DNA from: Saliphagus infecundisoli | Lineage (GTDB): Archaea > Halobacteriota > Halobacteria > Halobacteriales > Natrialbaceae | DNA: 64,000 nt | NCBI RefSeq assembly: GCF_020177375.1 | Contig: NZ_JAIWHV010000018.1 | Coordinates: 1-64,000 of the forward strand | Reading direction: 5' to 3' | Shown: in pieces, positions 1-64,000 of the stretch | How positions within the stretch are numbered: the stretch's first letter is position 1 | Layout: each line of letters begins with the position of its first letter | Program-made: the position numbers and the translations under genes | Notes under the pieces: model-generated | Told to the model about the DNA's origin: nothing | Databases searched by the model: none | Seen by the model: only the letters and a program-made list of their open reading frames with translations

Positions 1-1
1 T

Positions 2-169
2 ATCGAACGACATGCTCATCTGATCCAGCTGTACCTCATGGTAGAGTTAGGCTATGAACTACCGGATTTAGACGAGTTATTGCTGTGGGCGTCGCGGGAT
101 CCAAATCCACACAGGGAACGGTTACGTGAGCAGATTGAATGGGGTGAGTTCACCTTTGATCACCACTAA
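2..169 (+). CDS. C-terminal end of an unrecognised protein (partial)
   Basis: An open frame enters from the left edge and stops at 167-169, giving about 55 residues. The tail is acidic and helical (WGEFTFDHH at the end) with no motif I recognise. It is separated from the IS110 remnant by only a few bases, so it may be a host gene cut short or the last part of a gene beside the insertion. No function is assigned. Confidence 0.4.
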   Translation: MERHAHLIQLYLMVELGYELPDLDELLLWASRDPNPHRERLREQIEWGEFTFDHH

Positions 170-174
170 ACTAG

Positions 175-525
175 AACGTATGTGCCGCTGTCATTGTTGC
201 TGAAGTCGGTGAAATCGACCGCTTTGACAGCGACAAGCAACTCGTGAGCTACGCTGGGCTTGATCCAATGGTTCACCAGTCTGGCGACAAGGAGATACGT
301 GGCGGTATCAGTAAAGAGGGCTCAGCGCCATTGCGCTGGGCCCTCGTTCAATGTGCAAATATCGCAGTTCGATGTGACGATTACTTCGGGAACTTCTATA
401 CTCGCCTAGAGCAGCGGAAGAACCACCAGATAGCGATTGTTGCTACAGCTCGGAAAATGCTTGTCTCGATCTTCTACATGCTCACACGCAAGGAAATGTA
501 CGATCCACCGGGGGTGAGCGCCTGA
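175..525 (+). pseudogene. IS110-family transposase, C-terminal remnant
   Basis: The frame is open from 175 to the stop at 523-525 and is closed upstream by TAG at 172-174. It encodes the C-terminal Transposase_20 part of IS110-type DEDD recombinases: the stretch around LVSYAGLDP, then an IRGGISKEG-like segment and a conserved ALVQCANIA helix. The N-terminal RNase H-like DEDD domain is missing, so this cannot be an active enzyme. A separate IS110 N-terminal scrap lies at 9424-9516 on the other strand. The two could be halves of one dispersed copy, but nothing here proves it. Confidence 0.7.
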
Positions 526-736
526 GGGACTGGCCGTCCCTCAGGCACGATTTGTGTGAGCTACCAACAGCAACTGCACCGCACACAAGAATTCCTCCGC
601 CTACCAGATATTCCATTTCTCGAAGTCACCGCCTTCCGCCGATCCTCAGCATTTCATCGGGTGAGCGGGCCCCTCACCCGAACTATTATCATCAATCACC
701 TGGTAAGGTCGGTTGCAGGATTTTCATAGCTCCATC

Positions 737-1009
737 TCATAGCTTGAGCATCTCACGTCCTGGATCGTTGCCTCGGTCGTCGTTGGTAATTGCAACGACG
801 AGCCGCAGGCAGAGCGCAAAGAACGCTTGTATTCGTGTGTGGACGCGGCCTCGGGCGCGGACGTGCCTGAGGCCGCAGTCCTTGACCACGTCGTTCGTTC
901 GTTCGTTCAATCCCTGTACGGTGGTTGTACATCCGCTCGAATCGGTGAACAGGGGTTTATAGCTCTTCATCAAATCTACCGGATCGAGGTGTATATTGTC
1001 TGAATTCAC
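737..1009 (-). pseudogene. Transposase remnant, C-terminal part
   Basis: A minus-strand frame of about 90 residues contains ERTNDVVKDCGLRHVRARG followed by a hydrophobic ALCLRLVVAITN helix, which resembles the C-terminus of haloarchaeal DDE transposases. It ends next to the left end of the ISH3-type element at 1048. The fragment at 2655-3195, on the same strand on the other side of that element, looks like the N-terminal part of the same kind of transposase. ISH3-A therefore probably landed in an already decaying transposase gene. The exact IS family is not certain, and the middle of the gene is absent. Confidence 0.45.
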
Positions 1010-1120
1010 GGACCAGCGGTACAGGAAATAATATGTCTATCTAAAGTCGGTAGTTCCCATAGAGTTAGCGGATAGTCAGAACTGACACGGTTAGATTCTC
1101 AGGAAGCGTCTGGATGGTGT

Positions 1121-2448
1121 ATGAAGTTCCTCTACCATCCAGACACCGTTCTTACGGCCTCTGACCTTGAAAGCGTAGCGCTTGACCTTCTCTCCGAGAT
1201 CCCGATCCCCGGAGTCGAAGGCTGCGGCTTCGACTCCGGGATCATCCGAGAGACACTGCTCCAAGCCGCTGTCGACCAGAAGTCCATCAAGGCAGTCACC
1301 GACAGCACTCTCGGAACGTATTCCGATGACTACACGCTTGCCCAACTTCACACGGTCCGGCCTGCTGCCCTCGAAACAATCGCGAACCGCCTTCTCTGCC
1401 AGCAAGCGGCGATGATCCTCGGCGCCGGGCCGAGGATCATCTGCCTCGACTTCGTCGATATCCATTATCACGGCTGTCCACACGCTGACGCTAGCGAACT
1501 CTGTCACACGAAGCCTCGCGATGGCACCTCCCAGTGCCATCGCTACCTCGCTGGGTTCGTTCTCTGTCGAGCCAAACCACTCGTCGTCGCGGTCACACCC
1601 GTCCGGAGTGATGAATTGAAGAGCGACGCGGTCGAGCGAGTGCTCGACCACGTCGCGGCCCTTCCGTTTGACGTCGCTGGCGTTCTCGCCGACCGTGGAT
1701 TCTACGACGGAACGTCGATCGAGCGACTGGATGCAGCCGCACCAGTCGCTCTCCCGATCATCCGCCGTGGAAAGCGAATGGCCGAGAAACTCGATACGAC
1801 GGTATCCTACTGGACGGAGTACGTGATGTACGAGGGGAGCGAGCGGGAACTGGAGTGATTAGCGCAATGGATGAATACGCATCACAGGCTCCAGCTCAAA
1901 GCGCTTCTCACCACGAGTGGATTTCCCGATTAAACAAGCCTCCGAGCGTCGCTGAGAACTAAATCGCCACGTTCCTTCTGAATATTCAAGTGTTGCAGTG
2001 ACCACTCCGCTTCCCGCTCGCGGTCTGTGTCTCTTACCAGCAGGGCAATCGAGGCAAACACGGCTTGCTCGTTCGGGCGTACGTGGCGTGCGATCTGACC
2101 GATTACACGCCGAAAGACGTCGAAGCTCTCTATCAAAAACGCTCGGCGATCGAGACAGCCTTTCGGACGATGCGAGAAGCGCGTGCACGAACCAGCACGA
2201 CTGATCCAGCCGTACGGTTGTTATTCGTCCTGGTGAGCTTCCTGTTGCGGAATCTCTGGGTGATCGTTCGATGGGGCGTGCTCGCCACGCCGCGGCGCGG
2301 CGGGCGAGCACTGCCGGTCTGGTTCCGATTCGAGGTGTTCCGAGAATGGATCGACCACGCTCTTGATGAAACCCTCCGCCGGAAGTGGGAAGCTCCAACC
2401 AACCGAAGCGGGATCCCGGCGACCTTCAGTCAGCTGGACGCGGGCTGA
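1121..2448 (+). pseudogene. ISH3-family transposase, interrupted by a 155-bp MITE
   Basis: The DDE transposase reads from 1121 to 1852, is broken by the insertion at 1853-2007, and continues from 2008 to the stop at 2446-2448. Removing the insertion restores one uninterrupted frame of 390 residues, the usual size for this family. Catalytic landmarks are LDFVDIHYHG, the ADRGFYDG segment before the break and SAIETAFRTM after it. The corresponding gene of the copy at 16763-20623 is uninterrupted at this site and shows what the target looked like. With the MITE, translation ends at the TGA at 1857-1859, inside the insertion. Confidence 0.85.
1853..2007. mobile_element. 155-bp miniature inverted-repeat element (MITE copy 1)
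   Basis: The element has imperfect terminal inverted repeats of about 27 bp: GAGTGATTAGCGCAATGG at one end and, read inward from the other, GAGTGGTCACTGCAACAC; both continue into a shared TGAATA. It differs at one base from the copy at 19199-19353, which lies in the opposite orientation. There is no coding capacity. The sequence on either side joins exactly into the uninterrupted transposase, so no target duplication was made. The insertion lies at the centre of an 11-bp perfect inverted repeat of the target (arms 1839-1849 and 2011-2021). Confidence 0.9.
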
Positions 2449-2654
2449 GATCGCCCGCATCCAGCGCCAACCAGTACTGAAGCGACGGCTCCGCACTTTC
2501 TCTGGGTCGACGGCTCTCTCACTTCCGTGAGATCGCCGTCTGAGCGTGGCTCAGTGAATTACTTGGTCTGATCTCCCGCAGCTTCCTCCAGAAATCGAGT
2601 CAACGATCAAGGTTGATGGGAACTACCGAAAGTGGCAATATACTGGAGGCCCTC

Positions 2655-3195
2655 TTAGAATTCCGTGCACCAGGTGCACAGCTTTCTTAGACTGTTATAG
2701 CCCTCTTGAGAATTAACTTTCAAACCTTCTCCGAGCCATTCGAAAACATCGTCGATTACGGGTTCGAGATCGGTCGATCGTGTCTCTGGACGGTGGTTTG
2801 TCGAGTCCACAGTAGTACCAAACGAGAGTGTGCTGGAGTTCTCGAGTGACTGGGCGTGTGCCGTAGATATTCTTGTAGTAGCAGTGTAGAAAGCCGCAAA
2901 AGAGATCGGGTGGCTGATGAACTCGTGCTCGCCCCCGTTCGAGTAATTGGCGTAACCTTTGCACGTCCAAGCTCTGCAAACTGCATCTCCTCGTCCCGTC
3001 GGTCCCAGCCTTGACGACCACGTGTTCAAACGTTACGCAGACCACTCCATCGGGGGCGAGCACGTCGTACTTCTGGAGAAACTCGAACTCAAGATGTTCG
3101 AACAGCGGTACTGTCTCTGTCGCCGCCGCATTCAAGAACTCGTCGACCGAACCCACGTTTTGCAGTGCATTGGAGCTGCTGGACACAGTTTCCAA
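2655..3195 (-). pseudogene. Transposase remnant, N-terminal part, frameshifted
   Basis: The minus-strand frame from 3195 reads like a haloarchaeal DDE-transposase N-terminus: a DLFCGFLHCYY segment, then VTRELQHTLVWYYCGLDKPP and SRDTID. A frameshift near 2775 moves the continuation (DLEPVIDDVFEWLGEG) to another frame, which stops at 2655-2657. It carries no catalytic core. It probably forms one relic with the fragment at 737-1009, split by ISH3-A. The family is unresolved. Confidence 0.45.
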
Positions 3196-3349
3196 ACCCT
3201 GCGGCCTCCCTTGGGAGGGTTTCTATGACACGCTCATTGTTGTAACTCTCCTTGGATGTATCGTCGAAAACCGCGTCGCGAGCCGGTTATCCGCCGGCTG
3301 TCGTCGCGTGTGATAGGTTCAGGCCCGCTCTTTCAGGGCGAGGAGGATT

Positions 3350-4585
3350 TCACGTTGTATCCCCGAGAGCGCGCACCGATTTCTTCGCCGCTCGGCGGAG
3401 TGTTTGGTTTGACTTCACCACTCCCTGGAGCGTCGGGTTTGAGGCAGCCGACTCGACGACGCTCCGGAGCTTGTTCGCTGGCCCGACCTTGCCGCGGGCC
3501 AGGACTCTTGCTCGTGCCGGGAACTCGAAGTTCTGTTCCTCAGCGAAGGTCACAATCTCCTCCAAGAGTGGGTCGTCGCTCGCCAGAACCTCTGCCATGT
3601 ACTGCTCGCGCCCATCGCGGTAGGCTCGAAGATCGAAGACCTCTGTGTACCGGTCTAGAAGGCCTGCGATCTCGAGCGTGAGGAGCGTGCGTCGGCACTT
3701 CCAACAGTCCGAACAATTGGAAGCCGAATCTGGCCGTGCGCAAATATCCAGCGACTCATGCGAGTCCACAATATCCGACACGATGAGGGTTTTCTCAACT
3801 CGCGTGTACTCGCACCCTACGTCTCGGGTCTCGATCCCATCCGTCGATAAGAGCGGGAGGCCGACCGGATCGGTGTAGGCCATATCATACGTCGGTTTAA
3901 CGCAAATCTCCTCGTAGTCAAAGGTCGACCCATAGAGGAACGTCCCGATCCCGCCCTGGAGTAAGAGCGCCACCGCGGTATTACGCACTGTATGCGTTTT
4001 CTGGAAGGTGAATCCGTCATAAAACGCATCCATGTTGGAGTTGACGGCGACGGATGGAAGGCCGATCTTCTCGATCGTCCGTTGAAGACGCTCGTACCGC
4101 TCCCGAAATAACTGCTCGCCCCCGTCGCCGTGCGACCCGACGTTGTTATACAAGAGGTGGGTTATCGTTGAGTCCGCCCGATCGTCGTTGTAATAGTAAT
4201 CCGCAAGCACAGCAAACGAGTCGATGCCGGCAGAGAACCCGGTCGCAACGCCAGAGGCTTGGCCCTGGGTGGGTTGAACGCTATTGGCGTGGATCTCTAT
4301 CGAACTAAGTGAAGGGATAACGGCCTTGAGAAATGCTTGGTATGGCCGCGAGAGGCTGTAGTACAATCGTTCAGAGACGGTCCCCGCGATGTGGATGTCC
4401 TCGTCACGCTCCATCGCCGGGATCAAAAGGGCCAACAGAGCACTATCCGACCGCTCGGAGAGCAACCCCTCGAACTCGGAGTCAACGGCGAACCAGAGGG
4501 TGTCCGGAGCCCAACTCGACGTGACCGAAAACCGGCACCGTGTTTCCCCCTCCCGATGTGTTATCTGTGGGGTTGTAATCTGCAT
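3350..4585 (-). CDS. PP-loop (HUP-type) ATPase-like protein of a glycan locus
   Basis: This is an intact 411-residue protein. Residues 118-123 read SAGIDS, a variant of the SGGxDS PP-loop that binds ATP in N-type ATP pyrophosphatases such as asparagine synthase, QueC and N-acetyl sugar amidotransferases. Cys282, Cys291, Cys294 and Cys297 (C-x8-C-x2-C-x2-C) resemble a small zinc site like those of QueC/WbpG-type enzymes. The N-terminal 100 residues are unassigned. It is the only non-mobile gene in the first 9.7 kb and probably belongs to the surface-glycan locus from which IS elements have separated it. A sugar-modifying amidotransferase or adenylating role is inference; the substrate cannot be read. 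The start is the ATG at 4583-4585. Confidence 0.65.
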   Translation of the reverse strand: MQITTPQITHREGETRCRFSVTSSWAPDTLWFAVDSEFEGLLSERSDSALLALLIPAMERDEDIHIAGTVSERLYYSLSRPYQAFLKAVIPSLSSIEIHANSVQPTQGQASGVATGFSAGIDSFAVLADYYYNDDRADSTITHLLYNNVGSHGDGGEQLFRERYERLQRTIEKIGLPSVAVNSNMDAFYDGFTFQKTHTVRNTAVALLLQGGIGTFLYGSTFDYEEICVKPTYDMAYTDPVGLPLLSTDGIETRDVGCEYTRVEKTLIVSDIVDSHESLDICARPDSASNCSDCWKCRRTLLTLEIAGLLDRYTEVFDLRAYRDGREQYMAEVLASDDPLLEEIVTFAEEQNFEFPARARVLARGKVGPANKLRSVVESAASNPTLQGVVKSNQTLRRAAKKSVRALGDTT

Positions 4586-4867
4586 GGGGGTGGTGTATAT
4601 CGTAGCAGTAATTAACAGTTTCTCATCGAACTATGTGATTTCGATTCTCCCCCTAATACTCACAGACAGAAGTACGTGAAGACATCTGGTATCTCGATGC
4701 TGTCAAGCGCGGTAAGTGCGGTATCACGGAGGTCGTCCAGTGATTCGAACAGGCGGCCGAGTGCTTGATCGAGTTGTCGCCAACACTCCTCCGCGGGGTT
4801 CAGCTCCAATGAACCCCGCGGGAGATAACACAATTCGATCGGTGTATCTTCGACGAACTCCTACACT

Positions 4868-6269
4868 CAGTACCTCACAAAGCCGGTTAGTTGAGACGTC
4901 CGCTTGCTGAAGATGTGTCCAAACAACCACAACAAGCGGACGATGAAATCCACGAGGACCAGCTCCTTAATTTTCTGGTCAATGCTCTCACCGGTGCATT
5001 CACGCTAGACCTCGGTGAGAACGCAGAAATCGATCCAGAGGATATCTTCGAGGTCCTCGTCGGCGCTACCGCCGACGGGACCTCGATCTCCACGCTCTGC
5101 GAGAAGAGTGAAGACGCACCCTCTGGCAACGGCATTCTCCATCATCTCCGGACCAAGTTCGACCTCGAAACCGTCGAATCGACCGGGAACACGCTTCTCC
5201 AACAGGACGTTCTCGAAACCCTCCCTGAGCAGGTGGAGGTCGTCGCTGACCTCCACCTGCGACCCTACTACGGTGACGAAGACGAGACAGATGGCCTCTA
5301 CTACAACGAGGCCAAAGCAGGAACGACCGCATTCCACGCCTACGCCACACTCTACGCACGCGTGAACAACAAGCGATACACCTTGGCGGTGCGCCGTCTC
5401 ACCGACGGCGACACCGCCAGCGATGTTCTCGCTGAGTTTCTTGGACTGCTCGAGAAATTCGAATTCGACGTCAAAGCGGCCTATCTCGACAGTGGCTTCT
5501 ACGACGGAAAGTGTCTCACGTTGCTCCAAGCGCACAATTTCGCGTACATCGTCCCGATCATCAAGTGGGGCAGCAAGATCAAGACCGAACTCAGCCAGGG
5601 TTGGAGTCGTGAGATCTCTCACGATCTCACGACGTCCTATGGCGAGCACGAGTGGACCGTCGAATTCCCGGTCATGATCGACTGTACGTACAAGAACGGT
5701 CGATACGACGAACACGGGGTGGCGCGTCACGGCTACGCCGTCGACGCGCCGTTCATCGACGAGCCACGACAGGCTCGATCCCACTACAGCAAACGCTTCG
5801 GGATCGAAGCCAGCTACCGTCTCTCCGAGTCAACGCTGATCTCGACGACAACGCAAGATCCGACGAGACGGCTGTTGTTCGTCGTGTTGAGCCTGCTATT
5901 CCAAAACGTCTGGCGGTACCTGCACTGGAAATATGTGGCGACGCCCCGCCGGGGCGGGCGTCGCCTCTGGTGGTGGCCTTTCGAAGAGTTCGTCGACATG
6001 GTAATTAGGGCAGCGTGGACGGCCCTCGCAGCGCGTCGGGCCGTCCCCGCAAACCGGCCACCGGATGACCGATTCCACCGGTAACTGGTGACCGAGCCCG
6101 CCCTGCCGATCAGTGGCAACGCCGTCGCGTCGGCGGCTGACCGCCGCCGACTGCGACGCTTCCTCGTCTCCTGACGCCGGGATGGATCGTTGGAGCACAC
6201 GTCCAGCCCAGGTTCGTCGGTAACTCACGCTTCAGCGGCAGTGAGCTGAGGACGCTTTGTGAGGTACTG
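4868..6269 (+). mobile_element. Intact ISH3-family insertion sequence (copy C)
   Basis: The 1402-bp element has a 16-bp perfect terminal inverted repeat, CAGTACCTCACAAAGC at 4868 and its complement ending at 6269. It is flanked by the 5-bp duplication ACACT (4863-4867 and 6270-6274). It sits inside an older IS630 remnant. It carries one intact transposase and a hairpin near its right end (a GTCGGCGGC inverted repeat around 6130-6155). It looks potentially active. Confidence 0.88.
4915..6084 (+). CDS. ISH3-family transposase (intact)
   Basis: The 389-residue DDE transposase catalyses cut-and-paste of its own element. Landmarks are VADLHLRPYYGDEDE (first Asp), YLDSGFYDGK (second Asp), RFGIEASYR (Glu) and the C-terminal WRYLHWKYVATPRRGGR block seen in all ISH3-type copies of this window. 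I chose the GTG at 4915; a TTG at 4891 would add eight residues. It is a relative of the broken gene at 17242-19703 and a more distant one of the copies at 1121 and 16763. No lesions are seen. Confidence 0.88.
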   Translation: MSKQPQQADDEIHEDQLLNFLVNALTGAFTLDLGENAEIDPEDIFEVLVGATADGTSISTLCEKSEDAPSGNGILHHLRTKFDLETVESTGNTLLQQDVLETLPEQVEVVADLHLRPYYGDEDETDGLYYNEAKAGTTAFHAYATLYARVNNKRYTLAVRRLTDGDTASDVLAEFLGLLEKFEFDVKAAYLDSGFYDGKCLTLLQAHNFAYIVPIIKWGSKIKTELSQGWSREISHDLTTSYGEHEWTVEFPVMIDCTYKNGRYDEHGVARHGYAVDAPFIDEPRQARSHYSKRFGIEASYRLSESTLISTTTQDPTRRLLFVVLSLLFQNVWRYLHWKYVATPRRGGRRLWWWPFEEFVDMVIRAAWTALAARRAVPANRPPDDRFHR

Positions 6270-6530
6270 ACACTCTGTTCGCTGTGAAATATAAGGCGTT
6301 ATCCAGGACAACGCAGATTTTCTCACCGAATTCGGTCTGGAGTGCGTCCAACAGCCGAATCGTGGTATCGCTATTGAACTTCTCTTCACACGGGAGAAAG
6401 AACGTCTAGTGGACCTGCCAGTTAATTCGTACCCAGTAACTGTCCTCGTGTGGAGCGTCGCTACCGAAGGTAAACCTGAGCGGCACAGTCAAAACACGCT
6501 TCGGGTGAACTGACTCCCGAGCCGTCGAAG

Positions 6531-7330
6531 GAGTGGTCGGCGCTATGTTTGAATCTACAGCGAGCGTATAGGCAGTGATGAAGACAACTCGCCGGACGGA
6601 AGTTGTGGGGCATCTGTCGGAAGAACAGCTCGATGAGGCGATTGACGATGCCCAGAAGGCGGATGAGACGCGTCTCGTCCGGCGACTCTGTTTCATCAAG
6701 AACGTCTTTCTCGGCGACACCGACGAAATGGCCGCACGACGTGTTGGTGCCTCCCAACCAACCGGCGGACGCTAGCTCAAAGCATGGAACGAACGTGGGG
6801 TCGATGGACTACGTCCGCGCTTCGCGGGCGGACCGCCCGCGAAGCTCTCCGCTGATCAGCTTGAGGAGTTCTTCTCTCTCCTCAAAGAGGGCCAACCATG
6901 GACGCCACAGGAAATCGACGACCTTCTCTGGGACCGCTACGGCGTCACGTACGACCGGGCACATCTCACTCGAATTCTTCGTTCTGACGGCATGCAGTAC
7001 GCGAAACCACGACCGATGGATCCGCGACAATCACCCGATGCTGAAGCGGATTTTCGTGAGCGCCTGGGAGAGGCGCTCACGAAGGAGACTGATGAGGAGC
7101 CACTCGTTCTCGGCTTCTTCGACGCCTCGTGGCCACAGCCGTTCGAGAACTCTCAGCGGATGTGGTCGTACGATTGGACCGTCGAAATCGACAAACCGCT
7201 GGTCACGGTTCCCTGGAAAACGCTCGGCTTCTACGCACTTCTCGGCACAAGCACGCTTATTTTCCGAGAACGGACGACCAAGGAGAGTATCTGTGCGGCC
7301 TTAGAGGCGATTCGCGAGCAGAATCCGGTC
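6531..7330 (+). pseudogene. IS630-like transposase fragment with its left terminal repeat
   Basis: The fragment begins at 6531 with GAGTGGTCGGCGCTATG, followed by TGAATC, which closely matches the ends of the three miniature elements in this window. The transposase starts at 6578 (KTTRRTEVVGHLSEEQLDE), is broken by one in-frame TAG at 6773-6775 where relatives have Trp, and continues in the same frame through QPWTPQEIDDLLWDRYGV (HTH region) and LVLGFFDASWPQPF. It is cut at 7330 by the IS630 at 7333, so its catalytic C-terminus and right end are missing. It is the only candidate parent of the MITEs visible here. Confidence 0.72.
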
Positions 7331-7506
7331 TAATGACTAAGATAATTTTTGAAAGTCAAGGAATCTCTCACACCACTTCTTTGCGAAACTGATTCGCTGC
7401 GTTATTTTCTCGAACGTCTCTTGAACGAGCTCTTTGAACTCGTCTTCGTTCTCAACGACGATCGGTGCCATCGTCCACTTGAGAAAGTCCCAGACTTTCT
7501 CAATTG

Positions 7507-8446
7507 GGCTCTGTTGAATCACTAGACGGCGGCGGGATCGATCGCTAATTCAAAGGAGCTGAAGCGGGAGACTTCGGTTGCCTATGACCCAAATCTCCCG
7601 CTTCATCAGGGAGGTTGTGCCGGTTGCTCAAAACGTTACTGGCGATGGAGACGAATCCGCCGCCCCGGAAGGTGGCAGCGGATTCGCCGACTACGCACTT
7701 GTTTCTCTCCACTGTCTGCGGATTTACCTCGATGCGTCCTACCGGATGACGATCGACTTGTTGAAAGAGATGCCACAAATAACCGGGGAGATCGGCCGCG
7801 CTGAGGCCGATCTCCCCTCACCATCCACGTTGTGTAAAGCGTTCGACCGGATCAGTATGAGCGTCTGTCGAGTGTTGCTGCGCCAGTCGGCGCAGCTCCA
7901 CGACCCGTCCGAACACGGCGCGATCGACGCAACGTTCTATGAACGGTCAGCTGCGAGCCGCCACTACTGCCAGCGAATCAGCTACCGCGTTCAGAAGCTG
8001 AAGGTCACGAAACTCGTCGATACTGAGTCTCAAGCCGTCCTCGACGTTCACTGTTCGACGACCCGGGAAGGAAGCGATGCAGATCTCTGTGAGCAGATCG
8101 CCCGCCGGAACGCGGGCGATCTGCGGTCTCTGGCCGCCGATAAGGGCTACGACAAGCAGGCGCTCCGCACTGCACTCCGCGAACTCGGCATCAGACCGCT
8201 GATCAAGCACCGCATCTTCGCCCCATACGACCACGCACACAACGCCAGAATCGACGAACAACGCTACAATCAGCGCTCTATGACCGAGACGGTGAATTCA
8301 GCTGTCAAGCGCTCGCTCGGCTTCGCCGTGCGAGCGCGTTCCTGGTTCCGTGAGTTCCGCGAGATTGCGCTGATGTGTGTCGTCTATAACATCAAGCGAG
8401 CTGTGAAGCAGTGAATTCCACCGCCCTATGGCGATTCAACAGAGCC
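7507..8446 (+). mobile_element. IS5-family (ISH1 group) insertion sequence
   Basis: The 940-bp element has a 14-bp perfect inverted repeat, GGCTCTGTTGAATC at 7507 and its complement ending at 8446. It is flanked by the 8-bp duplication CTCAATTG (7499-7506 and 8447-8454), the duplication size known for the ISH1 group. It has inserted into the IS630 transposase D1. The transposase is intact, so this is probably the youngest layer here. Confidence 0.88.
7584..8414 (+). CDS. IS5-family (ISH1-type) transposase
   Basis: This is a 276-residue DDE transposase. GAIDATFYE supplies the first Asp, AADKGYDK the second, and RSMTETVNSAVKR the Glu. The helical N-terminus with YALVSLHCLRIYL is typical of haloarchaeal IS5 enzymes. 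The ATG at 7584 is preferred over the TTG at 7578. No frameshift or stop is present and both element ends are intact, so mobility is plausible. Confidence 0.88.
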   Translation: MTQISRFIREVVPVAQNVTGDGDESAAPEGGSGFADYALVSLHCLRIYLDASYRMTIDLLKEMPQITGEIGRAEADLPSPSTLCKAFDRISMSVCRVLLRQSAQLHDPSEHGAIDATFYERSAASRHYCQRISYRVQKLKVTKLVDTESQAVLDVHCSTTREGSDADLCEQIARRNAGDLRSLAADKGYDKQALRTALRELGIRPLIKHRIFAPYDHAHNARIDEQRYNQRSMTETVNSAVKRSLGFAVRARSWFREFREIALMCVVYNIKRAVKQ

Positions 8447-9423
8447 CTCAATTGGGTTGAGATGCGGCGATCCTGACGGGATGAAGATCAGGTTGATTCC
8501 CAGCTGATGCGCGCGCTTGCGCGTGTACTGACAGATATGTGCTCCATGTTTGTCCAAGACGAGCAGAATCCGCTTGCCGGGATTCTGCTCGCGCACCTCC
8601 TCCAAGACGTCACAGATCCGCTCCTTCTTTTCGTCTTCCTTGAACGTCACGTGACTGGCACCGTTCAGTGCGTAGAATCCAACCGCAGAGTCGTGCGTTT
8701 TCACTAACGGCCGTTCAATGTGCGGGTCGTCGACGTACCAGACACGGCGCGAATTATCGTACGGCTGTGGTTTCGACGCGTCGAAGAATCCAAGGACAGT
8801 GCCGCCATCAGTACAGACATCGTCGTCAACGACCCAGCCGTCTCCGTCTTCTCCCTCGCGTTTGTTGTGTGGCTGCTCGTCCTCGTCGAGCGCGTCATCG
8901 ACGCGCTCTTCGAGAATCTTATCTGGGTTCTCCGGCCGACTTGGTCGCTTTGGCCGTGGTTTCGCGTATGACAGACCTAGCTCTCGAAGGAACGTCCCGA
9001 GGTAATTCGGACTGTACTCGACGCCGAACTCTTCGGTGAGAAGATGCTGAATCTCCTGTGATTTCCAGGGCTGGCCCTCACGGAGCATCTCGACCAGCTC
9101 TTCTTGTTCGTCCTTGTCGAGTTTCGGGGGCCGGCCGCCCCCGAAACTCGGCATCAGTTCTTCGAGCCCACCTTCATTCCAGGCTTCTGCCCAGCGATCA
9201 CCGGTGGCCGCCGACCTGCCTTCCCGGTCGGCGGCCTCCGGAATCGAATCACCCTGATAGAGGTTTTTCAGGAACCCGAGACGCCGAAGTCGGTGATCGT
9301 CTTCAGCCTCACGGAGCAATTCGTCGATCTCCTCTTCAGACAGGTGGTGCTTGATCTCCTTGCGACGTGAGCGTTCCATGAACGACAGTCGGCATTAACT
9401 CACAAAAGTTTTCGTACTCATTA

Positions 9424-9516
9424 TTGGACGCGAACCTCTTCGACGACCTCACCGTCATCGTCCAAGACAGCGATGTACGAGTCACGCTTATGGACGTCGA
9501 TTCCGAGGTAGTACAT
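9424..9516 (-). pseudogene. IS110-family transposase, N-terminal scrap
   Basis: Reading down from ATG at 9514-9516, the 31 residues MYYLGIDVHKRDSYIAVLDD and onward contain the GIDVHK motif with the first catalytic Asp of the IS110 DEDD domain. The gene is cut at the TA bordering IS630-D1. Upstream (9517 to about 9740) lies the non-coding end of the IS110 element. Confidence 0.75.
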
Positions 9517-9740
9517 GGCTTCCTCTGGGATGGGAAATGCACGGAGGGAGCCACACCTATTCGAGGTCGTCGCCCGACTGCCCGCCAGGCAGTCGGGCTT
9601 GGCCTCACGATGGAGCTTCCTTGGCACATCAGCTACTCACTACCGCGCGCTTGGTGCGCTGTCTAGTTATCAGCCTTTGCCACCCCAGTCTTCCTCCGTG
9701 CTCTGGGGACTTAGCAGGCTTTCATCCCATCACTACCTAT
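9517..9740 (-). other. IS110 non-coding end with strong hairpin (candidate bridge-RNA region)
   Basis: This is the untranslated stretch upstream of the IS110 start codon. It contains an 11-bp perfect stem GCCCGACTGCC (9572-9582) and its complement (9588-9598) with a 5-nt loop. In IS110-type elements the non-coding end preceding the transposase is where the bridge RNA is encoded in characterised members. The location and the hairpin fit, but transcription and the guide loops were not shown. The outer boundary near 9740 is an estimate. Confidence 0.4.
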
Positions 9741-9945
9741 AGGGTTGAAGGTCATTAATCAAAGTGACTAGTATATACTGCCGATTGGAGAAAAAACCTC
9801 AGTCATATTGCCATCCTCATCAAGGAATCTGCCGTTGTTTTACTCCGTAATAGCTGGATTTTCTATTTCGGCTCACATTGTGATTGCGAATTCGCCGACG
9901 AACCTTCGGTTTTATGACGATCTCTCTCCGAGCAATGTTCAGTCG

Positions 9946-10980
9946 ATGTACTCGCTCGAACAGATCAGAAAGGGATTACGGTACCCAGCTATGGCTGAGC
10001 GCGAGATGCACTATCAGTGGCAGCGGGTTCGATCCGTTCTACCACACGATATCGGTATTCAAGGAAGTTACCGAACGGGAAATATCGGTGATCGGGCGCT
10101 CGGACGGACGTTTTCTGGGAAGCTCTCCGCGATGGGCTATCGACCTCGAACGTTCGGACGAAATACCGAGTACAGTCGAGCGCCGGTCCACATCCTCGGT
10201 GGAGGCGGTGTGCTCCACGATTGGTACGGAACAGATCACCTTCGCCAACGGCTGAACTTCGTTTCAGAGGGTGGTGCAGTAATCGGTGTCGGCGTCCCTG
10301 GATTCAAAACTACTGAGGGCCGTGAGTTAGTCCGCTCTGGCCTCTCAGACGTCGAGTTGGTTACCGTCCGCGACAAGTGGTCACGTGACCGTCTCGCCCC
10401 GCACTACGATGGCGATATCCACGTCACTGCGTGTCCAACGCTGATTCGCCACGATCCAGACGTACCCTCGTCCGGACGAACGGGCGTCAACTTCAGACAA
10501 TGGTTCCATCTGGACCCGGAGATCATGTCTTACTACTTTGATTATGATGGCGTAACGAATTTTAACAGGGCACAGGATCGATACCTGGCGAATATCACTC
10601 GAATTTGTGAGGAACTCGACGATCCGGTATTTATTCCGTTTCACGAGAAAGACGAGACCTTCGCCCACGAGCATCTTGACATCGAGGTCTTGCCGTACGA
10701 GTTCTCCGTCAGAAAGACGCTCGAACGGGTGAGTTCCGTTGATCGGATGGTTGCAACGCGATACCATTCACTGGTGTTCGCAACCATCTGTGAAACACCG
10801 GCGTTGGCAATCGCTTATGAGCCTAAAGTGTCTTCTCTCGCAGACCGTGTTGGCGTTCAGTCGTACAAACCACACACGTCTATTCCCGTGGAGTTCGACT
10901 CGATAGCAAACCGCGATGACGTCCGGCGGACCGCCGAGAGGAACTTTCGACTCCTTGACGACATCTGTCTGAGCGAGTGA
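9946..10980 (+). CDS. Polysaccharide pyruvyl transferase family protein
   Basis: It is predicted to transfer a pyruvate ketal from phosphoenolpyruvate onto a sugar of a surface glycan (CsaB/WcaK family, GT-B-like fold). Family landmarks in order are a GSYRTGNIGDRAL segment near residue 40, the glycine-rich VHILGGGGVLHDW, and the C-terminal MVATRYHSLVFA block with the conserved His. The frame is open upstream to a TTG at 9808, but I prefer the ATG at 9946 (344 residues) because the protein then starts as relatives do; the extra 46 residues look unlike the family. It stands alone downstream of the IS graveyard and begins the first run of glycan genes. Confidence 0.78.
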   Translation: MYSLEQIRKGLRYPAMAEREMHYQWQRVRSVLPHDIGIQGSYRTGNIGDRALGRTFSGKLSAMGYRPRTFGRNTEYSRAPVHILGGGGVLHDWYGTDHLRQRLNFVSEGGAVIGVGVPGFKTTEGRELVRSGLSDVELVTVRDKWSRDRLAPHYDGDIHVTACPTLIRHDPDVPSSGRTGVNFRQWFHLDPEIMSYYFDYDGVTNFNRAQDRYLANITRICEELDDPVFIPFHEKDETFAHEHLDIEVLPYEFSVRKTLERVSSVDRMVATRYHSLVFATICETPALAIAYEPKVSSLADRVGVQSYKPHTSIPVEFDSIANRDDVRRTAERNFRLLDDICLSE

Positions 10981-11098
10981 GCGTGAGGCGGCCGGATGAC
11001 GTAGACTGAGGTAAATCTGAAACTTCGTGGTCGCCGGAGATAGCGGCCTGATTCACCAACGCGGCAGACTGAAGTGCATCGAACGAAACTGCCTGCTC

Positions 11099-12298
11099 AT
11101 GAGAATTGGGATACTGGCGCACTCCTTTCCAAAACTATCAGAAACATTTGTTTTAGATAATATTATTGGAATGATGGATAGAGGCCACGACGTGTCCGTT
11201 TTCTCGCTGCTGTCGGCCCACGACTCGATACAGCATCCCACGATACAGGAATACGATATACTTGAGCGAACCACATACTTGGATACGCCAAACTCGGTGC
11301 CGGCCGCCCTACTCGAGACCGTTCCCAACACGATGTTGCTCGCTGCGAACGCTCCAGAGGCCCTCGGTGTTATTGCTAAAATCGAGCGAGAGCGTGGCGT
11401 TCTAGAGGCGGGACGGTTCGCGTATCGGGCACACCCCGTCTTGCACGCCGAATTGGACGTGTTGCACGCCCATTTCGGGCCAGTGGGACGACGAGCTGCA
11501 CGATTCGATCAGATCGGAGCGTGTGATGCGTTCGTCGTGAGTTTTCATGGATGGGGTATCAGACGGGCGGACGAGCATGGAGAACAGATATATGCCCATC
11601 TCTTCGACCATGCCGATTGCATTTTGGCGAACACCCGCTACACGCGGGAGCGACTCATAGAGTTTGGTGCCGATCCGGATACCGTTCGAGTTCACCACGT
11701 CGGTATTAACCCCGACAGATTTCGACCGGACGACCGTACGCACGATTCGGATACAATGACGGTTCTTACCGTCGCTCGACTCCACGAGACGAAGGGTCTC
11801 GAATACGGTATTCTCGCGGCCAAAAAGCTCTCGAAGCGCCTTCAGGACGTTGACGTTCGGTACCGAATCGTCGGTAGCGGCTCGTTGGAAGGCAAGTTAC
11901 GAAAACAGATTCAGGAGAACGATGCTAGTGACGTCGTTACGCTCTGCGGACCAATGGACCAGACAGGCGTCATTGACGAACTGCACTCCGCCGACGTGTT
12001 CTTGCTCCCGAGTCTGGAGGAGGGGTTCGGACGGGTCCTTCTTGAAGCTCAAGCGAGCGAACTCCCGGTCGTGGCGTCGGATGTCGGTGGTATCCCGGAG
12101 GCGGTCTCCCCCGGCGACTCCGCCCTGCTCGTACCGCCACGCGACACGGAGGCGATAGCTGACCGACTGAAGCAGTTGGCTAACGATCCCTCTACACGTG
12201 CCACTCTCGGTGCTGCCGGACGGACGTACGTTCGTGACAACTTCGACATCGAGGATCTCAATGACCGTCTAGAGGCGCTATACGCAGAATTGGTGTGA
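11099..12298 (+). CDS. Glycosyltransferase family 4
   Basis: This 399-residue GT-B glycosyltransferase probably adds a sugar from an NDP-sugar to a lipid-linked glycan at the cytoplasmic face. The N-terminus has FPKLSETFVLDNI, common in exopolysaccharide GT4 enzymes, followed by HAHFGPVG. The C-terminal domain (from about residue 215) carries VARLHETKGLEY and the E-x7-E donor site in SLEEGFGRVLLEAQ near residues 305-320. The start is the ATG at 11099; a longer frame to 11027 would add 24 unlike residues. It lies 118 bp after the pyruvyl transferase on the same strand, and donor and acceptor are not predictable. Confidence 0.85.
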   Translation: MRIGILAHSFPKLSETFVLDNIIGMMDRGHDVSVFSLLSAHDSIQHPTIQEYDILERTTYLDTPNSVPAALLETVPNTMLLAANAPEALGVIAKIERERGVLEAGRFAYRAHPVLHAELDVLHAHFGPVGRRAARFDQIGACDAFVVSFHGWGIRRADEHGEQIYAHLFDHADCILANTRYTRERLIEFGADPDTVRVHHVGINPDRFRPDDRTHDSDTMTVLTVARLHETKGLEYGILAAKKLSKRLQDVDVRYRIVGSGSLEGKLRKQIQENDASDVVTLCGPMDQTGVIDELHSADVFLLPSLEEGFGRVLLEAQASELPVVASDVGGIPEAVSPGDSALLVPPRDTEAIADRLKQLANDPSTRATLGAAGRTYVRDNFDIEDLNDRLEALYAELV

Positions 12299-12411
12299 TT
12301 CCCACGCCGACGGGCCAAGGAAGCCGCACGTACCACCACTGCGTCGCTCGGCGGGATGTTTCAAATGCCAACCGATGGTTTTAGGAGAGCGGGTATGACT
12401 TCTTAACAAAA

Positions 12412-13338
12412 ATGAGACAGACGGACGAATCGCCTCCGGCAGACCTGACCCTCTCGGCCGTTATTCCGGTGTACAACGATCCCTACGGGATCCGGACGAC
12501 CCTCGAATCGCTCACTTCTCAGACGTACCCCATAGATTCCTATGAAATCCTTGTTGTGGATAACGGTTCTGAGGACGAGACTCGTAAGGTAGTTCAAGAA
12601 TACTGTGAACGCTACCCTGAATTGGTTACCCTCCTGATTGAAGACGAGATCCAAAGTTCATACGCCGCCCGAAATAAAGGTGTCGAACACGCGCACGGAG
12701 CACTTATATCCTTTATTGATGCCGATATGACTGTCGAGCCAACGTGGGCCAAATCGGTGGTTGACTCTTACACCGAACACGGTTGGGACTACATGGGCTG
12801 TGAAATTGAGACGTATATCGACGGTCACGGATCGCTCACGGCGAGATACGACCGCGCACTGGGATTTACAGTGGAGCGCTACCTACAAAAAGCGCAGTTC
12901 GTGGTGACCGCGTGTCTTACGGTCAGAAAAACGGTCTTCGAGGATGTGGGGCTTTTCGATTCACGGCTGATTTCGGGCGGCGATGGAGAATTCGGCGAAC
13001 GGGTTCATGCCGCTGGATTCGATCAGTATTTCGAACCGGACATCACGGTGTATCACCCGGCACGCACCACCGTGCGGGCATGGCTCAAAAAGCAGTTTCG
13101 GGTCGGACGAGGGTCTATCCAGCGACAGAAATACCACCCCGAACGAGCGGGGGGCACACGCCCAATCGCCCCACAGAAATTTCTCCCCCTCCGCCCACGA
13201 CAGTTCTATGCACGAATTACTGATGGCATGGATCCGACTGTCAGTGATGCAATCGCGCTCTACGGGCTTGACTATCTGAGTAAACTCACCCGTACCGCTG
13301 GCGGTATTTACGAACAGTATATCTCCAAAGATCGCTGA
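12412..13338 (+). CDS. Glycosyltransferase family 2
   Basis: This is a 308-residue GT-A glycosyltransferase. The nucleotide-binding start TLSAVIPVYNDP lies at about residues 13-24. SYAARNKGVE is the acceptor-side motif, FIDADMT holds the DxD metal site at 103-105, and GLFDSRLISGGDGEFGERV is the typical GT2 block. The C-terminal tail (PQKFLPLRPRQFYARI, then GLDYLSKLTRTAGGIYEQ) recurs in the fragment at 20944-21225 and in the GT2 at 49392-50306, which marks a local paralogue family. It follows the GT4 gene on the same strand; the ISH8 element begins 177 bp downstream. Confidence 0.87.
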   Translation: MRQTDESPPADLTLSAVIPVYNDPYGIRTTLESLTSQTYPIDSYEILVVDNGSEDETRKVVQEYCERYPELVTLLIEDEIQSSYAARNKGVEHAHGALISFIDADMTVEPTWAKSVVDSYTEHGWDYMGCEIETYIDGHGSLTARYDRALGFTVERYLQKAQFVVTACLTVRKTVFEDVGLFDSRLISGGDGEFGERVHAAGFDQYFEPDITVYHPARTTVRAWLKKQFRVGRGSIQRQKYHPERAGGTRPIAPQKFLPLRPRQFYARITDGMDPTVSDAIALYGLDYLSKLTRTAGGIYEQYISKDR

Positions 13339-13539
13339 CACGCTCACTTTTAACGAGGTGGTCTTGTAAGACACAACCAGACCATTCGTGTTCTGTTAAG
13401 AACACCAAGAGATGCCGCCAGATTCGACCACGATTTATTAGATGTAGAATAGAGTGTCGTAGAACTCTTTACACACCTCGGTAACACCTGAAAAACGGCC
13501 GTTTGAGAAGGGGTACATCCGTCTTTAGTTAGCCCTCAC

Positions 13540-14936
13540 ACCTCGGTTGCGTAGCGGTAGCGAGCGTCTCTTGAAGGATCGGTCGTTGCTGGCGAATCTT
13601 CTGTGCGTCTTCGATCAGTCGGTCCAACAGCGGCGGTGGCGAATAGCCGAGGTGTTCGCCGAGTTCGTGGAGGATGAGCTGGGCGTGCGACCGAGAGTGG
13701 TCTGCGTCACTTCTGAATATTGGCTGCTAAGCAACTCTACGGCGTACCATGCGGCCCGGTGAATAGCCACTGCTCGAGTATTCAAAACAAAAGCTGATCA
13801 CTCAAGGTCGCCGCCCAGCGCTCGCGCGGGAACACGATCTCATCGTCAGCCTCCTCGGTGACCAGATCCAGCAAATCACGGCTCACCAGCAGTGACAGCA
13901 ACGCTGCATACAGCAGAATCTCAACAACCGCCGGGTGTCGAACTCGTCGAGTTCGTACTGCGTCTTCAGCTCACGGAACAGCAACTCCACCTCCTACCGA
14001 CACCGGTATAGCGTTGCCAGATCGGCCGGGAGGAACTCCTCTCTGGGCAGATTCGTGATGTAGAGATGGTAGTCGTTGGCGTCCTCGTTGCGGACGCCGA
14101 CGACGCGGAACCGCTTCGTATCCAGCGAGCGCGTTCCCTCATACGGCCCTCGCTTGAATTCCGCTTCGACTTCCACGTCGATGTACTCGCGGTAGAGATC
14201 GTCCACGACATCGTGGATCTGCTCGCCTTCCAGAGGGATGGCGCGGCCGCGCCATCCCCGTAATTCCGCCGTTATCACCGGATTTGCGCTCTTCTTCAAC
14301 CGACTCACGAAGTAGCCGTCGTTCTCATCGATCAACGCGAACCGGCGGTACTTGAAGTACGCCAGATCGATGAGAACGAGCCGTCCCTGCAGCCACGAGC
14401 CTGTCTTGAACAGCGTGCTGTCGTGCGTTTTTTTCGTCGGTCACGTCGAGCCGTTCGATCGTCTGATCGGTGGCATTGTGGAGCAGGTGGAGCGTCGCTC
14501 CAGCCTGCTCCTCTTTCCGAGCCTGGTATTCATCGGAGAGAAATTCGTGCAACCGCAGGATGGTTCCATCCGCAATCATCACGTCCCTGAATCGGTCGAG
14601 ATCAGCGTCGACAGCATCGGGAACAGCGACCTCGTCGAGACCGCGCTCGACGAGGTCGCGGAGGTACTCCGCGAGCGAGGGCGTCAACCGCTGATTGAAA
14701 CCACCAGGCGAGATCGGTTCGTCGGCTGTGGAGTTGTAGCTGCGTCGGAAGCCAGCGAGTGTTCGGCTCTCGCCTGCGGCGAAGCCGAACACGAGCGCCC
14801 AGACGAACGCTGGAATCTGGAGCTTGCGATCGCGTTCGACCACGCCGAGTTCCTCGGCGTGCTCTTCGAGGAACTTGGAGGGAAACAGTGTAGTGAGCCG
14901 ACGCATAAGCCGGGATGAGGTGGCTTTGATGTGCAC
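13540..14936 (-). pseudogene. ISH8-type transposase with frameshift, stop and MITE insertion
   Basis: The minus-strand gene begins near 14936 (SSRLMRRLTTLFPSKFLEE) and runs through VMIADGTILRLHEFLSDE. A frameshift in a T-run near 14430 follows, then ENDGYFVSRLKKSANPVI and YITNLPREEFLPADLATLY in another frame. An in-frame TAG near 13994 falls where relatives have a Trp before EVELLFRELK. The MITE at 13695-13803 interrupts the last quarter. At least three lesions make it inactive. Confidence 0.85.
13695..13803. mobile_element. 109-bp miniature element (MITE copy 3)
   Basis: The ends are GAGTGGTCTGCGTCAC leading to TGAATATT and, inward from the right, GAGTGATCAGCTTTTG leading to TGAATACT. They are of the same type as the 155-bp elements, but the interior differs. 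The flanks join into the coding sequence expected for ISH8 transposases with no duplicated base. They form GCGACC (13687-13692), a 4-nt loop and GGTCGC (13806-13811), with the insertion at the middle of the loop. Confidence 0.8.
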
Positions 14937-15283
14937 AGCCGTCGCCTCCTCATTCCTCTCGCAAAGAAGTCCCGATAAGTCGCTGCTGTCATGCGGTTCG
15001 TCTCTTAACTAAAGACGGATGGAGAAGGGGTATTATTGCCGTCTTTCAGAATCAGTGGGTGCAGATCTCTCAATGTCGTAGAAAATCACACCAAGCGTTC
15101 TATAACACTCTTGTAGAAACTAATTCCACTCTTACCGTTCTATCATACATTTTTCTTTATGAGTATTAAATATAAAAATATAAATTTTGCGTTACTTCTT
15201 GGATCGACAGTACGAAGGGATAGGTCATCCTTCTCGAAGGATATGAAGCCAATTGGTTCCCATCGATCCACGGGAGGCTTGAC

Positions 15284-16498
15284 GTGAAGACCGCGTTTGT
15301 CCACCCGAGTTATCCACGAGGAGAAGGAACCGGAGCCACTCATAGTGCTTCACAAATCGTTTCCGGATTGCACGAACGTGGGCACGACGTCACCGTCTAT
15401 TGTACGAAACCCCCGTCACCGCAGTGGAAGACAAATACTGAGATGACGTTTAAAGTGCTTGACCAGTCAGGGTATCCCTACCATTCGGGCCACCAACTGA
15501 ATCGAGCACTCCGCGAACGAATAGACGAGTTCGATTCATATGATCTCACTCACAGCTATCTTATGGGAACCATTCCTGCGATGGGAGATATTGCTACTCA
15601 TACATCAAGTGCGACAGTGATTACGCTAAACGCGTACGGTGGTGTGTGCCCGAAAAACGACCTTCGCTATCTCGATAGAGAACCATGCACTAGCAACGGA
15701 CTAGCAAAGTGCACCATGTGTTCACTCGCAACTAGCGGTGGGCACGACGAGTACAATAGCGCCTATCGTTCTGTGAGTCGATTAGGAAATCTGAAACTGA
15801 TTCAAGAGGGTGAGCAAAAGACCCGCCAAATAGATAGCTATCATGCGCTCTCTCCTCACGTCAAGACGACGTACGCCGGGTTTGGATTCCCTCCGGATCG
15901 GATCAGCGTAATTCCGAACATCCTTGATGAGCGATTCTGTCGAGAGCACCGCAGCAATTTCAAGGAACCATACAAACTCCTGTATGTGGGTTCGCTCGAT
16001 ACTCACAAGGGAGTGGATAGACTAATTCCGATTCTCGATCTGCTTAACCACCGTTCGTCCGTCGCGTTTCGGCTGACTGTCGTTGGGGATGGGGAGCTTC
16101 GATCCGAATTGGAACAAGAGGCGGTGTCCCGTGGGCTTGTCTCTGCGATTTCGTTCACCGGACAGGTTCCGAACGACAAACTTCCAGATGTGTTCGCTTC
16201 CCATGATCTCTTCCTATACCCCGGCCGTTGGGATGAACCATTTGGAAGGGTGTTCCTCGAGTCACTCGCTGCGGGCATACCCGTAATTGCCAGCGATGTG
16301 GGGAGCGTGGCGGCTATCATCGGGGATGGCGGGCGAACTACCGACGGGTCCGTGAATGGATTTGTCGACTCGATACTTGAGCTCGTGGATAGTGGCTCGT
16401 TGCAGTCGTTGTCCGACCATGCGAACCAGAAAGTGGAGGATTACCGACCTGATACGGTCGTTCCCCAGATCATCGAGTTGTACGAACAGTCGCTATAA
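15284..16498 (+). CDS. Glycosyltransferase family 4
   Basis: This is a 404-residue GT-B glycosyltransferase starting at the GTG at 15284 (VKTAFVHPSYPRGEG). The N-terminal acceptor domain includes a Cys cluster (GVCPKNDLRYLDREPC, then KCTMCS), also seen in related GT4 proteins. The C-terminal donor domain has LLYVGSLDTHKGVD and the E-x7-E pair in DEPFGRVFLESLAAG. It is isolated between ISH8 and the nested ISH3 insertion. A very AT-rich stretch at 15145-15190 probably holds its promoter. Specificity is unknown. Confidence 0.85.
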   Translation: MKTAFVHPSYPRGEGTGATHSASQIVSGLHERGHDVTVYCTKPPSPQWKTNTEMTFKVLDQSGYPYHSGHQLNRALRERIDEFDSYDLTHSYLMGTIPAMGDIATHTSSATVITLNAYGGVCPKNDLRYLDREPCTSNGLAKCTMCSLATSGGHDEYNSAYRSVSRLGNLKLIQEGEQKTRQIDSYHALSPHVKTTYAGFGFPPDRISVIPNILDERFCREHRSNFKEPYKLLYVGSLDTHKGVDRLIPILDLLNHRSSVAFRLTVVGDGELRSELEQEAVSRGLVSAISFTGQVPNDKLPDVFASHDLFLYPGRWDEPFGRVFLESLAAGIPVIASDVGSVAAIIGDGGRTTDGSVNGFVDSILELVDSGSLQSLSDHANQKVEDYRPDTVVPQIIELYEQSL

Positions 16499-16619
16499 TG
16501 GCTAGTGAGTGCATTGGTGTTCGGTTAAGCACTGAATGACCTCGTGAAAGCTTTAGCCACTCGTTCGTTGAGTAAGAGGCGTGATTTCTCTGGTTGACGA
16601 GCGTCACTGAATATCAATC

Positions 16620-16687
16620 CGACAGGTTCGGCGGTGGATGGCCGAACGACTGGACCAAACCTTCGAGGATGAGCTGGCGAGTGACCG
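16620..16687 (-). pseudogene. Diverged ISH8-like scrap
   Basis: This short stretch (GGTGGATGGCCGAACGACTG and a following GAGGATGAGCTGG) resembles the 3-prime coding end of the ISH8 transposase at 13620-13690. It is truncated by the left end of the ISH3 copy at 16693. The match is by eye and partial. Confidence 0.3.
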
Positions 16688-17807
16688 ATAGTCGGTAGTT
16701 CCCATCGAATCAGAACGTAGTCAGGACTGATAGGGTTAGATTCTCAGAGAGCGTCTAGATGGGTGCGTGTGAGATTCCTATACCATCCAGACACTGTTCT
16801 TACGGCCTCTGAGCTTGAAACGTTAGCGCTCGGTCTGCTCGCAGAGATACCGATCCCCGGAGTCGAAGACTGCCGCTTCGACTCCGGGATCATCCGAGAG
16901 ACACTCCTCCAAGCCGCTGTCGACCAGAAATCAATCAAAGCTGTCACCGATACTACTCGGGGAACGTACTCCGACGACTACACGCTGACACAGCTTCACA
17001 CGGTTCCGCCTGCTGAACTGGAAGCACTCGTCAATGACCTCTTCGTCGAGCAGACGGCGATGATCCTCGGCCCCGGCCCGAGGATCATCTGCCTCGACTT
17101 CGTCGATATCCATTACCACGGCTGTCCACACGCTGAACCTGGCGAACTCTGTCACACGAAGCCTCGCGATGGCACCTCCCAGTGCCATCGCTACCTCGCT
17201 GGATTCATCCTCAGTCGATCACATCGGGTTAGAGTAAGTGTGTGCTTGGAGAGTGCGTGCAACAAACCCAAGCAGACAACGAGGTAGAGGAAGAGCACCT
17301 GCTTAATTTTGTCGTCAACAGTCTCGGAGACGAGCTCCCGATTGATCTCGGTGAGAACGTAGAGGTCTCCGCTGATGAGTTATACGAGGTCCTCGCCGGC
17401 GCCAGCGCCGGCGGGACCTCGATCAATCACGTCTGCGAGACGACCGACGAGTCGCCCCACGCCAACACCGTCCGTGACCATCTCACCGATCAGTTCGACC
17501 TGGACGCTGTTGAGGCGGTCGGGAACACGCTCCTTCAACGAGATGCCCTCGAGACGCTTCCCGATCGACCGGTGGAGGTCGTCGCCGACCTCCACCTCGA
17601 TCCCTACTACGGTGACGAGGACGAGACGGAGGCGCTGTACTTCTCGCAGGCGAAACGAGGAACCACGGCGTTTCACGCCTACGTCACGCTCTACGCGCGG
17701 GTACGCAACAAGCGGTATACGCTGGCGGTCCGCCAGCTGGTCGCTGGCGAGACCACAAGCGAAGTCCTCGCGGAGTTTCTGACTCTGCTCGACGGCCTTG
17801 ACGCGTA

Positions 17808-18948
17808 ATGACTAAGATAATTTTTGAAAGTCAAGGAACTTCTCACACCACTTCTTTGCGAAGCTGATTCGTTGCGTTATTTTCTCGAACGTCTCTTGAA
17901 CGAGCTCTTTGAACTCGTCTTCGTTCTCAACGACGATCGGTGCCATTGTCCACTTGAGAAAGTCCCAGACTTTCTCGATAGGATTGAGATGCGGCGATCC
18001 TGACGGGATGAAAATCAGGTCGATTCCCAGTTGATGCGCGCGCTTGCGCGTATACTTACAGATATGTGCTCCGTGCTTGTCCAAGACCAGCAGAATCCGC
18101 TTGCCGGGATTCTGCTCGCGCACCTCCTCCAAGACGCCACAGATCCGCTCCTTCTTTTCGTCTTCCGTGAACGTCACGTGACTCTCACCGTTCAGTGCGT
18201 AGAATCCAACCGCAGAGTCGTGCGTTTTCACTAATGGCCGTTCAATGTGCGGGTCGTCGACGTACCAGACACGGCGTGAATTATCGTACGGCTGTGGTTT
18301 CGACGCGTCGAAGAATCCAAGGACAGTGCCGCCATCAGTACAGACATCGTCGTCAACGACCCAGCCGTCTCCGTCTTCTCCCTCGCGTTTGTTGTGTGGC
18401 TGCTCGTCCTCGTCGAGCGCGTCATCGACGCGCTCTTCGAGAATCTCATCTGGGTTCTCCGGCCGACTTGGTCGCTTTGGCCGTGGTTTCGCGTATGACA
18501 GACCGAGCTCCCGAAGGAACGTCCCGAGATAATTCGGACTGTACTCGACGCCGAACTCTTCGGTGAGAAGATGCTGAATCTCCTGCGATTTCCAGGGCTG
18601 GCCGTCACGGAGCATCTCCACCAGGTCTTCTTGTTCGTCTTCGTCGAGTTTCGGGGGCCGGCCGCCCCCGAAACTCGGCATCAGTTCTTCGAGGCCGCCT
18701 TCGTTCCAGGCTTCTGCCCAGCGATCACCCGTCGCCGCCGACCTGCCTTCACGGTCGGCGGCTTCCGGAATCGAATCACCCTGATAGAGGTTTTTCAGGA
18801 ACCCGAGACGCCGCAGTCTGTGATCGTCTTCAGCCTCACGCAGCAATTCGTCGATCTCCTCTTCAGACAGGTGGTGCTTGATCTCCTTGCGACGTGAGCG
18901 TTCCATGAACGACAGTCGGAATTAACTCACAAAAGTTTTCGTATTCAT
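17808..18948 (-). mobile_element. Intact IS630-family element D2 at the apex of an inverted repeat
   Basis: The 1141-bp element has ends ATGACTAAGATAATTTTT and, inward from the other side, ATGAATACGAAAACTTTT, each preceded outside by TA. The host sequence forms a perfect 12-bp inverted repeat, GACGGCCTTGAC (17791-17802) and GTCAAGGCCGTC (18954-18965), with the element exactly between GCG and CAG of the loop. It is the intact counterpart of D1 at 7333-9421. Confidence 0.88.
17812..18906 (-). CDS. IS630-family transposase (intact)
   Basis: This 364-residue DDE transposase is full length for the family. The N-terminal helix-turn-helix half includes EEIDELLREAEDDHRLRR and QPWKSQEIQHLLTEEFGVEY. 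The catalytic half has GFFDASKPQPYD (first Asp), LLVLDKHGAHI (second Asp) and SPHLNPIEKVWDFLK (Glu). The stop lies 4 bp from the element end, as in D1. It could mobilise D1 and other copies with the same ends; the MITEs have different ends and need the 6578-type enzyme. Confidence 0.9.
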   Translation of the reverse strand: MERSRRKEIKHHLSEEEIDELLREAEDDHRLRRLGFLKNLYQGDSIPEAADREGRSAATGDRWAEAWNEGGLEELMPSFGGGRPPKLDEDEQEDLVEMLRDGQPWKSQEIQHLLTEEFGVEYSPNYLGTFLRELGLSYAKPRPKRPSRPENPDEILEERVDDALDEDEQPHNKREGEDGDGWVVDDDVCTDGGTVLGFFDASKPQPYDNSRRVWYVDDPHIERPLVKTHDSAVGFYALNGESHVTFTEDEKKERICGVLEEVREQNPGKRILLVLDKHGAHICKYTRKRAHQLGIDLIFIPSGSPHLNPIEKVWDFLKWTMAPIVVENEDEFKELVQETFEKITQRISFAKKWCEKFLDFQKLS

Positions 18949-19198
18949 TACAGGTCAAGGCCGTCTACCTCGACCGCGGCTTCTACAACAGCGGCTGCCT
19001 CGAATTACTGTACGCACACAACTACGCCTTCATCATACCGATCGTCAAATGGGGTGAGACGATTCAAGACGAACTCAGCAGCGGCTGGAGCCGGGTGATC
19101 GAGCACGAACTCGCCGGGCGGGTGACGTTCCTTGTGTTCATCGACTGCGTCTACCAGCGAGGTCGCTACGATGAACACGGGGTGGCGCGTCACGGCTA

Positions 19199-19353
19199 GA
19201 GTGGTCACTGCAACACTTGAATATTCAGAAGGAACGTGGCGATCTAGTTCTCAGCGACGCTCGGAGGCTTGTTTAATCGGGAAATCCACTCGTGGTGAGA
19301 AGCGCTTTGAGCTGGAGCCTGTGATGCGTATTCATCCATTGCGCTAATCACTC
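19199..19353. mobile_element. 155-bp miniature element (MITE copy 2)
   Basis: This is the reverse complement of the copy at 1853-2007 with a single mismatch in 155 bp, so the two are recently related. It interrupts the copy-B transposase after CGGCTA. The right flank resumes ACGCCG, so at most one A is duplicated. Copy C gives the uninterrupted site at about 5725-5755, an inverted repeat GGCGCGTCACGGC, TAC, GCCG and so on, and the MITE sits in the TAC loop. Confidence 0.9.
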
Positions 19354-20623
19354 ACGCCGCTGACGCGCCGTTCATCGACACCCCACGAGAAGCCCGAGAA
19401 CACTACAGCAAGCGCTTCGGCATCGAATCAAGCTACCGGTTAGCCAAGCAGAGCCTCGCTCTGACCAGTTCTCGGGACGCTGGGCTTCGGCTCTTGCTGT
19501 TCGTCGTGAGTCTGTTGCTCCAGAACGTCTGGCGGTATCTCCACTGGAAGTACGTGGCGGCGCCCCGCCGCGGGGGGCGCCGCCTCTGGGACTGGCCGTT
19601 CACGGAGTTCTGTGAGATGGTGCTGCGCGCTGTCTGGACAGCACTTGGCGTTCGCAGGTCTGTTCCAGCGAATCAACCTCTGGACGACCGGTTCTTCCGG
19701 TAGTTGTCCCTGAATTGGGTCGGCGGTCGTGAGTGGAAACACTGTCGCGTCGGCGGCGATCCGCCGCCGACAGCGACTGTCCAGTGCTGATCACCGTCTC
19801 CGCCACTCCTCCGACACTATCCGAGCACGGATCAGACCGGTTCAGCATGTTCTCAATGCATTCGTGCGGTCACTGATGTGATCGACTGATCCTCTGTCGG
19901 GCGAAACCGCTCATCGTCGCGGTCACACCCGTCCGGAGTGACGAACCGAAGAGCGACGCGGTCGAGCGCCTGCTCGACCACGTCGCGGCCCTTCCATTTG
20001 AGATTGCTGCCCTCCTCGCCGACCGTGGGTTCTACGCCGGCGCGTCGATCGAGCGACTGGATGCAGCCGCATCAGTCGCTCTTCCAGTCATCCGCGGTGG
20101 GAAACAGATGGCTGAGAAACTCGATACGACGATCTCCTACTGGACGGAGTACGTGATGTACGAGGGGAGCGAGCGGGAACTGCGCTTCCCGCTCGCGGTC
20201 TGTGTCTCCTACCAACAGGGCAACCGGGGAAAACACGGCTTGCTCGTGCGGGCGTACGTGGCGTGCGATCTGGCTGATCGCACGCCGAAAGAAGTCGAAG
20301 CCCTCTACCAGAAACGCTCAGCGATCGAGACAGCCTTCCGAACGATGCGCGAAGCGCGTGCGCGGACAAGCACGACTGATCCAACCGTTCGGTTGTTGTT
20401 CGTTCTCGTGAGCTTCCTGCTGCGGAATCTGTGGCTCATCGTTCGGTGGGGCGTGCTCGCCACGCCGCGGCGCGGCGGGCGAGCACTGCCTGCTTGGTTT
20501 CGCTTCGAGGTGTTCCGTGAGTGGATTGATCACGTCCTTGACGACACGTTGGACCGGAAGTGGGAAGCACCGACAAACGGCGTCGGCATCCCGGCGACCT
20601 ACAGCCAGCTGGACGCGGGCTAA

Positions 20624-20943
20624 GCCCGCCCGCGTCCAGCGCCAGCCCTATAAATGAGCGACTGCTGTGGATCATCCCCTAGATGACGGCGCTCTCACTG
20701 GCGTGAGACCGCCTTCTTTGTTCGACTCACTGAATCCGGTACTCTGTTTTAGTTCGTTTTGGTCCAGAAATCGAGTCAGCACTCAGGAACGATGGGAACT
20801 ACCGATAGTGAAATAGGGAAGCTATTGAGGAACTCTGTCGACTGATCTCGTAGATACCGTTACGCCGTGCTATTCTTGGTTGTTCTTCTCTCGGGTCCTC
20901 AAAATTTATTTGGAGTCTTAATAGGAGTTCCGAACGATAGATC
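20624..20943. other. Gene-free stretch: ISH3-A2 right end and AT-rich leader
   Basis: Bases 20624-20804 are the non-coding right end of ISH3-A2, ending in its inverted repeat. From 20805 to 20943 the DNA is AT-rich with no open frame of note. It may be the disrupted interior of the glycosyltransferase whose C-terminus follows. I see no RNA gene or clear promoter. Confidence 0.5.
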
Positions 20944-21225
20944 GTGAGCACGAAACGGACGGCTATTTCAACTACCTGGGTTAGCAGGCCGCCCGGCGCG
21001 GCCTTTTCTCCCAAACCTACCGGAGCGACTCAACAGACGTGCGGGCAACACTACGAGAAGCTCTTATCGCCCCGGCCGAGAGATTTCTACGAGCGGCTTA
21101 CCGACGTGACCGACCCGACCACCTGCGAGACCGTGATACTCCATCTGGTCAATTATGCAATGAAACTCGCGCGGGCCATGGGCGGCGTTTACGAACGAAT
21201 CACTCAGCATAGCCGAGGTTTTTGA
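20944..21225 (+). pseudogene. Glycosyltransferase family 2, C-terminal remnant
   Basis: The last 50 or so residues (LLSPRPRDFYERLTDVTDP, then NYAMKLARAMGGVYERI) match the C-terminal tail of the GT2 at 12412-13338 (PRQFYARITDGMDP and KLTRTAGGIYEQY). The catalytic domain with the DxD motif is absent. The fragment lies 139 bp beyond the ISH3-A2 end, so IS activity probably destroyed this gene. Its stop overlaps the convergent gene at 21200 by about 26 bp. Residues before about 35 do not look like the family. Confidence 0.6.
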
Positions 21226-22120
21226 GCCGGTCCGCGACCTTTCCCTCCTCAATATTCTTTGTTGTCGTCTCCGGCCGTTCAGCTACGATATCTCGCCTCG
21301 GTTCATTATCGTGTATCAACCACGGCACACGGACTAGCTGTTCGGTGTAGATTCCCCGTGGGTGTCCCCACTCTCGAATCGGGATCGGAAATGAACGTTC
21401 TCCAACCATGTTGCCGTGATCCGCAGTGACGACTGTACGTCCTTTGAGTTCTTTCATTAGTTCCTTCACGTGAGGGAGTGCACGGTCTAAGTTATCCGCG
21501 TAAATCTTCCAGAGCGTATCCTCATCGACGATGAGTTCTCCTTTTATCAGTTGTCCCCAAACGTTTTCTGCCTTGTCGCCGTTCATGTGTCCTTTATCAA
21601 ATGTTGTGTCTGAATCAATGAACGGATAGTGGGGTTGCATGAAGTGGACTACGAGACGCTTGTTGGAATACTCTTGAGCAGCACGCTGTGCGTGATCGAC
21701 GACTGTCTCGGGAAGCACCGTTCCGTGTTCTTCGTTCCAACCCGGCTCATCCCAAACATTGATGCTGGCATGGAGAGCAGGCTGTATTAATTCACGATTT
21801 TGATACAATTGGGGGTTCGAAGTTACGTATACCGTATCATGCAAGTCCCGTTCACCGAAGTTCGCTGTGAGAAATTCCGTAGTAGCTGACCCTCGTGAGG
21901 TACGTGATTCGAGACGCCCCGGAAGCCTAGATTGGCGTTCGAACATATCATACCGGCATGCATCGAGGATGAGTAGGTTGTCCCAATCTTCCTCGAAAAT
22001 ATCAACTCCTTCAGTATTATAGGATCGCCGATTGAGTCGGCGGTAATAAAGACGGTTCGCGTGGCGAACGAATAGTTTCGGACTTCCTGCTGCGCGGTAT
22101 AGACGTGAAAGAGTGTTCAT
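21200..22120 (-). CDS. Alkaline-phosphatase/sulfatase-fold protein
   Basis: This is a 306-residue member of the alkaline phosphatase superfamily, shorter than usual. LLILDACRYDMF (about 49-60) supplies the first metal-binding Asp, SRGSATTEFLTANF (about 75-88) is the nucleophile region, VVTADHGNMVGE is the second metal-binding block, and the protein ends with DRLKNLGYAE. The formylglycine Cys/Ser motif of true sulfatases is not recognisable, so sulfate-ester hydrolysis is not supported. A phosphotransferase or phosphodiesterase acting on surface glycans is possible. I start at the ATG at 22118-22120, because the 75-residue extension to 22345 is rich in non-family sequence. It is oriented against the ligase gene at 22460. 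Confidence 0.72.
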   Translation of the reverse strand: MNTLSRLYRAAGSPKLFVRHANRLYYRRLNRRSYNTEGVDIFEEDWDNLLILDACRYDMFERQSRLPGRLESRTSRGSATTEFLTANFGERDLHDTVYVTSNPQLYQNRELIQPALHASINVWDEPGWNEEHGTVLPETVVDHAQRAAQEYSNKRLVVHFMQPHYPFIDSDTTFDKGHMNGDKAENVWGQLIKGELIVDEDTLWKIYADNLDRALPHVKELMKELKGRTVVTADHGNMVGERSFPIPIREWGHPRGIYTEQLVRVPWLIHDNEPRRDIVAERPETTTKNIEEGKVADRLKNLGYAE

Positions 22121-22427
22121 GTGAGAATTAACCATAGACAGGTAAAAAAGCAATTCGGTACACTTTGGTGCTCGCAGGTGCGCTTGCAATTCCCTCATGA
22201 CGAGATATGTTCTGGATGGTCGCTTGTCGCCCTCCATCACGGCGCGGGCAGGATAAGAAAAGTCTCTGCCCGATTCAGAGCTACCCTCCCTGATTGAATG
22301 AGCTAACCGAGCCCAACCGGTTGACTGAACAACCGCTCCTCGCATGCCGATTCAAATACTGGAATCGGAGGCTTAGCTAAAGACCAATGACTACCGACTG
22401 TAGTCCACAACGACTATTGAATCCGGA

Positions 22428-22445
22428 ACCACTATTAGGAGTGGT
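22428..22445. promoter_or_regulatory. Palindrome upstream of the ligase-like gene
   Basis: ACCACT and AGTGGT (22428-22433 and 22440-22445) form a perfect 6-bp inverted repeat with a 6-nt AT-rich spacer. It lies 15 bp before the ATG at 22460, in the gap between divergent genes. An operator or a core-promoter-overlapping site is possible; no regulator is linked. Confidence 0.35.
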
Positions 22446-22459
22446 ACAAACCTCGTTCT

Positions 22460-23653
22460 ATGGAACGGTTAGGAAGATTGGTCCCCGGCGGGGCAGTCTC
22501 GCTTGCTCTGCTCGTTGGTGCATTGCCAACGACGTGGCTGCTTCCTAAACTGGTCGGGTATCTCCTCTCTGGAGTCTTTGTTATCGTTATACTGGCATTG
22601 ACGATTCAATCAGCGCGAATTGTCGTCCCTCACTGGCCGGTGCTGGCTGGTCTTGGAGTCTATTGGATTGTCCTCATTGTCCACCTTGGGCTGACAGGGT
22701 CACCGAGCGTGATTCCGTATATTGGCCTTGTCCCACTTACTATCGTCGCACTTGTGTTCGGTGGGGCGCAGTTGATTTGGGAAAATCGAGGGGAATGGGC
22801 TGTCGGTGTCGTTACCATTACCACCCTCTTGGCGATTTGTGGATTCCTGCTTCTGGCTTTTCATGTGGTACTGGACTGGGGCGGACTATCGATGACTGGA
22901 CGTCGAACTCTTGGAATGTTCAATTTGCGCATTTCTTCAATATACGATAATTCAAACCATCTCGGGTTTACGAGCGCCGTCGGTGCTGTTACTGCTATCT
23001 ATCTCTGGCAAGAAAACAAACTCTCACGATGGATCATACTTGGTGTCTTCCTTTACTTTAGTATCGTCATGGCCAACGCTCGTGCGTCAGTCGTAGCTGC
23101 AACTCTTGCGATCGGGATTATGGTCGTTCACAACAGGCGACAAGTAAAAATTCTGCTGCCGATCGCGACGCTCACGTTAGTAGCAGCCACTATAACGATC
23201 CTCAGCGAATTCCTTGATGAGCTGGTTCGGAGTCTTACGCTACGGTTCGATACGTGGGTAACGACAATTGATACAATCATCACAGACCCACTGATCGGTG
23301 CCGCCTGGGATGCTTCATTGGGATCACACAATATGTTCATAATTGTCATGTATCAGGCCGGACTAATCGGCGGCCTCGCATACATTGGGGCACATCTGTT
23401 TGCACTCTGGTATGCAGTTCGTGCGGCACTATCCGGAAATACGTGGGACCGCTACGTCTGTGCGATGCTCGTATTCCTTCTCGTGACGCAGTTCTTCTCC
23501 ACGTCAACGCTCGGTGGGTTAACCACCCCGTCGCTATTGCTTGCGCTGTTTGTCGGTCTTGGAGGGCGGAAGCACAGCATGAGTATCCGTCAATACAGAT
23601 ACGATATTGTCCAACAGTTCCGTTACCGATGGCCAGGCAAGCGGACAGAATAA
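22460..23653 (+). CDS. O-antigen ligase/polymerase-like membrane protein
   Basis: The 397-residue polytopic protein has about ten hydrophobic segments spread from residue 10 to 370 and a larger hydrophilic loop (about 260-300) with SLGSHNMFIIVMYQAGLIG. That SHN-type loop is the signature of the WaaL/Wzy_C (O-antigen ligase) family, which joins lipid-linked glycans to an acceptor or polymerises them outside the membrane. The C-terminus is basic. It is followed 18 bp later by a GT4 gene, so co-transcription is likely. Two more ligase-like genes lie at 35402 and 54710. Ligase and polymerase cannot be told apart from sequence. Confidence 0.75.
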   Translation: MERLGRLVPGGAVSLALLVGALPTTWLLPKLVGYLLSGVFVIVILALTIQSARIVVPHWPVLAGLGVYWIVLIVHLGLTGSPSVIPYIGLVPLTIVALVFGGAQLIWENRGEWAVGVVTITTLLAICGFLLLAFHVVLDWGGLSMTGRRTLGMFNLRISSIYDNSNHLGFTSAVGAVTAIYLWQENKLSRWIILGVFLYFSIVMANARASVVAATLAIGIMVVHNRRQVKILLPIATLTLVAATITILSEFLDELVRSLTLRFDTWVTTIDTIITDPLIGAAWDASLGSHNMFIIVMYQAGLIGGLAYIGAHLFALWYAVRAALSGNTWDRYVCAMLVFLLVTQFFSTSTLGGLTTPSLLLALFVGLGGRKHSMSIRQYRYDIVQQFRYRWPGKRTE

Positions 23654-23671
23654 ACGAGCCCCCACGTGCAT

Positions 23672-24799
23672 ATGATTACTACGGCGTTTCTCATCGGAAA
23701 TCTCAATAAAGAACACGGAGGTGCCCAGCAACTCCTATACAATATATGCTCTTCGCTCCCGAACAAAGAGTTCGATATAACCGTCTATTATATGTTTGGT
23801 GAAGGGACCTTCCAGAAACAATTCGAACGAGGAGGGGTTAATGTTGTCCCCTTGAATTCGAAATCGAACTACGATATAAGGACGTTTTTCGGATTGGTGA
23901 ACCGTCTTCGGAAACAGCGACCAGATATATTACACACCAACTCCCCTATATCGGGCGCCTGGGGAAGAGTTGCTGGTCAAATGGCTGGCGTAGAGAACAT
24001 CATCAGCACCGAGCACAGCGTCCATACCGGCTATGGCCCTTTGACTAGGTATGTCAATGGGCTCACTCTCCCGTTAGCTAACGTCGCCGTTGGTGTGAGC
24101 CACTCAGTTACACGATCGTTTCATGACTGGGAGCGGATACTGCTATCCAGCACTACTGAACAGTATACGATACAGAACGGGGTTGATGTGCAGAAAATCG
24201 AATCACAGTTTGAGAATTGTGAAAGTGCCCTATCTACCCACAGCCCCTTCTCTCTAAACGACACTATTATTGGCACCGTAGGGCGACTTGCTGAACCAAA
24301 AGGGATCGAATACTTGGTCAGATCGCTTCCTCTCGTTAAACAAGAATATCCCCAAGCGAAACTACTGATTGTTGGGGGCGGCCCCCGAAGGCAGAAACTC
24401 GAACAACTCGGCGAGCAAGTTGGCGTCGACGATAGCATTCACTTTTCGGGATATGTTTCGAACGTCTATCCGCTCTTACCGAACTTTACAGTCGCAGCGT
24501 TTCCCTCGCTTTGGGAAGGATTTGGTCTTGCGCCGGTCGAAACCATGGTCGCTGAAGTGCCCATCGTCGCGAGCGAAATCGACACGTTCGAGGAGGTGAT
24601 CGGCGACGCGGGTATGTTAGTACCACCGAAGGATCCGGCGGCCCTGGCCGAGGCCATAACCTCGCTTCTGGATGATCAGGATAGACGGTGCGAACTGGGC
24701 GCAAGGGGATACGATCGGGCAATCGAACGCTTTTCGATAACGAACACTGTGAACGCGTATGCCGGCTTGTATCGCGACCTGATGGCTACAGATGCGTAG
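23672..24799 (+). CDS. Glycosyltransferase family 4
   Basis: This GT-B enzyme has 375 residues from the ATG at 23672 (a GTG two codons earlier is the alternative). NLNKEHGGAQQLLYN is the N-terminal glycine-rich loop, STEHSVHTGYG is an acceptor-side His motif, GTVGRLAEPKGIEYL opens the donor domain, and SLWEGFGLAPVETM carries the E-x7-E pair. It follows the ligase-like gene with an 18-bp gap, and the sulfatase-fold gene starts 57 bp downstream. Its base composition is more AT-rich than that of the 40-60 kb genes. Confidence 0.87.
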   Translation: MITTAFLIGNLNKEHGGAQQLLYNICSSLPNKEFDITVYYMFGEGTFQKQFERGGVNVVPLNSKSNYDIRTFFGLVNRLRKQRPDILHTNSPISGAWGRVAGQMAGVENIISTEHSVHTGYGPLTRYVNGLTLPLANVAVGVSHSVTRSFHDWERILLSSTTEQYTIQNGVDVQKIESQFENCESALSTHSPFSLNDTIIGTVGRLAEPKGIEYLVRSLPLVKQEYPQAKLLIVGGGPRRQKLEQLGEQVGVDDSIHFSGYVSNVYPLLPNFTVAAFPSLWEGFGLAPVETMVAEVPIVASEIDTFEEVIGDAGMLVPPKDPAALAEAITSLLDDQDRRCELGARGYDRAIERFSITNTVNAYAGLYRDLMATDA

Positions 24800-24856
24800 A
24801 TCTTTTGCGTCATATAAACACTTATATAACAACAAATCGAAATCGCACGCACTCAG

Positions 24857-26188
24857 ATGAGCACGAACGTCCTGTTTTTAGCAGTCGATTCTCTCCGCTA
24901 TGACGCCGTGTTCGGCGATAATTCGTTTGATACGCCGAATCTGGATACACTCTCCAACGGAAGTGTCGTTTTCCATAATTGTTTTGCTCAGGGCGTAAGC
25001 ACCGCGCCATCGATGACGTCCCTGCTCACCGGCCGATATCCGCTGGAGTATGGCGGCCACTGGTACATCGAGGAAACTCAGCCGACGATCGCCGAGCAGT
25101 TTCAGAACAGCGGGTATACGACCGGTGCCATTCACTCGAACCCGAACGTCTCCCGGTTGCGGAACTTCGACAAGGGATTCGATTACTTCGAAGAGAATAT
25201 CATTCCCATACAATCCGATGGGCTTCTCGAAGCGGCTCCGGATGACGCCCTTCGATATCTGAACAAGTTCGTCCGGATACTCTCCAAATCCCCCTATATG
25301 CCCGTCTCGAAGGTCAACAGGAAATTGACCGATTGGATCGCCTCGACAGCCGATCCATGGTTCCTGTGGACTCAATATATGGACACGCATGGACCGTACC
25401 TGCCCGGCGGAGCGTTCACTTATCGCAACAAATTCCGCGCGGAAAAGCTGTGGCGCAAGGCGGCCGTCAATTCACCAGACGAGATTTCCGACGAGGAACA
25501 CGAAGAACTACTGACGAACTATCGTAAAGAGGTGGAGTACTTCGACGTAGAACTCGGAAAATTCCTGCAGAAATTGAAAGAAGAGGGGGAGTGGGAAGAC
25601 ACGTTGATTATCGTCGTCGGCGATCACGGCGACGAGTTCTACGAACACGGCCTGTACGGTCACGGAAACCTCCCGTACGACGAATTGACGCACGTTCCAC
25701 TATTGGTCAAATTTCCGCGAGAGAATTCCGTTGGTGCGACCGACGTCAACGAGCTGGTCCGAACAGTCGACATCCTCCCGACTGCACTTGATTACGTCGA
25801 AGCAGACCTGACAGACGAAATGAAAGAACGGATGCGCGGCGAATCGTTGATACCCCTAATACGGGACGATCAGTCGCCGTCGTACGATGTCGTCGTTACG
25901 GAAAAGGAGATGCGAGAGGATGACCATCTCCGATTCGGATTTCGGACCGACGAGTGGAAGTATCTCTACGATGGAAAGAACGAGCGTGAGTTCCTGTACG
26001 ACCTCGTCGAGGATCCCGATGAATCGACCGACATCTCCGACTCTCACGAGGAAACGATGGACGCGTTTCGCGAGCACTTAGAAGACAGACTGGACGCCAT
26101 CGAGGAAACGTCCGAAGACATCCACATTCCTGCGATCGACGAACAGGCAGGTGTCGAAGAGCAGTTGAAAGCGCTTGGGTACAAGTGA
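24857..26188 (+). CDS. Sulfatase-fold enzyme with Thr nucleophile position
   Basis: This is a 443-residue alkaline-phosphatase-superfamily protein. Asp11 in LAVDSLRYD is the first metal ligand, STAPSMTSLLTG (48-59) is the nucleophile block and IIVVGDHGDEFYEHG the second metal site. The family motif C-x-P-x-R is replaced by T49-A-P-S-M53, so formylglycine cannot form at the usual position, and the partner Arg is missing. Thr nucleophiles are known in phosphotransferases such as LtaS and EptA. It ends in EQLKALGYK, the C-terminal tail common to sulfatase-fold proteins here. Likely cytoplasmic, because no signal peptide is visible. I infer a phospho-transfer or hydrolysis role in glycan modification. 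Confidence 0.78.
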   Translation: MSTNVLFLAVDSLRYDAVFGDNSFDTPNLDTLSNGSVVFHNCFAQGVSTAPSMTSLLTGRYPLEYGGHWYIEETQPTIAEQFQNSGYTTGAIHSNPNVSRLRNFDKGFDYFEENIIPIQSDGLLEAAPDDALRYLNKFVRILSKSPYMPVSKVNRKLTDWIASTADPWFLWTQYMDTHGPYLPGGAFTYRNKFRAEKLWRKAAVNSPDEISDEEHEELLTNYRKEVEYFDVELGKFLQKLKEEGEWEDTLIIVVGDHGDEFYEHGLYGHGNLPYDELTHVPLLVKFPRENSVGATDVNELVRTVDILPTALDYVEADLTDEMKERMRGESLIPLIRDDQSPSYDVVVTEKEMREDDHLRFGFRTDEWKYLYDGKNEREFLYDLVEDPDESTDISDSHEETMDAFREHLEDRLDAIEETSEDIHIPAIDEQAGVEEQLKALGYK

Positions 26189-26378
26189 CGACCAGAGATT
26201 ATATCGTGGCGATGAAATCTATGATAAAGAGAGGTTGAATTGAACGGGGATATTCCGGGTAGCGCGGGATACGATCGAAAATTTCCGGTGGAGGTGACGA
26301 ATTCTTCGGATGTATCGATTGTATCTTCCTATACGCGCACAAATATCTCTACCGATAGGTCACAACTCGTACAGCGTT

Positions 26379-27848
26379 CTATTGTAAGTAACCGAGGTCC
26401 TCGAGCCGATTCTTCGTCGAGTCGGTCATCGTGACTGAGCCCGAGGATTCGGCATGTTTGAACGACTCGAGCCATTCGTCTATCTCTGTCTCGAGGTCGG
26501 CTACTGTTTCAGGTTGGTCCTCGACACGGTCGTATCGTTCATCGGAATCCTCGGGCAGGTAGTATAGCTCGCGAGAACCATCCGAGCCCAGAACGAGTTT
26601 GTAGCCGTCCGACCGAATCGAGCGAAGCGATCGATCGTACTCGTATACATGGTTCGGGAGTTTATCGACCCGTTTCTCGAGGGCCTCCATCGACGGCTGT
26701 GGCGCAAGGTACTCCGCGATGGCTCTCGAACGTGGATCCGTTTCCGCGTCGGGGTGGAAGGACCGTCCCTGGAACGCCTCGCGGGCGTCGTCCGCATCGA
26801 TCCTGGCCGCGTCGAGCAAGGTTGGCGGGAGATCGGTGAGTTGGACGAGTCGGTCGCTCTCGATACCGCCGGTGAAGGAACCGCCATGGACGATCAGGGG
26901 GACATGAAGCAGCGTCTCGTAGAGACAGTACTGGTGGTCCATCAATCCGTGATCGCCGATGTTTTCGCCGTGGTCGCCGGTGATCACGAGGATCGTCTTC
27001 TCCCACTCGCCTGCGTCCTCGAGCAGCTGCCGTAGCTCGCCGATACGATGGTCAAGATAGGCGAGTTCACCGCGGTACAACCCACGGAGGGCTTCGAGCT
27101 CTCGGTCAGAGAGATCGGTGTTCCCCGCGATGTAGCTCCACGCGTCTTGGGAGACGTCCATCGCCTCCTCGAAAGCAACGTCCGACGGGAGAAAGGGGTC
27201 GGCGAACGTCTCGGGTGGTCTGTACTCGAGATGGGGCTCGAGGTAGTTGATGAAGAGAAAAAATGGGCGGGAGTCGTCCCGATCGTCCAGCCAGTCGTAG
27301 ACCCATTCGTTGGTTCGTTTCGCACCGTCGTCCTCTTGTTTGCGGAGGAACTGGCCGTAGACGGCGTTTGCGACGTTCGTGATCGGATTGCCGTCGACGA
27401 TCCGGCGGGCGAGCGCCCGGAACTTGTCGATTCCCTCCTCGGTCCGGGCGATTTCGCCGAGATCGGTTTCGGACTGGACGTACTGCCACGTTTTGTAGAA
27501 CGTTTCGAACCCCTCTGCGAAGCCGAACTCCTCGCTGATCCAGGTGTTGTTCGAGATGCCGACCGTCTCGTAGCCGTGGCGCTCGAACAGTGACGGCAAG
27601 TAAGGGACGTCCACGCTCGACTCCAGTTTTTTGTAGCCCGCATGGGCGCCGTGTTTGCTGGGATACGTGCCGGTGAGCAGCGACGCGTGGGACGGAAGCG
27701 ACCACGGGGCGGCAGCGGTGGCGTTCGTGTATTCAACCCCATCGCTCGCGATTTCGGAGATCGCCGTTTCCTGGTGATCGCGGACCTCCCCGAGGGCAGC
27801 CGCCTTCGCGGTATCCATCACGAGAACGATAACGTTCGAGTCATCCAT
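26379..27848 (-). CDS. Sulfatase-fold enzyme with Ser nucleophile
   Basis: The protein has 489 residues from the ATG at 27846-27848 (MDDSNVIVLVMDTAKA); upstream starts to 27914 are open but would overlap the divergent gene's promoter. Asp12 is the first metal ligand. PWSLPSHASLLTG places Ser50 at the catalytic position, followed by Pro and His where sulfatases have Arg. Ser-type sites can be converted to formylglycine by anSME enzymes, so this is the copy most compatible with a true sulfatase. LVITGDHGENIGDHG is the second metal block and the C-terminus ends NRLEDLGYLQ. It is divergently transcribed from the GT4 at 27916 across a 67-bp gap. Confidence 0.8.
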   Translation of the reverse strand: MDDSNVIVLVMDTAKAAALGEVRDHQETAISEIASDGVEYTNATAAAPWSLPSHASLLTGTYPSKHGAHAGYKKLESSVDVPYLPSLFERHGYETVGISNNTWISEEFGFAEGFETFYKTWQYVQSETDLGEIARTEEGIDKFRALARRIVDGNPITNVANAVYGQFLRKQEDDGAKRTNEWVYDWLDDRDDSRPFFLFINYLEPHLEYRPPETFADPFLPSDVAFEEAMDVSQDAWSYIAGNTDLSDRELEALRGLYRGELAYLDHRIGELRQLLEDAGEWEKTILVITGDHGENIGDHGLMDHQYCLYETLLHVPLIVHGGSFTGGIESDRLVQLTDLPPTLLDAARIDADDAREAFQGRSFHPDAETDPRSRAIAEYLAPQPSMEALEKRVDKLPNHVYEYDRSLRSIRSDGYKLVLGSDGSRELYYLPEDSDERYDRVEDQPETVADLETEIDEWLESFKHAESSGSVTMTDSTKNRLEDLGYLQ

Positions 27849-27915
27849 TGGGTACTCAGTTAGCAGGAGTTCTATCGTCATCGTTTTACCCCTTGTGATA
27901 GTCGTCCCGTTCACG

Positions 27916-29082
27916 ATGGACGAGAGGTGTCGCGTCGTCTTCTTTCATATTGGCCGTGACGTGATCGGCGGTGGTTCGAAGATGTTGCTTCGACTGCTGA
28001 CTTGTATCGACCGTTCCCGATTCGATCCGGTCTTAGTTTCACAGACTGACGACGAACTCTGCAAGCGTGCCCGTGAGGAGGGTGTTCACGTCGAGATCGT
28101 TCCGTTCCGCGGCACTCTCGATACTTATAACAGAGAGCTCCTAACGACGTCTCCGATGACGCTGTTCGCGACGGGAGCTCGGATTGTCCAATTCAACGCC
28201 GACGTGTTTTCCCATTTCCGGCGGGCGGATGTCATCTGGTGTAAGAATTTACGGGCAGTCCTGACGCTTCTCCCGTATGTTCTGGGAACCCGGACGCCCG
28301 TAATCTGGAACATCGGTCTCGGGTTCGAGTCCGACGGATCGCTCACATATATGAACGAGCTGGCGTTGTGGGCCGTCGATCACGTCTTCATCGAGTCTGA
28401 TGACCAGGCACAGGCGGTGTTTACGGAGGGACAGTATCAGCGATACCGGGACGAGTTCACGACCTTCCACAAGGGGATAGATCTCGAACGGTTCGATCCC
28501 GACTCGATCGAGCCGACGATCGACGTTGGTGACGGGCTCTGCGTCGGGACTGCTGCGTCGTTGACGCCTCGGAAAGGGCTTGAGTACCTCGTTGAGGCGA
28601 TTCCACGCGTCTTGGAGGACCATGATGATGTCACCTTCTTCATCGCTGGCGAAGCCCCAGAGGGTCACGAGAAGTATGCACGGGAGCTTCGCCGGCGTGT
28701 CGAGGGCCTCGGGGTCGGAGACAGCGTTCGATTCCTGGGTTGGGTTGAGGACATGCCAGGCTATCTGGCCGGGCTTGACGTCTTCGTTCTTTCCTCGCTC
28801 AACGAGGGGATTCCCGGTGCGGTTCGTGAGGCCCTAGCGATGGAAGTCCCTGTAGTTGCGACGGACGTTGGCGGGACCAGTACTGTGGTCGTTGAGGGAG
28901 AAACGGGGACGCTGGTTTCGCCAAGAAGTTCCGAAGAGATCGCTCGTGGAATCTCGGATCTCCTTTCCGACCCGGCTGGCCGCATGGAGAGAGGACAACG
29001 AGGCCGAGATCTGATCGCGACCGAGTTCTCGATGGAGGGCTACGTAGATCGTTACGAGGATTTCATTTTGACTATGATGTAA
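27916..29082 (+). CDS. Glycosyltransferase family 4
   Basis: The GT-B enzyme has 388 residues from the ATG at 27916; seven extra codons to 27895 are open. Landmarks are FHIGRDVIGGGSKMLLRLL (N-terminal loop), VIWNIGLGFES, GTAASLTPRKGLEYLVEA (donor domain start) and SSLNEGIPGAVREAL, in which the first Glu of the E-x7-E pair is kept and the spacing fits. It is divergent from the sulfatase-fold gene and followed after 66 bp by a GT2, which suggests a two-gene unit. Specificity is unknown. Confidence 0.86.
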   Translation: MDERCRVVFFHIGRDVIGGGSKMLLRLLTCIDRSRFDPVLVSQTDDELCKRAREEGVHVEIVPFRGTLDTYNRELLTTSPMTLFATGARIVQFNADVFSHFRRADVIWCKNLRAVLTLLPYVLGTRTPVIWNIGLGFESDGSLTYMNELALWAVDHVFIESDDQAQAVFTEGQYQRYRDEFTTFHKGIDLERFDPDSIEPTIDVGDGLCVGTAASLTPRKGLEYLVEAIPRVLEDHDDVTFFIAGEAPEGHEKYARELRRRVEGLGVGDSVRFLGWVEDMPGYLAGLDVFVLSSLNEGIPGAVREALAMEVPVVATDVGGTSTVVVEGETGTLVSPRSSEEIARGISDLLSDPAGRMERGQRGRDLIATEFSMEGYVDRYEDFILTMM

Positions 29083-29148
29083 GCGTTTTTTTACATTTGT
29101 TATATAAAAGCCATAATCAAACTAAAGACATACTCGTAGATACTCTAT

Positions 29149-30072
29149 ATGATGACTATCGATGGTGTTTCGGTTATTATACCCACATATGACGATATTT
29201 CATATTTGGGACAAGCTCTAGATAGTATTATTGAACAGTCGGTCGATAGTATTGAAGTTGAGATTATCTTAGTTGACTCCAGCAGTACCGAAATAGCCGA
29301 AAGAATAGCTAATAGTTATGGTACGAACGTTCGGTATGACTGGATGCCACCAGAAGGGGTCGCCGCAGCACGAAACCGCGGGATTGAACGTGCAACTCAC
29401 GAGGTAATCGGTTTCTGCGACGCTGACGACTACTGGCACGAAGACAAACTCCGCTATCAACTTCCACGAATTGAGGCAGGATACGACATTGTCTATTCCG
29501 GTGAATATCTCCTCACCGACGGAGCGGCGTTTCGATTGTCGTCTCTCTCCATCAAAAATTCTGATAATCAACATATAAATCACTTTCGTAACGGCGGGAT
29601 CGGATCGCGATCAGTTCTTGTTCGCCGCAAGTGTCTCGATGACCAACGATTCGACGAGCGGTTTACTGTTCGCGAGGATCCTCATCTCTGGACCCGCTTG
29701 CTCGCAGAATACAGCGTGTCTCGGGTCCCGAGACCTCTCTCGTATAAGCGACGACGATCGGATTCACTGACTGCCGATAGGGATCTTGGCTTCCGAATGG
29801 AGATGATGGAGATTAAAGATCTCGTCGATCGGTATCCGGAACTCAAGCCGTATCGGAGCGAACGCGAGGTACGTGCCAAACTTCAGTACGCTAAGACGTT
29901 GATTTCCGACGAGAATAGATCACGAGATGCACAGCGAGTCCTTCTTGATTTACTCCAACAGAAACACTATTCTCCTCGGCTGGTATTTCTATCACTAATT
30001 AGTCTTCTTCCGATTATGAATAAGCAAGTAATTCGACTTCTCCAGGAAATCCAGTGGAAAATCACCAATTGA
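29149..30072 (+). CDS. Glycosyltransferase family 2
   Basis: The 307-residue GT-A enzyme has GVSVIIPTYDDISYLGQAL at the N-terminus, PPEGVAAARNRGIERA, the metal-binding CDADDYW near residue 90, and an EDPHLWTRLL block typical of GT2 acceptor sites. The C-terminal 80 residues are helical and basic. Codon use is AT-rich compared with the 40-60 kb genes. It probably pairs with the GT4 just upstream. A tandem ATG at 29149/29152 leaves the exact start open by one codon. Confidence 0.85.
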   Translation: MMTIDGVSVIIPTYDDISYLGQALDSIIEQSVDSIEVEIILVDSSSTEIAERIANSYGTNVRYDWMPPEGVAAARNRGIERATHEVIGFCDADDYWHEDKLRYQLPRIEAGYDIVYSGEYLLTDGAAFRLSSLSIKNSDNQHINHFRNGGIGSRSVLVRRKCLDDQRFDERFTVREDPHLWTRLLAEYSVSRVPRPLSYKRRRSDSLTADRDLGFRMEMMEIKDLVDRYPELKPYRSEREVRAKLQYAKTLISDENRSRDAQRVLLDLLQQKHYSPRLVFLSLISLLPIMNKQVIRLLQEIQWKITN

Positions 30073-30291
30073 GCTGGTTATAAACTTGGGATATGGCATA
30101 AAAATTATTGATATTATATCTGTGCGTGTTTCAACTGCTCCGCCATGTCTACCGGAAACCGGGGGGAAGTGCTGCGCTCTTGTGAAGGACATTATTGGTA
30201 GAGAGCCTTCCGTCGATTTTGATTCGAGAGAGCACTGAAGACAGCACGACCTATGCAGAGGTTTCACAGGCTATAAGCGGGTGTTGACGAA

Positions 30292-31746
30292 CTAACGGAA
30301 GGTTGATCCGATCGCCCGAAGAACGAATACAAATTCGTGTTTTCGAACTCCTTTGAGCGCAAGCAGTGTGATGAAGTAAATCGTCGGTGCAAATACGAGC
30401 GTTGGAACAAGGCCTTTGACTCCTGTAGCAACGATCACTGCCGACATTGTTGCGGCTGCGAAGACCGCTTTGACGGCAAAAACCGTTTCGAGGGGGATAT
30501 CGAAGCGACGGTTTGCAACCCATAGCAACGTACCGAGTCCGACCGAGTACGAAACCATAGTCGCGAGTGCCGCACCGATAACTCCCATCATCGGGATCCA
30601 TACTACGTTTAACCCGATGTTCAGGACGGTCCCGCCAACGCGGATGGCCGCGGGAAAAAGTGTCTCTTCGGCGGCCAGGAAGAGCTGTCGGTACAGCACT
30701 TCAAGGCCAATGAACACGAGTCCTGTAGCGATAATCGGAAGGAGAATCGTTGCCTCAGCGGCGACCTCTGGGGTCGCGAGAAGACTGAGAAATGGCTCAC
30801 CTATCAGATAGAGACCGGTGATTGATGGTATTGACAGTGCGAGGAAATATCGGCTTCCGTCACGCAGGAACTGCCGACACTGTTCTCGATCGTTCTCCTC
30901 CCATAATCTTCCAAATTCAGCGAAAAACGAGATTCGCAGCGGTAAAATATATGTCCGAAGGATATTTGCAACAGTATATGCGACCGAATACACGCCAACG
31001 GAAGCCGCGCCAAGGTAATAGCCTATGAGGATCCGATCGAACCGGTCTTGAAACATCCCGAACACGTCAATCACCATCGCAGGAATCGCATACTGGAGTT
31101 GCGTGTGAATCCCATCGAACGTCGGCCGCTGGAGACCGACGTGTGAGATGACCGACCCTTGTAGAACGAGTGCGAATACGGTCTCGACGATGACGACCGT
31201 CGTTACGACGGCGATCAGGCTTTGATCTAGGATGAGCAGGACCCCGGCGATCGAGAGGACGTTCAGATATGTTTTCACTCCTTCCAAGGCCGAGTACATC
31301 TTCACTCGCATCTCCGACCGATAGTAGTTCTGTGCCATGTCTTGGAGGACATATACGGGGACCAGAACCGAGCCAAGCTCGAAGAATGGCGCATACGTTA
31401 CGGATCCCAGAAAGACCTTCGCAGTTTGTTCGGCAAATACGAATATCAATACAGTTGCGACCGAGCCGCTTGTGGTCGCGACAAGCGTAAGCGAATAGTA
31501 GAGATCTGCCCGTCCAGTTCGACTTTCACGGGTTTGGGCGTAACGAACAAGCGCTCGCTCGAGACCAAGTCTGAAGAGGCCAGCACTTAACCGAGCTACG
31601 ACCTCGATTTGAACGAACACGCCGTACGATGCGGTACTGAGTAGTCGAGTAATGAGTGGGATCAAGACGAGACCACGAATCTTCCGAGAGAGATTTATCG
31701 CGGTAGAGACGATGATGTCAGAGGACACCTTTTCCGCGATACTCAT
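30292..31746 (-). CDS. Wzx-type polysaccharide flippase
   Basis: The 484-residue membrane protein has about 12-14 hydrophobic segments and the MATE/MOP-type N-terminus common to Wzx transporters (STAINLSRKIRGLVLIPLIT, then LSTASYGVFVQIEVV). It would move lipid-linked oligosaccharides from the cytoplasmic to the external face. The start is the ATG at 31744-31746; 22 further codons are open upstream but include no family sequence. It shares its strand with the polymerase-like gene upstream (31956-33389), so flippase and polymerase are probably functionally paired. A 30-bp AT-rich inverted repeat lies upstream. Confidence 0.85.
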   Translation of the reverse strand: MSIAEKVSSDIIVSTAINLSRKIRGLVLIPLITRLLSTASYGVFVQIEVVARLSAGLFRLGLERALVRYAQTRESRTGRADLYYSLTLVATTSGSVATVLIFVFAEQTAKVFLGSVTYAPFFELGSVLVPVYVLQDMAQNYYRSEMRVKMYSALEGVKTYLNVLSIAGVLLILDQSLIAVVTTVVIVETVFALVLQGSVISHVGLQRPTFDGIHTQLQYAIPAMVIDVFGMFQDRFDRILIGYYLGAASVGVYSVAYTVANILRTYILPLRISFFAEFGRLWEENDREQCRQFLRDGSRYFLALSIPSITGLYLIGEPFLSLLATPEVAAEATILLPIIATGLVFIGLEVLYRQLFLAAEETLFPAAIRVGGTVLNIGLNVVWIPMMGVIGAALATMVSYSVGLGTLLWVANRRFDIPLETVFAVKAVFAAATMSAVIVATGVKGLVPTLVFAPTIYFITLLALKGVRKHEFVFVLRAIGSTFR

Positions 31747-31850
31747 TTGCTGATGGTTCGTCCGGACGAACCACACATAGTTCAGGTGGTTTGATAATCC
31801 GATGGTGTCCAACTGTTGCCACTTATTTTATTCACACACCAAAATAATCA

Positions 31851-31881
31851 ATTTTCCTATATAATATAGTATATAGAAAAT
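31851..31881. promoter_or_regulatory. AT-rich inverted repeat between polymerase and flippase genes
   Basis: ATTTTCCTATATA and TATATAGAAAAT form a near-perfect inverted repeat (one extra C) around ATATAG, 105 bp upstream of the flippase start and 75 bp downstream of the polymerase stop. It could be a promoter with a TATA element, an operator, or a transcript-end structure. It is the most AT-rich stretch of the locus. Confidence 0.4.
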
Positions 31882-31955
31882 CGAAAGGCAGAAATTATCT
31901 ACTTCCTTATTGACGCCAGCTTTAATCGGCTTGGCGGGCTGACCGGCGCTCATTC

Positions 31956-33389
31956 TTAGTGCTTTCTCGAGCGAACACGTGCCGACACGCGTGGAACGAA
32001 TCCAGTTCGGACGGCGGTAACGAGGACAAACGCTGGTACAAGGATGATCAGGTCAGCGAGCAGGCCGTAAAGTGCGTTGGCCGTCAGGCCCAGACTGCCG
32101 AGTGCAGTAAGGATCACGGCAAACAGGACGACTACGAACGGAGTCGGACGGCGGCGTCGAGCGTAACCTCTCGGTTGGAGTAATTGGTAGAGAAAATAAA
32201 GAAATACTCCGAACAGCAAGCCCATGAGGAGCAATCCCGGCGGCCCGAAATTAATGAAATAGTCCCCTATCGCGCCCGGTGGTCGACCGCCTGTCTCGCC
32301 GCCGAGCGTGCGATAGAGGACGCCGCCAGTTGTCGATATCGGTTTTCCCGGCCAGATTGCACTCGGGACGAAGTTTGTTACTGCGCGGAAATAAAACGTG
32401 CCGTAGTAAAACCCGATTTCCTCGGGCATGATCGAAAGCAGCGCGAGAAAGTTCTCAAACTGGTCATCATGAACGCCCGCGGTCAGCACGGGGATGAGGT
32501 CGATGCGTTGGAGGACAACTGGGAGCGACTCGTCGTCACGGAGCCAGCGGAGTGCGACGACGGTCGGCGCGAGGAGCACGCCCATTGCGGGGATGATCAG
32601 GGCGCGGACCATTGGTGGGAGGCGCTCAACTAAGTCTATGATTCGGCCCGAACGTACATCAACCCGTGGCCTGAGCGTTGCATAATAGAGGACGATCGTA
32701 ACAAGCACGATTGAGGTCAGTGCACCACCGCGCGAGCCTAACAACACTGGAACGATGACGACAGGGACCAGTCCCCCTAACTCGACCACGGAGGGTGTCC
32801 GCTGATCAGTCAACACACCACAAAGATAGAGGAGATAGCCCAGTGGGATTGCGCGAGTCCAGATCCGGAGTGGGCCCGCACCTGCGAACAGCTGGCTCCG
32901 GGGAGTAATTCCGGTATAGACGAATAGCGGATTGTTGGTCGGGAAGACGACCAGCACGATCAATCCGAATGCCACCAACCCGACGAGCATATAGACGATT
33001 CCGATAGCTCGGAACAGCTCTCCCGGTACGTGACCGAGGTTATTGATGGCGGCACGGACACCCAAGACCCGTTCGCTGACCCACGCCATCACACGCGGGC
33101 CGACAACGTAATATCCAACGAGTGTGCTTGCAAAGGTCACTGTGAGCGCTGTTCCGGCGATCATCGTCCCCATATGCCAACTCCACGGGATCACGTCCCA
33201 CCGGTAGGTTTGATCTGGTTTGAGGAGTAGATCATCGGCCAAAACCAGTCCGAGCATTCCAACGAAAATCGAGTGAAAGATGATTGGCTCGAAGTAGTCA
33301 ATCTCGCGATCTCGGATGGCGATAGCCCATGGGACGGCAACTAGGCCGGCCAGAAGCACAACGAGAAGAATTGCGAAGACGTCCATCAC
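31956..33389 (-). CDS. Wzy-type oligosaccharide repeat-unit polymerase
   Basis: The protein has 477 residues and about 12 transmembrane segments. The signature is the late external loop: FYFRAVTNFVPSAIWPGKP, then GGRPPGAIGDYFINFGPPG, which matches O-antigen/oligosaccharide polymerases (Wzy, WzyE-like) that add repeat units en bloc at the outer face. Arg and Gly residues in the loop are those usually conserved. It lies upstream of the flippase on the same strand. A tandem ATG at 33389/33386 leaves the start open by one codon. The gene overlaps the end of the small frame at 33386-33625. Confidence 0.78.
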   Translation of the reverse strand: MMDVFAILLVVLLAGLVAVPWAIAIRDREIDYFEPIIFHSIFVGMLGLVLADDLLLKPDQTYRWDVIPWSWHMGTMIAGTALTVTFASTLVGYYVVGPRVMAWVSERVLGVRAAINNLGHVPGELFRAIGIVYMLVGLVAFGLIVLVVFPTNNPLFVYTGITPRSQLFAGAGPLRIWTRAIPLGYLLYLCGVLTDQRTPSVVELGGLVPVVIVPVLLGSRGGALTSIVLVTIVLYYATLRPRVDVRSGRIIDLVERLPPMVRALIIPAMGVLLAPTVVALRWLRDDESLPVVLQRIDLIPVLTAGVHDDQFENFLALLSIMPEEIGFYYGTFYFRAVTNFVPSAIWPGKPISTTGGVLYRTLGGETGGRPPGAIGDYFINFGPPGLLLMGLLFGVFLYFLYQLLQPRGYARRRRPTPFVVVLFAVILTALGSLGLTANALYGLLADLIILVPAFVLVTAVRTGFVPRVSARVRSRKH

Positions 33390-33625
33390 TCCTGTTCAGT
33401 CTCAAACATGGCCTTGATACGATCTCCATAGGAACGGGACAGTTTGAGACCACGCTCGTCAGCGTACTGGTTTTCCCGATTCCGAAGGTCGCTATCAATT
33501 TCGACGTGCAAGCTCTTGCTGATGTGCTCTTTCTCAAGAACACTAAACGATACTGCTTTCGGTATGTATAAGCGTATTATCTCTCCCCTTATATCATGGG
33601 AACTAACATCAAAATATGTGTACAA
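33386..33625 (-). CDS. Small unrecognised protein overlapping the polymerase start
   Basis: The frame encodes 79 residues, charged and probably helical in the second half (EKEHISKSLHVEIDSDLRN, then KLSRSYGDRIKAMFETEQ). Its stop overlaps the first bases of the polymerase gene, the pattern of translational coupling. The N-terminal 25 residues look less like real coding sequence, so the true start may be internal. It may be a small accessory gene or the end of a degraded one. No function is assigned. Confidence 0.4.
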   Translation of the reverse strand: MYTYFDVSSHDIRGEIIRLYIPKAVSFSVLEKEHISKSLHVEIDSDLRNRENQYADERGLKLSRSYGDRIKAMFETEQE

Positions 33626-33784
33626 CCGTCTTCCTGGTGAATTAGATGATAGTGACGACTACTGTTTGACGGTTCATCACCTGTAAGGTAGAATCGATTC
33701 TACTGGGAAGTCTACCCAATCACGAGCCAGGTTCGGACCGAAATAGTTACAATCTACCACTCGGTCTTATGTGCAATCGCACAC

Positions 33785-35305
33785 ATGAACGATAACGAGG
33801 AGGGTGCCTCTTTTGAAGATAATATCATACTACTCACCATAGATTGTCTCCGCTACGATCAATGTGGCTTCAACGGTTATTCAAAAGACACTACTCTTTT
33901 TCTTGACGAACTCGCTTCGGACGGGTACGTGTTCGATCGGGCGATCACTCCCGGAACGTGGACCTCCGAGTCGTTCCCTGGCATACTCGCCGGACGACAT
34001 TCGCCGGACGTGTCCTATTACGACGAACTCCGATTCAAAGCGATTCCGGAGGGTGCTGAAACGCTTGCGACGCAGATGCGAGGAGCCGGATTCGGGACGG
34101 TCGCGACGGTCTCGAACACGCAACTCACCTCCCATCGAAACTTCGACTGCGGGTTCGATTCGTTCTCGAATCTGGATGGTATCGAGAAATCGAGCGACGA
34201 AACGGAAGACCCTGGAAGCACCGATAGCCGGATCGTGAGCCGCTTGAAGGACTTTGCCAAGGAAACGCTTACGACCAACAAGGTCATGTACGAACTCAAT
34301 TGTCGGGACAACCTCCGGACGTGGTACTCGCTTCCGGCACTCGCGAACCAGCTCTCGGGCCACTGGACCGGCTGGCCGTACACGCGAGCCGATGACGTTC
34401 TTTCCCGATTTTCCGAGGATCTACCCGCCGGTACCGAACACCCCGTCTTCGGCTGGACACACCTCATGGACCTCCACGCGCCGCTCCATCCGGACGGCAT
34501 CGATGCTGGCGGGCTGTGTGACCGACCGCGATACCGGTGTCACATCGCGGACGTCAACCGGATCGCGAACAACGAGGATCCGGTCTACAAGGAGATGTAC
34601 GACTCCGTGCTCCGGTTCGTAGACGACCAGATCCGGTCGTTCGTCGATGCGTTGAAAGCGAGAGGAGAGTGGGCGAACACGACGCTCATCGTCACCAGTG
34701 ATCACGGCGAGGCGATGGGGGACCGAGGCGAGTACGGACACTGGAGCCACTACCCCTATGACGACTTGATCCGGGTTCCGTTGATCGTTCACCCTGCAGG
34801 AGGAATCGAGGAGACACACATAGAGCACGTGTTCTCACTGAGTTGGCTGTACGAACTCGTCGCCGAACTAGCGGAGATCGAAGCTGCTGACCTCCCCGCA
34901 CAGTCCGGCGTCGAAAGTCATCTCGATGGGTCTCCGAAGGACACGATCGCAGTTACGGATTCGCTCCGCGATTGGGGTCAGCTAGTCGTCGCTTCTCGCG
35001 ACGACTGGAAGCTCGTTCGAAACTATAACCCAAGACCCCCACGAGACCAGTCGGAACGATATTCGATGCTCAAACACATTCCCGGTATCGACGGCGATAT
35101 TTTGGACCGACTGGACGCGTTGAACGGCGCGTATCGCTTATCCAATGATCCCGGGGAAACGTCCCCGCTCGACGTCTCTGCGGCTCCACCGGAACTCCAG
35201 GAGATCGCCGACGATATGGAGACCCCGTCGCAGTCAGTGCCGGAAGTCGGTGACGAAATGGCCGAGGAGACGAGATCGAAACTGAAAGATCTGGGATACC
35301 TCTGA
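33785..35305 (+). CDS. Sulfatase-fold enzyme with Thr nucleophile position
   Basis: This is a 506-residue alkaline-phosphatase-superfamily protein. IILLTIDCLRYDQCG supplies Asp20, TWTSESFPGILAG places Thr60 where sulfatases have Cys and lacks the following Pro and Arg, and LIVTSDHGEAMGDRGEYGHW is the metal-binding block. The C-terminus ends SKLKDLGYL. There is no signal peptide. The ligase-like gene starts 96 bp downstream on the same strand, repeating a sulfatase-fold/ligase neighbourhood also seen at 21200-23653. A phosphotransferase-like role on glycans is inferred. The predicted start is the ATG at 33785. Confidence 0.78.
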   Translation: MNDNEEGASFEDNIILLTIDCLRYDQCGFNGYSKDTTLFLDELASDGYVFDRAITPGTWTSESFPGILAGRHSPDVSYYDELRFKAIPEGAETLATQMRGAGFGTVATVSNTQLTSHRNFDCGFDSFSNLDGIEKSSDETEDPGSTDSRIVSRLKDFAKETLTTNKVMYELNCRDNLRTWYSLPALANQLSGHWTGWPYTRADDVLSRFSEDLPAGTEHPVFGWTHLMDLHAPLHPDGIDAGGLCDRPRYRCHIADVNRIANNEDPVYKEMYDSVLRFVDDQIRSFVDALKARGEWANTTLIVTSDHGEAMGDRGEYGHWSHYPYDDLIRVPLIVHPAGGIEETHIEHVFSLSWLYELVAELAEIEAADLPAQSGVESHLDGSPKDTIAVTDSLRDWGQLVVASRDDWKLVRNYNPRPPRDQSERYSMLKHIPGIDGDILDRLDALNGAYRLSNDPGETSPLDVSAAPPELQEIADDMETPSQSVPEVGDEMAEETRSKLKDLGYL

Positions 35306-35401
35306 CGACGTGCTGTGGCAATAGAGACGACGACTCATCGTTCATCATCGACGGTACGGCCCGATATCAGCAGTTGGAGCGAGATCCCACCCATTATATA
35401 C

Positions 35402-36703
35402 ATGGGATTTGAACGGGTATTCAACATGGCGTCGTCCCCGTTCTTGCGACGACTCTCTCCCCTCCGCCATCTCTTGAGCTTCGAGGTCGTCTTCGCGCTT
35501 TTCCTTTTTGCCGGTGTCTACAAGGCATCTCCACATCTCGACTGGACTCCGTACGACCTGACGGCGACGTTCGCGGCGCTCGTGTCTCTCGTTGCAGTGA
35601 TCCTGGTTCTGACCGGCCGTGTCGACTTCCGGATCGAGTCGCTTCTGCTTGCGAGCCTTCTCGCCGTGTTCGTCACCTACGCCCTCTTCTCACTCCGGTG
35701 GACGCCAGGCAACGGCTACGCCACCGAGAAAGCGTTCCGGCTCGCGAGCGTCACCACTCTCTCCTTTCTGGGCTGTGCGTTCGTCGTAAGCAAGGCACGA
35801 ATCCGTCTCCGTCGATTCCTTGCGACCACGCTCGCGTTGGCTCTCGTAACGGCGGCCGCGGCGCTGTATCTTCTCTACCTCCACGGACCGGTCCGTATCG
35901 AACCGTTCAACACGGTCTATCTTACCACTGGCCGGATGATCGGGTTCGGGGTCGTGATCGTCGGGACCTATCTCCTTTTTTCATCGACGTCGATCTGGCG
36001 CTCGTTCGTCGGGGTTTCGCTGTTCGTACCGCTGCTGGTGGCTCTCTCCGTACTCGACGGACGCGGTCCGTTCGCCGCAGCCATCATTACGGTCGGGTTG
36101 CTCGTTCCGCTCGCCCTCGTCGTCACCCCGCTTCGATACTGGCCGATTCGACTGGTTCCGGTGATCGGTGCGATTGGGAGTATCGGAGCACTCCTCTACT
36201 ATTTCAGGGATACGCTTCGACTCGTCGAGAAGTTCGAATCGATATTCGCGGGGAATACTGCCCCATCGTACACCAATCGCGTCGATTACATCACTGCAGG
36301 AATCGACGTCTGGCTCTCCGGGAACACTGTCGTCGGCCACGGACTTGGGAGTTGGCCCGCGGTCTCCGGGCAACGAGCCCATTGGCCACATAACATCGTC
36401 ATCGAACTCCTGGTCGAACTCGGTCTCGTCGGGACCGTCCTCTTCTTCCTCCTCATACTGGTCGGTCTCTATTTCACCCTCGAGGGATACCTCACAACCC
36501 TCGAGCCCGAGTACGTCGCCGTGTTCGCTATCCTTTGTTATACGTTCCTCAACGCCCTCGTAACGGGGAATTTCAACGACAACCGGTTCCTGTTCGCCGC
36601 GATCGGCCTACTCTGTTATCGGGTCCACGCTGGGACTGCTCCCCCACTTCTCTCTATCGCGGAGATTCGGTCCCGTACCACCCAGTTTTCCAATAGTGAT
36701 TGA
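35402..36703 (+). CDS. O-antigen ligase-like membrane protein
   Basis: The protein has 433 residues from the ATG at 35402, which follows a TATA-like TTATATA; the open frame extends to 35315 but with polar sequence. It has about ten transmembrane segments, and the WaaL/Wzy_C loop contains VGHGLGSWPAVSGQRAHWPHNIVIELLVE with the conserved His. It is clearly paralogous to the protein at 54710-55987 (shared FAGVYK near the N-terminus, SLRWTP/SGLWSP, YGLGSWP-like and PHNIV motifs, and NFNDNRFLFA/DLNENRYLFA). Downstream the foreign module begins. Confidence 0.8.
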   Translation: MGFERVFNMASSPFLRRLSPLRHLLSFEVVFALFLFAGVYKASPHLDWTPYDLTATFAALVSLVAVILVLTGRVDFRIESLLLASLLAVFVTYALFSLRWTPGNGYATEKAFRLASVTTLSFLGCAFVVSKARIRLRRFLATTLALALVTAAAALYLLYLHGPVRIEPFNTVYLTTGRMIGFGVVIVGTYLLFSSTSIWRSFVGVSLFVPLLVALSVLDGRGPFAAAIITVGLLVPLALVVTPLRYWPIRLVPVIGAIGSIGALLYYFRDTLRLVEKFESIFAGNTAPSYTNRVDYITAGIDVWLSGNTVVGHGLGSWPAVSGQRAHWPHNIVIELLVELGLVGTVLFFLLILVGLYFTLEGYLTTLEPEYVAVFAILCYTFLNALVTGNFNDNRFLFAAIGLLCYRVHAGTAPPLLSIAEIRSRTTQFSNSD

Positions 36704-36743
36704 TTATTCTCTCTTAGATTCTTGGACTATTAGCAAGGACTCC

Positions 36744-37082
36744 TCATTCGATTAATCCGCAGCCCAGATTTTTAGCTGCATCCTCGACAGCATCCCATTC
36801 TTCGGTTTCAAGTGCTCTCTCAAGATCCCGGCAGGCCAGTTCAACCGAAGATTGAGGTTCGGCCGATTTCACGTTATCAGTTCGTGGGTCTTCAATAAGT
36901 TCCCAGAGGCCAGTTGCAAGGGTTTTCACATGTCCATGCTCTTCAAGACGTCGTAAACGTTGGGAGACGTAACTCTGGTTGTAATCGGTACGATCTTCGA
37001 CGTATCCGGGCGTTACACGCCCTTCTTGGAGAACATTGAGTACAGCGTTATCGGCAGTATTCAACTGCTCCGGCTCCAACAT
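36744..37082 (-). CDS. Winged-helix DNA-binding regulator
   Basis: This 112-residue protein has an N-terminal winged helix: TADNAVLNVLQEGRVTPGYV, then YNQSYVSQRLRRLEEHGHVK (recognition helix) and TGLWELIEDP (wing). The C-terminal 45 residues are acidic and helical, perhaps for dimerisation. It resembles haloarchaeal repressor-like proteins of proviruses and plasmids. It is divergent from the gene cluster at 37284 across a 201-bp gap holding two palindromes, so it probably represses that cluster and itself. Confidence 0.75.
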   Translation of the reverse strand: MLEPEQLNTADNAVLNVLQEGRVTPGYVEDRTDYNQSYVSQRLRRLEEHGHVKTLATGLWELIEDPRTDNVKSAEPQSSVELACRDLERALETEEWDAVEDAAKNLGCGLIE

Positions 37083-37108
37083 AGATGGGTCTTGAATCGC
37101 CAGGATAC

Positions 37109-37176
37109 TAATTACATGCTGTAATTAATAACCCCCACTCTAAATTAGAATGTAGAGTACTAATTAACAGTTAGTA
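37109..37176. promoter_or_regulatory. Two operator-like palindromes in a divergent promoter region
   Basis: TAATTACA and TGTAATTA (37109-37116 and 37120-37127) form a perfect 8-bp inverted repeat with a 3-nt spacer. TACTAA and TTAGTA (37158-37163 and 37171-37176) form another with a 7-nt spacer. TACTAATTA occurs in both. They lie between the winged-helix gene and the 37284 cluster, in AT-rich DNA that should contain both TATA boxes, as expected for autoregulation. Confidence 0.5.
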
Positions 37177-37283
37177 CTAAGTATGGCCCGATCATAGCTG
37201 TCAGTAGAGGATACAGGGTGGCCGGGGAAACCGATCCTCGGCCGGGTGGTTAGAACACCCGACCTGTGTCCCATAGCAGGACA

Positions 37284-37616
37284 ATGACTCGATACAACCG
37301 CACGAAAGAAAAGCGCACCGACCCACGACCGGCGCACGTTCATCTGGGCGTCGATACCGAAGGCGGCTCACACGTCTACCACGTACCCAGCGAGAGCGTC
37401 TATACGATCGAGGGCACCGCCGTCGCCTACCACGAGTTCCTCGAGGGTCACCCGATCAGCACCTACCTGGAGTACGTCGCCGATCGCCGCGGCTGGCTAC
37501 TCCGGTCGCTCGACCGTCGAGCGGCCGACGCCCTCCAGCAATGGGCCGAACACACGACGGCCCATCACGGCAGACTCGAACACACTACTCGTGTTCCCTG
37601 CGGTGAGGATCAATGA
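37284..37616 (+). CDS. Conserved haloarchaeal hypothetical protein
   Basis: The protein has 110 residues from the ATG at 37284. RYNRTKEKRTDPRPAHVHLG is basic, SHVYHVPSESVYTIEG looks like beta-strand, and the rest is helical (YLEYVADRRGWLLRSLDRR). I recognise it only as the kind of small protein found in haloarchaeal plasmid and provirus modules. It overlaps the next gene by 4 bp (ATGA), which indicates translational coupling. No function is assigned. Confidence 0.6.
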   Translation: MTRYNRTKEKRTDPRPAHVHLGVDTEGGSHVYHVPSESVYTIEGTAVAYHEFLEGHPISTYLEYVADRRGWLLRSLDRRAADALQQWAEHTTAHHGRLEHTTRVPCGEDQ

Positions 37617-38104
37617 TGGGGGAGACCATCACCGCATCCCCTCGACAGCTGCTCGTTGGCCTGCCGCTTGGCTCCCAGGGAGACCTCCGTTGTCAGCACT
37701 GTGGCAACGAACTGTACGAGGGCGAGCCCGTCAGCGTGATCGCCGCTCGACCCGCCGGCACCGTCACGTGGCTGCTCCAGCGGGTCCGCTGTCAGGAGTG
37801 TACTCCGAGTGCGATCCGTCAACCGACCCTCGGGTGGACCGAACTGCTGGTACGGTGTCGACTCGGAACTCTCGCCGACGGGGCGACCCAGCGGACTCGA
37901 CTCGTCGCCCTCGAACCGATCGTTCTGACGCGTAGCCCGCCTGCCGAGAGCGAGCCACAGATGGGCACAGATACCGACGCCTCGAACGCCAGGATCACTG
38001 CTTCGGGTGCCCCCATCGAACACGAACCACCGCGTACGATCGTCGATTCCCCCGACTCGAGCGGAGAGCGACGAACGGATCCGGAGGCATCCGATGGACG
38101 ATAA
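37613..38104 (+). CDS. Zinc-ribbon-like haloarchaeal hypothetical protein
   Basis: The protein has 163 residues. CQHCGNELYEGEPV (about 27-40) and RCQECTP (about 59-65) form two Cys pairs compatible with a zinc ribbon. A basic stretch follows, then an acidic low-complexity tail of about 60 residues. The start is ATG at 37613 or 37616. The stop overlaps the start of the next gene by 11 bp. It is probably part of the module controlled by the winged-helix protein. No activity is assigned. Confidence 0.6.
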   Translation: MMGETITASPRQLLVGLPLGSQGDLRCQHCGNELYEGEPVSVIAARPAGTVTWLLQRVRCQECTPSAIRQPTLGWTELLVRCRLGTLADGATQRTRLVALEPIVLTRSPPAESEPQMGTDTDASNARITASGAPIEHEPPRTIVDSPDSSGERRTDPEASDGR

Positions 38105-38351
38105 CGCGCCCGGCAGTAACTCACCGACGGAACTCGCCCGCCGGCTGGAGACGGTCGCCGCCGATCTCCGTGTACTCGAGACCCACCTGCCGGCCCCGCT
38201 GACGCTCGAGGAGACGCGGCGGGAACTCACGGCGACTGCCGGGGCCTGTCGCCGAGTCGCGGACTCCCGATCGGGAACCGAAACGGAGTCCGACCCGGCG
38301 ACCCTCCCCGAGAGACGCTCGTCCGAGGAGACGTCTCGAGGTGATCGATAG
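38094..38351 (+). CDS. Small helical haloarchaeal hypothetical protein
   Basis: The protein has 85 residues from the ATG at 38094, inside the end of the preceding gene. The central SPTELARRLETVAADLRVLE segment and LTLEETRRELTATAGACRR look like paired helices or a short coiled coil. The tail is Ser/Glu-rich. Overlap upstream and a 2-bp gap downstream indicate one operon. No function is recognised. Confidence 0.5.
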   Translation: MDDNAPGSNSPTELARRLETVAADLRVLETHLPAPLTLEETRRELTATAGACRRVADSRSGTETESDPATLPERRSSEETSRGDR

Positions 38352-38353
38352 CC

Positions 38354-39301
38354 GTGGCCTCCGACCCGCGAAACGAGGCGGCCGACGACGGGGCACCGAC
38401 AACCGTCGCGCACCTCGCGGACGCCGTCGACCGCCTTCGCGAACGGATCGACCGACAGGACGCCATAATCGGGCGACTCGTCGCCGACCTCGACGCCGAA
38501 CGGGGACGCCGCCGGGGGTACGAACGCTGCCTCGCCGAACTCGATCGCGATCACCAGTCTCGCCCCGCCGTCGAACTCCGGGTCGACGAGGGCGACACCG
38601 GATGCGAGATCGGCGACGTCTGGATCGGCGGCCTTCCGGTTGGGAAACTCGCGGAGAACACGAAAGACCGGACGCGGGACCTACAGACATCGATCGAAAC
38701 GCTCGCGGAGCGTCTCGAGCGGGTCGAGCGCGGCGAAGTCGATCCGAGCGAACTCGTTGCCCAGTCGAGTGGGCCGGAGCTCTCCGAGTTGCTCCCCCTC
38801 CATCGCCACTATCTCCGGGCGACGACCCTCGAGCCTCGGGACCACGACCTGGCCCCCAACCAAGAGCTCGCGGGCCGGACCTTCCCGTTTCTGGCCGACC
38901 AGGCCGTCCCGCGTGGCGACGGGGAACTCGTCCTCACCTCGCCGAACGTCCGTGACGTGATCGAACGGAAGGTCGCCACGCCCGCGCTCGCCCGCCGACT
39001 CCCCGAAGTCGAGAGCCCCTCCCGCGAGACCGTCAAGCGGGTGATGGAGTTCGTCGATCGCTTCGGTACGGACCTCTTCGAGATGCGGCGGGCGAAAGAC
39101 ACCGGTCGGACCACCAACGAGATCGTGATCGACCGGGCGGCCTGGCTCGAGTACGCCGAGGGACTGACCGACGGCAGCAACTCGGAACCGGACGTGGATT
39201 CCACCGAGACCGACGACGGCGCCCTCGCTCCCGAGGCGGGGACCGCACTCGAACGCTCCGAAAACGCGACCCGAACGAGTACTGACCGAGGTGGACTGTA
39301 A
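38354..39301 (+). CDS. Coiled-coil haloarchaeal hypothetical protein of a mobile module
   Basis: The protein has 315 residues from the GTG at 38354. Residues about 20-50 (LADAVDRLRERIDRQDAIIG) and 100-125 (LQTSIETLAERLERVERGE) look like coiled coils. The middle is DNA-binding-like with conserved basic residues (SRETVKRVMEFVDRFGTD, then RRAKDTGRTTNEIVI). This kind of domain arrangement recurs in haloarchaeal virus and plasmid regions, but I cannot name it. The stop codon lies within the left arm of the inverted repeat at 39298. Confidence 0.6.
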   Translation: MASDPRNEAADDGAPTTVAHLADAVDRLRERIDRQDAIIGRLVADLDAERGRRRGYERCLAELDRDHQSRPAVELRVDEGDTGCEIGDVWIGGLPVGKLAENTKDRTRDLQTSIETLAERLERVERGEVDPSELVAQSSGPELSELLPLHRHYLRATTLEPRDHDLAPNQELAGRTFPFLADQAVPRGDGELVLTSPNVRDVIERKVATPALARRLPEVESPSRETVKRVMEFVDRFGTDLFEMRRAKDTGRTTNEIVIDRAAWLEYAEGLTDGSNSEPDVDSTETDDGALAPEAGTALERSENATRTSTDRGGL

Positions 39302-39531
39302 CGGTGTTGTGACGCCGTTCGGAGGCGAGGCGTGACGCCACCGCGGCGGACTCCGCCGATGGCCCTCCGGATCCACACGAACACCGCTGATTTCGTCCTC
39401 CGGGACGGTGTATTCATCGGTCGGCTACCGTGGGGTGTGACGCCTCTCGTTTTAAACTCGGTATCAACTCAAGAAATAAAGCTGGCTAGTGCGTCACACC
39501 ACTCGTTCGGCGGGCGTCACAACACCGTTAC
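39298..39531. repeat. Long inverted repeat with five GTGACGCC boxes
   Basis: The left arm GTAACGGTGTTGTGACGCC (39298-39316) is repeated perfectly as its complement at 39513-39531. GTGACGCC-type boxes occur in direct orientation at 39307-39316, 39329-39339 and 39434-39444, and inverted at 39491-39500 and 39513-39522. Between the third and fourth is an AT-rich core (39450-39482). No flanking duplication is seen. It may be a replication-initiator or partition site, the end of a former element, or an operator array. Confidence 0.6.
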
Positions 39532-39849
39532 TCACCGAGTTTCCGTCATCCGCTGCGATCACGGAGCGCTCGAACGACGTCCGTCGGATGGGCACGTTGG
39601 CCCTGTCCCTCGTCAAGCACACTGGAGACATCGACGGAGCGAACGGCGGACGAACCGGTGATCGACGGGATCGGCCGTCTCGCTTTCCTACAGTCTCCAG
39701 CGGAACTACGAGTGTATATGTGTCTGTCCGTCCGCACCATCCTCCCTGTTCCAGGCGAATTACGAGTGTGTATGTCTCGATCTCGGTCGAGGGAATGAGG
39801 ATCGCTCCGATCCGAACTCCGGATCGAACGACCGTGACTGCCGACGGCT
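39532..39849. other. Gene-free stretch between the foreign module and glycan cluster 2
   Basis: I found no convincing open frame, RNA gene or terminator here. Two imperfect copies of a TACGAGTGTATATGT-like string (about 39708 and 39763) are spaced about 55 bp apart. Composition returns to high GC toward 39850. This is probably intergenic debris at the module boundary. Confidence 0.4.
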
Positions 39850-40671
39850 TCAGCGAACGACGTCCGCCGAGACCGATCCGACCCGATCGACGCTCGCCCG
39901 GACCGAGTCGCCCGCCGACACCACGCCGGCCCCCGGCGTCCCGGTGTTGATCACGTCGCCGGGCTCGAGCGTCGCTACCCGCGAATGGAAGGCCACCAGT
40001 TCCCGAGGCGGGAAGTGCATGTCAGCGATCGGTGCGGCGGCGACCGTTTCCCCGTTTCGCTCGGTGCGAACCTCGATGTCCTCAATCTCTTCCCCCGCGT
40101 CGGGAACGTACAGCTCCGGGCCGTAGACCAGAAAGGAGTCGAACGCTTTCGCCCGCGTCAAGAACCGAGGGTTACGCTCGAGGACGTCCTCGGCGGTGGC
40201 GTCGAGCAGCGGGACGAACCCCGCGACGACGTCGTCGACCTCCCCTTCATCCAGGTCGCTACAGGTCCGACCGATCACGACGCCGAGTTCGGCCTCGACC
40301 GTGATCCGGTCGGCGAGCGCGGGGTCGGGAAGCCGGATCGGGCCGCCGGGACCCACAACGGAGGTGGCTGGCTGGAGGAAGCTCGCGGGTTCGTCGGGCG
40401 ACTGCTCGTCTAAGTCGCTCGCGTGGTCGGCGTAGTTCAGGCCGATCCCCCAGAGCTTTCCGTCGCCGGGGAGGACGCGGTCGAACGCGAGGTGATCGGC
40501 CGGAACGGGATCGGCCGTCGCCCCGTCGGGATCAGGCAGAGTCCCCCCGGCGGCGGCCCGGAACGCGTCGTCGATCCTCGAGAGTCCAGAATCGGCCGAC
40601 GAGAGCGGGACGAACCCTGCCTCGCCGCCGAGCCACGCGCGCCCGTCGGGGGTTCTGGCGAGGCGGGTCAT
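39850..40671 (-). CDS. Fumarylacetoacetate hydrolase (FAH) family protein
   Basis: The protein has 273 residues from the ATG at 40669-40671, overlapping the stop of the cupin gene by 4 bp. The FAH domain starts with GIGLNYADHASD (about 100). VEAELGVVIGRTC carries the conserved Glu-x-Glu metal ligands and FDSFLVYGPELYVP the later Asp. The last block VINTGTPGAGV is the family C-terminal signature. Relatives include 2-keto-3-deoxy sugar acid dehydratases and C-C hydrolases. With the cupin partner, a small sugar-acid or keto-acid catabolic step is plausible; the substrate is unknown. Confidence 0.85.
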   Translation of the reverse strand: MTRLARTPDGRAWLGGEAGFVPLSSADSGLSRIDDAFRAAAGGTLPDPDGATADPVPADHLAFDRVLPGDGKLWGIGLNYADHASDLDEQSPDEPASFLQPATSVVGPGGPIRLPDPALADRITVEAELGVVIGRTCSDLDEGEVDDVVAGFVPLLDATAEDVLERNPRFLTRAKAFDSFLVYGPELYVPDAGEEIEDIEVRTERNGETVAAAPIADMHFPPRELVAFHSRVATLEPGDVINTGTPGAGVVSAGDSVRASVDRVGSVSADVVR

Positions 40672-41018
40672 TCGTCCTCCCGGTCGGTCCAGAAGTCGAA
40701 CGAGCGCCCCGGCGCGAAGACGTCCAGCCCGACCGCGCGCTCGTCGGCCGTGTTCTCGACAGCGTGGCTCTCCCAGGCGTCGAGCCAGACCGAGTCGAAG
40801 CGCTCCAGGGTGGTCGCCTCGTCCTCGGTTCGGACGGTCAGCTCGCCGTCGAGACAGAGACAGACCTGCTCGTTCTCGTGGTCGTGCATCGGAGAGCTGT
40901 GGCCCGGGGGCTTCTCGAACCACTCGAACGAGAAGCGGTCGCTGCCGGCCATCGCGACGCGGCGCCAGCCCTCGTCGGGCTCGTAGGTCTCGGCGTCGTC
41001 GAACTCGACGGGCTTCAT
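40668..41018 (-). CDS. Small cupin-domain protein
   Basis: The protein has 116 residues from the ATG at 41016-41018 (MKPVEFDDAETYEPDEGW). HSSPMHDHENEQVCLCLDGE is the first cupin motif with its metal-binding His and Glu, and DAWESHAVENTADERAVGLD the second. It forms a single beta-barrel fold that often binds metal. It is translationally coupled to the FAH gene (ATGA). Such cupins can be isomerases or sensors of sugar acids; which one applies here cannot be read. Confidence 0.78.
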   Translation of the reverse strand: MKPVEFDDAETYEPDEGWRRVAMAGSDRFSFEWFEKPPGHSSPMHDHENEQVCLCLDGELTVRTEDEATTLERFDSVWLDAWESHAVENTADERAVGLDVFAPGRSFDFWTDREDE

Positions 41019-41176
41019 CGGCTCGTCCCCCTGGCACCGCCGTCGGCCGGGAAACACGGGCCGTCCCGGCATCCGTCGGTCGATACTCCTGGCGTCGCCC
41101 CCTCGCTCTTTCCTACCATGGCGCTACGAGGGGCGGTCACCGACAAAACAGCTCGGGTCCCGGAGGACTCGCGGCG

Positions 41177-42472
41177 TTAGCCCCAGTGGTCGGCGACGAT
41201 CCCGGGAAGCTCCCGGACCTCCGCCGCGCGCTCTTCGACGGTCTCCCGGAGGGCCGGGTCGCCCGACTTCTCGATCGCGTCCTCGGTCGCCGCGACGATC
41301 TCCCGTCGCTCGTCGGCCGACGGGAATCCCCCGAACTCCCGGCGGTCCTCGTAGCCGAGCACCTCCTGAAGGCTCCGGGTCTTGTGGGAGTTCGAGCCCA
41401 GGAAGACACAGCGCGTCCCGCCCAGCGAGGCGAAGATCGAGGGGTGATAGCGCCCCGAGACCAGCGCGTCGGCGTTGGCCAGCACGCCTCCCGCAGCGAG
41501 CACCGGCGTCTCGACGGGGAGGATCGGCGTCTCCGTCCGGTCGGCGACCTCCTCGAGAAAGCGATCGGAGGGGGAGGTCTGGACGAGCAACACCTCGCGG
41601 TCGAGACCCTCCCGAAGCTCCCTCACCAGGCCCTCGTAGGCGGGAATCGCCCGCTCGGGCTCGCGCTGGGCGAGCGAACTCCCACCGACACAGACGTACG
41701 GCGCCGAGAGGTCGAAGCCGTTCAGGTACTCCTCCTCTTCGGGGAACGGGACGATGAAGTCGGCGTCGTCGGGAAGCTGCCGGGAGAGGTCGCCGGCGTA
41801 GCGGTCGTGCCACGAAAAGAGCGCGTCGGGGACGAAGTAGCCCTCGGCCTCGGGCGCGAGCTCCTCCAAGAGCTCGAGCGACCGGGGGTCCCGGAGCGTG
41901 ACGGCGTTGCACTTCCGGAGGGTCCGGGCGGCCTGTGCGGCCGTCCGCTGGTTTCGGCCGTCAACCGGGCAGTCCGAGATCATCGCGTTGAGGTAGTAGA
42001 CCGGTTTGCCGAGCGCGTCGGCCAGTTCGACCACCGAGAGCAAGAACAGCAGCTTGCGCCGGGGCGGGGTCGTAAAGATCATGTCGCCCTCGCCGTTGAT
42101 CACGACGCCGTCGCTGTCGGCGACCGCGTCGTAGAGCTCGCCAAGCCGGCCGTTCTCCTCACGGCGGTCGTAGATCGTCCGGGCGCTCCTCCGGGGGTCC
42201 TCGGAGACGAAGTCGGTCTCGGCGCCGAGCAGCTCCTCGGCGGCGACGTAGTAGCCAAAGACGGGATGGCGGTCCCGGCGCCTAGTTATCTTCCGGAACC
42301 ACTCGGGCGAGAGCAGTTTCGACCGGATCGGCGTCTCCCCGGCGGCGTACTCGCCGTCGACGACGCCGCCGATCGAGAACTCCTCGGCGAGGACGCCGTA
42401 GAGGCTGATGCTGGTGCCCCGACACCCCCAGTTCTCCCGGTTGCGGTTGTCCCCGACGTAGAGCAGATCCAT
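41177..42472 (-). CDS. Polysaccharide pyruvyl transferase family protein
   Basis: The protein has 431 residues. GDNRNRENWGCRGTSISL at the start is the family ENWG variant of GNIGD, followed by DGVVINGEGDMIF (about 112-125), APYVCVGGSSLAQREP opening the second GT-B domain, and VSGRYHPSIFASLGG with the conserved His. It is predicted to add 4,6- or similar pyruvate ketals to glycan sugars, or to act as a related glycosyltransferase. It shares a divergent promoter gap of 117 bp with the sulfatase-fold gene at 42590. The paralogue at 51155-52477 has the same ENWGCRGT start. Confidence 0.82.
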   Translation of the reverse strand: MDLLYVGDNRNRENWGCRGTSISLYGVLAEEFSIGGVVDGEYAAGETPIRSKLLSPEWFRKITRRRDRHPVFGYYVAAEELLGAETDFVSEDPRRSARTIYDRREENGRLGELYDAVADSDGVVINGEGDMIFTTPPRRKLLFLLSVVELADALGKPVYYLNAMISDCPVDGRNQRTAAQAARTLRKCNAVTLRDPRSLELLEELAPEAEGYFVPDALFSWHDRYAGDLSRQLPDDADFIVPFPEEEEYLNGFDLSAPYVCVGGSSLAQREPERAIPAYEGLVRELREGLDREVLLVQTSPSDRFLEEVADRTETPILPVETPVLAAGGVLANADALVSGRYHPSIFASLGGTRCVFLGSNSHKTRSLQEVLGYEDRREFGGFPSADERREIVAATEDAIEKSGDPALRETVEERAAEVRELPGIVADHWG

Positions 42473-42589
42473 ACTTTGGCTTCCGGCGTGGCGCGATTAT
42501 ACGTGTTGCTTTCCGGTCGTTCGCCCGGCCGATCGCCCGTTCCGGGCCGATGTCATCACCTATATCTCCCGGCTCCCACATGGGGGGAC

Positions 42590-43993
42590 GTGTCCCGAAA
42601 CGTCGTCCTGATCTGTCTCGACGCGGTCAGGAAGGACTACTTCGACCGCAACGCCCCCCGGACCCGTGCGGCCGCCGACCTCGCCATCGATGGCTGCCGG
42701 GCCGCGAGTCCGTGGACGGTTCCGAGCCACGGGAGCGCGTTCACGGGCCGGCTCCCCAGCGAAACGGGGATCTACGACCCCGACGCCGACTTCGGGACGC
42801 TCGAGGGAGACACATTCCTCTCGGCGCTTTCCGACCACACGACGATCGGCGTGAGCGCCAACCCCTGGCTCTCCTCGACGTTCGGCTTCGACTCCCTGTT
42901 CGACCGCTTCGAGTACGCCGACTACGGGACGCTCTTCTCGGCGGGGATGGACGCCCGCGAGTTCGTCGACCGAGCGCCCGACGGCGGCCTCCGCCGAAGT
43001 GCTCGCCTCCTCCGGGAGGCCGCGGCTCACGACCATCCCGCAAAGAGCGTCGCCAACGCCGTCGCCGCCAAGGTCCGCTCGCGGGCGACGCGGTTCGGGG
43101 TCCCGGCGCTCACCGACGACGGCGCCGGAACGGTGTCCCGCCGGCTGCGGGAGGCGACCGACGACGCCGGAGAGCCCTTCTTCGCGTACGTCAACCTCAT
43201 GGACGGCCACGACACCCACCGTCCCCACGTCAAACTCGACCGCGACCGGTACTCGGCGCCGGCCGACTGGGACTCGACGGGGGTGAACAAGTGGGCGTAC
43301 AACGCGAACCCCGGACGGCGAGAGCCCACCTACCTCCGGCGCTACCGGGAGCTGTACGCCGCCAACATCGCCTACCTCGATCGGGTCCTCGCGGACCTCC
43401 TCGAGCACTTCGAGGGGACCGCCCGCGAGACGACGGTGATCGTCACGGCAGACCACGGCGAGAACCTGGGGTACGCCGCCGACGACGGACTGATCGAACA
43501 CGTCGGCTGCCTCACCGAGGCCCTGCTGCACGTCCCGCTGTACGTAATCAACCCGCCCGAGGGCCTCCAGATCGGCGACGGCTACGTTTCCCAGCTCGAG
43601 CTGGGCCGGCTCGTCCGTGCCGCGGCCGACGACGACCCCGACGCGGCCAGCGACCTCGCCCGGGAACGGATTCCCGCGGAGCTGGTCGGGACCCACTTGC
43701 CGAGCATGGATCGGGCCGACGCCGATCTCGATACCGACTACTGGTCGCGGAGCATCCGGGCGGTCTACGAGGGCGAGCGAAAGTACCAGTGGGACTCGCT
43801 GGGCAATCGTTACGAGTACGACGTCGACCCGGGCCGGCCCTGCTGGCAGAACCGGGTCGCCGACGGGATCGAAATTCCGCCCGAGGCACACGACCTGTTC
43901 GCGACGGAGATCGGCGCCGTCGATCCCGACGGGGCGGCCGCGGACGTCGACGGCGACACCGCCTCCCGCCTGCGGGATCTGGGCTACCTCTAG
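42590..43993 (+). CDS. Sulfatase-fold enzyme with Thr nucleophile position
   Basis: The protein has 467 residues from the GTG at 42590 (VSRNVVLICLDAVRKDYF). Asp11 is the first metal ligand. PWTVPSHGSAFTG puts Thr43 at the nucleophile position with Pro45 kept and His47 in place of Arg. VIVTADHGENLGYAADD is the second metal site, and it ends SRLRDLGYL. The open frame runs 1.4 kb further upstream only because of high-GC antisense coding. It overlaps the end of the convergent NeuB gene by 4 bp. Cytoplasmic phospho- or sulfo-group chemistry on glycans is inferred; a classical formylglycine sulfatase is unlikely. Confidence 0.8.
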   Translation: MSRNVVLICLDAVRKDYFDRNAPRTRAAADLAIDGCRAASPWTVPSHGSAFTGRLPSETGIYDPDADFGTLEGDTFLSALSDHTTIGVSANPWLSSTFGFDSLFDRFEYADYGTLFSAGMDAREFVDRAPDGGLRRSARLLREAAAHDHPAKSVANAVAAKVRSRATRFGVPALTDDGAGTVSRRLREATDDAGEPFFAYVNLMDGHDTHRPHVKLDRDRYSAPADWDSTGVNKWAYNANPGRREPTYLRRYRELYAANIAYLDRVLADLLEHFEGTARETTVIVTADHGENLGYAADDGLIEHVGCLTEALLHVPLYVINPPEGLQIGDGYVSQLELGRLVRAAADDDPDAASDLARERIPAELVGTHLPSMDRADADLDTDYWSRSIRAVYEGERKYQWDSLGNRYEYDVDPGRPCWQNRVADGIEIPPEAHDLFATEIGAVDPDGAAADVDGDTASRLRDLGYL

Positions 43994-45879
43994 ACCCGAT
44001 CTCGGAGCTCCGCGAGCCGTTCTGCGGCCTGCTTGAAGCCGGCGCCGCGCTTCTCGTGGCCCCGCCAGATCTCGGTGATGATCGGGCCCTCGAAGTCGTC
44101 GTACAGCGGCAGGAGGCGCTCGAAGTCGATCTCGCCCTCGCCGATCTGGAGCCCCTCGCCGTCGACGCCCGCGGCGTCGGCGACGTGGAGGTAGGCGGTG
44201 TACGGCCGAAGGGTCCGGGCGTGTTCGTAGAGGTCCTCGCCCGCGTAATTGCACCACAGCTTCGCGTGGGAGGTGTCATAACAGATCCGTCGGCCGGTCC
44301 GCTCGCAGAACTCCGCGATCTCTTCTGCGGCCATGAAGTTGTTGTGGTAGCGCTGGCCGCCGTAGATCCAGGGCAGGGGCGGCATGTTCTCCATCAGCAC
44401 CTCGACGCCGCTCTCGTCGAGTTCCGAAAGCGACCGTTCGAGGGCCTCGTTCATTGCCGGGACCGACTCGAGGTCCATGTGGTCGGTCGTGATCCCGCCG
44501 GGGTGGACGACGATCGGCGGCCGCTCGGTCGGGAAATGGGGCGCGATCTCCTCGCGGGTCTTGTCGATCACCCGCTGGAGGACGTCCACCGCCTCCTGGC
44601 GGGTCGCCTCGGTTCGCGCGCTCGGATCGACGAGGTCGTGGCCGACCTGTTCGGGGGCGTGGATCCCCAGCCCCTTCTCGTAGTCGCCCACCGAGAACGC
44701 CTCGTCGAGGCCGGAGCCGTTGACCCGGAACTCGAAGACGTCGGGATCGCCCCAGTCGTGGTCTGCGATATCGGAGAAGCGGACGACGATCCCCCAGTTC
44801 TCGAGATCGGTGTCGTACTCTTCGGCGATCCCCTCGTCTACGTCCTCCCACTGGATCGTCTCGTCGGCCCCGATCGTTCTCCGGGCTTCGGCCCCGACGA
44901 CGGTCTCGAGTTCCTGGGGGGAGACGCCCTTCGCCGGGCTCTTCGCGGTCAGGTCCGCACGGGTGATCTCCCGTCCGGCGGGGATCTCGCGGGCGGCGAC
45001 GAGGCTCTTGCCAAGCGAGACGCGGTTGTTGTACTCCCCGCGGGTGAGGTACCGTTTGGGGGTCCCCTGGCTCTCCTCGATGTTGCGGACGTCCCGGACG
45101 AGCTTCTCCAACCCCGGGGCCTCCAGGCTCGCGGCGTGATCCGGCCCCTCCATGTCCCGCGAGACGGTGAAGTGGCGCTCGAGGACGTCGGCACCCATCG
45201 CGACGGCGGCCCCCGAGACCGCGATGCCGCGTTCGTGGCCCGAGTAGCCCACGGGGATGTCGTATCGCTCGTCGAGTTCCTCCATGAACGCGAGATTCAG
45301 GTTGTGGTAGGGCGCGGGGTACGTACTCCGGCAGTGGAGCAGGCCGAACGCCGCTCCCCGATCCGCCAGGAACTCGACAGTCCGCTCGATCTCTCCTTCC
45401 TCGGCCATCCCAGTCGAGACCAGGAGGGGTTTGCCCGTCTCGACGAGCCGCTCGAGCAGGAGGAAGTTCGTCATGTCGGGCGAGCCGATCTTGTACGCCG
45501 GGAGGTCGAGGTCCTCCAGAAAGTCGACGCTCGAGTCGTCCCAGGGCGAACAGAGGAACTCGATGCCCGACTCGCGGGTGTAGTCGGCCAGTTCGCGGAA
45601 CTCCGCGTCCGACAGCGAGACTCGCTTCAGGTTCGAGACGGTGTACTCGACGCCCATCTCCGAGCGGGCGGGGTTGGTGACGACCTCCTCGCGGTAGGTC
45701 TCCTCGAGCCGGCGCTTCTGGAACTTTACCGCGTCGGCGCCCGCCTCGTTCGCGATGTCGACTAACTTCTTTGCGAGCTGGAGGCTGCCGTTGTGGTTGA
45801 TGCCGGCCTCGGCGATGACGTAGGCGGGGTGATCGCCGCCGATCGACCGGTCGCCGACGGCGAGGGTGGAATCGGACAT
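43990..45879 (-). CDS. neuB: NeuB-type nonulosonate synthase fused to a sugar-isomerase TIM barrel
   Basis: The protein has 629 residues from the ATG at 45877-45879. Residues 20-265 are a NeuB domain, which condenses phosphoenolpyruvate with a 6-carbon N-acetyl sugar to a nonulosonic acid: AEAGINHNGSL, VKFQK, LVSTGMAEE, VGYSGHE and LERHFT. Residues about 290-346 are the SAF (antifreeze-like) domain that closes the active site. Residues about 361-629 are a xylose-isomerase/AP-endonuclease-like barrel (VLMENMPPLPW, YDTSHAKLW, TEIWRGH). The usual bacterial NeuB has only the first two. The extra barrel could supply or check the sugar substrate. NeuA lies at 50454; no NeuC, dehydratase or acetyltransferase of the pathway is in the window. 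Confidence 0.87.
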   Translation of the reverse strand: MSDSTLAVGDRSIGGDHPAYVIAEAGINHNGSLQLAKKLVDIANEAGADAVKFQKRRLEETYREEVVTNPARSEMGVEYTVSNLKRVSLSDAEFRELADYTRESGIEFLCSPWDDSSVDFLEDLDLPAYKIGSPDMTNFLLLERLVETGKPLLVSTGMAEEGEIERTVEFLADRGAAFGLLHCRSTYPAPYHNLNLAFMEELDERYDIPVGYSGHERGIAVSGAAVAMGADVLERHFTVSRDMEGPDHAASLEAPGLEKLVRDVRNIEESQGTPKRYLTRGEYNNRVSLGKSLVAAREIPAGREITRADLTAKSPAKGVSPQELETVVGAEARRTIGADETIQWEDVDEGIAEEYDTDLENWGIVVRFSDIADHDWGDPDVFEFRVNGSGLDEAFSVGDYEKGLGIHAPEQVGHDLVDPSARTEATRQEAVDVLQRVIDKTREEIAPHFPTERPPIVVHPGGITTDHMDLESVPAMNEALERSLSELDESGVEVLMENMPPLPWIYGGQRYHNNFMAAEEIAEFCERTGRRICYDTSHAKLWCNYAGEDLYEHARTLRPYTAYLHVADAAGVDGEGLQIGEGEIDFERLLPLYDDFEGPIITEIWRGHEKRGAGFKQAAERLAELRDRV

Positions 45880-46069
45880 ATCGTCTCCTCTTATCGGGGC
45901 GCCAAAAGGATTGTTTCTCGTCGCTCGCACGGTCGGCTTTGGATTCGCCTCCCGGTAGCCGATACGATCCCGAAGGCACTCCAGAGGACCGTTCGTGGCG
46001 GTATCGGAGCATACATCGAATTGACAATCTTATAGTGTCCCGACCGCGAACCCGTTTTCGAGTGAGTAC

Positions 46070-47857
46070 ATGAGTACAGAGGACCTCTCCTTCCGGGAGA
46101 AGGCCCGCGGCCTCTACGAGGTCGCGACCTTTCGCCCGGTTCTGACCGCCTCCGTCGTCTTCTTCAGCGTCTTTACGGCCCTCCTCGAGGGGATCGGGAT
46201 CAGCTTCATCGTTCCGATCGTCGAAATCGTCCAGTCGCCGGGGGCGCCGGGCGAGGACGCAAGCGGTCCGGTCGCGGTCTTCGTCGCCGTCTACGACTTC
46301 CTGGGGATCCCCTTCACGCTGGGCTCGGTCGTCCTCGGAGTCATCACCGTCATGGGCGTCCGGTTCGGGACGAACTTCGTCGTCGACTGGATGCGCATCG
46401 CCCTCCAGAACCGCTACGTCCGCCACCTCCAGCGCGAGTCGTTCGATCACGCCTTGGATGCCGAGATCGCCTACTTCGATCGGGAAGGCTCCGACGACAT
46501 CCTGAACGCCATCGTCACCCAGGCCGAGGCCGCGGGGCGGGTGATCAGTGACTTCATCCGTTTTATGAAACAGGTGATGCTCTGTGCGGTCTATCTGGGA
46601 ATCGCGCTCTATCTCTCGCCCGTGCTCACCGTGCTCGCGGGCGTGATCCTCGGTGGACTGACCTTCTTCATCCGCAAGGTCGTCGAGCCGGGATACACCA
46701 TCGGCGACCGGGTCGCCCAGGCCAACGAGGAGATCCAGGGCGCCGCCCAGGCGGGCACCCAGGGGATCCGCGACGCGAAGCTCTTTACGCTGACCGACGA
46801 GCTCTTCGATCGGTTCGCACGCCACGTCGACACCTACACCTCCTCCTCGATCAAGCTCGGGCGCAACGAGGCGATCATCGACAACGTCTACAACTTCGCG
46901 GCGGCCGCGACGGTGTTCGGACTCATCTACGTCGCGATCGGGTTTACCGGCCTCTCGCTCGCCTCGCTTGGGATGTTCCTCTTTGCGATGTTCAAGCTCG
47001 GCCCGAAACTGAGCCGGGCGAACAACTACCTCTACCGGGTCGAGGGCCGGCTCCCCCATCTCGTCCGGACCCAGGAGTTCATCGACGAACTGCGCGACCA
47101 CGAGGAGCCGGTCGGCGGCGGCCGACCGGTCCCCGAGAGCCCGTTCCCGATCACCTTCGAGGACGTCTCCTTTGCCTACGACGAAGAGCCAGTCCTCCGG
47201 GACGTTTCCTTCCGGATCGCGGCCGACGAGTTCGTCGCGTTCGTCGGCCCGTCCGGCGCCGGCAAGTCCACCGTCGCCTCCCTGCTCGCCCGGCTGTACG
47301 ACCCCGACTCCGGGGACGTGACGGTCGCCGGGACCTCCCTCGCCGAGTACGACCTCACCGAGTGGCGCTCGCGGGTCGCCGTCGTCCGCCAGAACCCGTT
47401 CCTGTTCAACACCACCCTCCGGGAGAACGTCACGATCGGGAACCGGGATGCGACCCAGGCCGAGATCGAACGCGCCTGCGAGATCGCCCACGTCACGGAG
47501 TTCATCGACGAACTCCCCGAGGGCTACGACACCGAACTCGGCGACGACGGCGTCCGCCTCTCTGGGGGCCAGCGTCAGCGGGTCGCACTCGCCCGCGCGC
47601 TCCTGAAGGACGCGGACCTCCTCGTCCTGGACGAGGCGACCAGCGACCTCGACTCGGGGATCGAAGACCGGGTCCACACCGCCATCGAGGAGATGGACCG
47701 GGACTACGCGATCCTCGCGATCGCCCACCGGCTCTCGACCGTGCGGGGTGCGGATCGGATCCACACCGTCGAGGACGGCAGGATCGTCGAGGAGGGTGAC
47801 CACGAGGAACTGCTCGAAGAGGAGGGCCGGTACGCCGACCTCTACGCGATGCAGTAG
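46070..47857 (+). CDS. ABC transporter, fused membrane and ATPase domains (glycan exporter type)
   Basis: This 595-residue half-transporter has an N-terminal six-helix membrane domain (about 25-330) and a C-terminal ATPase: Walker A FVGPSGAGKSTV (about 390-401), Q-loop VVRQNPFLF, signature RLSGGQRQRVAL, Walker B LLVLDEATSDLD and the switch His in IAHRLSTVR. It resembles MsbA and the PglK flippase, which moves lipid-linked oligosaccharides. The next gene starts 3 bp after its stop, so the two are co-expressed. It probably exports the nonulosonate-containing glycan; a lipid or drug substrate cannot be excluded. Confidence 0.87.
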   Translation: MSTEDLSFREKARGLYEVATFRPVLTASVVFFSVFTALLEGIGISFIVPIVEIVQSPGAPGEDASGPVAVFVAVYDFLGIPFTLGSVVLGVITVMGVRFGTNFVVDWMRIALQNRYVRHLQRESFDHALDAEIAYFDREGSDDILNAIVTQAEAAGRVISDFIRFMKQVMLCAVYLGIALYLSPVLTVLAGVILGGLTFFIRKVVEPGYTIGDRVAQANEEIQGAAQAGTQGIRDAKLFTLTDELFDRFARHVDTYTSSSIKLGRNEAIIDNVYNFAAAATVFGLIYVAIGFTGLSLASLGMFLFAMFKLGPKLSRANNYLYRVEGRLPHLVRTQEFIDELRDHEEPVGGGRPVPESPFPITFEDVSFAYDEEPVLRDVSFRIAADEFVAFVGPSGAGKSTVASLLARLYDPDSGDVTVAGTSLAEYDLTEWRSRVAVVRQNPFLFNTTLRENVTIGNRDATQAEIERACEIAHVTEFIDELPEGYDTELGDDGVRLSGGQRQRVALARALLKDADLLVLDEATSDLDSGIEDRVHTAIEEMDRDYAILAIAHRLSTVRGADRIHTVEDGRIVEEGDHEELLEEEGRYADLYAMQ

Positions 47858-47859
47858 CC

Positions 47860-49359
47860 GTGGCGGGAGCCACGGACCGAACGGACGAGACGAACGATTC
47901 CACACTCTCCTACGAGGAGGCCCACCGCCGGTTTCTGGCCGTCGAGGACGACCTGGGGCTCTTTTCGGCCCGGATCGACGGCGTCCCCTTCTGGGAGCGG
48001 GCCCGCTTCGAGACCCACAGGGAGGCGATCCGGGAAACGACGCCGCTGGGCGAGGCCCACACGACGGTCTCCCTCCAGCGCGCCCGCCTCCGGAAGCTGA
48101 CGGGACTGCTCCGGAACGTCGCCGTCGGCAACCCCTTTCTTGCCGATCCTGCGGAGATCGCGTTCGTCGGCCATCCCCGACGCAAGCAACGGGAGGACGG
48201 GCTCTGGTGGGACGTCTACTGCGACCCGATCCTCGAGGCCCTCGACCTCGACGCCGTCTACCTCGAACCCGATCACGACCACGTCCACCACACCCCAGCG
48301 AAGACGGAGGACGTTCGCTACCTCGATCTGGTGAAGTACGGCGGCAACCTCCGGCGAAAGTTCCTTCCTCCGAGTGTTCTCACGCCGGCCGACGAGCGCT
48401 TCCTCGAGCGGGTCGAAGCGGCGTTCGCCGAGCGGTTCGGGACCGGCCTCGACGTCGCCGGACGGGTCCGCCGGGACCTCGTGACCCGGCGCTGCAGGGG
48501 ACCGCTCTACCGGCGACTCCTCGAGCGCCTCGATCCCGATATCGTCGTCCTCGTCGTCTCCTACGGGAAGGAGACGCCGATCGAGGTCTGTTCGGATCTC
48601 GGAATCCCCGTCGTCGAACTCCAACACGGCGTGGTCAATCCGTATCACGTCGGCTACTCGTTTCCGGGCGACCGCACCAAGGAGACGTTCCCCGACTACC
48701 TCTTTACCTTCGGCGAGTTCTGGGGCGACTCCGTCGAGTTGCCGATCCCCGCCGATCGGGTGTATCCGGTCGGTTACCCTCACCTCGAGGCGTCGCTTGC
48801 GGAACTCGAGGACGGTGTCGAAAGCGGGTCCGGGGACGCAAACGACGACGCCTCGGACGATGAGAGCGACGAGGGAGGAGAGCAGTTGCTGGTCGTCTCC
48901 CAGGGAACCGTCGGCCGGGAACTCTCCCGGTTCGTGGCGGCCCTTGCTGAAGATTTTTCGGGTGAGATCGTCTACAAACTCCACCCCGGCGAGTACGACG
49001 GCTGGGAGGACTCCTACCCTTGGCTCCGGGAGGCCGATATCGACGTCCGCGCCGACGCCGACCTCTACGACCTCTTCGCCGAGTCGGCGGCCCAAGTCGG
49101 AGTCTACTCGACGGCGCTCTACGAGGGGCTGGCGGTCGGCCTCGACACCTACCTGCTCGAGTGTCCCGGCGTCGTCCAACTGGGGCCGCTGGTCGATCGG
49201 GGCTACGCGACCGTAGTCGAGTCCCCCGCGGAGTTCCTCGAGGCCTACGAGGCGGGGGCGGCGAGTCCGCCCGAAGATCGGGCGCCCTTCTTCGCGCCGA
49301 ACGCGATCGACACCATCGGAGCCGCGCTCGCGGAGGTCCGCGAGCGAGAGCGACGATAA
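47860..49359 (+). CDS. Putative GT-B glycosyltransferase with sialyltransferase-like HP motif
   Basis: The protein has 499 residues from the GTG at 47860. VELQHGVVNPYH (about 252-263) and VYKLHPGEYDGW (371-382) are the conserved His/Pro motifs. They look like the HP motif of bacterial CMP-sialic-acid transferases and of capsule and CDP-glycerol transferases. YSTALYEGLAVG near residue 430 is the donor-site helix. An acidic linker (about 320-340, Asp/Ser-rich) separates the domains. It sits directly behind the ABC exporter and 1.1 kb before the NeuA gene, so use of a CMP-nonulosonate donor is an attractive inference. A capsule-export KpsS-like role is the main alternative. Confidence 0.6.
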   Translation: MAGATDRTDETNDSTLSYEEAHRRFLAVEDDLGLFSARIDGVPFWERARFETHREAIRETTPLGEAHTTVSLQRARLRKLTGLLRNVAVGNPFLADPAEIAFVGHPRRKQREDGLWWDVYCDPILEALDLDAVYLEPDHDHVHHTPAKTEDVRYLDLVKYGGNLRRKFLPPSVLTPADERFLERVEAAFAERFGTGLDVAGRVRRDLVTRRCRGPLYRRLLERLDPDIVVLVVSYGKETPIEVCSDLGIPVVELQHGVVNPYHVGYSFPGDRTKETFPDYLFTFGEFWGDSVELPIPADRVYPVGYPHLEASLAELEDGVESGSGDANDDASDDESDEGGEQLLVVSQGTVGRELSRFVAALAEDFSGEIVYKLHPGEYDGWEDSYPWLREADIDVRADADLYDLFAESAAQVGVYSTALYEGLAVGLDTYLLECPGVVQLGPLVDRGYATVVESPAEFLEAYEAGAASPPEDRAPFFAPNAIDTIGAALAEVRERERR

Positions 49360-49391
49360 CCGGCGCGATCGATGTCCGTCGCGACGAGCGG

Positions 49392-50306
49392 CTACCCGCG
49401 CGATTCCGACGTCGGGGAAAGCCGTTCGCGGAGCTGACCGGTTCGTTTCGCGAGGTCGAGTACGTACCGGAGCCCGTAGAACGAGAGCTTCTCCCGGATC
49501 GACAGCTCCTCCCAGACGTCGGCGAGTTCCTTCTTCGTGGTCGAGGGTTTCGGCGGGAGGTACTGTCGCGGGTTCGCCAGCCCGCGGCCGTGGCCGAGTT
49601 CGGGGTGGAGCCGGCGATTCTGCTCGATCCCGCGGCCGATCCGGACGTACTTTTCGAGCATCGATCGCAGCGACACCCGCGACGGGTGGGTCACGACGAC
49701 CTCCGGCGCGTAGTGGAGCTCCCGACCGGAGCGCTGGACCCGGCGGCCGAACTCGAGGTCGCCGCCCGACACCAACCGGGAATCGAAACCGCCGACGTCA
49801 GCGAGCGTCTTGCGGGTGACCAGCAGGCAGTTCGTCGGCGCGTACCCCTCCTCGCGGACGTAGCGGGCGACGGGGAAGCCGGTCAGGCGGTCGTAGCGCG
49901 CGACGAGCCCCTCTCCGTCCTCTCGGGGGATCTCGACCCGACAGCCCACGTACGCCGCCCCGCGTTCGTCCATCGCCGCGACCGCGCGCTCGAGCCAGTC
50001 CGCTTCGACGGTGCTGTCGGCGTCGAGGAAGGCGAGTATGTCGGTATCCGCCCGTGCGGCCCTGATTCCCGTGTTTCGGGCGGCGTAGGAGCCCTGAATC
50101 TCGGTCTCGGAGACGAGGGTGAACAGGCCGGGATCGGTTTCGCGAAACGCCCGAGCGACCTCGAGGGTGGCGTCGGTCGAGCCGTTGTCGGCGACGACGA
50201 CCTCGTAGTCGGGGTAGGTCTGGTCGGCGAGGGCCTCGAGAGTCGCCGAGAGCCCCTCGGGGTCGTTGTAGACGGGAACGATCACCGAGACGGGCGGCCC
50301 GTTCAC
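49392..50306 (-). CDS. Glycosyltransferase family 2
   Basis: The protein has 304 residues. PPVSVIVPVYNDPEGLSATL, SYAARNTGIRAARADT, the metal site FLDADSTVE (about 93-101) and GGFDSRLVSGGDLEFGRR match GT2, and the C-terminal tail (PRQYLPPKPSTTKKEL, then YGLRYVLDLAKRTGQL) matches the GT2 at 12412 and the fragment at 20944. It is a GC-rich version of the same subfamily, so the two glycan clusters share ancestry. It is convergent with the HP-motif gene and divergent from neuA across about 150 bp. Confidence 0.88.
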   Translation of the reverse strand: MNGPPVSVIVPVYNDPEGLSATLEALADQTYPDYEVVVADNGSTDATLEVARAFRETDPGLFTLVSETEIQGSYAARNTGIRAARADTDILAFLDADSTVEADWLERAVAAMDERGAAYVGCRVEIPREDGEGLVARYDRLTGFPVARYVREEGYAPTNCLLVTRKTLADVGGFDSRLVSGGDLEFGRRVQRSGRELHYAPEVVVTHPSRVSLRSMLEKYVRIGRGIEQNRRLHPELGHGRGLANPRQYLPPKPSTTKKELADVWEELSIREKLSFYGLRYVLDLAKRTGQLRERLSPTSESRG

Positions 50307-50453
50307 GGGCGGTCACCGCCGGTCGGCGTCCGGGGGTGGCGTCCGCGGTCGCCACGAAGGAGGGTCACGATCGGTACGGGCCGCCGGATAGACTTATATC
50401 GCCCGGTAAGCCGCATCGGTGGCTACTTGTCGGTCGGGGCGCAGGCTCCCGCC

Positions 50454-51158
50454 ATGGCCGTCGCTCTCGTCCCTGCACGCGGTGGAAGCAAGGGGATCCC
50501 CGGAAAGAACGTCACGCCGTTTCTCGGCGACCCGCTGATCGCCCATACGATCGCCCAGGCCGACGCCGCCGACGCGATCGAGAGTACCTACGTCTCGACC
50601 GACGACGACGAGATCGCCGACGCCAGCCGCGAGGCCGGCGCTGGCGTCATCGACAGGCCGGAATCGATCGCTGGCGACCGCTCGCCGACGGAGGCGGCGC
50701 TTACCCACGCCCTCGAGGTCCTCGAAAACGACGGAGTCGAGCCCGAGGTCGCCGTGCTCCTCCAGTGTACCTCGCCGCTTCGCCGGCCCGCTGACATCGA
50801 CGCGACGGTCGACCTCGTCGAGGGGGAGTACGACTCGGCGCTTTCGGCCTGTGCCGATCACTCCTTTTTCTGGGAGCAGGAGGGAGAAAGCGCCAGCCCG
50901 GTCAACTACGATCCCGCGGAGCGACCGATGCGCCAGGAGATGGCCGACCGCTACCGCGAGAACGGCTCGGTCTACGCCTTCGAACCGGCGGTCCTCCGGG
51001 AGGAGAGTGCCCGGCTGGGCGGACGGGTCGGGATCCACGAGATGCCCGAACTCCTGAGCTTCGAGGTGGACACGCCCGAGGACCTGACGCTGCTGGAGGC
51101 GATCGCCGACGTGATCGGGTTCGAAGCCACCGCCGGGGAGCTGGGTGGGCGGACGTGA
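50454..51158 (+). CDS. neuA: Acylneuraminate (nonulosonate) cytidylyltransferase
   Basis: The protein has 234 residues, the usual length of single-domain NeuA/PseF/LegF. VALVPARGGSKGIPGKNV is the CTP-binding signature at the very N-terminus, STDDDEIADASRE follows, LLQCTSPLRRPADID is the central block and FEVDTPEDL the C-terminal Asp motif. It activates a nonulosonic acid to the CMP form for glycan assembly in the cytoplasm. Its stop overlaps the pyruvyl transferase start (GTGA) by 4 bp. With NeuB at 43990 it indicates an archaeal nonulosonic-acid pathway; which sugar (sialic, legionaminic, pseudaminic) cannot be told. Confidence 0.88.
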   Translation: MAVALVPARGGSKGIPGKNVTPFLGDPLIAHTIAQADAADAIESTYVSTDDDEIADASREAGAGVIDRPESIAGDRSPTEAALTHALEVLENDGVEPEVAVLLQCTSPLRRPADIDATVDLVEGEYDSALSACADHSFFWEQEGESASPVNYDPAERPMRQEMADRYRENGSVYAFEPAVLREESARLGGRVGIHEMPELLSFEVDTPEDLTLLEAIADVIGFEATAGELGGRT

Positions 51159-52477
51159 GCAGGACGGTCTACTTCGTCAACGACACGACGACCAGCGAGA
51201 ACTGGGGCTGTCGGGGAACCACGAGAGCCCTGCGCGGGATGGTCGCTGAGGCGGGCGGCGAGATCACCGATACCCTCCACCTCGAGCGGATGGACGACCG
51301 GCGCGCGCTCGCCGAGACCGTCGTGGAACCCGAGTCGTTTCCCGCGCGCCTGGCCCGCTTCGTGTCCCGGAAGGCCGACCTTGAGGGGAAGGCGTTGCGG
51401 GCGCTCGCGTTCGTCCACGGCGGGAACCGCCGGGGCGCCTACGAACACTACCAGTCGATCGTCGGCCGGTGGGACGAGATCCCCGTGACCTACGAGGAGT
51501 ACCCCGCGGCCGCGCGGGCGGTCCGCCGTGGCGAGCTCCTCCCCGACGTCCGCCGCGGGATCGAGGACAGCGACCTCGTCCTCATCAACGGCGAGGGAAG
51601 CATCTACGACCGCCAGCGAAAGGGCCGGATGATGCTGTTCGTCGCCTACCTCGCCCGCGAGTTCGACACCGACTGCGCGCTCGTCAACCACACCGCCGAC
51701 GTCCACGACCCGGTCGTCCGCGAGATCGCCGCGAACGTCTATCCCCGGCTGACCGACGTCGTCTTCCGGGAGCCGTTCTCGGCTGACGCCTGCGCCGAGT
51801 TCCTTCCCGACGAGGCCGACCGCTCCCGGGGCGCCGACGCCGCCTTCACGTACGAGCCCGTCGCCGACCGGGAGGCCTGGGAGCGGGTCGTCTCCCGCGA
51901 GGGCTACTTCGACGCCTACCCCGACTCCGCAGCGGGGTTCGACCCGAGCGAGCCCTACGTCTGCGTCGGCGGCAGCTCGATCTACAACCGACCCGACAGG
52001 CCCGCCTACGACCCGGAACCCGCCTTCGCCGACCTCTGTCGGCAGGTCGAGCGCGAGGTCGCCTCGGTCGTGCTCACCGCCTCCTGTGGCTCCGACGCCG
52101 AGATCCTCCGGCCGGTCGCCGACGACCTCGACCTGCCGTTGGTCGGCCCCGCGACCCCGGTCCGACAGGCGATCGACGTCCTGGGCCACGCCGCGGGCTA
52201 CGTCGGCGGGCGCTGGCACCCGAGCATCTACGCGCTGACTGGGGGAACTCCGGTGGTGACCCTCACCGCCAACACCTACAAGACCGCGGCGCTGATCGAG
52301 CAGGTCGGCCTCGACGGCCCGACGTTCGACGCGCTCGCCCTTGAGGGCGCGACCGACCGGATCGTCGATCTCCTCTCGGAGTACGTCGATCGCGAGGGGC
52401 TCGAGGAGCGCCTCGAAGAGCGGGCCGACGTCCTCGCAGAGCGCGCCCGTCGTAACGTCCGGCTCCTCGAGAGCTAA
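51155..52477 (+). CDS. Polysaccharide pyruvyl transferase family protein
   Basis: The protein has 440 residues from the GTG at 51155, coupled to neuA by a 4-bp overlap. DTTTSENWGCRGTTRALRG is the family start, SDLVLINGEGSIYDRQRKG follows, EPYVCVGGSSIYNRP opens the second domain and GGRWHPSIYALTGG carries the conserved His. It is paralogous to 41177-42472. Coupling to NeuA suggests it acts on the same nonulosonate-containing glycan, either adding pyruvate or working as a GT-B-like transferase. It meets the convergent gene at 52474 with a 4-bp overlap. Confidence 0.83.
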   Translation: MSRTVYFVNDTTTSENWGCRGTTRALRGMVAEAGGEITDTLHLERMDDRRALAETVVEPESFPARLARFVSRKADLEGKALRALAFVHGGNRRGAYEHYQSIVGRWDEIPVTYEEYPAAARAVRRGELLPDVRRGIEDSDLVLINGEGSIYDRQRKGRMMLFVAYLAREFDTDCALVNHTADVHDPVVREIAANVYPRLTDVVFREPFSADACAEFLPDEADRSRGADAAFTYEPVADREAWERVVSREGYFDAYPDSAAGFDPSEPYVCVGGSSIYNRPDRPAYDPEPAFADLCRQVEREVASVVLTASCGSDAEILRPVADDLDLPLVGPATPVRQAIDVLGHAAGYVGGRWHPSIYALTGGTPVVTLTANTYKTAALIEQVGLDGPTFDALALEGATDRIVDLLSEYVDREGLEERLEERADVLAERARRNVRLLES

Positions 52478-53547
52478 AATACGCCCCGGACCCGCTCGAG
52501 GACGGGGTCGGGCAGGTACCGGACCGCGGCCCCCTTTCCGCGACGCTCGAGGCGTTCACGGAGGGCCTCGAACCGGCCCGTCTTCCTGAAGCGCTCAAAA
52601 CACTCCTGCTCGTACGCTCTATCGGGTGTGACCGTCGGGGGGTCCTCGAGAGGGAACTCGAGGTCGTAGCGTGGGAGATCGGCCAGCGGCGAGTCGGGAT
52701 CGGTCGTGTGGATCGCCCCCGCCCCGAAGCCGACGTTCGAGACGAGGTTGCGGGCGGGGACGACCGCGAGCCCGCCGGTAACGAGCATCGCGTACTGCCA
52801 GGGCTTGCTCCAGGCGACGGACTCCCCTCGGTAGCGCTTCTCGAACCGCTCGCGCTGGTAGGCAACGCGCTCCTCGTCGCTGATCGCCGCCCGGATCCGC
52901 CGTCGGATCCGCGGATCGCGCCAGCCGCCCATCTCGGGGTCGTAGCGCGCCCAGGCATCGCGCCAGGTCGCCCATCCCCAGACGCCCTGGTAGGTCACGA
53001 AGTGGTAGTCGCCGCTCCCATTGGTCCATGTCCCCAGCCGGTTGGTGCCGTTGACGGACATCACCCGCTCGTCCCCCCGGTAGCGCTCGAGCATCGTCTC
53101 GCAGAAGCGAAAGAACTCGCGGTTGGGAACGCAGTCGTCCTCAACGATGATCGCTTCCGGCTCCCTGTCGAAGACCCAGTCCAGTCCCTCGGCGACGCTC
53201 GCGACGCCGTGATTGTGGTCGCGGTACAGGCGGCGAAGGTCGAGATCCCAGTCGATCCCCTCCTCGACGGCCCGGCGGGCGGCCCCACAGCGTTCGGCCG
53301 CCGCGTCGTCGCCGGCTTCGGGCCCGTCAGCGACGACGTAGAGTGTGGGGGGCTCGACCGCGGCGATCGCCTCGACGACCCGGGCGGTGGTTTCGGGACG
53401 GTCGTAGATGGGGAGGACGACCGGGGTCGAGAGCTCCCAGCCATCTCCCGGCTCGGTCGGCCCGTCCCGAGCGCCCGCTTGTCGGCCCTCGCCTCGCTCC
53501 CCGTTCGTTCGCCGGCCCTGCCGGCTCCCGGCGCCGCCTCCGACCAT
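52474..53547 (-). CDS. GT-A glycosyltransferase (GnT-I/HpnA-like)
   Basis: The protein has 357 residues from the ATG at 53545-53547. After a polar N-terminus of about 35 residues the domain starts at TPVVLPIYDRPETTARVVEA. DHNHGVASVAEGLDWVFD and the metal site AIIVEDDCVPNREFFRF (EDD) resemble family GT13-like transferases and the sugar transferases of archaeal and bacterial glycan loci. YQGVWGWATWRDAW is a conserved aromatic acceptor segment. It is divergent from the GT2 at 53623 (75-bp gap). A later start is possible because the first 35 residues are low complexity. Confidence 0.78.
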   Translation of the reverse strand: MVGGGAGSRQGRRTNGERGEGRQAGARDGPTEPGDGWELSTPVVLPIYDRPETTARVVEAIAAVEPPTLYVVADGPEAGDDAAAERCGAARRAVEEGIDWDLDLRRLYRDHNHGVASVAEGLDWVFDREPEAIIVEDDCVPNREFFRFCETMLERYRGDERVMSVNGTNRLGTWTNGSGDYHFVTYQGVWGWATWRDAWARYDPEMGGWRDPRIRRRIRAAISDEERVAYQRERFEKRYRGESVAWSKPWQYAMLVTGGLAVVPARNLVSNVGFGAGAIHTTDPDSPLADLPRYDLEFPLEDPPTVTPDRAYEQECFERFRKTGRFEALRERLERRGKGAAVRYLPDPVLERVRGVF

Positions 53548-53622
53548 ACCGGCTCCTGTCGACCGATCCCACAAAACCCTTGTCGTCAGGTTTTTCGTCG
53601 CCTTCGCCCAACGGGCGTTCGA

Positions 53623-54549
53623 ATGGAGGGTCCCACCGTCTCGGTCGTCGTCCCGACCCACAACCGGTGTCGGACGCTCCCGCGGGCCATCGACAGCGTC
53701 CTCTCGGGCACCTACGACGATTTCGAACTCCTGATCGTCGACGACGGCTCGACCGACGCCACCCCCGAGGTCGTCGCGGACTACGACGACGACCGGATCC
53801 GCGTGCTTCGCTTCGAGGAGAACCGCGGCGCGAACGCCGCCAGAAACGCCGGAATCGAGGCCGCCCGCGGCGAGTTCGTCTCCTTTCTGGACTCCGACGA
53901 CGCCTTCCGCCCGCGCCACCTCGAGGTGACGGTCGGCGTCCTCTCGGGGGCGCCCGCGACCTGTGGCGGCGTCTGTACCTCCTACGCCCGGATCCGCGAC
54001 GGGACGGTCGGCTCGATCCAGCGTGTCCCCGAGGGGGTCATCGACCGGGCGGCGATCCTCGACGGCAACCCGATCGGCTCGCTGTCGGCCACCACGTTTC
54101 GTCGGTCTACCTTGGAGGCCATCGGTGGCTTCGACGAGGACCTCCCCTCGGCCCAGGACTACGACCTCTACGTCCGGGTGAGCGAGGGCTCACGGCTCCG
54201 GGGGATCGGCGAGATCCTCGTCGATCATTACACCGACGGCGACCGGATCAGCCACGACGTCGACCGCCAGATCCGGGGTTACGAGCGGATCGTCGAGAAA
54301 CACGGCGACGCCATCTCCGATCGGCGCCGGGCCCACCAGCGCTTTCTGATCGCCTTTCTCTACGCCGACCGCGGCGAGATCGACGCAACGCGTCGGGAGC
54401 TCCGGACCGCACTCTCGCTTCACCCGACGAACCCTCGCTACCACTACTTCTATCTTGCCGCCCGGCTCGGCGGCTCCGCGTTCGCCGCGAGCCGACGGCT
54501 GAAGGACCTCGGAAACCGGTTGTATCGCCGTGGTCTCCCGTTTTCGTGA
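53623..54549 (+). CDS. Glycosyltransferase family 2
   Basis: The protein has 308 residues. GPTVSVVVPTHNRCRTLPRA, IVDDGSTDATPEVVADY, NRGANAARNAGIEAARG and the metal site FLDSDDAFR (about 85-93) give a typical GT-A GT2. DEDLPSAQDYDLYVRV is the late catalytic block. The C-terminal 70 residues are helical and TPR-like (RRAHQRFLIAFLYADRGE). The ligase-like gene follows 160 bp later on the same strand. It is high GC, in keeping with the rest of cluster 2. Confidence 0.88.
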   Translation: MEGPTVSVVVPTHNRCRTLPRAIDSVLSGTYDDFELLIVDDGSTDATPEVVADYDDDRIRVLRFEENRGANAARNAGIEAARGEFVSFLDSDDAFRPRHLEVTVGVLSGAPATCGGVCTSYARIRDGTVGSIQRVPEGVIDRAAILDGNPIGSLSATTFRRSTLEAIGGFDEDLPSAQDYDLYVRVSEGSRLRGIGEILVDHYTDGDRISHDVDRQIRGYERIVEKHGDAISDRRRAHQRFLIAFLYADRGEIDATRRELRTALSLHPTNPRYHYFYLAARLGGSAFAASRRLKDLGNRLYRRGLPFS

Positions 54550-54709
54550 AGGCCTGGATGCGGTCGTCGGAATCGGTATCCGCCCGTTCGAGGTTGAGAG
54601 CGGCTCTGGGCTCCGTCGCCGACAATCGGAGCCGATCCTTCGTCCGTCGCGTCGAGGACGCCGACTGACCGCCGGACCGACCGTTCGGGTTTCACGACGT
54701 TTTTATCCG

Positions 54710-55987
54710 ATGGCATCGTCGGCACCGACAGCGATGGACTCCTCTCGACGTACCGACGCGGCCTTTGCCGTCTGCTACGTCGCCTTCGTCTTCGCGGGCG
54801 TCTACAAGGACGCGTGGTACGTCGCCTGGGCCCCCCTCGACCTGACGCTCGCCTTCGGGCTTGCGGCCGCCGCTGTCGCCGGCTGGCTGGCCCTGCGGGG
54901 CGGGCTCCGGGTCACCCCGGCCGGAATCGCCATCACCGGCCTCTTTACGGCGTTCGCGCTCTACGCCGTCGTCTCCGGGCTCTGGTCTCCAAGCACCGAC
55001 TACTACCTCTCGAAGGCGTTTCGCCTGGTCGGGGTCACCGGGCTTACGCTCGGGCTCGGGGCCCTCGTCGTCGCCTCCTCGGCCCGCCGGCTCCGCTACA
55101 CGGGCTTTGCGACGGTCGGCTTCTCGCTCGTCGCCGTCATCGAGACGTTCGTGCGATACCTCCAGTCCGGCGACACGGCCATCTATCCCTTTGGGACGAA
55201 CTACCTGATCACGGGCCGTGTACTCGGCCTCGGAATCGTGATCCTCACCGGCTACCTCGTTCTCTCGCGGGCGGATCGGCGCCTGACGACCGCCGCGGGG
55301 ATCGCCCTCCCGCCGGCGACCTACGCGTTGCTCGTGATCGGCTCCCGGGGCCCCCTGGTCGCGGCTGTCGGCGCGATCGGGCTCCTGGTCGTCGCCGGGC
55401 TCCTGATCGGCCGGCTCCCGAACGGCCGGTGGGCCCTCGGGGCCTACGCCGCGGCGGTCGGGCTCGCCGGTTACGTCGCGTTCACGGTCGCGAGACACCT
55501 CGAGACGATCACCCGACTGCTCTGGCTGCTCGAGGGCCCGGGCCAGTCCCTCGGCGCACGATTCACCTACTGGCAACAGACCATTGCGGGGCTCGGGCCC
55601 GCGACGCTTCCGTTCGGCTACGGACTCGGCTCCTGGCCGGTCGTCCTCGGCTACGGCGACGCCCAGGACTACCCCCACAACATCGTCCTCGAGGTGGCCT
55701 TCGAACTCGGGCTGGTCGGGCTGGCGCTGCTCCTGGCGCTGTTCGCGGTCGGGGTCGGGGTCGCCATCCGCGAGTGGGCCGACCACGGCCGGCCGGTCCA
55801 CCTCGTGCTCCTCGCGCTGTTCGCGTATATGCTCGCGAACACGATGGTGACCGGCGATCTGAACGAGAACCGCTACCTCTTTGCGGTCTGTGGGGTGCTC
55901 GCCTATCGGGTCGCGCCCCGGCGGTACGCCGTCCCTTCGCTTGCTACGGTCCGGGAGGCGATCGGATCATCGGGATCGCCGACCTGA
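54710..55987 (+). CDS. O-antigen ligase-like membrane protein
   Basis: The protein has 425 residues from the ATG at 54710 and about ten transmembrane segments. The Wzy_C/WaaL loop is FGYGLGSWPVVLGYGDAQDY followed by PHNIVLEVAFELGLVG, with the conserved His. It is the GC-rich paralogue of the protein at 35402. The longer open frame to 54530 overlaps the GT2 gene and is not used. It probably transfers or polymerises the cluster-2 glycan at the external face. The epimerase gene starts 46 bp after it. Confidence 0.82.
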   Translation: MASSAPTAMDSSRRTDAAFAVCYVAFVFAGVYKDAWYVAWAPLDLTLAFGLAAAAVAGWLALRGGLRVTPAGIAITGLFTAFALYAVVSGLWSPSTDYYLSKAFRLVGVTGLTLGLGALVVASSARRLRYTGFATVGFSLVAVIETFVRYLQSGDTAIYPFGTNYLITGRVLGLGIVILTGYLVLSRADRRLTTAAGIALPPATYALLVIGSRGPLVAAVGAIGLLVVAGLLIGRLPNGRWALGAYAAAVGLAGYVAFTVARHLETITRLLWLLEGPGQSLGARFTYWQQTIAGLGPATLPFGYGLGSWPVVLGYGDAQDYPHNIVLEVAFELGLVGLALLLALFAVGVGVAIREWADHGRPVHLVLLALFAYMLANTMVTGDLNENRYLFAVCGVLAYRVAPRRYAVPSLATVREAIGSSGSPT

Positions 55988-56032
55988 CCGCGTTCCGACG
56001 GCTTTTTCATCGCCCACGGGGCTCCCATCTCC

Positions 56033-57010
56033 ATGCACTGTCTGGTCACGGGCGGCGCCGGCTTCATTGGCGGCCATCTCGCCGAGGCGTTCGCCCGCGA
56101 GGGCCACGACGTCACCGTCCTCGACAACCTGGAACCGTTCTACGACGTCGACATCAAACGCCACAACGTCGAGGCCGCCCGCGAGGCCGCGACCGGCGAG
56201 TATGCCTTCGTCGAGGGCGACGTCACCGACGAGGAACTCGTCGCCGAGCTCGTCGCCGACGCGGACGCCGTCTACCACCAGGCCGCCCAGGCCGGCGTCC
56301 GGGCCAGCGTCGAGGAGCCCCTGAAGGTCCACGAGTACAACGTCGACGGCACGCTCAACCTCCTGGATGCGGCCCGCGATACAGACCTCGAGCGGTTCGT
56401 CTACGCCTCCTCGTCGTCGGTCTACGGCAAGCCCGAGTACCTCCCCTACGACGAGGACCACCAGACGACGCCGGTCAGTCCCTACGGCGTCTCGAAGCTC
56501 TCGGCCGAACACTACGCGCGGGTCTACCACGAACTCTACGGCGTGCCGTCGGTCTCGCTTCGATACTTCACGGTCTATGGCCCCCGGATGCGCCCGAACA
56601 TGGCCATCTCGAACTTCGTCTCCCGGTGTATCCACGGCGAACCACCCGTCATCTACGGCGACGGCACCCAGACGCGCGATTTCACCTATATCGAGGACAT
56701 CGTCGGCGCGAACCGCACCCTCATGACCGACGACAGTGCCGACGGTGAGGTGATGAACGTCGGCTCGACGGACACCATCGACATCCTCACCCTCGCCGAG
56801 GTCGTTCGGGACGCGATCGACCCGACCCTCGAGATCCAGTTCACCGACGCCCGCGAGGGCGATGCCGAACACACCCACGCCGACGTCTCGAAGGCTGGAG
56901 AGCTGATTGGCTACGAACCCGACGTGACGATTCGGGAGGGCGTCGAGAACTTCATCGGCTGGTATCGGGAGAACGACGACTGGTACGACGACCTCGTCCG
57001 GAGGTCGTAG
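56033..57010 (+). CDS. NAD-dependent NDP-sugar epimerase/dehydratase
   Basis: The protein has 325 residues, an extended SDR fold. LVTGGAGFIGGHLAEA is the GxxGxxG NAD site, ASSSSVYG and SPYGVSKLSAEHYARV (Tyr-x3-Lys) give the catalytic triad, and RYFTVYGPRMRPNMAI is the sugar-binding block. FYDVDIKRHN after the second strand resembles UDP-glucuronate and UDP-glucose 4-epimerases. It supplies an activated sugar for the cluster; whether galacto-, glucurono- or another epimer is not clear. It follows the ligase-like gene closely and ends the glycan cluster. Confidence 0.87.
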   Translation: MHCLVTGGAGFIGGHLAEAFAREGHDVTVLDNLEPFYDVDIKRHNVEAAREAATGEYAFVEGDVTDEELVAELVADADAVYHQAAQAGVRASVEEPLKVHEYNVDGTLNLLDAARDTDLERFVYASSSSVYGKPEYLPYDEDHQTTPVSPYGVSKLSAEHYARVYHELYGVPSVSLRYFTVYGPRMRPNMAISNFVSRCIHGEPPVIYGDGTQTRDFTYIEDIVGANRTLMTDDSADGEVMNVGSTDTIDILTLAEVVRDAIDPTLEIQFTDAREGDAEHTHADVSKAGELIGYEPDVTIREGVENFIGWYRENDDWYDDLVRRS

Positions 57011-57199
57011 CCGTCCGACGATCGTAGGTCCCGAACCCCACCCCTCGAGCTCAGCCTCGGAGCGCGAGGCTCGCGACTTCCTCGCCGTCGTCACTACCGG
57101 GGCCGCGATCCGAAGCGGGTCCGCACTGGCCCGGGCCGATTGCAGGCGTCCAAACGCAACCGCTCAGTCGACGCCCGGACATCCCGCGAATCCACGTTC

Positions 57200-57987
57200 A
57201 TGTCGCCGCCACACCGCCCGCGGGTGCTCGAGCGAGTCGCCGCCGAATACCTTCTCAAGATCGGGGCGGTCCCCCGGCTCGAGTGGCGCCTTCAGGGGCC
57301 CGCGCTGCGGGCGATCCACCGCCTCCAGCGGGCGACGTGGCCGGCCCGCTACACCGACGCCGACCCCCTACCGTTGCTGTGGGTCGATCCTGCGGCGATC
57401 ACCCACCACGTCAACCGCGACGAGGTGCCACGGATCTTCGGCCGGGTCGCGGGCGGCCACTGGGATCGCCACCGGGAGAACGGTTCGCGGCGACCGACGT
57501 CCACCGCTCGCTCGAGAAACGGTTCGTAGAGGGTGCCGACTGGGCCGAGACGGATCTGTACGCGGCGCTGCTCGCCGGCTCCGAGGACGGCCTCTGACGC
57601 CGGCGGTGCGAGACGGAAGCCGAACGCGACCGCCGGCTGACGGCGATCGACGCGCTCTACGACCGCATCGAAAGCGAGCGGTATCGGAGCCAGGCCGCAC
57701 TGGCCGTCCGGGAAGGGACCGAAGGGATCGGGGAGGGGAACAACGAGCGAAGCCACCCCATGCTCAACGAGGTGGGGATCAACGTCGGCCGCGACGGCGC
57801 CTTGCTCTGGCGCCACCGGGGACTCCACCGGCTCTCGATCGCGAAGCTACTCGGCGTCGATCGCATCCCGATTTACGTCCTCGCGCGCCACGCCGGCTGG
57901 CAGCGGGTCCGCGACCGCCTGCGGGCGGGCGAGCCGGTCGGAACCGGTCCCGACTCCCACCCCGACCTCGCCGATCTTCGGGAGTGA
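57200..57987 (+). pseudogene. Decayed ParB/sulfiredoxin-like protein of glycan loci
   Basis: The gene begins at ATG 57200 (SPPHRPRVLERVAAEYLLK) and runs to a frameshift at about 57480. It continues in the +1 frame (RFAATDVHRSLEKRFVEGAD), meets an in-frame TGA at 57595-57597, and resumes as RRCETEAERDRRLTAIDALY to the stop at 57985-57987. The last part, INVGRDGALLWRHRGLHRLS and then IAKLLGVDRIPIYVLARH, is the conserved end of a protein family I associate with haloarchaeal capsule loci. Two lesions make it a likely pseudogene, unless the TGA or the frameshift is a sequencing error. Confidence 0.7.
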
Positions 57988-58060
57988 CCGCCACCCCTCT
58001 GGCTCCGGCAACCCGGACCGGGACGGAAAGCCCGAACACCGTCCGTCGCCGACTCCCGCC

Positions 58061-58999
58061 ATGACCGACCACCGGCTCCTGATCCCGCACCCCTATTCGC
58101 CCGATGCGAAAGCCACCCTCGAGGACGCTGCGGGGGACCGCCTCGCAGTCGAGATCGCCGAAACCCCCGCGGAGTCTCGCGAGGGCTTCGAGGCGGCGAC
58201 GATCGCGCTGACGCCGCGGCTCCCCGAGGAGTGGCTCGAGCGGGCCGAGAACCTAGAATGGGTCCAGGCGACCAGTGCCGGCTACGACCACTACGACGTG
58301 GACGCTCTGGAGGCGCGGGGAATCACGCTGACGACCGCCTCGGGGGTCCACGCCCAGCCGATCGGCGAGCAGGTTCTGGGCGCGATGCTCGCCTTCGAGC
58401 GGGGCCTGCTCGAGGCGAGAGATCGCCAGCGGGACGGTATCTGGCTCGCCCACGAAGGCGGCGAGTTGGGACACAAGACCGTCGGCGTGGTTGGACTGGG
58501 CGCGATCGGCGGCCGGGTCGCCGAACTCGCCTCGGCGGTGGGGTCGAGGGTGGTCGGTACCAAGCGCGACCCCTCCGATGCCCCCGAGGCCACGAACGAG
58601 GTCTACCCGCCCGAGGAGGTCGCCGAGGTCTACCGGCAGGCCGACTATCTCGTCGTCGCCTGCCCGCTCACCGACGAGACCCGCAGGATGATCGACCGGG
58701 AAGTATTCGAGACCCTGTCCTCCGATGCAGTGATCGTCAACATCGCTCGCGGGGAGGTGATAGAGAAGGAGGCGCTGGTCTCGGCCCTCCAGCAGGGACG
58801 GATCGGCGGCGCCGCACTCGACGTCTTCGACGAGGAGCCACTTCCCCAGGAGTCGCCGCTGTGGGACCTCCCGAACGTCCTCGTGACCCCGCACATGGCA
58901 GGCTCGACGCCCCACTACTTCGACCGGGTCGGCGACCTCTTCGCGACCAGTCTCGAGGCGTTTCTCGCGGGCGAGGAGCTGGAAAACCGGATCGTCTGA
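58061..58999 (+). CDS. D-2-hydroxyacid dehydrogenase family protein
   Basis: The protein has 312 residues. The NAD-binding loop VGVVGLGAIGGRVAELA lies near residue 145. The catalytic Arg is in VNIARGEVIE, the Glu in DVFDEEPLPQE and the His in VTPHMAGSTPHY, the classic triad of the D-isomer dehydrogenases. It would interconvert a 2-keto acid and a D-2-hydroxy acid (or a phosphoglycerate-like substrate) with NAD(P)H. It stands alone, with no operon partner downstream on the same strand that shares its role. Confidence 0.88.
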   Translation: MTDHRLLIPHPYSPDAKATLEDAAGDRLAVEIAETPAESREGFEAATIALTPRLPEEWLERAENLEWVQATSAGYDHYDVDALEARGITLTTASGVHAQPIGEQVLGAMLAFERGLLEARDRQRDGIWLAHEGGELGHKTVGVVGLGAIGGRVAELASAVGSRVVGTKRDPSDAPEATNEVYPPEEVAEVYRQADYLVVACPLTDETRRMIDREVFETLSSDAVIVNIARGEVIEKEALVSALQQGRIGGAALDVFDEEPLPQESPLWDLPNVLVTPHMAGSTPHYFDRVGDLFATSLEAFLAGEELENRIV

Positions 59000-59059
59000 G
59001 CCCCGCTTGCGAGAGCACGTGGGGGTTTGAGGTGGGACGCGCTCGTCGTCACTGGTGCA

Positions 59060-59413
59060 ATGGAGATCGACCTAGAGCGGATCGACCACCTCGACGAGCG
59101 GAGCCAGGACTGTCTTCGAAACTGCCTGGAGGCCGCCCAGGTCTGCGAGTGGTGTGCCGACGCCTGCGCCGACGAGGGCGAGGGGATGGCTCGCTGCATT
59201 CGCCTCTGTCGGGACGTCGCCGACGTCGCCTCGCTGCACGCCCGGCTGATGTCGAGAAACTCCGCGTACAGCGGCGACCTCGCCGCGGTCTGTGCCGACC
59301 TCTGCGAGGAGTGCGCCGAGGAGTGTGCGGAGCACGACCACGACCACTGCCAGGCGTGTGCCGAGGTCCTCCCCGACTGTGCCGACTCCTGTCGAGAGAT
59401 GGCCTCCGGGTGA
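59060..59413 (+). CDS. Cys-rich four-helix protein (copper-storage/DUF326-like)
   Basis: The protein has 117 residues from the ATG at 59060. It carries 17 Cys in helical repeats: CLRNCLEAAQVCEWCADACAD, CIRLCRDVADV, CADLCEECAEEC and CQACAEVLPDCADSC. This matches the Csp/DUF326 family, in which Cys on the inside of a four-helix bundle bind Cu(I). There is no signal peptide, so it would be a cytosolic store (Csp3-like). No copper regulator or ATPase is adjacent. Confidence 0.8.
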   Translation: MEIDLERIDHLDERSQDCLRNCLEAAQVCEWCADACADEGEGMARCIRLCRDVADVASLHARLMSRNSAYSGDLAAVCADLCEECAEECAEHDHDHCQACAEVLPDCADSCREMASG

Positions 59414-59506
59414 TCCGGTAGCTTGACGGATCGACGCAATCCGAGCCACGGGTCGTACGTTTACACCGCCGGAACGGGTAAGTGGTACTCGGTCCTATTC
59501 GTCGGT

Positions 59507-59791
59507 ATGTCCATCACGGCCGACGAGGAGGTGCTCCATGGGCTCCCCCGTCTCGAGGGAACCAGAATCAGCGTCCTCGACGTCCACGACGCGGTGATGG
59601 CTGCCGACCGGACGCCCGCCGAGGCCGCAAACGGACTCGATCTCTCGCTCGGCGAGGTCTACGAGGCCCTCGCCTACTACTACACCAACCCCGAGGAGAT
59701 CCGTCGATTCCGGGAACGACGGGAAACAGACCGCGACGCTCTCGATTCGCGGACCGTGAAGCCCCCGATCGAGGCGAACGACTCCCGGTAG
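59507..59791 (+). CDS. DUF433 antitoxin-like protein
   Basis: The protein has 94 residues from the ATG at 59507. EVLHGLPRLEGTRISVLDVHD and LDLSLGEVYEALAYYYTNPEE are the strand-helix features of DUF433, a winged-helix-like protein usually upstream of a PIN-like toxin. It lies 4 bp before the DUF5615 gene, so it is the cognate antitoxin and probably autoregulates the pair. Confidence 0.82.
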   Translation: MSITADEEVLHGLPRLEGTRISVLDVHDAVMAADRTPAEAANGLDLSLGEVYEALAYYYTNPEEIRRFRERRETDRDALDSRTVKPPIEANDSR

Positions 59792-59795
59792 GGCG

Positions 59796-60149
59796 ATGGC
59801 TGGGATCCGACTCCTCACCGACGAGCACGTTCCGGGCCCCTTTCTCACCGCGATAGACGCGCTCGGGTACGACGTCCTCCGGGCGAAAGACGAGTTCCCC
59901 GAAGGAACTCCGGATCGCCGTCTCCTCGAGTTCGGTCGTGCAACCGACCGCGTCGTCGTGACCTGCGATACACGGTTCGCCGTGATCGATGGCTCGCTCG
60001 TTACCGACCACGGCGGCGTGATCTACACCGAGCAGGCGCTTCTCCAGCGGAATCCGGAACGGGCAGCCGACGCCGTCGATCGCATCGCGGCGACGATCCC
60101 GGCCGACGAGATCTCGGGAAGCGAGTTTTACCTGAGCGACTGGCTTTGA
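59796..60149 (+). CDS. DUF5615 PIN-like toxin
   Basis: The protein has 117 residues. RLLTDEHVPGPFLTAIDALGYD places the first acidic residues (Asp8, Glu9), and RVVVTCDTRF holds the second conserved Asp of the DUF5615/Mut7-C PIN-like nuclease fold. Partnered with DUF433 immediately upstream, it forms a toxin-antitoxin module whose toxin is expected to cleave RNA. The stop is 3 bp from the convergent MetY gene. Confidence 0.82.
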   Translation: MAGIRLLTDEHVPGPFLTAIDALGYDVLRAKDEFPEGTPDRRLLEFGRATDRVVVTCDTRFAVIDGSLVTDHGGVIYTEQALLQRNPERAADAVDRIAATIPADEISGSEFYLSDWL

Positions 60150-60152
60150 GCC

Positions 60153-61448
60153 TCACTCCGCCGCTTCGATCGCCCGATCCAGGTCGGCGATGACGTCCGC
60201 GACGTCCTCGATGCCGACCGAGAGCCGGACCATGTCGTCGGTCGTGCCGCTGGCGAGTTTTTCTTCCTCCGAGAGCTGCTGGTGGGTCGTGCTCGCGGGG
60301 TGGATGATCAGGGTCTTCGCGTCGCCGACGTTCGCGAGCAGGCTCGCCAGCGAGACCTCGTTGCAGACGGTTTCGGCCGCGTCGTAGCCACCCTCGAGCC
60401 CGAAGGTAATCATTCCACCGTACCCCCCGTCGAGGTACTCCGCGGCCGCGTCGTGGGTCTCATGGCTCTCGAGGCCGGGGTAGTTGACCCACGAGATCTC
60501 GGGGTGCTCTTCGAGGTACTCCGCGACGGCCATCGCGTTCTCGCAGTGTTTTTCCATCCGGAGGGGAAGGCTCTCGAGTTTCTGGAGGGTGACCCAGGCG
60601 TCGAACGGCGACTGCTGGTTGCCCAGGTCCCGCAGGCCCCGTGTCCGGGCGACCGCCAGGAAGGCCGCGTCGCCGAACGTCTCGTGGAAATTGATCCCGT
60701 GGTAGGCGGGGTTGGGCTCGGTGATCTCGGGATAGTCGCCCTCCGGCCACGGGAACGAGCCGCCATCGACGAGCATCCCGCCGATCGTCGAACCGGCGCC
60801 GTGGATCCACTTCGTCGTCGAGTGCCAGACGAGGTCCGCGCCGTGCTCGAGCGGCCGGCAGAGGTAGGGCGTCGCGAACGTGTTGTCCACGAAGAGGGGA
60901 ACGTCGTTCTCGTGTGCGATGTCGGCCAACCGCTCGATGTCGGGGGTGACGAGCGCAGGGTTTCCGATCGTCTCGCAGTGGACGAACGCCGTGTCCGAAT
61001 CGATCGCCTCCTCGTAGGCGTCGTAGTCGAGGGTATCGACGAACGTCGTCTCGACGCCGCGCTTCTCGACGGTGTGGGTGAGGTAGGTGTAGGTCCCGCC
61101 GTAGAGCGACGAGGCGGAAACGACGTTGTCGCCGACGTCGGCGAGGACGAAGGTTGCGAGATCGAGGGCGGCCATCCCCGAGGCCGTCGCGATGGCGCCC
61201 GCGCCGCCTTCCAGGGTCGCCACGCGCTCCTCGAGCATCGCGTTCGTCGGATTCATGATCCGCGAGTAGATGTTGCCGGCCTCCTCCAGCCCGAAGAGGG
61301 CGGCGGCGTGCTCGGTATCCTCGAAGACATAGGAGGTCGTCTGGTGGATCGGGGGCGCCCGCGCGCCGGTCGTCGGGTCGGGGTCGGCGCCGGCGTGGAC
61401 GCTGTCGGTCGCGAATCGGTGCTCGTCGGCGTCGCTGTCGTCTGCCAT
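60153..61448 (-). CDS. metY: O-acetylhomoserine (thiol) sulfhydrylase, Cys/Met metabolism PLP enzyme
   Basis: The protein has 431 residues from the ATG at 61446-61448, full length for the family. THQTTSYVF-type opening (APPIHQTTSYVFEDTEHAAA), PLP-phosphate loop GAGAIATASGMAAL, FVDNTFATPYLCRP and the PLP Lys in HSTTKWIHGAGSTIGG are present, and the C-terminal GIEDVADVIADL ends as usual. It forms homocysteine from O-acetylhomoserine and sulfide. An acetyltransferase partner is not in the window. It is divergent from the NUDIX gene (99-bp gap). Confidence 0.88.
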   Translation of the reverse strand: MADDSDADEHRFATDSVHAGADPDPTTGARAPPIHQTTSYVFEDTEHAAALFGLEEAGNIYSRIMNPTNAMLEERVATLEGGAGAIATASGMAALDLATFVLADVGDNVVSASSLYGGTYTYLTHTVEKRGVETTFVDTLDYDAYEEAIDSDTAFVHCETIGNPALVTPDIERLADIAHENDVPLFVDNTFATPYLCRPLEHGADLVWHSTTKWIHGAGSTIGGMLVDGGSFPWPEGDYPEITEPNPAYHGINFHETFGDAAFLAVARTRGLRDLGNQQSPFDAWVTLQKLESLPLRMEKHCENAMAVAEYLEEHPEISWVNYPGLESHETHDAAAEYLDGGYGGMITFGLEGGYDAAETVCNEVSLASLLANVGDAKTLIIHPASTTHQQLSEEEKLASGTTDDMVRLSVGIEDVADVIADLDRAIEAAE

Positions 61449-61547
61449 GGAGAGGCCATCGCAGCGAGGGGATTTGGTTCTTCCCCGGCCGCGGTTCGCT
61501 CGTCGGGCAAGCGGGAGACCTATTTCGTCGTCGATCATGCACGGGGT

Positions 61548-62018
61548 ATGGAGACGACGCGTCACTTCACCGCGACCGTCTACGTCGTCGCCGACGGCGC
61601 GACTGCCCTCCACGACCACCGCCGGCTGGGCATCCGGATCCCGCCGGGAGGCCACGTTGACCGGGACGAACTCCCCCACGAGACGGCGATCCGGGAGTGC
61701 CGCGAGGAAACCGGCCTCGAGGCGACGATCATCCCGACCCAGGATCGACGGATCGAGACCGAAACCGGCCGTCCGCTCCCGCGACCCCGACGGCAGATGC
61801 TCTACGACATCGACGTCCACGACGGCCGGGTCGCCCACCAGCACGTCGACCATATCTACTACGCGACGGTCCCCTCTCGCGAGATTGACCCTGCGGACGG
61901 CGAGGTCGGCGTCGAGGGCTGGCGGTGGTACACACCCGAGGACCTCCGCGCTAGCGACGTAGACGAGGACGTCGTCGCGCTCGGCCGCGAGGCGATCGAG
62001 GCCGCAGGAGGACGGTGA
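61548..62018 (+). CDS. NUDIX hydrolase
   Basis: The protein has 156 residues from the ATG at 61548. The NUDIX box begins at PPGGHVDRDELPHETAIREC and ends REETGLE, with all catalytic Glu of G-x5-E-x7-REUxEExGU present. It hydrolyses a nucleoside diphosphate linked to another moiety. The stop overlaps the GTG of the fusion gene (GTGA), so the two are translationally coupled. Substrate is unknown; a housecleaning or isoprenoid-diphosphate role would fit the partner. Confidence 0.85.
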   Translation: METTRHFTATVYVVADGATALHDHRRLGIRIPPGGHVDRDELPHETAIRECREETGLEATIIPTQDRRIETETGRPLPRPRRQMLYDIDVHDGRVAHQHVDHIYYATVPSREIDPADGEVGVEGWRWYTPEDLRASDVDEDVVALGREAIEAAGGR

Positions 62019-63568
62019 TTAACCGTCCCGACCGTCCGTCGGATCCTCCGGAAGGCGAGGAGCTGAACGTCCTCGTCGTGCTCGGCCACCCCCGGACCGA
62101 CAGTTTCGGGGCCGCGCTTGCCAAGGCCTACTGCGAGGGCGCACGCGAGGCGGGCGCCGAGGTCCAGGAACTCGCCGTCGCCGACCTCGAGTTCGACCCC
62201 GACGTCCACGCCGACTCCCCTGAGAACCAGGAGATGGAGTCCGACCTGATCGACGCCCAGCGCCGGCTGCGGTGGGCCGACCACCTCGCGTTCGTCTACC
62301 CGAACTGGTGGGGGACGATGCCGGCGCAGCTCAAGGGCTTTCTCGATCGGGTGCTGACGCCCGGTTTCGCCTTCTCCTTCGAGGGCGAGGGGCCGGGTCA
62401 CGACTCCCTGCTCTCGGGCCGGACCGCCGAACTGATCTCGACGATGGACATGCCGCCGTGGGTCTACCGCTTCATCTACCGCCAGCCCGGCAACGACGCG
62501 ATGAAACGCGCTACCCTGGGATTCGTCGGGGTTCGGACGACGCGGGTGACGAACCTCGGGCCGGTCCGGGAGTCCGACCCGAGCGACCGCACGGAGTGGC
62601 TTGCGGAGGCGACCCGGCTGGGCGAAAGCCTCGAGAATGGCCCCGAACCTCGTTCGGTCAGAGCCCGCCGCCGGCTGAAATCGTGGCTCTCGGCGCTTCG
62701 CCTGCAGTTCTACCCGATGTCGCTGCTCGCCTACGCACTCGGCGCCCTCGCCGCCGCCGGTACGGACGCGTTCTCCGCGCTCGCGATCTGGCTCGGGTTC
62801 GTGTTCGTCTTCTTCCTCGAGGCGACGACGGTGCTCACCAACGAGTACGCGGACTACGAAACCGACACCGAGAACGCGTACGCAGGGCCGTTTACAGGTG
62901 GTTCCCGGGTGCTGGTCGAGGGCGACCTCGGATTCGGGGAGGTTCGGCGGGGCGCGCTCCTCACGGGGTCGCTCGCCGCCGTTGCCGGAGTCGGGGCGCT
63001 GGCCGTCGGAGCCGGCTCGACGCTCGCGACGGCCACGGCGATGGCCGTCCTGGCGGCGCTCGCGCTCGGCTACACCCTGCCGCCGCTCTCGCTTTCCTAC
63101 CGGACGCTCGGCGAACTCGACGTCGCCGTCACCCACAGCATCGGCGTCCTGCTCGTGGGATTCCTGCTCGCGGGCGGTGCCTCGAGCGATCCGCTGCCGT
63201 GGCTGCTCGGGCTCCCCTTCCTGCTGTCGGTCCTTCCTTCGATCACGCTCGCGGGCGTCCCCGATCGGGATGCCGACCGCACCGCCGGAAAGCGGACGAT
63301 CGCCGTTCGGTTCGGCATCGACGGCGCCGTGGTGGTCGCGGCGGGGACCGCCCTGGCGGCGGCCGCAGCCGGGATCCTCTGGATTTCGCGGGGGGTTCCG
63401 GGCTACGATCCTCTCGTCGCCCTGTCGATACCCCACGGGCTCGCGATCGCGTGGGCCGTTCGCGGACTCTACAGGCGGCCGGAACCACGCCGGATCGACC
63501 GGCTGATGGTCCTTGCGCTCTCCTATCTCATCTGGTTCGCGGTCGTGCCCCTGTACTCCCTGCTCTGA
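62015..63568 (+). CDS. Flavodoxin-fold quinone reductase fused to UbiA-type prenyltransferase
   Basis: The protein has 517 residues from the GTG at 62015. Residues 18-205 form an NAD(P)H:quinone oxidoreductase-like flavodoxin fold (LVVLGHPRTDSFGAALA, FVYPNWWGTMPAQLKG, FEGEGPGHDSLLSGRTA). Residues about 230-517 are a UbiA prenyltransferase with about eight transmembrane segments. Its first Asp-rich motif is NEYADYETD (276-284, first Asp replaced by Glu) and the second is DRDADRTAGK (417-426). UbiA proteins attach a prenyl chain to an aromatic ring or sugar alcohol in membranes. The fused reductase could reduce the quinone product. It is coupled to the NUDIX gene. Confidence 0.82.
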   Translation: MINRPDRPSDPPEGEELNVLVVLGHPRTDSFGAALAKAYCEGAREAGAEVQELAVADLEFDPDVHADSPENQEMESDLIDAQRRLRWADHLAFVYPNWWGTMPAQLKGFLDRVLTPGFAFSFEGEGPGHDSLLSGRTAELISTMDMPPWVYRFIYRQPGNDAMKRATLGFVGVRTTRVTNLGPVRESDPSDRTEWLAEATRLGESLENGPEPRSVRARRRLKSWLSALRLQFYPMSLLAYALGALAAAGTDAFSALAIWLGFVFVFFLEATTVLTNEYADYETDTENAYAGPFTGGSRVLVEGDLGFGEVRRGALLTGSLAAVAGVGALAVGAGSTLATATAMAVLAALALGYTLPPLSLSYRTLGELDVAVTHSIGVLLVGFLLAGGASSDPLPWLLGLPFLLSVLPSITLAGVPDRDADRTAGKRTIAVRFGIDGAVVVAAGTALAAAAAGILWISRGVPGYDPLVALSIPHGLAIAWAVRGLYRRPEPRRIDRLMVLALSYLIWFAVVPLYSLL

Positions 63569-63711
63569 GCCGCGTGATTGCATCCCGGAGAACAACGAGT
63601 ACGTCACGCCTTTCTCGAAGCGAGCTCGTCCCGCGAGTTCGTTCACGCCGAGTAATCTCTCAGGTTTCGCTCCCGAAATAAAATCTAAATGAGGGGTGGA
63701 GTCGGTGCCGG

Positions 63712-64000
63712 TCAGTCGAGGTTGGTCGAGAGGAGGTTGAGCGTGGGGCTGAACATCGAAGCGTCCTCGCCGAGGCTCCCGGTATCGTCGGCGCTCAGGT
63801 TCTCGTCCCGGGAGAACAGGAAGGCGGTGATCCCTGCTCCGTTGCCGATGTCGTAGCGGATGACGTAGCCCGAGTAGTCGTCGGGCTGGGAGATCTCCGA
63901 GACCGTCTCGTCGTCCTCCTGGAGAGAACTAACCGTCGTGGCCTGTTCGAGTTCCGCAACGACCTCGAAGCTTTGTCCTGGGTGGTAGTCGTAGGCGAAG
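63712..64000 (-). CDS. C-terminal part of an unrecognised, probably exported protein
   Basis: A minus-strand frame enters from the right edge and stops at 63712-63714. The 95 visible residues are acidic and beta-rich (SFEVVAELEQATTVSS, then YVIRYDIGNGAGITAF and ASMFSPTLNLLSTNLD). This composition suits an extracytoplasmic haloarchaeal protein, but the N-terminus and any signal peptide lie outside the window. No family is recognised. Confidence 0.55.
   Translation of the reverse strand, partial: FAYDYHPGQSFEVVAELEQATTVSSLQEDDETVSEISQPDDYSGYVIRYDIGNGAGITAFLFSRDENLSADDTGSLGEDASMFSPTLNLLSTNLD

What the first reader, a model, noticed from the sequence alone, without database searches (positions are those of the whole stretch)
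1839..2021. MITE inserted at the exact apex of an 11-bp inverted repeat, with no target duplication
Seen directly: removing 1853-2007 rejoins GCGAGCGGGAA-CTG and CGC-TTCCCGCTCGC with nothing gained or lost, and the transposase frame is restored. The uninterrupted homologue at 20169-20196 shows the same inverted repeat. The insertion falls in the middle of the 6-nt loop. Most DDE elements duplicate their target, so a no-duplication, loop-centred insertion suggests targeting of a hairpin or cruciform.
Basis: partly seen in the sequence, partly recalled or inferred. Interest (0 to 1): 0.85.

Follow-up and report, generated by a model that had tools for sequence, protein, structure and literature searches.

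The report
IS630 family that inserts into hairpin tips
A small jumping gene, and the whole branch of salt-loving-archaea transposons that moves it, lands exactly at the tip of DNA hairpins (any inverted repeat, whatever its sequence) and leaves almost no duplicated bases, whereas textbook members of its family insert at TA and duplicate it.

Summary
The 155-bp element at 1853-2007 is one of 15 copies or fragments in this haloarchaeal genome. It is a deletion derivative of a ~1.1-kb IS630-family (Tc1/mariner-type) insertion sequence whose ends (GAGTGRTY...RAYCACTC) and transposase C-terminus it keeps. I rebuilt insertion sites for two haloarchaeal IS630 branches, about 42% identical to each other: the MITE's branch and the ISNpe13/ISHti6 branch. 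By a strict test, 55 of 96 sites sit exactly at an inverted-repeat apex, against 0.3% of random positions; moving the point by 2 nt or more abolishes the signal. Empty homologues show that the hairpins existed before insertion. Four-nucleotide loops are split 2|2 with no duplication in 16 of 19 cases; 3-nt loops duplicate one base in 5 of 10; 6-nt loops split 3|3 with none. The terminal TA of the ISNpe13 branch travels with the element and is not a target duplication. Four hairpins were hit twice independently, including the window's own. Best explanation: strand transfer into the two tips of an extruded cruciform. This is a new target mode for IS630. The cruciform itself is inferred, not shown.

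The parts
1853..2007 (+). 155-bp MITE, ends GAGTGATTAGCGC...GTGACCACTC; internal-deletion derivative of an IS630-family IS
   Evidence: 15 matches in own genome; left 27 bp match autonomous IS left ends at 93-96%; right end matches the tnp C-terminus and right end ...FLPDIQVLQ*-GTGATCACTC
1839..1852 (+). Left arm of target hairpin (GCGAGCGGGAA) and left half of its 6-nt loop (CTG)
   Evidence: empty homologue 20169-20196
2008..2021 (+). Right half of loop (CGC) and right arm (TTCCCGCTCGC)
20169..20196 (+). Uninterrupted (empty) target hairpin in a homologous ISH transposase gene
19199..19353 (-). Second MITE copy, 99% identical, at the apex of CGGC-TAC-GCCG with a 1-bp duplication (A, 19198 and 19354)
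5730..5740 (+). Empty homologue of the second copy's target hairpin (CGGCTACGCCG)
   Evidence: D8 and D10 share base 5735
17806..18950 (-). Full-length IS630 of the cousin branch (TAATGA...TCATTA, tnp 17833-18897) at the apex of GACGGCCTTGAC-gcg|cag-GTCAAGGCCGTC
7331..9423 (-). Second cousin-branch IS630 copy, interrupted by another IS at about 7508-8446; its left junction is a half-hairpin (GAGCAGAATCCGGtc) inside an IS630 tnp of the MITE's branch (6578-7330)

Best explanation
The element is a MITE moved in trans by an IS630-family DD34E transposase. The target is not a sequence but a DNA structure: the tip of a hairpin formed by any short inverted repeat, most simply an extruded cruciform with one hairpin tip per strand. 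Shown by comparison of sequences: the inverted repeat exists before insertion; the junction lies at its dyad centre; arm sequence does not matter; 4-nt loops give no duplication, 3-nt loops most often a 1-bp duplication, 6-nt loops none; the terminal dinucleotides (GA/TC or TA/TA) travel with the element. Inferred: each transposon 3' end attacks one hairpin tip, 2 nt from the 3' side of the stem for 3-4 nt loops, so the stagger is 0 or 1 bp instead of the 2 bp of a TA duplication. The likely reason is that mariner/Tc1 transposases must bend target DNA sharply and flip bases out, and a hairpin tip offers that geometry ready-made.
For: Strict apex test: 25/47 sites in the MITE's branch and 30/49 in the cousin branch, vs 0.3% of 60,000 random positions and 0.4% of mispaired flanks; shifting the point by 2 nt or more leaves 0-1 sites. 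Empty homologues at 85-100% identity in the same or related genomes carry the intact hairpin, e.g. L171 (100%, same genome) GGGTGGCGCGA|ACGCGCCACCC, L189 (100%), L056 (99%) and L070 (99%). Loop rule: 4-nt loop, no TSD in 16/19; 6-nt, no TSD in 4/4; 3-nt, 1-bp TSD in 5/10. Same hairpin hit independently by different elements: L001 MITE and L081 IS; L075/L084; L157/L162; L166/L171. No sequence consensus in the arms (at most 0.52 bits per position). Family: NCBIfam IS630 (E 5e-86) and Pfam DDE_3; conserved D182, D259, E294, i.e. DD34E. Mos1 bends its target by 147 degrees at TA and flips the adenines out (PMC5481204).
Against: No experiment; extrusion of these repeats in the cell is not shown. 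41 of 96 sites fail the strict test: some have bulged arms (L003, L060, L071), some are recombinants of two hairpin sites (L002, L079), the rest are unexplained. In the cousin branch four sites (L191, L195, L200, L204) show a 1-nt loss (or a base shared with the element's terminal T/A) rather than gain or none. Some stems are only 4-5 bp next to the loop before a mismatch. The structure model was too poor (pLDDT 60) to look for a target-binding feature.
Confidence: 0.82

Rival explanations
1. The transposase recognises palindromic double-stranded DNA (two-fold symmetry) without any extrusion, as a symmetric dimer would.
For: Mariner/Tc1 integration is biased to palindromic, bendable AT-rich sites (PMC5481204); dimer symmetry suits a palindrome; in perfect palindromes the insertion point equals the dyad either way.
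Against: Arms have no shared sequence, and a protein cannot sense self-complementarity of arbitrary 9-14 bp arms in B-DNA. Loops are not palindromic, and the duplication tracks loop length. Sites are GC-rich, not AT-rich.
Confidence: 0.1
2. Targeting of hairpins on single-stranded DNA (lagging strand, transformation, conjugation) rather than a cruciform in duplex DNA.
For: IS200/IS605 and integron systems use single-stranded hairpins (own knowledge); the sequence data alone do not separate the two.
Against: A DDE element must join both ends to two complementary strands; a lone single-stranded hairpin lacks the second. The 0/1-bp stagger fits attack on both tips.
Confidence: 0.12
3. The element targets a particular genomic feature that happens to be palindromic, such as ends of IS605-type elements or terminators, by homology or by a host factor.
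For: Some sites are palindromes at IS605-type ends (L006, L181, and halves of L002 and L068); Haloquadratum SMR-A repeats behave so (PMC3119063).
Against: Most sites are hairpins of unrelated sequence, many inside coding regions of unrelated transposases; no consensus.
Confidence: 0.04
4. Inverted repeats around the element are produced by the insertion or later rearrangement rather than chosen.
For: Some transposition reactions create flanking inverted duplications (own knowledge).
Against: Uninterrupted homologues in which the hairpin is already present exist for 35 or more sites, several 99-100% identical.
Confidence: 0.02

Closest known systems
IS630 / Tc1-mariner family (ISY100, IS630, ISPlu elements)
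   Same: Transposase family (NCBIfam NF033545, Pfam DDE_3, DD34E), size ~1.1 kb, short TIRs, MITE derivatives
   Different: Textbook members insert at TA (5'-NTAN) and duplicate TA (PMC2170065: 34 of 39 events; PMC5678879; PMC6267812). Here the target is a hairpin apex, duplication is about 0, and the terminal TA or GA is carried by the element
IS1272 (IS1182 family)
   Same: Targets inverted repeats of unrelated sequence and leaves no TSD (PMC5678879)
   Different: Different transposase family; IS1272 is reported to replace the stem-loop, whereas here both arms are kept and the element sits at the apex
SMR-A small mobile repeats of Haloquadratum walsbyi
   Same: ~110-bp transposase-free repeats with terminal inverted repeats, no target duplication, inserted within near-terminal palindromes of IS605-type elements (PMC3119063)
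IS in REP palindromes; IS1111/IS110 with seekRNA or bridge RNA
   Same: Insertion into palindromic sites (PMC1525189, PMC10969869, PMC11187229)
   Different: Those recognise particular repeat sequences or use guide RNA and a DEDD enzyme; here sequence is arbitrary and the enzyme is DD34E

Membership tests
IS630 family | IS630 transposase (DDE_3, NF033545) | tested here: met
   ISNpe13 E 5.3e-86; C-terminal half of the MITE's-branch tnp E 3.6e-36
IS630 family | DD34E catalytic triad | tested here: met
   D182, D259, E294 invariant in 19 proteins, 34 residues between the last two
IS630 family | Insertion at TA with a 2-bp TA duplication | tested here: not met
   Empty sites lack a central TA and the duplication is about 0 in both branches. 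So: an IS630 transposase by sequence, but not an IS630 by target rule
MITE of this IS630 branch | Shared ends and no transposase gene | tested here: met
   in the MITE the tnp remnant is confined to about the last 57 bp
MITE of this IS630 branch | Same target behaviour as the autonomous IS | tested here: met
   MITE L001 and IS L081 occupy the same hairpin
IS1182 / IS1272 | IS1182-family transposase | tested here: not met
   Best NCBIfam match is IS630; no IS1182 model matched
IS1272-type IR replacement | Loss of the target stem-loop on insertion | tested here: not met
   Both arms kept at the hairpin sites with an empty homologue
SMR-A | No TSD and insertion in palindromes | tested here: met
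SMR-A | Sequence or ITR shared with SMR-A | not testable with these tools
   No AT-rich, Haloquadratum-like genome among the 171 of that family held; supplements not readable

The most novel reading that the evidence does not exclude
A whole branch of IS630/Tc1-mariner DDE elements in haloarchaea has given up TA for DNA shape: it inserts into the two tips of extruded cruciforms, with the stagger set by loop length, and it is the missing mobiliser of the 'enigmatic' palindrome-invading SMR-A repeats of Haloquadratum.
Probability: 0.35. Interest if true: 0.87.

Novelty: new variant of a known kind. Interest (0 to 1): 0.78.

Why it matters
IS630/Tc1-mariner elements are the standard case of TA-specific, TA-duplicating transposons. 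A large haloarchaeal branch, including named elements (ISNpe13, ISHti6), instead reads self-complementarity of the target. If confirmed, this gives a natural recorder of which inverted repeats extrude in living cells, a structure-guided DDE integrase for study beside Mos1, and a candidate answer to how transposase-free repeats that invade palindromes move. It also means that a terminal TA in these elements should not be annotated as a target duplication.

Tried and rejected
A haloarchaeal genome rich in AT (Haloquadratum) was sought among 171 genomes of its family to test the SMR-A link; none was held. The viral-contig scan gave no relatives. The AlphaFold2 model of the L081 transposase had mean pLDDT 60 and a poor catalytic domain, so no fold search was run. 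The first automatic end-finding for the cousin branch picked flanking hairpin arms as part of the terminal repeat and was redone with end motifs. The idea that TA of the cousin branch is a TSD was tested by searching with L+TA+R joins and rejected: the empties lack TA. The idea that the flanking repeats are made by insertion was rejected by the empty sites. A Methanohalobium IS630 (37% identity) has TA ends and no hairpin, as do several cousin copies, so the rule is not claimed for all IS630.

Full report
What was checked. The window lies in a 4.5-Mb draft haloarchaeal genome. Reading the sequence confirms every element of the finding: an 11-bp inverted repeat GCGAGCGGGAA/TTCCCGCTCGC around a 6-nt loop CTGCGC, split CTG|CGC by a 155-bp element GAGTG...CACTC at 1853-2007, inside an ISH transposase gene whose uninterrupted homologue is at 20169-20196.

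What the element is. The 155-bp sequence has 15 matches in the genome, 12 of them 97-100% identical and full length; one is in the window at 19199-19353. Its left 27 bp occur at 93-96% identity as the left end of ~1.1-kb elements in related genomes. Its right end is a decayed transposase C-terminus (...FLPDIQVLQ*) followed by the terminal GTGAYCACTC. The autonomous elements are IS630-family: NCBIfam NF033545 and Pfam DDE_3, with an invariant D...D-34-E. So it is a MITE made by internal deletion of an IS630-family IS. In the home genome, right ends of the parental IS are seen only at contig edges (C8, C14), as expected for a repeat that breaks a draft assembly.

Where it inserts. Flanks of the copies are different sequences, but nearly all form an inverted repeat with the element at the apex: e.g. 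GTGCGGTCGCct|tGCGACCGCAC, CCACGCCGTt|tACGGCGTGG, CCCCGGCGTg|aACGCCGGGG, CTGGAGTCGTGAGATCtcg|cacGATCTCACGACTCCAG. The autonomous copies collected from other haloarchaea (and plasmids) do the same. A second IS630 branch, about 42% identical to the first and including ISNpe13 and ISHti6, was then examined: multi-copy elements in complete genomes again sit at apexes.

Controls. A strict ungapped test, requiring the stem to begin within 3 nt of the junction on each side and a score of at least 9, is passed by 25 of 47 sites of the first branch and 30 of 49 of the second. It is passed by 0.3% of 60,000 random positions in the same loci and by 0.4% of mispaired left and right flanks. Random positions include loci with these very hairpins, so the background is if anything overstated. 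Moving the test point by 2 nt or more leaves 0 or 1 sites. The arms share no sequence: at most 0.52 bits per position, mainly an excess of G and C.

Empty sites. Joined flanks were searched in 394 and 255 haloarchaeal genomes. An uninterrupted homologue could be aligned for 38 sites by the automatic procedure; the hairpin is present in all but two. Of those two, L060 has a gapped stem and the L027 alignment hit an element end, so it is not an empty site. Tally of loop length and duplication (35 hairpins in the final counter): 4-nt loops gave no duplication in 16 of 19 (two +1, one -1); 6-nt loops none in 4 of 4; 3-nt loops a 1-bp duplication in 5 of 10 (three lose or share one base, one has 0, one is scored +2 because of an indel in the arm of the homologue); three 5-nt loops gave 0, 1 and 2. 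Read as strand-transfer positions, 4-nt loops with no duplication and 3-nt loops with one both mean a cut 2 nt from the 3' side of the stem in each hairpin.

TA travels with the element. In the ISNpe13 branch the elements begin and end with TA, which would normally be read as the IS630 target duplication. The empties show otherwise: L171 has a 100% identical empty copy in the same genome reading GGGTGGCGCGA|ACGCGCCACCC with no TA; L189, L183, L186, L178, L177, L149 and L196 likewise. In the MITE's branch the corresponding dinucleotides are GA and TC.

Repeated hits. Four hairpins were each entered by two different elements: the window's own hairpin by the MITE (L001) and by a full-length IS in Halostagnicola (L081); L075 and L084; L157 and L162 (opposite orientations); L166 and L171. 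Some sites that fail the test look like recombinants whose halves come from two hairpin sites: L002 (left half like L149, right half an IS605-type palindrome), L079 (right half the palindrome GCTCGCC...GGCGAGC of an ISH gene), and the copy at 7331-9423 in the window.

How it most likely works. Shown by sequence comparison: pre-existing inverted repeat, dyad-centred insertion, independence of arm sequence, and duplication related to loop length. Inferred: the transposase joins each transposon 3' end to one of the two hairpin tips of a cruciform. A single-stranded hairpin would offer only one strand, so a two-stranded cruciform is preferred. A precedent for the geometry exists: mariner Mos1 bends its target by about 147 degrees with the apex at TA and flips the adenines out (PMC5481204). 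A hairpin tip is bent and unpaired to begin with, so a shift from TA to tips needs no new chemistry.

Comparison with what is known. Textbook IS630/Tc1-mariner elements insert at TA and duplicate it: ISY100, 34 of 39 events (PMC2170065); ISPlu elements (PMC6267812). A 2017 paper lists IS630 as targeting NTAN and names IS1272, of another family, as an element whose targets are inverted repeats, which it is said to replace (PMC5678879). Haloquadratum SMR-A repeats insert without duplication in palindromes of IS605-type elements, with unknown mobiliser (PMC3119063). The elements here also enter such palindromes (L006, L181) and ISHti6 lies next to a tnpB gene, so an IS630 mobiliser for SMR-A is a testable suggestion, not a result. 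No paper found in the held open-access library describes IS630 insertion at hairpins; ISfinder and subscription reviews could not be searched.

Limits. The evidence is comparative; no transposition was observed. Copies within a genome are not fully independent, though identical flanks were removed. About two fifths of sites fail the strict test, and not all of these are explained. The reach outside Halobacteria is unknown; one Methanohalobium relative shows no hairpin.

Noticed in passing
L049-L056, L060-L063, L066-L070 and others (IS630 of the MITE's branch): The transposase is split in two frames at a conserved GGNTTYTTTCGATGA, which reads as a +1 frameshift (TTT C -> TTC) just before the first catalytic Asp; the cousin branch and L077/L081 have one frame.
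   Followed up: partly
L002; L079; window 7331-9423: Copies whose two flanks are halves of two different hairpin targets, suggesting recombination between copies.
   Followed up: partly
L050 and its empty homologues L103/L111/L115: Between homologues the hairpin loop is inverted (GTTTCC versus GGAAAC) while the arms are unchanged, as if the palindrome centre had flipped.
   Followed up: no
L006, L181, halves of L002 and L068; L142: Palindromes at IS605-type ends (GACATCCTCC...), or next to tnpB, are used as targets, as reported for Haloquadratum SMR-A.
   Followed up: partly
window 6578-9423: Nest of three elements: an IS630 tnp fragment 80% identical to L081's, entered by a cousin IS630 (7331-9423), itself entered by another IS at about 7508-8446.
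   Followed up: partly
sites of the cousin branch: The second base outward from the junction is almost never T (2%) and often a purine; the next positions, where stems usually close, are mostly G or C. Unexplained.
   Followed up: no

Follow-up and report, generated by a model that had tools for sequence, protein, structure and literature searches.

Mobile elements with related targets

Palindromic targets or recognition of hairpins are known for IS1397 and other REP-targeting insertion sequences as well as for IS200/IS605. IS1397 depends on a specific palindromic repeat and generates a duplication of a few bp, and IS605 moves by a Y1 single-strand mechanism into sequence-specific targets. The haloarchaeal elements described here resemble them in having palindromes or hairpins as targets. 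In case of IS1272, a stem-loop of varying sequence is recognised and replaced without duplication, a process termed inverted-repeat-replacing transposition (PMC5678879). The stem-loop target of varying sequence and the lack of a target duplication are common to the IS1272/IS1182 family and the present elements, but IS1272 deletes the stem-loop (PMC5678879), whereas the present elements keep both arms and the loop, insert between them, and depend on a different transposase family. Loss of the target stem-loop, as in IS1272, was not encountered at any of the four sites compared with their empty counterparts.

IS630 and ISY100 target TA and duplicate it as Tc1/mariner elements do, without a fundamental mechanistic difference (PMC2170065). 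The present elements agree with these members of the IS630/Tc1-mariner group in transposase family (N-terminal HTH, DDE domain), a length of approximately 1.1 kb, TIRs, and the occurrence of MITE derivatives. However, IS630 and ISY100 insert at TA, whereas members of the clade described here are inserted at the tips of hairpins, in targets without TA, and duplicate 0-1 bp. Membership in IS630 is claimed for the transposase only; the targeting is a variant. No earlier account of hairpin-tip targeting by IS630 elements was found in the literature searched, with ISfinder and most subscription journals lying outside this search, and we provisionally regard it as a new variant within IS630/Tc1-mariner.

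The SMR-A repeats of Haloquadratum walsbyi were reported in 2011 to have ends unlike those of any transposon, and their mobilisation was called "enigmatic" (PMC3119063). Compared by description only, they are similar to the present short elements in length (approximately 110 bp), inverted ends, absence of a target duplication, and insertion in palindromes (PMC3119063). The palindromes hit by SMR-A are those of IS605-type elements and PATEs (PMC3119063), whereas the present targets are any hairpin, ordinary genes included; furthermore, a parent transposon was identified for the elements reported here. By analogy, hairpin targeting by IS630 elements may explain the SMR-A repeats. On the H. walsbyi plasmid PL47, no GAGTG-type element was found, and a de novo scan for SMR-like elements gave nothing convincing.

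A 109-bp element in the loop of an ISH8 hairpin

The window comprises 64,000 nucleotides of contig C9 of a 4.5-Mb haloarchaeal assembly with 76 contigs (referred to as the own genome). Its mobile elements and target hairpins are listed in Table 1.

Table 1. Elements and target hairpins located in the window.
Feature	Position	Strand	Remarks
109-bp non-autonomous element (MITE)	13695..13803	+	Imperfect 25-bp TIRs GAGTGRTY-N11-TGAATA; pattern matches and 107-109 bp relatives elsewhere
Target hairpin in ISH8-type transposase, left arm and half loop	13679..13694	+	CTGGGCG T GCGACC + GA
Target hairpin, right half loop AA and right arm GGTCGCCGCCCAG	13804..13818	+	
Host ISH8-type IS4-family element, interrupted by the 109-bp MITE	13516..15022 (approximate limits)	-	
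155-bp MITE	1853..2007	+	Tip of hairpin with 11-bp arms (CTG|CGC); exact empty paralogue at ~20160-20210, 0-bp duplication
155-bp MITE	19199..19353	-	Tip of hairpin GGCGCGTCACGGC-TAC-GCCGCTGACGCGCC; 1-bp (A) duplication
Fourth GAGTG-type element, 107 bp	2941..3047	-	Tip of perfect hairpin with 14-bp arms (TTC|CAT); from window scan
Complete sister-lineage IS630 element, TIR TAATGA	17806..18950	-	364-aa transposase (17812-18906); tip of hairpin with 12-bp arms (GCG|CAG)
Second sister-lineage IS630 copy, itself interrupted	7331..9423	-	Left flank is hairpin half GAATCCGGTC in a lineage-1-type transposase gene

The region 13687-13811 consists of GCGACCGA, the 109 bp, and AAGGTCGC. The left end of the element is GAGTGGTCTGCGTCACTTCTGAATA, the opposite end, read inward, is GAGTGATCAGCTTTTGTTTTGAATA, and the interior is unlike that of the 155-bp elements at 1853-2007 and 19199-19353. 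This confirms the preliminary description of a short element with shared ends and an interior of its own inside an ISH8 transposase. Except for the 109 bp, the host is 82-87% identical to ISH8/ISHma1-type copies along its length. Its reading frame is also broken at places other than the MITE, and the fragment at 14325-14936 matches NCBIfam transpos_IS4_1 with 110 bits, slightly below the cut-off of 115.

Intact ISH8-type copies of Halapricum, Halobacterium salinarum R1 (ISH8E), Haloarcula marismortui (ISHma1), Halorubrum lacusprofundi, and Natrinema zhouii are all free of the 109 bp, and the flanks are joined in them as had been predicted from the window (...CTGGGCGTGCGACCGGAAGGTCGCCGCCCAG..., with small differences in one copy). 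Since the joined flanks of the element align to these copies from end to end without a gap, 0 bp were duplicated or lost, as the preliminary description had stated for this site. The empty site is arranged as CTGGGCG-T-GCGACC-GGAA-GGTCGC-CGCCCAG and folds into a 13-bp hairpin (-19.4 kcal/mol, z = -6.7) that has a GGAA tetraloop and a single bulged base, the element being located between loop bases 2 and 3 (GG|AA). A single base beside the left junction differs from the empty site (G to A). The hairpin pre-dated the insertion, and the element occupies the loop centre.

In the preliminary description three such elements were counted in the window; the actual number is four, due to the additional 107-bp element at 2941-3047. 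All four have a common 25-bp end, approximately GAGTGRTY-N11-TGAATA. With respect to the two sister-lineage IS630 elements, the one at 17806-18950 interrupts an ISH3-family transposase gene, and the copy at 7331-9423 is broken by another transposase-like ORF (7578-8414). The two flanks of the latter do not match each other and the partner of the left flank is situated on contig C4 (L047), which suggests, as judged from these sequences, recombination between IS copies.

Empty sites and target duplication

In addition to the ISH8 site, empty counterparts were compared for three insertions. The 1853 site gained 0 bp relative to its paralogue, and the same holds for element L177 of genome G112, the flanks of which are identical (151/151) to those of an empty copy in the same genome (L214) that lacks TA. 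In case of the 19199 site, empty copies on contigs C28 and C57 (L259 and L260) reveal a 1-bp duplication, the central A of a 3-nt loop being doubled. Thus 0 bp were duplicated in three comparisons and 1 bp in one; insertion at TA with duplication of TA, as in IS630, was found at none of the four sites, and both arms and the loop were kept in all of them. The earlier statement that no base is duplicated is valid for the ISH8 and 1853 sites and does not extend to the 19199 site. The difference between this 3-nt loop and the even loops with empty sites may hint at symmetric cutting of both strands. A rule that odd loops always double their central base was dropped, since no doubled base is present at the junctions of other sites with odd loops. 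Considering the duplication at 19199 together with the G-to-A change at the ISH8 junction, joining may not always be clean.

These observations bear on the main rival explanation, in which the transposase or a host process would place a folded single-stranded copy of the element into a single-stranded hairpin loop, e.g., on the lagging strand or in IS200/IS605 intermediates, without duplication. Such a route accounts for the 0-bp gain and for joining at the loop centre, and cruciform and single-strand hairpin targets look alike at the sequence level. It would also fit the preference of H. walsbyi SMR-A for IS605-type terminal palindromes (PMC3119063) and the resemblance, by sequence alone, of some flanks found here to IS605-type ends. 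The associated enzyme, however, is a DDE transposase of IS630 type and not a Y1 protein, a single-strand splice is not expected to produce the 1-bp duplication at 19199, and many of the targets are internal to genes. We consider this route unlikely.

The MITE family and its parent transposons

A TIR pattern composed of the outer GAGTGNT and the inner TGAATA at fixed spacing matched 33 times in the own genome and 0 times when reversed as a control, so the element ends are not due to chance. The own genome contains 12 near-identical 155-bp copies and more divergent copies of 148-153 bp; for the 109-bp class, relatives of 107-109 bp are present in other haloarchaeal genera. At least one match was found in 31 of 392 Halobacteriales genomes, of which single matches may be chance. 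The plasmid collection searched contained no relatives of the 155-bp element.

The same ends delimit elements of approximately 1.1 kb in which an IS630-family transposase is encoded by two overlapping ORFs, the IS630 gene being the only one within this length. Such elements were found in Halostagnicola, Haloarcula, Halococcus, Halorubrum, Natrinema, and others, some copies having broken frames; full-size examples of this GAGTG-ended lineage (lineage 1) are L055, L062, L064, L065, L091, and L136, among others. Approximately 90 nt of the 155-bp MITE can be aligned to the 3' terminus of the IS. Since the short, non-coding elements carry the ends of these full-size transposons, they are MITEs of IS630. 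In the own genome, contig ends bearing the same TIR encode the C-terminus of an IS630-type transposase; a complete lineage-1 IS was not assembled there, only ends at contig edges (L009, L018, L024, and L140), and no full-size parent near the 109-bp subfamily was found in this genome. The transposases match NCBIfam transpos_IS630 above the cut-off of 100 (302 bits for the 364-aa sister protein, 110 and 115 bits for the two half-ORFs) and Pfam DDE_3. None was detected in the viral contigs searched. The IS630-family parent, as well as the full-size sister-lineage elements that obey the same hairpin rule (one of them in the window at 17806-18950), go beyond the preliminary description.

Hairpin tips as targets

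For 79 independent sites in many haloarchaeal genomes, element boundaries were derived from TIRs or copy alignment, never from flanks, and a hairpin was called for an ungapped inverted repeat across the junction with a score of at least 6. Hairpins were present at 60 of the 79 junctions (76%), compared with 3.3% after swapping of flanks and 2.9% at junctions placed randomly within these loci; the binomial tail is approximately 1e-75 with the sites taken as independent, which they are only approximately. The loop halves are equal in 49 of the 60 cases and unequal by one in the remainder. If boundaries from copy comparison only are considered (multi-copy elements, closed genomes), 22 of 23 sites are located at hairpins, namely 4/4 in the GAGTG lineage and 18/19 in the sister lineage with the ends TAATGA, TAGTGA, or TAGTAC. 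At the score used, 19 of the 79 sites have no clear hairpin; several of these with ill-matched flanks (e.g., C66 93398) may, judging from the flanking sequence, be rearranged. The proposal of a MITE family with shared ends, different interiors, and one loop-centre target rule is thus supported, the controls reaching approximately 3%.

Several targets are transposase genes, and many lie inside genes. The former would be in agreement with a less selective insertion than is apparent, in which copies in hairpins of other mobile elements merely survived selection. Selection would not, however, bring junction and symmetry centre together to within 0.5 nt, as observed in 57 of 58 strong cases (loops up to 12 nt allowed), and a TA-type IS630 lineage of the same order (see below) has no such bias, which makes survival a most improbable explanation. 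The target arms reach 18 bp without any sequence common to them, and no core sequence is shared among the targets or with the element ends. This absence of a core, together with the IS630 gene as sole gene of the ~1.1-kb elements and the use of TA by comparator IS630 elements of the same layout, also speaks against site-specific recombination of palindromic targets with a palindromic junction of the element, by a tyrosine recombinase or in the manner of integron attC sites, with the IS630 gene as a passenger. Palindromic targets, inverted ends, and the lack of a duplication do resemble attC or dif chemistry; even so, we hold recombination of this kind to be scarcely credible.

Sister and comparator lineages

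With the sister-lineage protein as query, hits at E <= 1e-30 were obtained in 79 of 392 genomes; some of the weaker hits are lineage-1 proteins. As comparator served a third, more distant haloarchaeal IS630 lineage, of which 20 copies from five genomes received the same treatment. Hairpins were detected at 0 of these 20 sites, and the flanks are of TA type. In a tree of the catalytic domain, the comparator is separated from all 61 rows of the hairpin lineages by one branch with a support of 100/100; long branches meet within the comparator group, the inner order of which is unsure. Two full-size groups therefore follow the hairpin rule and a third IS630 lineage of the same order does not.

Both ends of the sister-lineage elements carry TA, and a TA between the halves of a palindrome is itself palindromic. 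Given that IS630 and Tc1/mariner elements duplicate TA elsewhere (PMC2170065), the elements could be regarded as ordinary IS630 MITEs inserted at TA, with the TA of the sister lineage as normal duplication and the palindromes incidental or the result of a mild symmetric flank preference. However, TA is absent from the junctions of the GAGTG elements, the empty sites in ISH8, the 1853 paralogue, and L214 contain no TA and gained 0 bp, and a true TA-type lineage yielded 0/20 hairpins, while the arms of up to 18 bp have no sequence in common. Ordinary TA insertion is accordingly very improbable. Because the identical empty copy of L177 lacks TA and nothing was gained, the terminal TA belongs to the sister-lineage element itself.

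Proposed mechanism

Taken as a whole, the 109-bp element is very probably a MITE of a haloarchaeal IS630 clade (Tc1/mariner-type DDE) that targets the tips of hairpins or cruciforms of any sequence. Shared ends and a common target rule suggest that the MITE is mobilised in trans by the IS630 transposase, which would bind the 25-bp ends and excise the element. Both 3' ends would then be joined at the loop centre on the two strands, the simplest substrate being an extruded cruciform with its pair of hairpin tips. In an even loop, the positions on both strands would be equivalent, so that neither a stagger nor a target duplication would arise. The ancestral requirement for TA would have been lost, and the outermost TA or GA would now be the element's own. 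We think it likely that this Tc1/mariner-type DDE clade reads DNA shape alone instead of TA, with integration practically free of stagger at the apex of whichever hairpin is extruded, and that its MITEs, perhaps including SMR-A, spread in this way. If this is true, the same catalytic family with a structural target shows how target choice can be re-wired, the clade can serve as a marker for hairpins forming in living cells, and a candidate transposase is supplied for haloarchaeal small repeats of "enigmatic" movement.

Coding organisation and further copies

In 12 out of 12 lineage-1 elements (L055-L070, at approximately position 600), the orfA/orfB overlap contains an invariant TTTCGATGA, with orfB in the +1 frame, and at the corresponding position GFFD is encoded without a change of frame in the sister lineage. 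This sequence, in which TGA follows a CGA codon, is a candidate site of programmed +1 frameshifting. For the 364-aa transposase, AlphaFold produced a poor model (mean pLDDT of 51 from 15 sequences), and a PDB sequence search with this protein returned Sleeping Beauty only, with a weak match (E 0.016).

One IS copy (L184 of genome G162) is directly trailed at 1865-2064 by a repeat of its own last 200 bp. At the start of contig C33 of genome G000 (L024), a GAGTG element end is situated within the catalytic domain of another lineage-1 IS630 copy, the insertion point being the palindrome AACTCGGC|ATCGAGTT of that transposase gene.

Follow-up and report, generated by a model that had tools for sequence, protein, structure and literature searches.

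The window, a stretch of 64,000 nucleotides from Saliphagus infecundisoli (contig NZ_JAIWHV010000018.1, positions 1 to 64,000), carries an IS630-type insertion element that interrupts an ISH3-type transposase gene and lies exactly at the centre of an inverted repeat, in the arrangement GACGGCCTTGAC-GCG^CAG-GTCAAGGCCGTC (Table 1). The encoded protein scores 302 bits against NF033545 (cut-off 100) and 58 bits against PF13358 (cut-off 28.6), which assigns it to the IS630/DDE_3 type, and it contains the motifs FFDAS, LVLDKHGAH, and SPHLNPIEKVW, which may supply the DDE catalytic triad. With its terminal inverted repeats and a length close to the usual 1.1 kb, the element is also typical of the IS630 family in build, but it does not share the family's TA-duplicating insertion, as the empty sites described below show. 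The interrupted gene had been frameshifted before the IS630-type insertion took place, and its pieces match the ISH3 model under the cut-off because they are only fragments.

Table 1. Coordinates of the element, its target, and related features in the window (TIR, terminal inverted repeat)
Feature	Position	Strand	Details
Second copy of the window element	7331..9423	-	Split by another insertion at ~7508-8446; left flank is half a hairpin, GAGCAGAATCCG-GTC^
109-bp non-autonomous relative	13695..13803		GAGTGGTC...GATCACTC; widespread haloarchaeal family; hairpin with one bulge
Interrupted, previously frameshifted ISH3-type transposase gene with target hairpin	16763..17808, resumes after 18950	+	Two ORFs in different frames, both matching NF033541 (ISH3)
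Target hairpin, left arm	17791..17802		GACGGCCTTGAC; perfect 12-bp inverted repeat
Target loop, left half	17803..17805		GCG
IS630-like element, including its own terminal TA dinucleotides	17806..18950	-	1145 bp; from TAATGACTAAG at 17806 to ...TTCATTA at 18950; TIR pair TAATGACTAAG / TAATGAATACG
Transposase, IS630 family, DDE_3 domain	17812..18906	-	364 aa; Pfam PF13358 and HTH models; NCBIfam NF033545
Target loop, right half	18951..18953		CAG
Target hairpin, right arm	18954..18965		GTCAAGGCCGTC; perfect 12-bp inverted repeat
Candidate 155-bp non-autonomous relative	19199..19353		GAGTGGTC...AATCACTC; weak hairpin (stem score 6 over 12 positions)

A preliminary description of this locus had placed an intact IS630-family element at the centre of a perfect 12-bp inverted repeat, and the arms, loop halves, and element ends were all found as it gave them. 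Its argument from the reading frame against a TA duplication also holds; when the flanks are joined without TA the host open reading frame continues as ...LDGLDA-QVKAVYLDRGFY, and a single TA shifts the frame. The original loop that it deduced, GCGCAG without TA, is matched by an uninterrupted 6-nt loop in copies from other genomes and in one from the same genome (C4, L353, CTGCGC, again without TA). Other empty relatives of the target have 6-nt loops that also lack TA, namely GCGCAG (L333), ACCGAG (L332), and CTGCGC (L339, L347, and L348). The loop is known in both orientations, that of the window being the inverse of that in L353. The reading of the window element given in that description is supported, with one result in favour of a TA target. 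This is the closest sister of the target in the same genome (C28, ~29960; L331/L352), which matches at 97% across the left flank and has CTG-TA-CGC at its apex. Because this TA disrupts the frame and occupies the apex, it is best read, by inference, as the excision footprint of a departed element. The loop of this sister is opposite in orientation to that of the window copy, and loop inversion is possible.

Further copies of the element lie elsewhere in the genome. L003 is inserted in GACACAGCGACGC^GCGTCGCTGTGTC, and L004 and L006 show the halves GAGCGAGGACTC-GCT^ and ^TGG-GAGTCCTCGCTC. The second copy in the window has only half a hairpin on its left, and the other half, ^GGC-CGGATTCTGCTC, is found at L005 on C4. 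When these two flanks are joined without TA, the peptide EQNPVGRILL is restored in a different IS630-type gene. The pairing of the left flank of one copy with the right flank of another on a different contig suggests recombination between element copies.

Perfect hairpins with 12-bp arms are numerous in the window (at 1208, 1411, 5229, 6819, 7053, 7785, 8093, 16856, and 17059), several of them in or near transposase coding sequence and some common to related ISH3-type gene copies. Transposase genes may be hairpin-rich for some reason, and this richness may turn them into targets. Because hairpins are so frequent in the transposase genes of the window, the single insertion is by itself weak evidence.

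Insertion junctions and empty sites

Homologs of the transposase were searched for at the family level (matches in 28 of 125 genomes) and at the order level (matches in 75 of 392 genomes). Examination of 122 loci yielded 93 distinct junctions for which both ends could be located; the other 29 were dropped because the ends were not both found, the flank was too short, or the junction was identical to another locus. The insertion point coincided with the apex of an inverted repeat in 69 of the 93 (flank stem score of at least 6), and 59 of them scored at least 8. Mismatched flank pairs reached these scores in only 250 and 90 of 8548 cases, respectively, and random positions within the same loci in 334 and 162 of 20000, so that chance in hairpin-rich genes can be ruled out. 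The two loop halves were equal in 55 of the 69 apex junctions, differed by one base in 13, and by two bases in 1. For the 24 junctions in which no stem was detected by script, some have mis-called ends, some resemble recombined copies, and others are unexplained. Since the script mis-sets some element ends (those of L037 and L041, for example, which by eye look like apex insertions), the count of 69 is probably an underestimate. All insertions were inferred from static genomes without any transposition being observed, and target families are shared by several sites, so that not all are independent.

The 125 family genomes were screened for empty counterparts, with the flanks joined without TA as queries. 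Up to 3 candidates per genome were scored for these composite queries, and the empty sites are therefore a sample. Removal of L189, a self-match with a stem of 2, from the 34 rows left 33 insertion sites, and in every case the hairpin was already there in the best-matching empty site (85-100% identity). The two extra TA bases expected from a TA duplication were seen in 0 of these 33 best empty sites. The strongest cases come from the same genome as the insertion, with all 100 joined bases identical in L079/L150 and L067/L120 and 99% identity in L003/L090 and L063/L123. Two matters had been left for empty sites to settle in the preliminary description, whether they contain TA and whether they are always stem-loops. 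On the first, its expectation of no TA was fulfilled, the sister L331/L352 being the exception; on the second, empty sites are nearly always stem-loops but not strictly every one.

Comparison with the empty site revealed that the effect of insertion on the loop depends on its length. Insertion left 15 of 20 even loops unchanged but only 1 of 13 odd loops (Fisher p 2.3e-4), the other 12 odd loops being altered in length, usually by loss or duplication of the central base. Exceptions to a simple parity rule are found among the even loops, four of which grew by one base and a fifth of which differed by three. Because some sites have a target in common (e.g. L079/L080 and L072/L075), the p value overstates the significance.

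Element ends and TA-flanked relatives

A distant sub-clade (41-48% identity) has the ends GAGTGGTC...GACCACTC, and 7 of 9 junctions of these GA...TC-ended members lie at a hairpin apex. GA and TC are complementary and do not form a direct repeat, which argues that they belong to the element. Other haloarchaeal IS630 families in the same genomes show the arrangement C-TA-[TAGTGATTAGC...CTA]-TA-G, which makes their inner TA equivalent to the terminal TA of the hairpin-targeting clade. The terminal dinucleotide, TA or in one sub-clade GA, is part of the element, as had been proposed for the window element, and the target is not duplicated.

As controls, 33 IS630 copies were examined, among them five families from elsewhere in the phylum. 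Every one of the 33 is flanked by TA at both ends, and a flank stem was seen in 0 of 33. That the outer TAs are duplications is inferred rather than read from empty sites. In a tree of DDE segments, 13 of 14 control rows clustered together and separately from the hairpin-targeting rows; the remaining one (L209) is a wrong-frame translation and was disregarded, and L258 and L261 are partial. In a phylum-wide sample, 57 of 344 genomes contained a homolog at E 1e-25 or better, and where several copies per genome were retrieved from outside the haloarchaeal order (20 copies, five families), these belong to the TA type. In the haloarchaeal clade, hairpin targeting therefore appears to be derived. 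No relative was found in the viral contigs scanned with the transposase.

Transposition of the Tc1/mariner-IS630 group is the textbook TA system. The hairpin-targeting clade belongs with this group (ISY100, Shigella IS630) in transposase family (NF033545, DDE_3), and its terminal inverted repeats start with TAGTG or TAATG, as in haloarchaeal CTAG-type IS630 members, but it differs in having no TA target, no 2-bp duplication, and a target directed by structure. Transposases annotated as ISHam1, ISNpe13, and ISHti6 families fall in this clade and are labelled simply as IS630-like. The ISY100 paper cites the Tenzen papers for insertion at TA accompanied by its duplication and, through a title, for a CTAG preference, and judges bacterial and eukaryotic Tc1/mariner-IS630 members to have one common mechanism.

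Proposed mode of insertion and alternatives

We propose that the transposases of this haloarchaeal IS630-type clade read the structure of the target and not its sequence, and insert the element at the tip of a hairpin or cruciform with its own TA or GA ends and without duplication (probability about 0.8). Observed directly are the pre-existing hairpins and absence of TA in the empty sites, insertion at the apex, an effect of loop parity, and the different behaviour of TA-flanked relatives. We hold the rule of hairpin-tip insertion with high confidence; attack on both tips of a cruciform is inferred and only narrowly favoured. Because the target is independent of sequence yet exact to the tip, the enzyme, or a proxy, appears to read DNA shape. 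The target hairpin would extrude as a cruciform that is recognised by its shape, and the two tips would then be cut at equivalent positions. Even loops would be opened flush and remain unchanged, and an odd loop would give a one-base stagger, the base being either trimmed and so lost or filled in twice.

The alternative that survives best is joining of the element to one hairpin loop on single-stranded DNA, for example on the lagging strand. IS200/IS605 elements join at hairpin loops on single-stranded DNA, which forms hairpins readily, and hairpins within genes are indeed targeted. The parity rule is nevertheless hard to explain by single-strand joining, which gives no reason for the different behaviour of odd loops, and natural if both cruciform tips are cut at the same offset; moreover, the transposase is of the DDE type by HMM, not HUH. 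We regard this alternative as unlikely. Less plausible still is that a host nuclease of the Mre11-Rad50/SbcCD type breaks the hairpin tip and that the broken DNA then captures the transposon. Palindromes are known fragile sites, and break repair could yield blunt or plus/minus 1 junctions, but the hairpins are unused by other IS630 families of the same genomes, and tip-exact joints with intact ends in most copies point to the element's own enzyme.

Ordinary IS630 insertion with TA duplicated, into loops that chanced to contain TA, agrees with the family norm, the TA...TA ends, and the CTG-TA-CGC loop of the nearest sister. It was rejected, and is very improbable, because the best empty sites, including those of the same genome at 99-100% identity, lack the extra TA and because GA...TC-ended members cannot be TA duplications; the broken host frame of a TA version and the TA-free loop of L353 also speak against it. 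The notion that insertion itself made the flanking inverted repeat by inverted flank duplication, or that the repeat is a by-product of hairpin-rich transposase genes, can be set aside despite the frequent hairpins in these genes, since both arms already stand in the empty counterparts, which refutes it for the sites that have one, and random positions in the same loci so rarely score.

Insertion at stem-loops is known for IS110/IS1111 elements, group IIC introns, and integron attC sites, which likewise use secondary structure as a target but with unrelated enzymes and chemistry. The nearest precedent is IS1272 of the IS1182 family, whose 'inverted-repeat-replacing' transposition (PMC5678879) targets stem-loops and deletes the whole stem-loop; the same paper states, with reference to Siguier et al. 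2015, that palindromes are targeted by some IS1182 members. Both systems use stem-loops of varying sequence, without target duplication and with a DDE transposase. The stem-loop target of the IS1272 type is matched in the junction survey, but deletion of the stem-loop is not; the hairpin-targeting elements sit at the tip with both arms kept around them, as in the empty sites, and the transposase families differ. No description of hairpin-tip insertion by IS630 members was found in the open literature (a search that largely left out subscription papers and did not cover ISfinder entries), and the part of a MITE review that was available (PMC10969869) does not mention IS630.

A clade that exchanged TA for DNA shape, without duplication, would mean that target choice can be rewired in this fold. 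The elements could serve as a natural reporter of cruciform or hairpin formation in vivo, and the targeting of hairpins suggests a reason why they accumulate inside other transposons. For annotation, calling the terminal TA a duplication misplaces the element ends. The broadest statement, that a DDE (IS630-type) clade gave up the TA target for both cruciform tips, that its derivatives explain the SMR-A repeats discussed below, and that the elements record cruciform extrusion in living cells, is one to which we give only slightly better than even odds.

Small non-autonomous relatives

Derivatives of about 107-126 bp, and others of 296 bp, were also found in hairpins. Besides the 109-bp relative in the window, the 155-bp candidate lies downstream of the window element in the same host gene region. 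GAGTGRTC-ended elements of ~108 bp occupy hairpins in records of Natrarchaeobius, Natronococcus, and Halovenus and in an uncultured haloarchaeon. The extended GAGTGRTC pattern was found at 16 loci in all, of which 8 are haloarchaeal, with a hairpin in 6 of these 8. A looser pattern gave matches in 49 of 392 genomes, with a stem of at least 6 in only 4 of 28 rechecked loci, indicating mostly chance matches. The 296-bp derivatives have TAATGG ends (L172 and L269).

One genome (G179) was taken as Haloquadratum walsbyi C23 on the basis of a 100% match to a plasmid PL6B protein. A scan of AT-rich Haloquadratum DNA for terminal inverted repeats alone lacked specificity (398 pairs, 6 with stems, against 935 and 11 in a reversed-sequence control), and families were defined by repeats instead. 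One such family in C23 comprises 26 hits of 108 bp with TAGTACTCC ends, and 16 of 25 near-complete copies (one truncated copy left out) lie at a hairpin apex, often in terminal hairpins of what, by their sequence, we take to be IS605-like elements. No such repeat was found on the Haloquadratum plasmid PL47. C23 also carries two elements of the hairpin-targeting clade, one of 1146 bp that is inserted in a hairpin (L460) and one that is frameshifted and has TAGTGCTTC ends (L459).

According to PMC3119063, the SMR-A repeats of H. walsbyi are ~110 bp long, have inverted terminal repeats and no target duplication, and are inserted within palindromes of IS605-type elements and PATEs; no matching transposase had been found, and their mobilisation was termed enigmatic. 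The 108-bp family of C23 meets this description in size, inverted ends, lack of target duplication, and position inside palindromes, but this is a match in properties and does not show identity with any named HqIRS family (HqIRS42, HqIRS43, or HqIRS55). We infer that the ~108-bp derivatives are moved by the same transposases, including the Haloquadratum family that fits SMR-A, which offers a possible mechanism for those repeats. Small relatives of the hairpin-targeting clade may account for mobile repeats of unexplained origin in this square salt-lake archaeon.

A second C23 repeat family of ~116 bp with CTSATAGTGATTAG ends (L414 3507-3622, L415 14496-14610, L416 14805-14919, and L428 19381-19496) had no apparent hairpin context as judged by eye. 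In a bacterial MAG from lake sediment, a 117-bp stretch with GAGTGGTC ends (L321 3038-3154) lies within a 25-bp perfect palindrome, and may be either a long palindrome or a bacterial relative.
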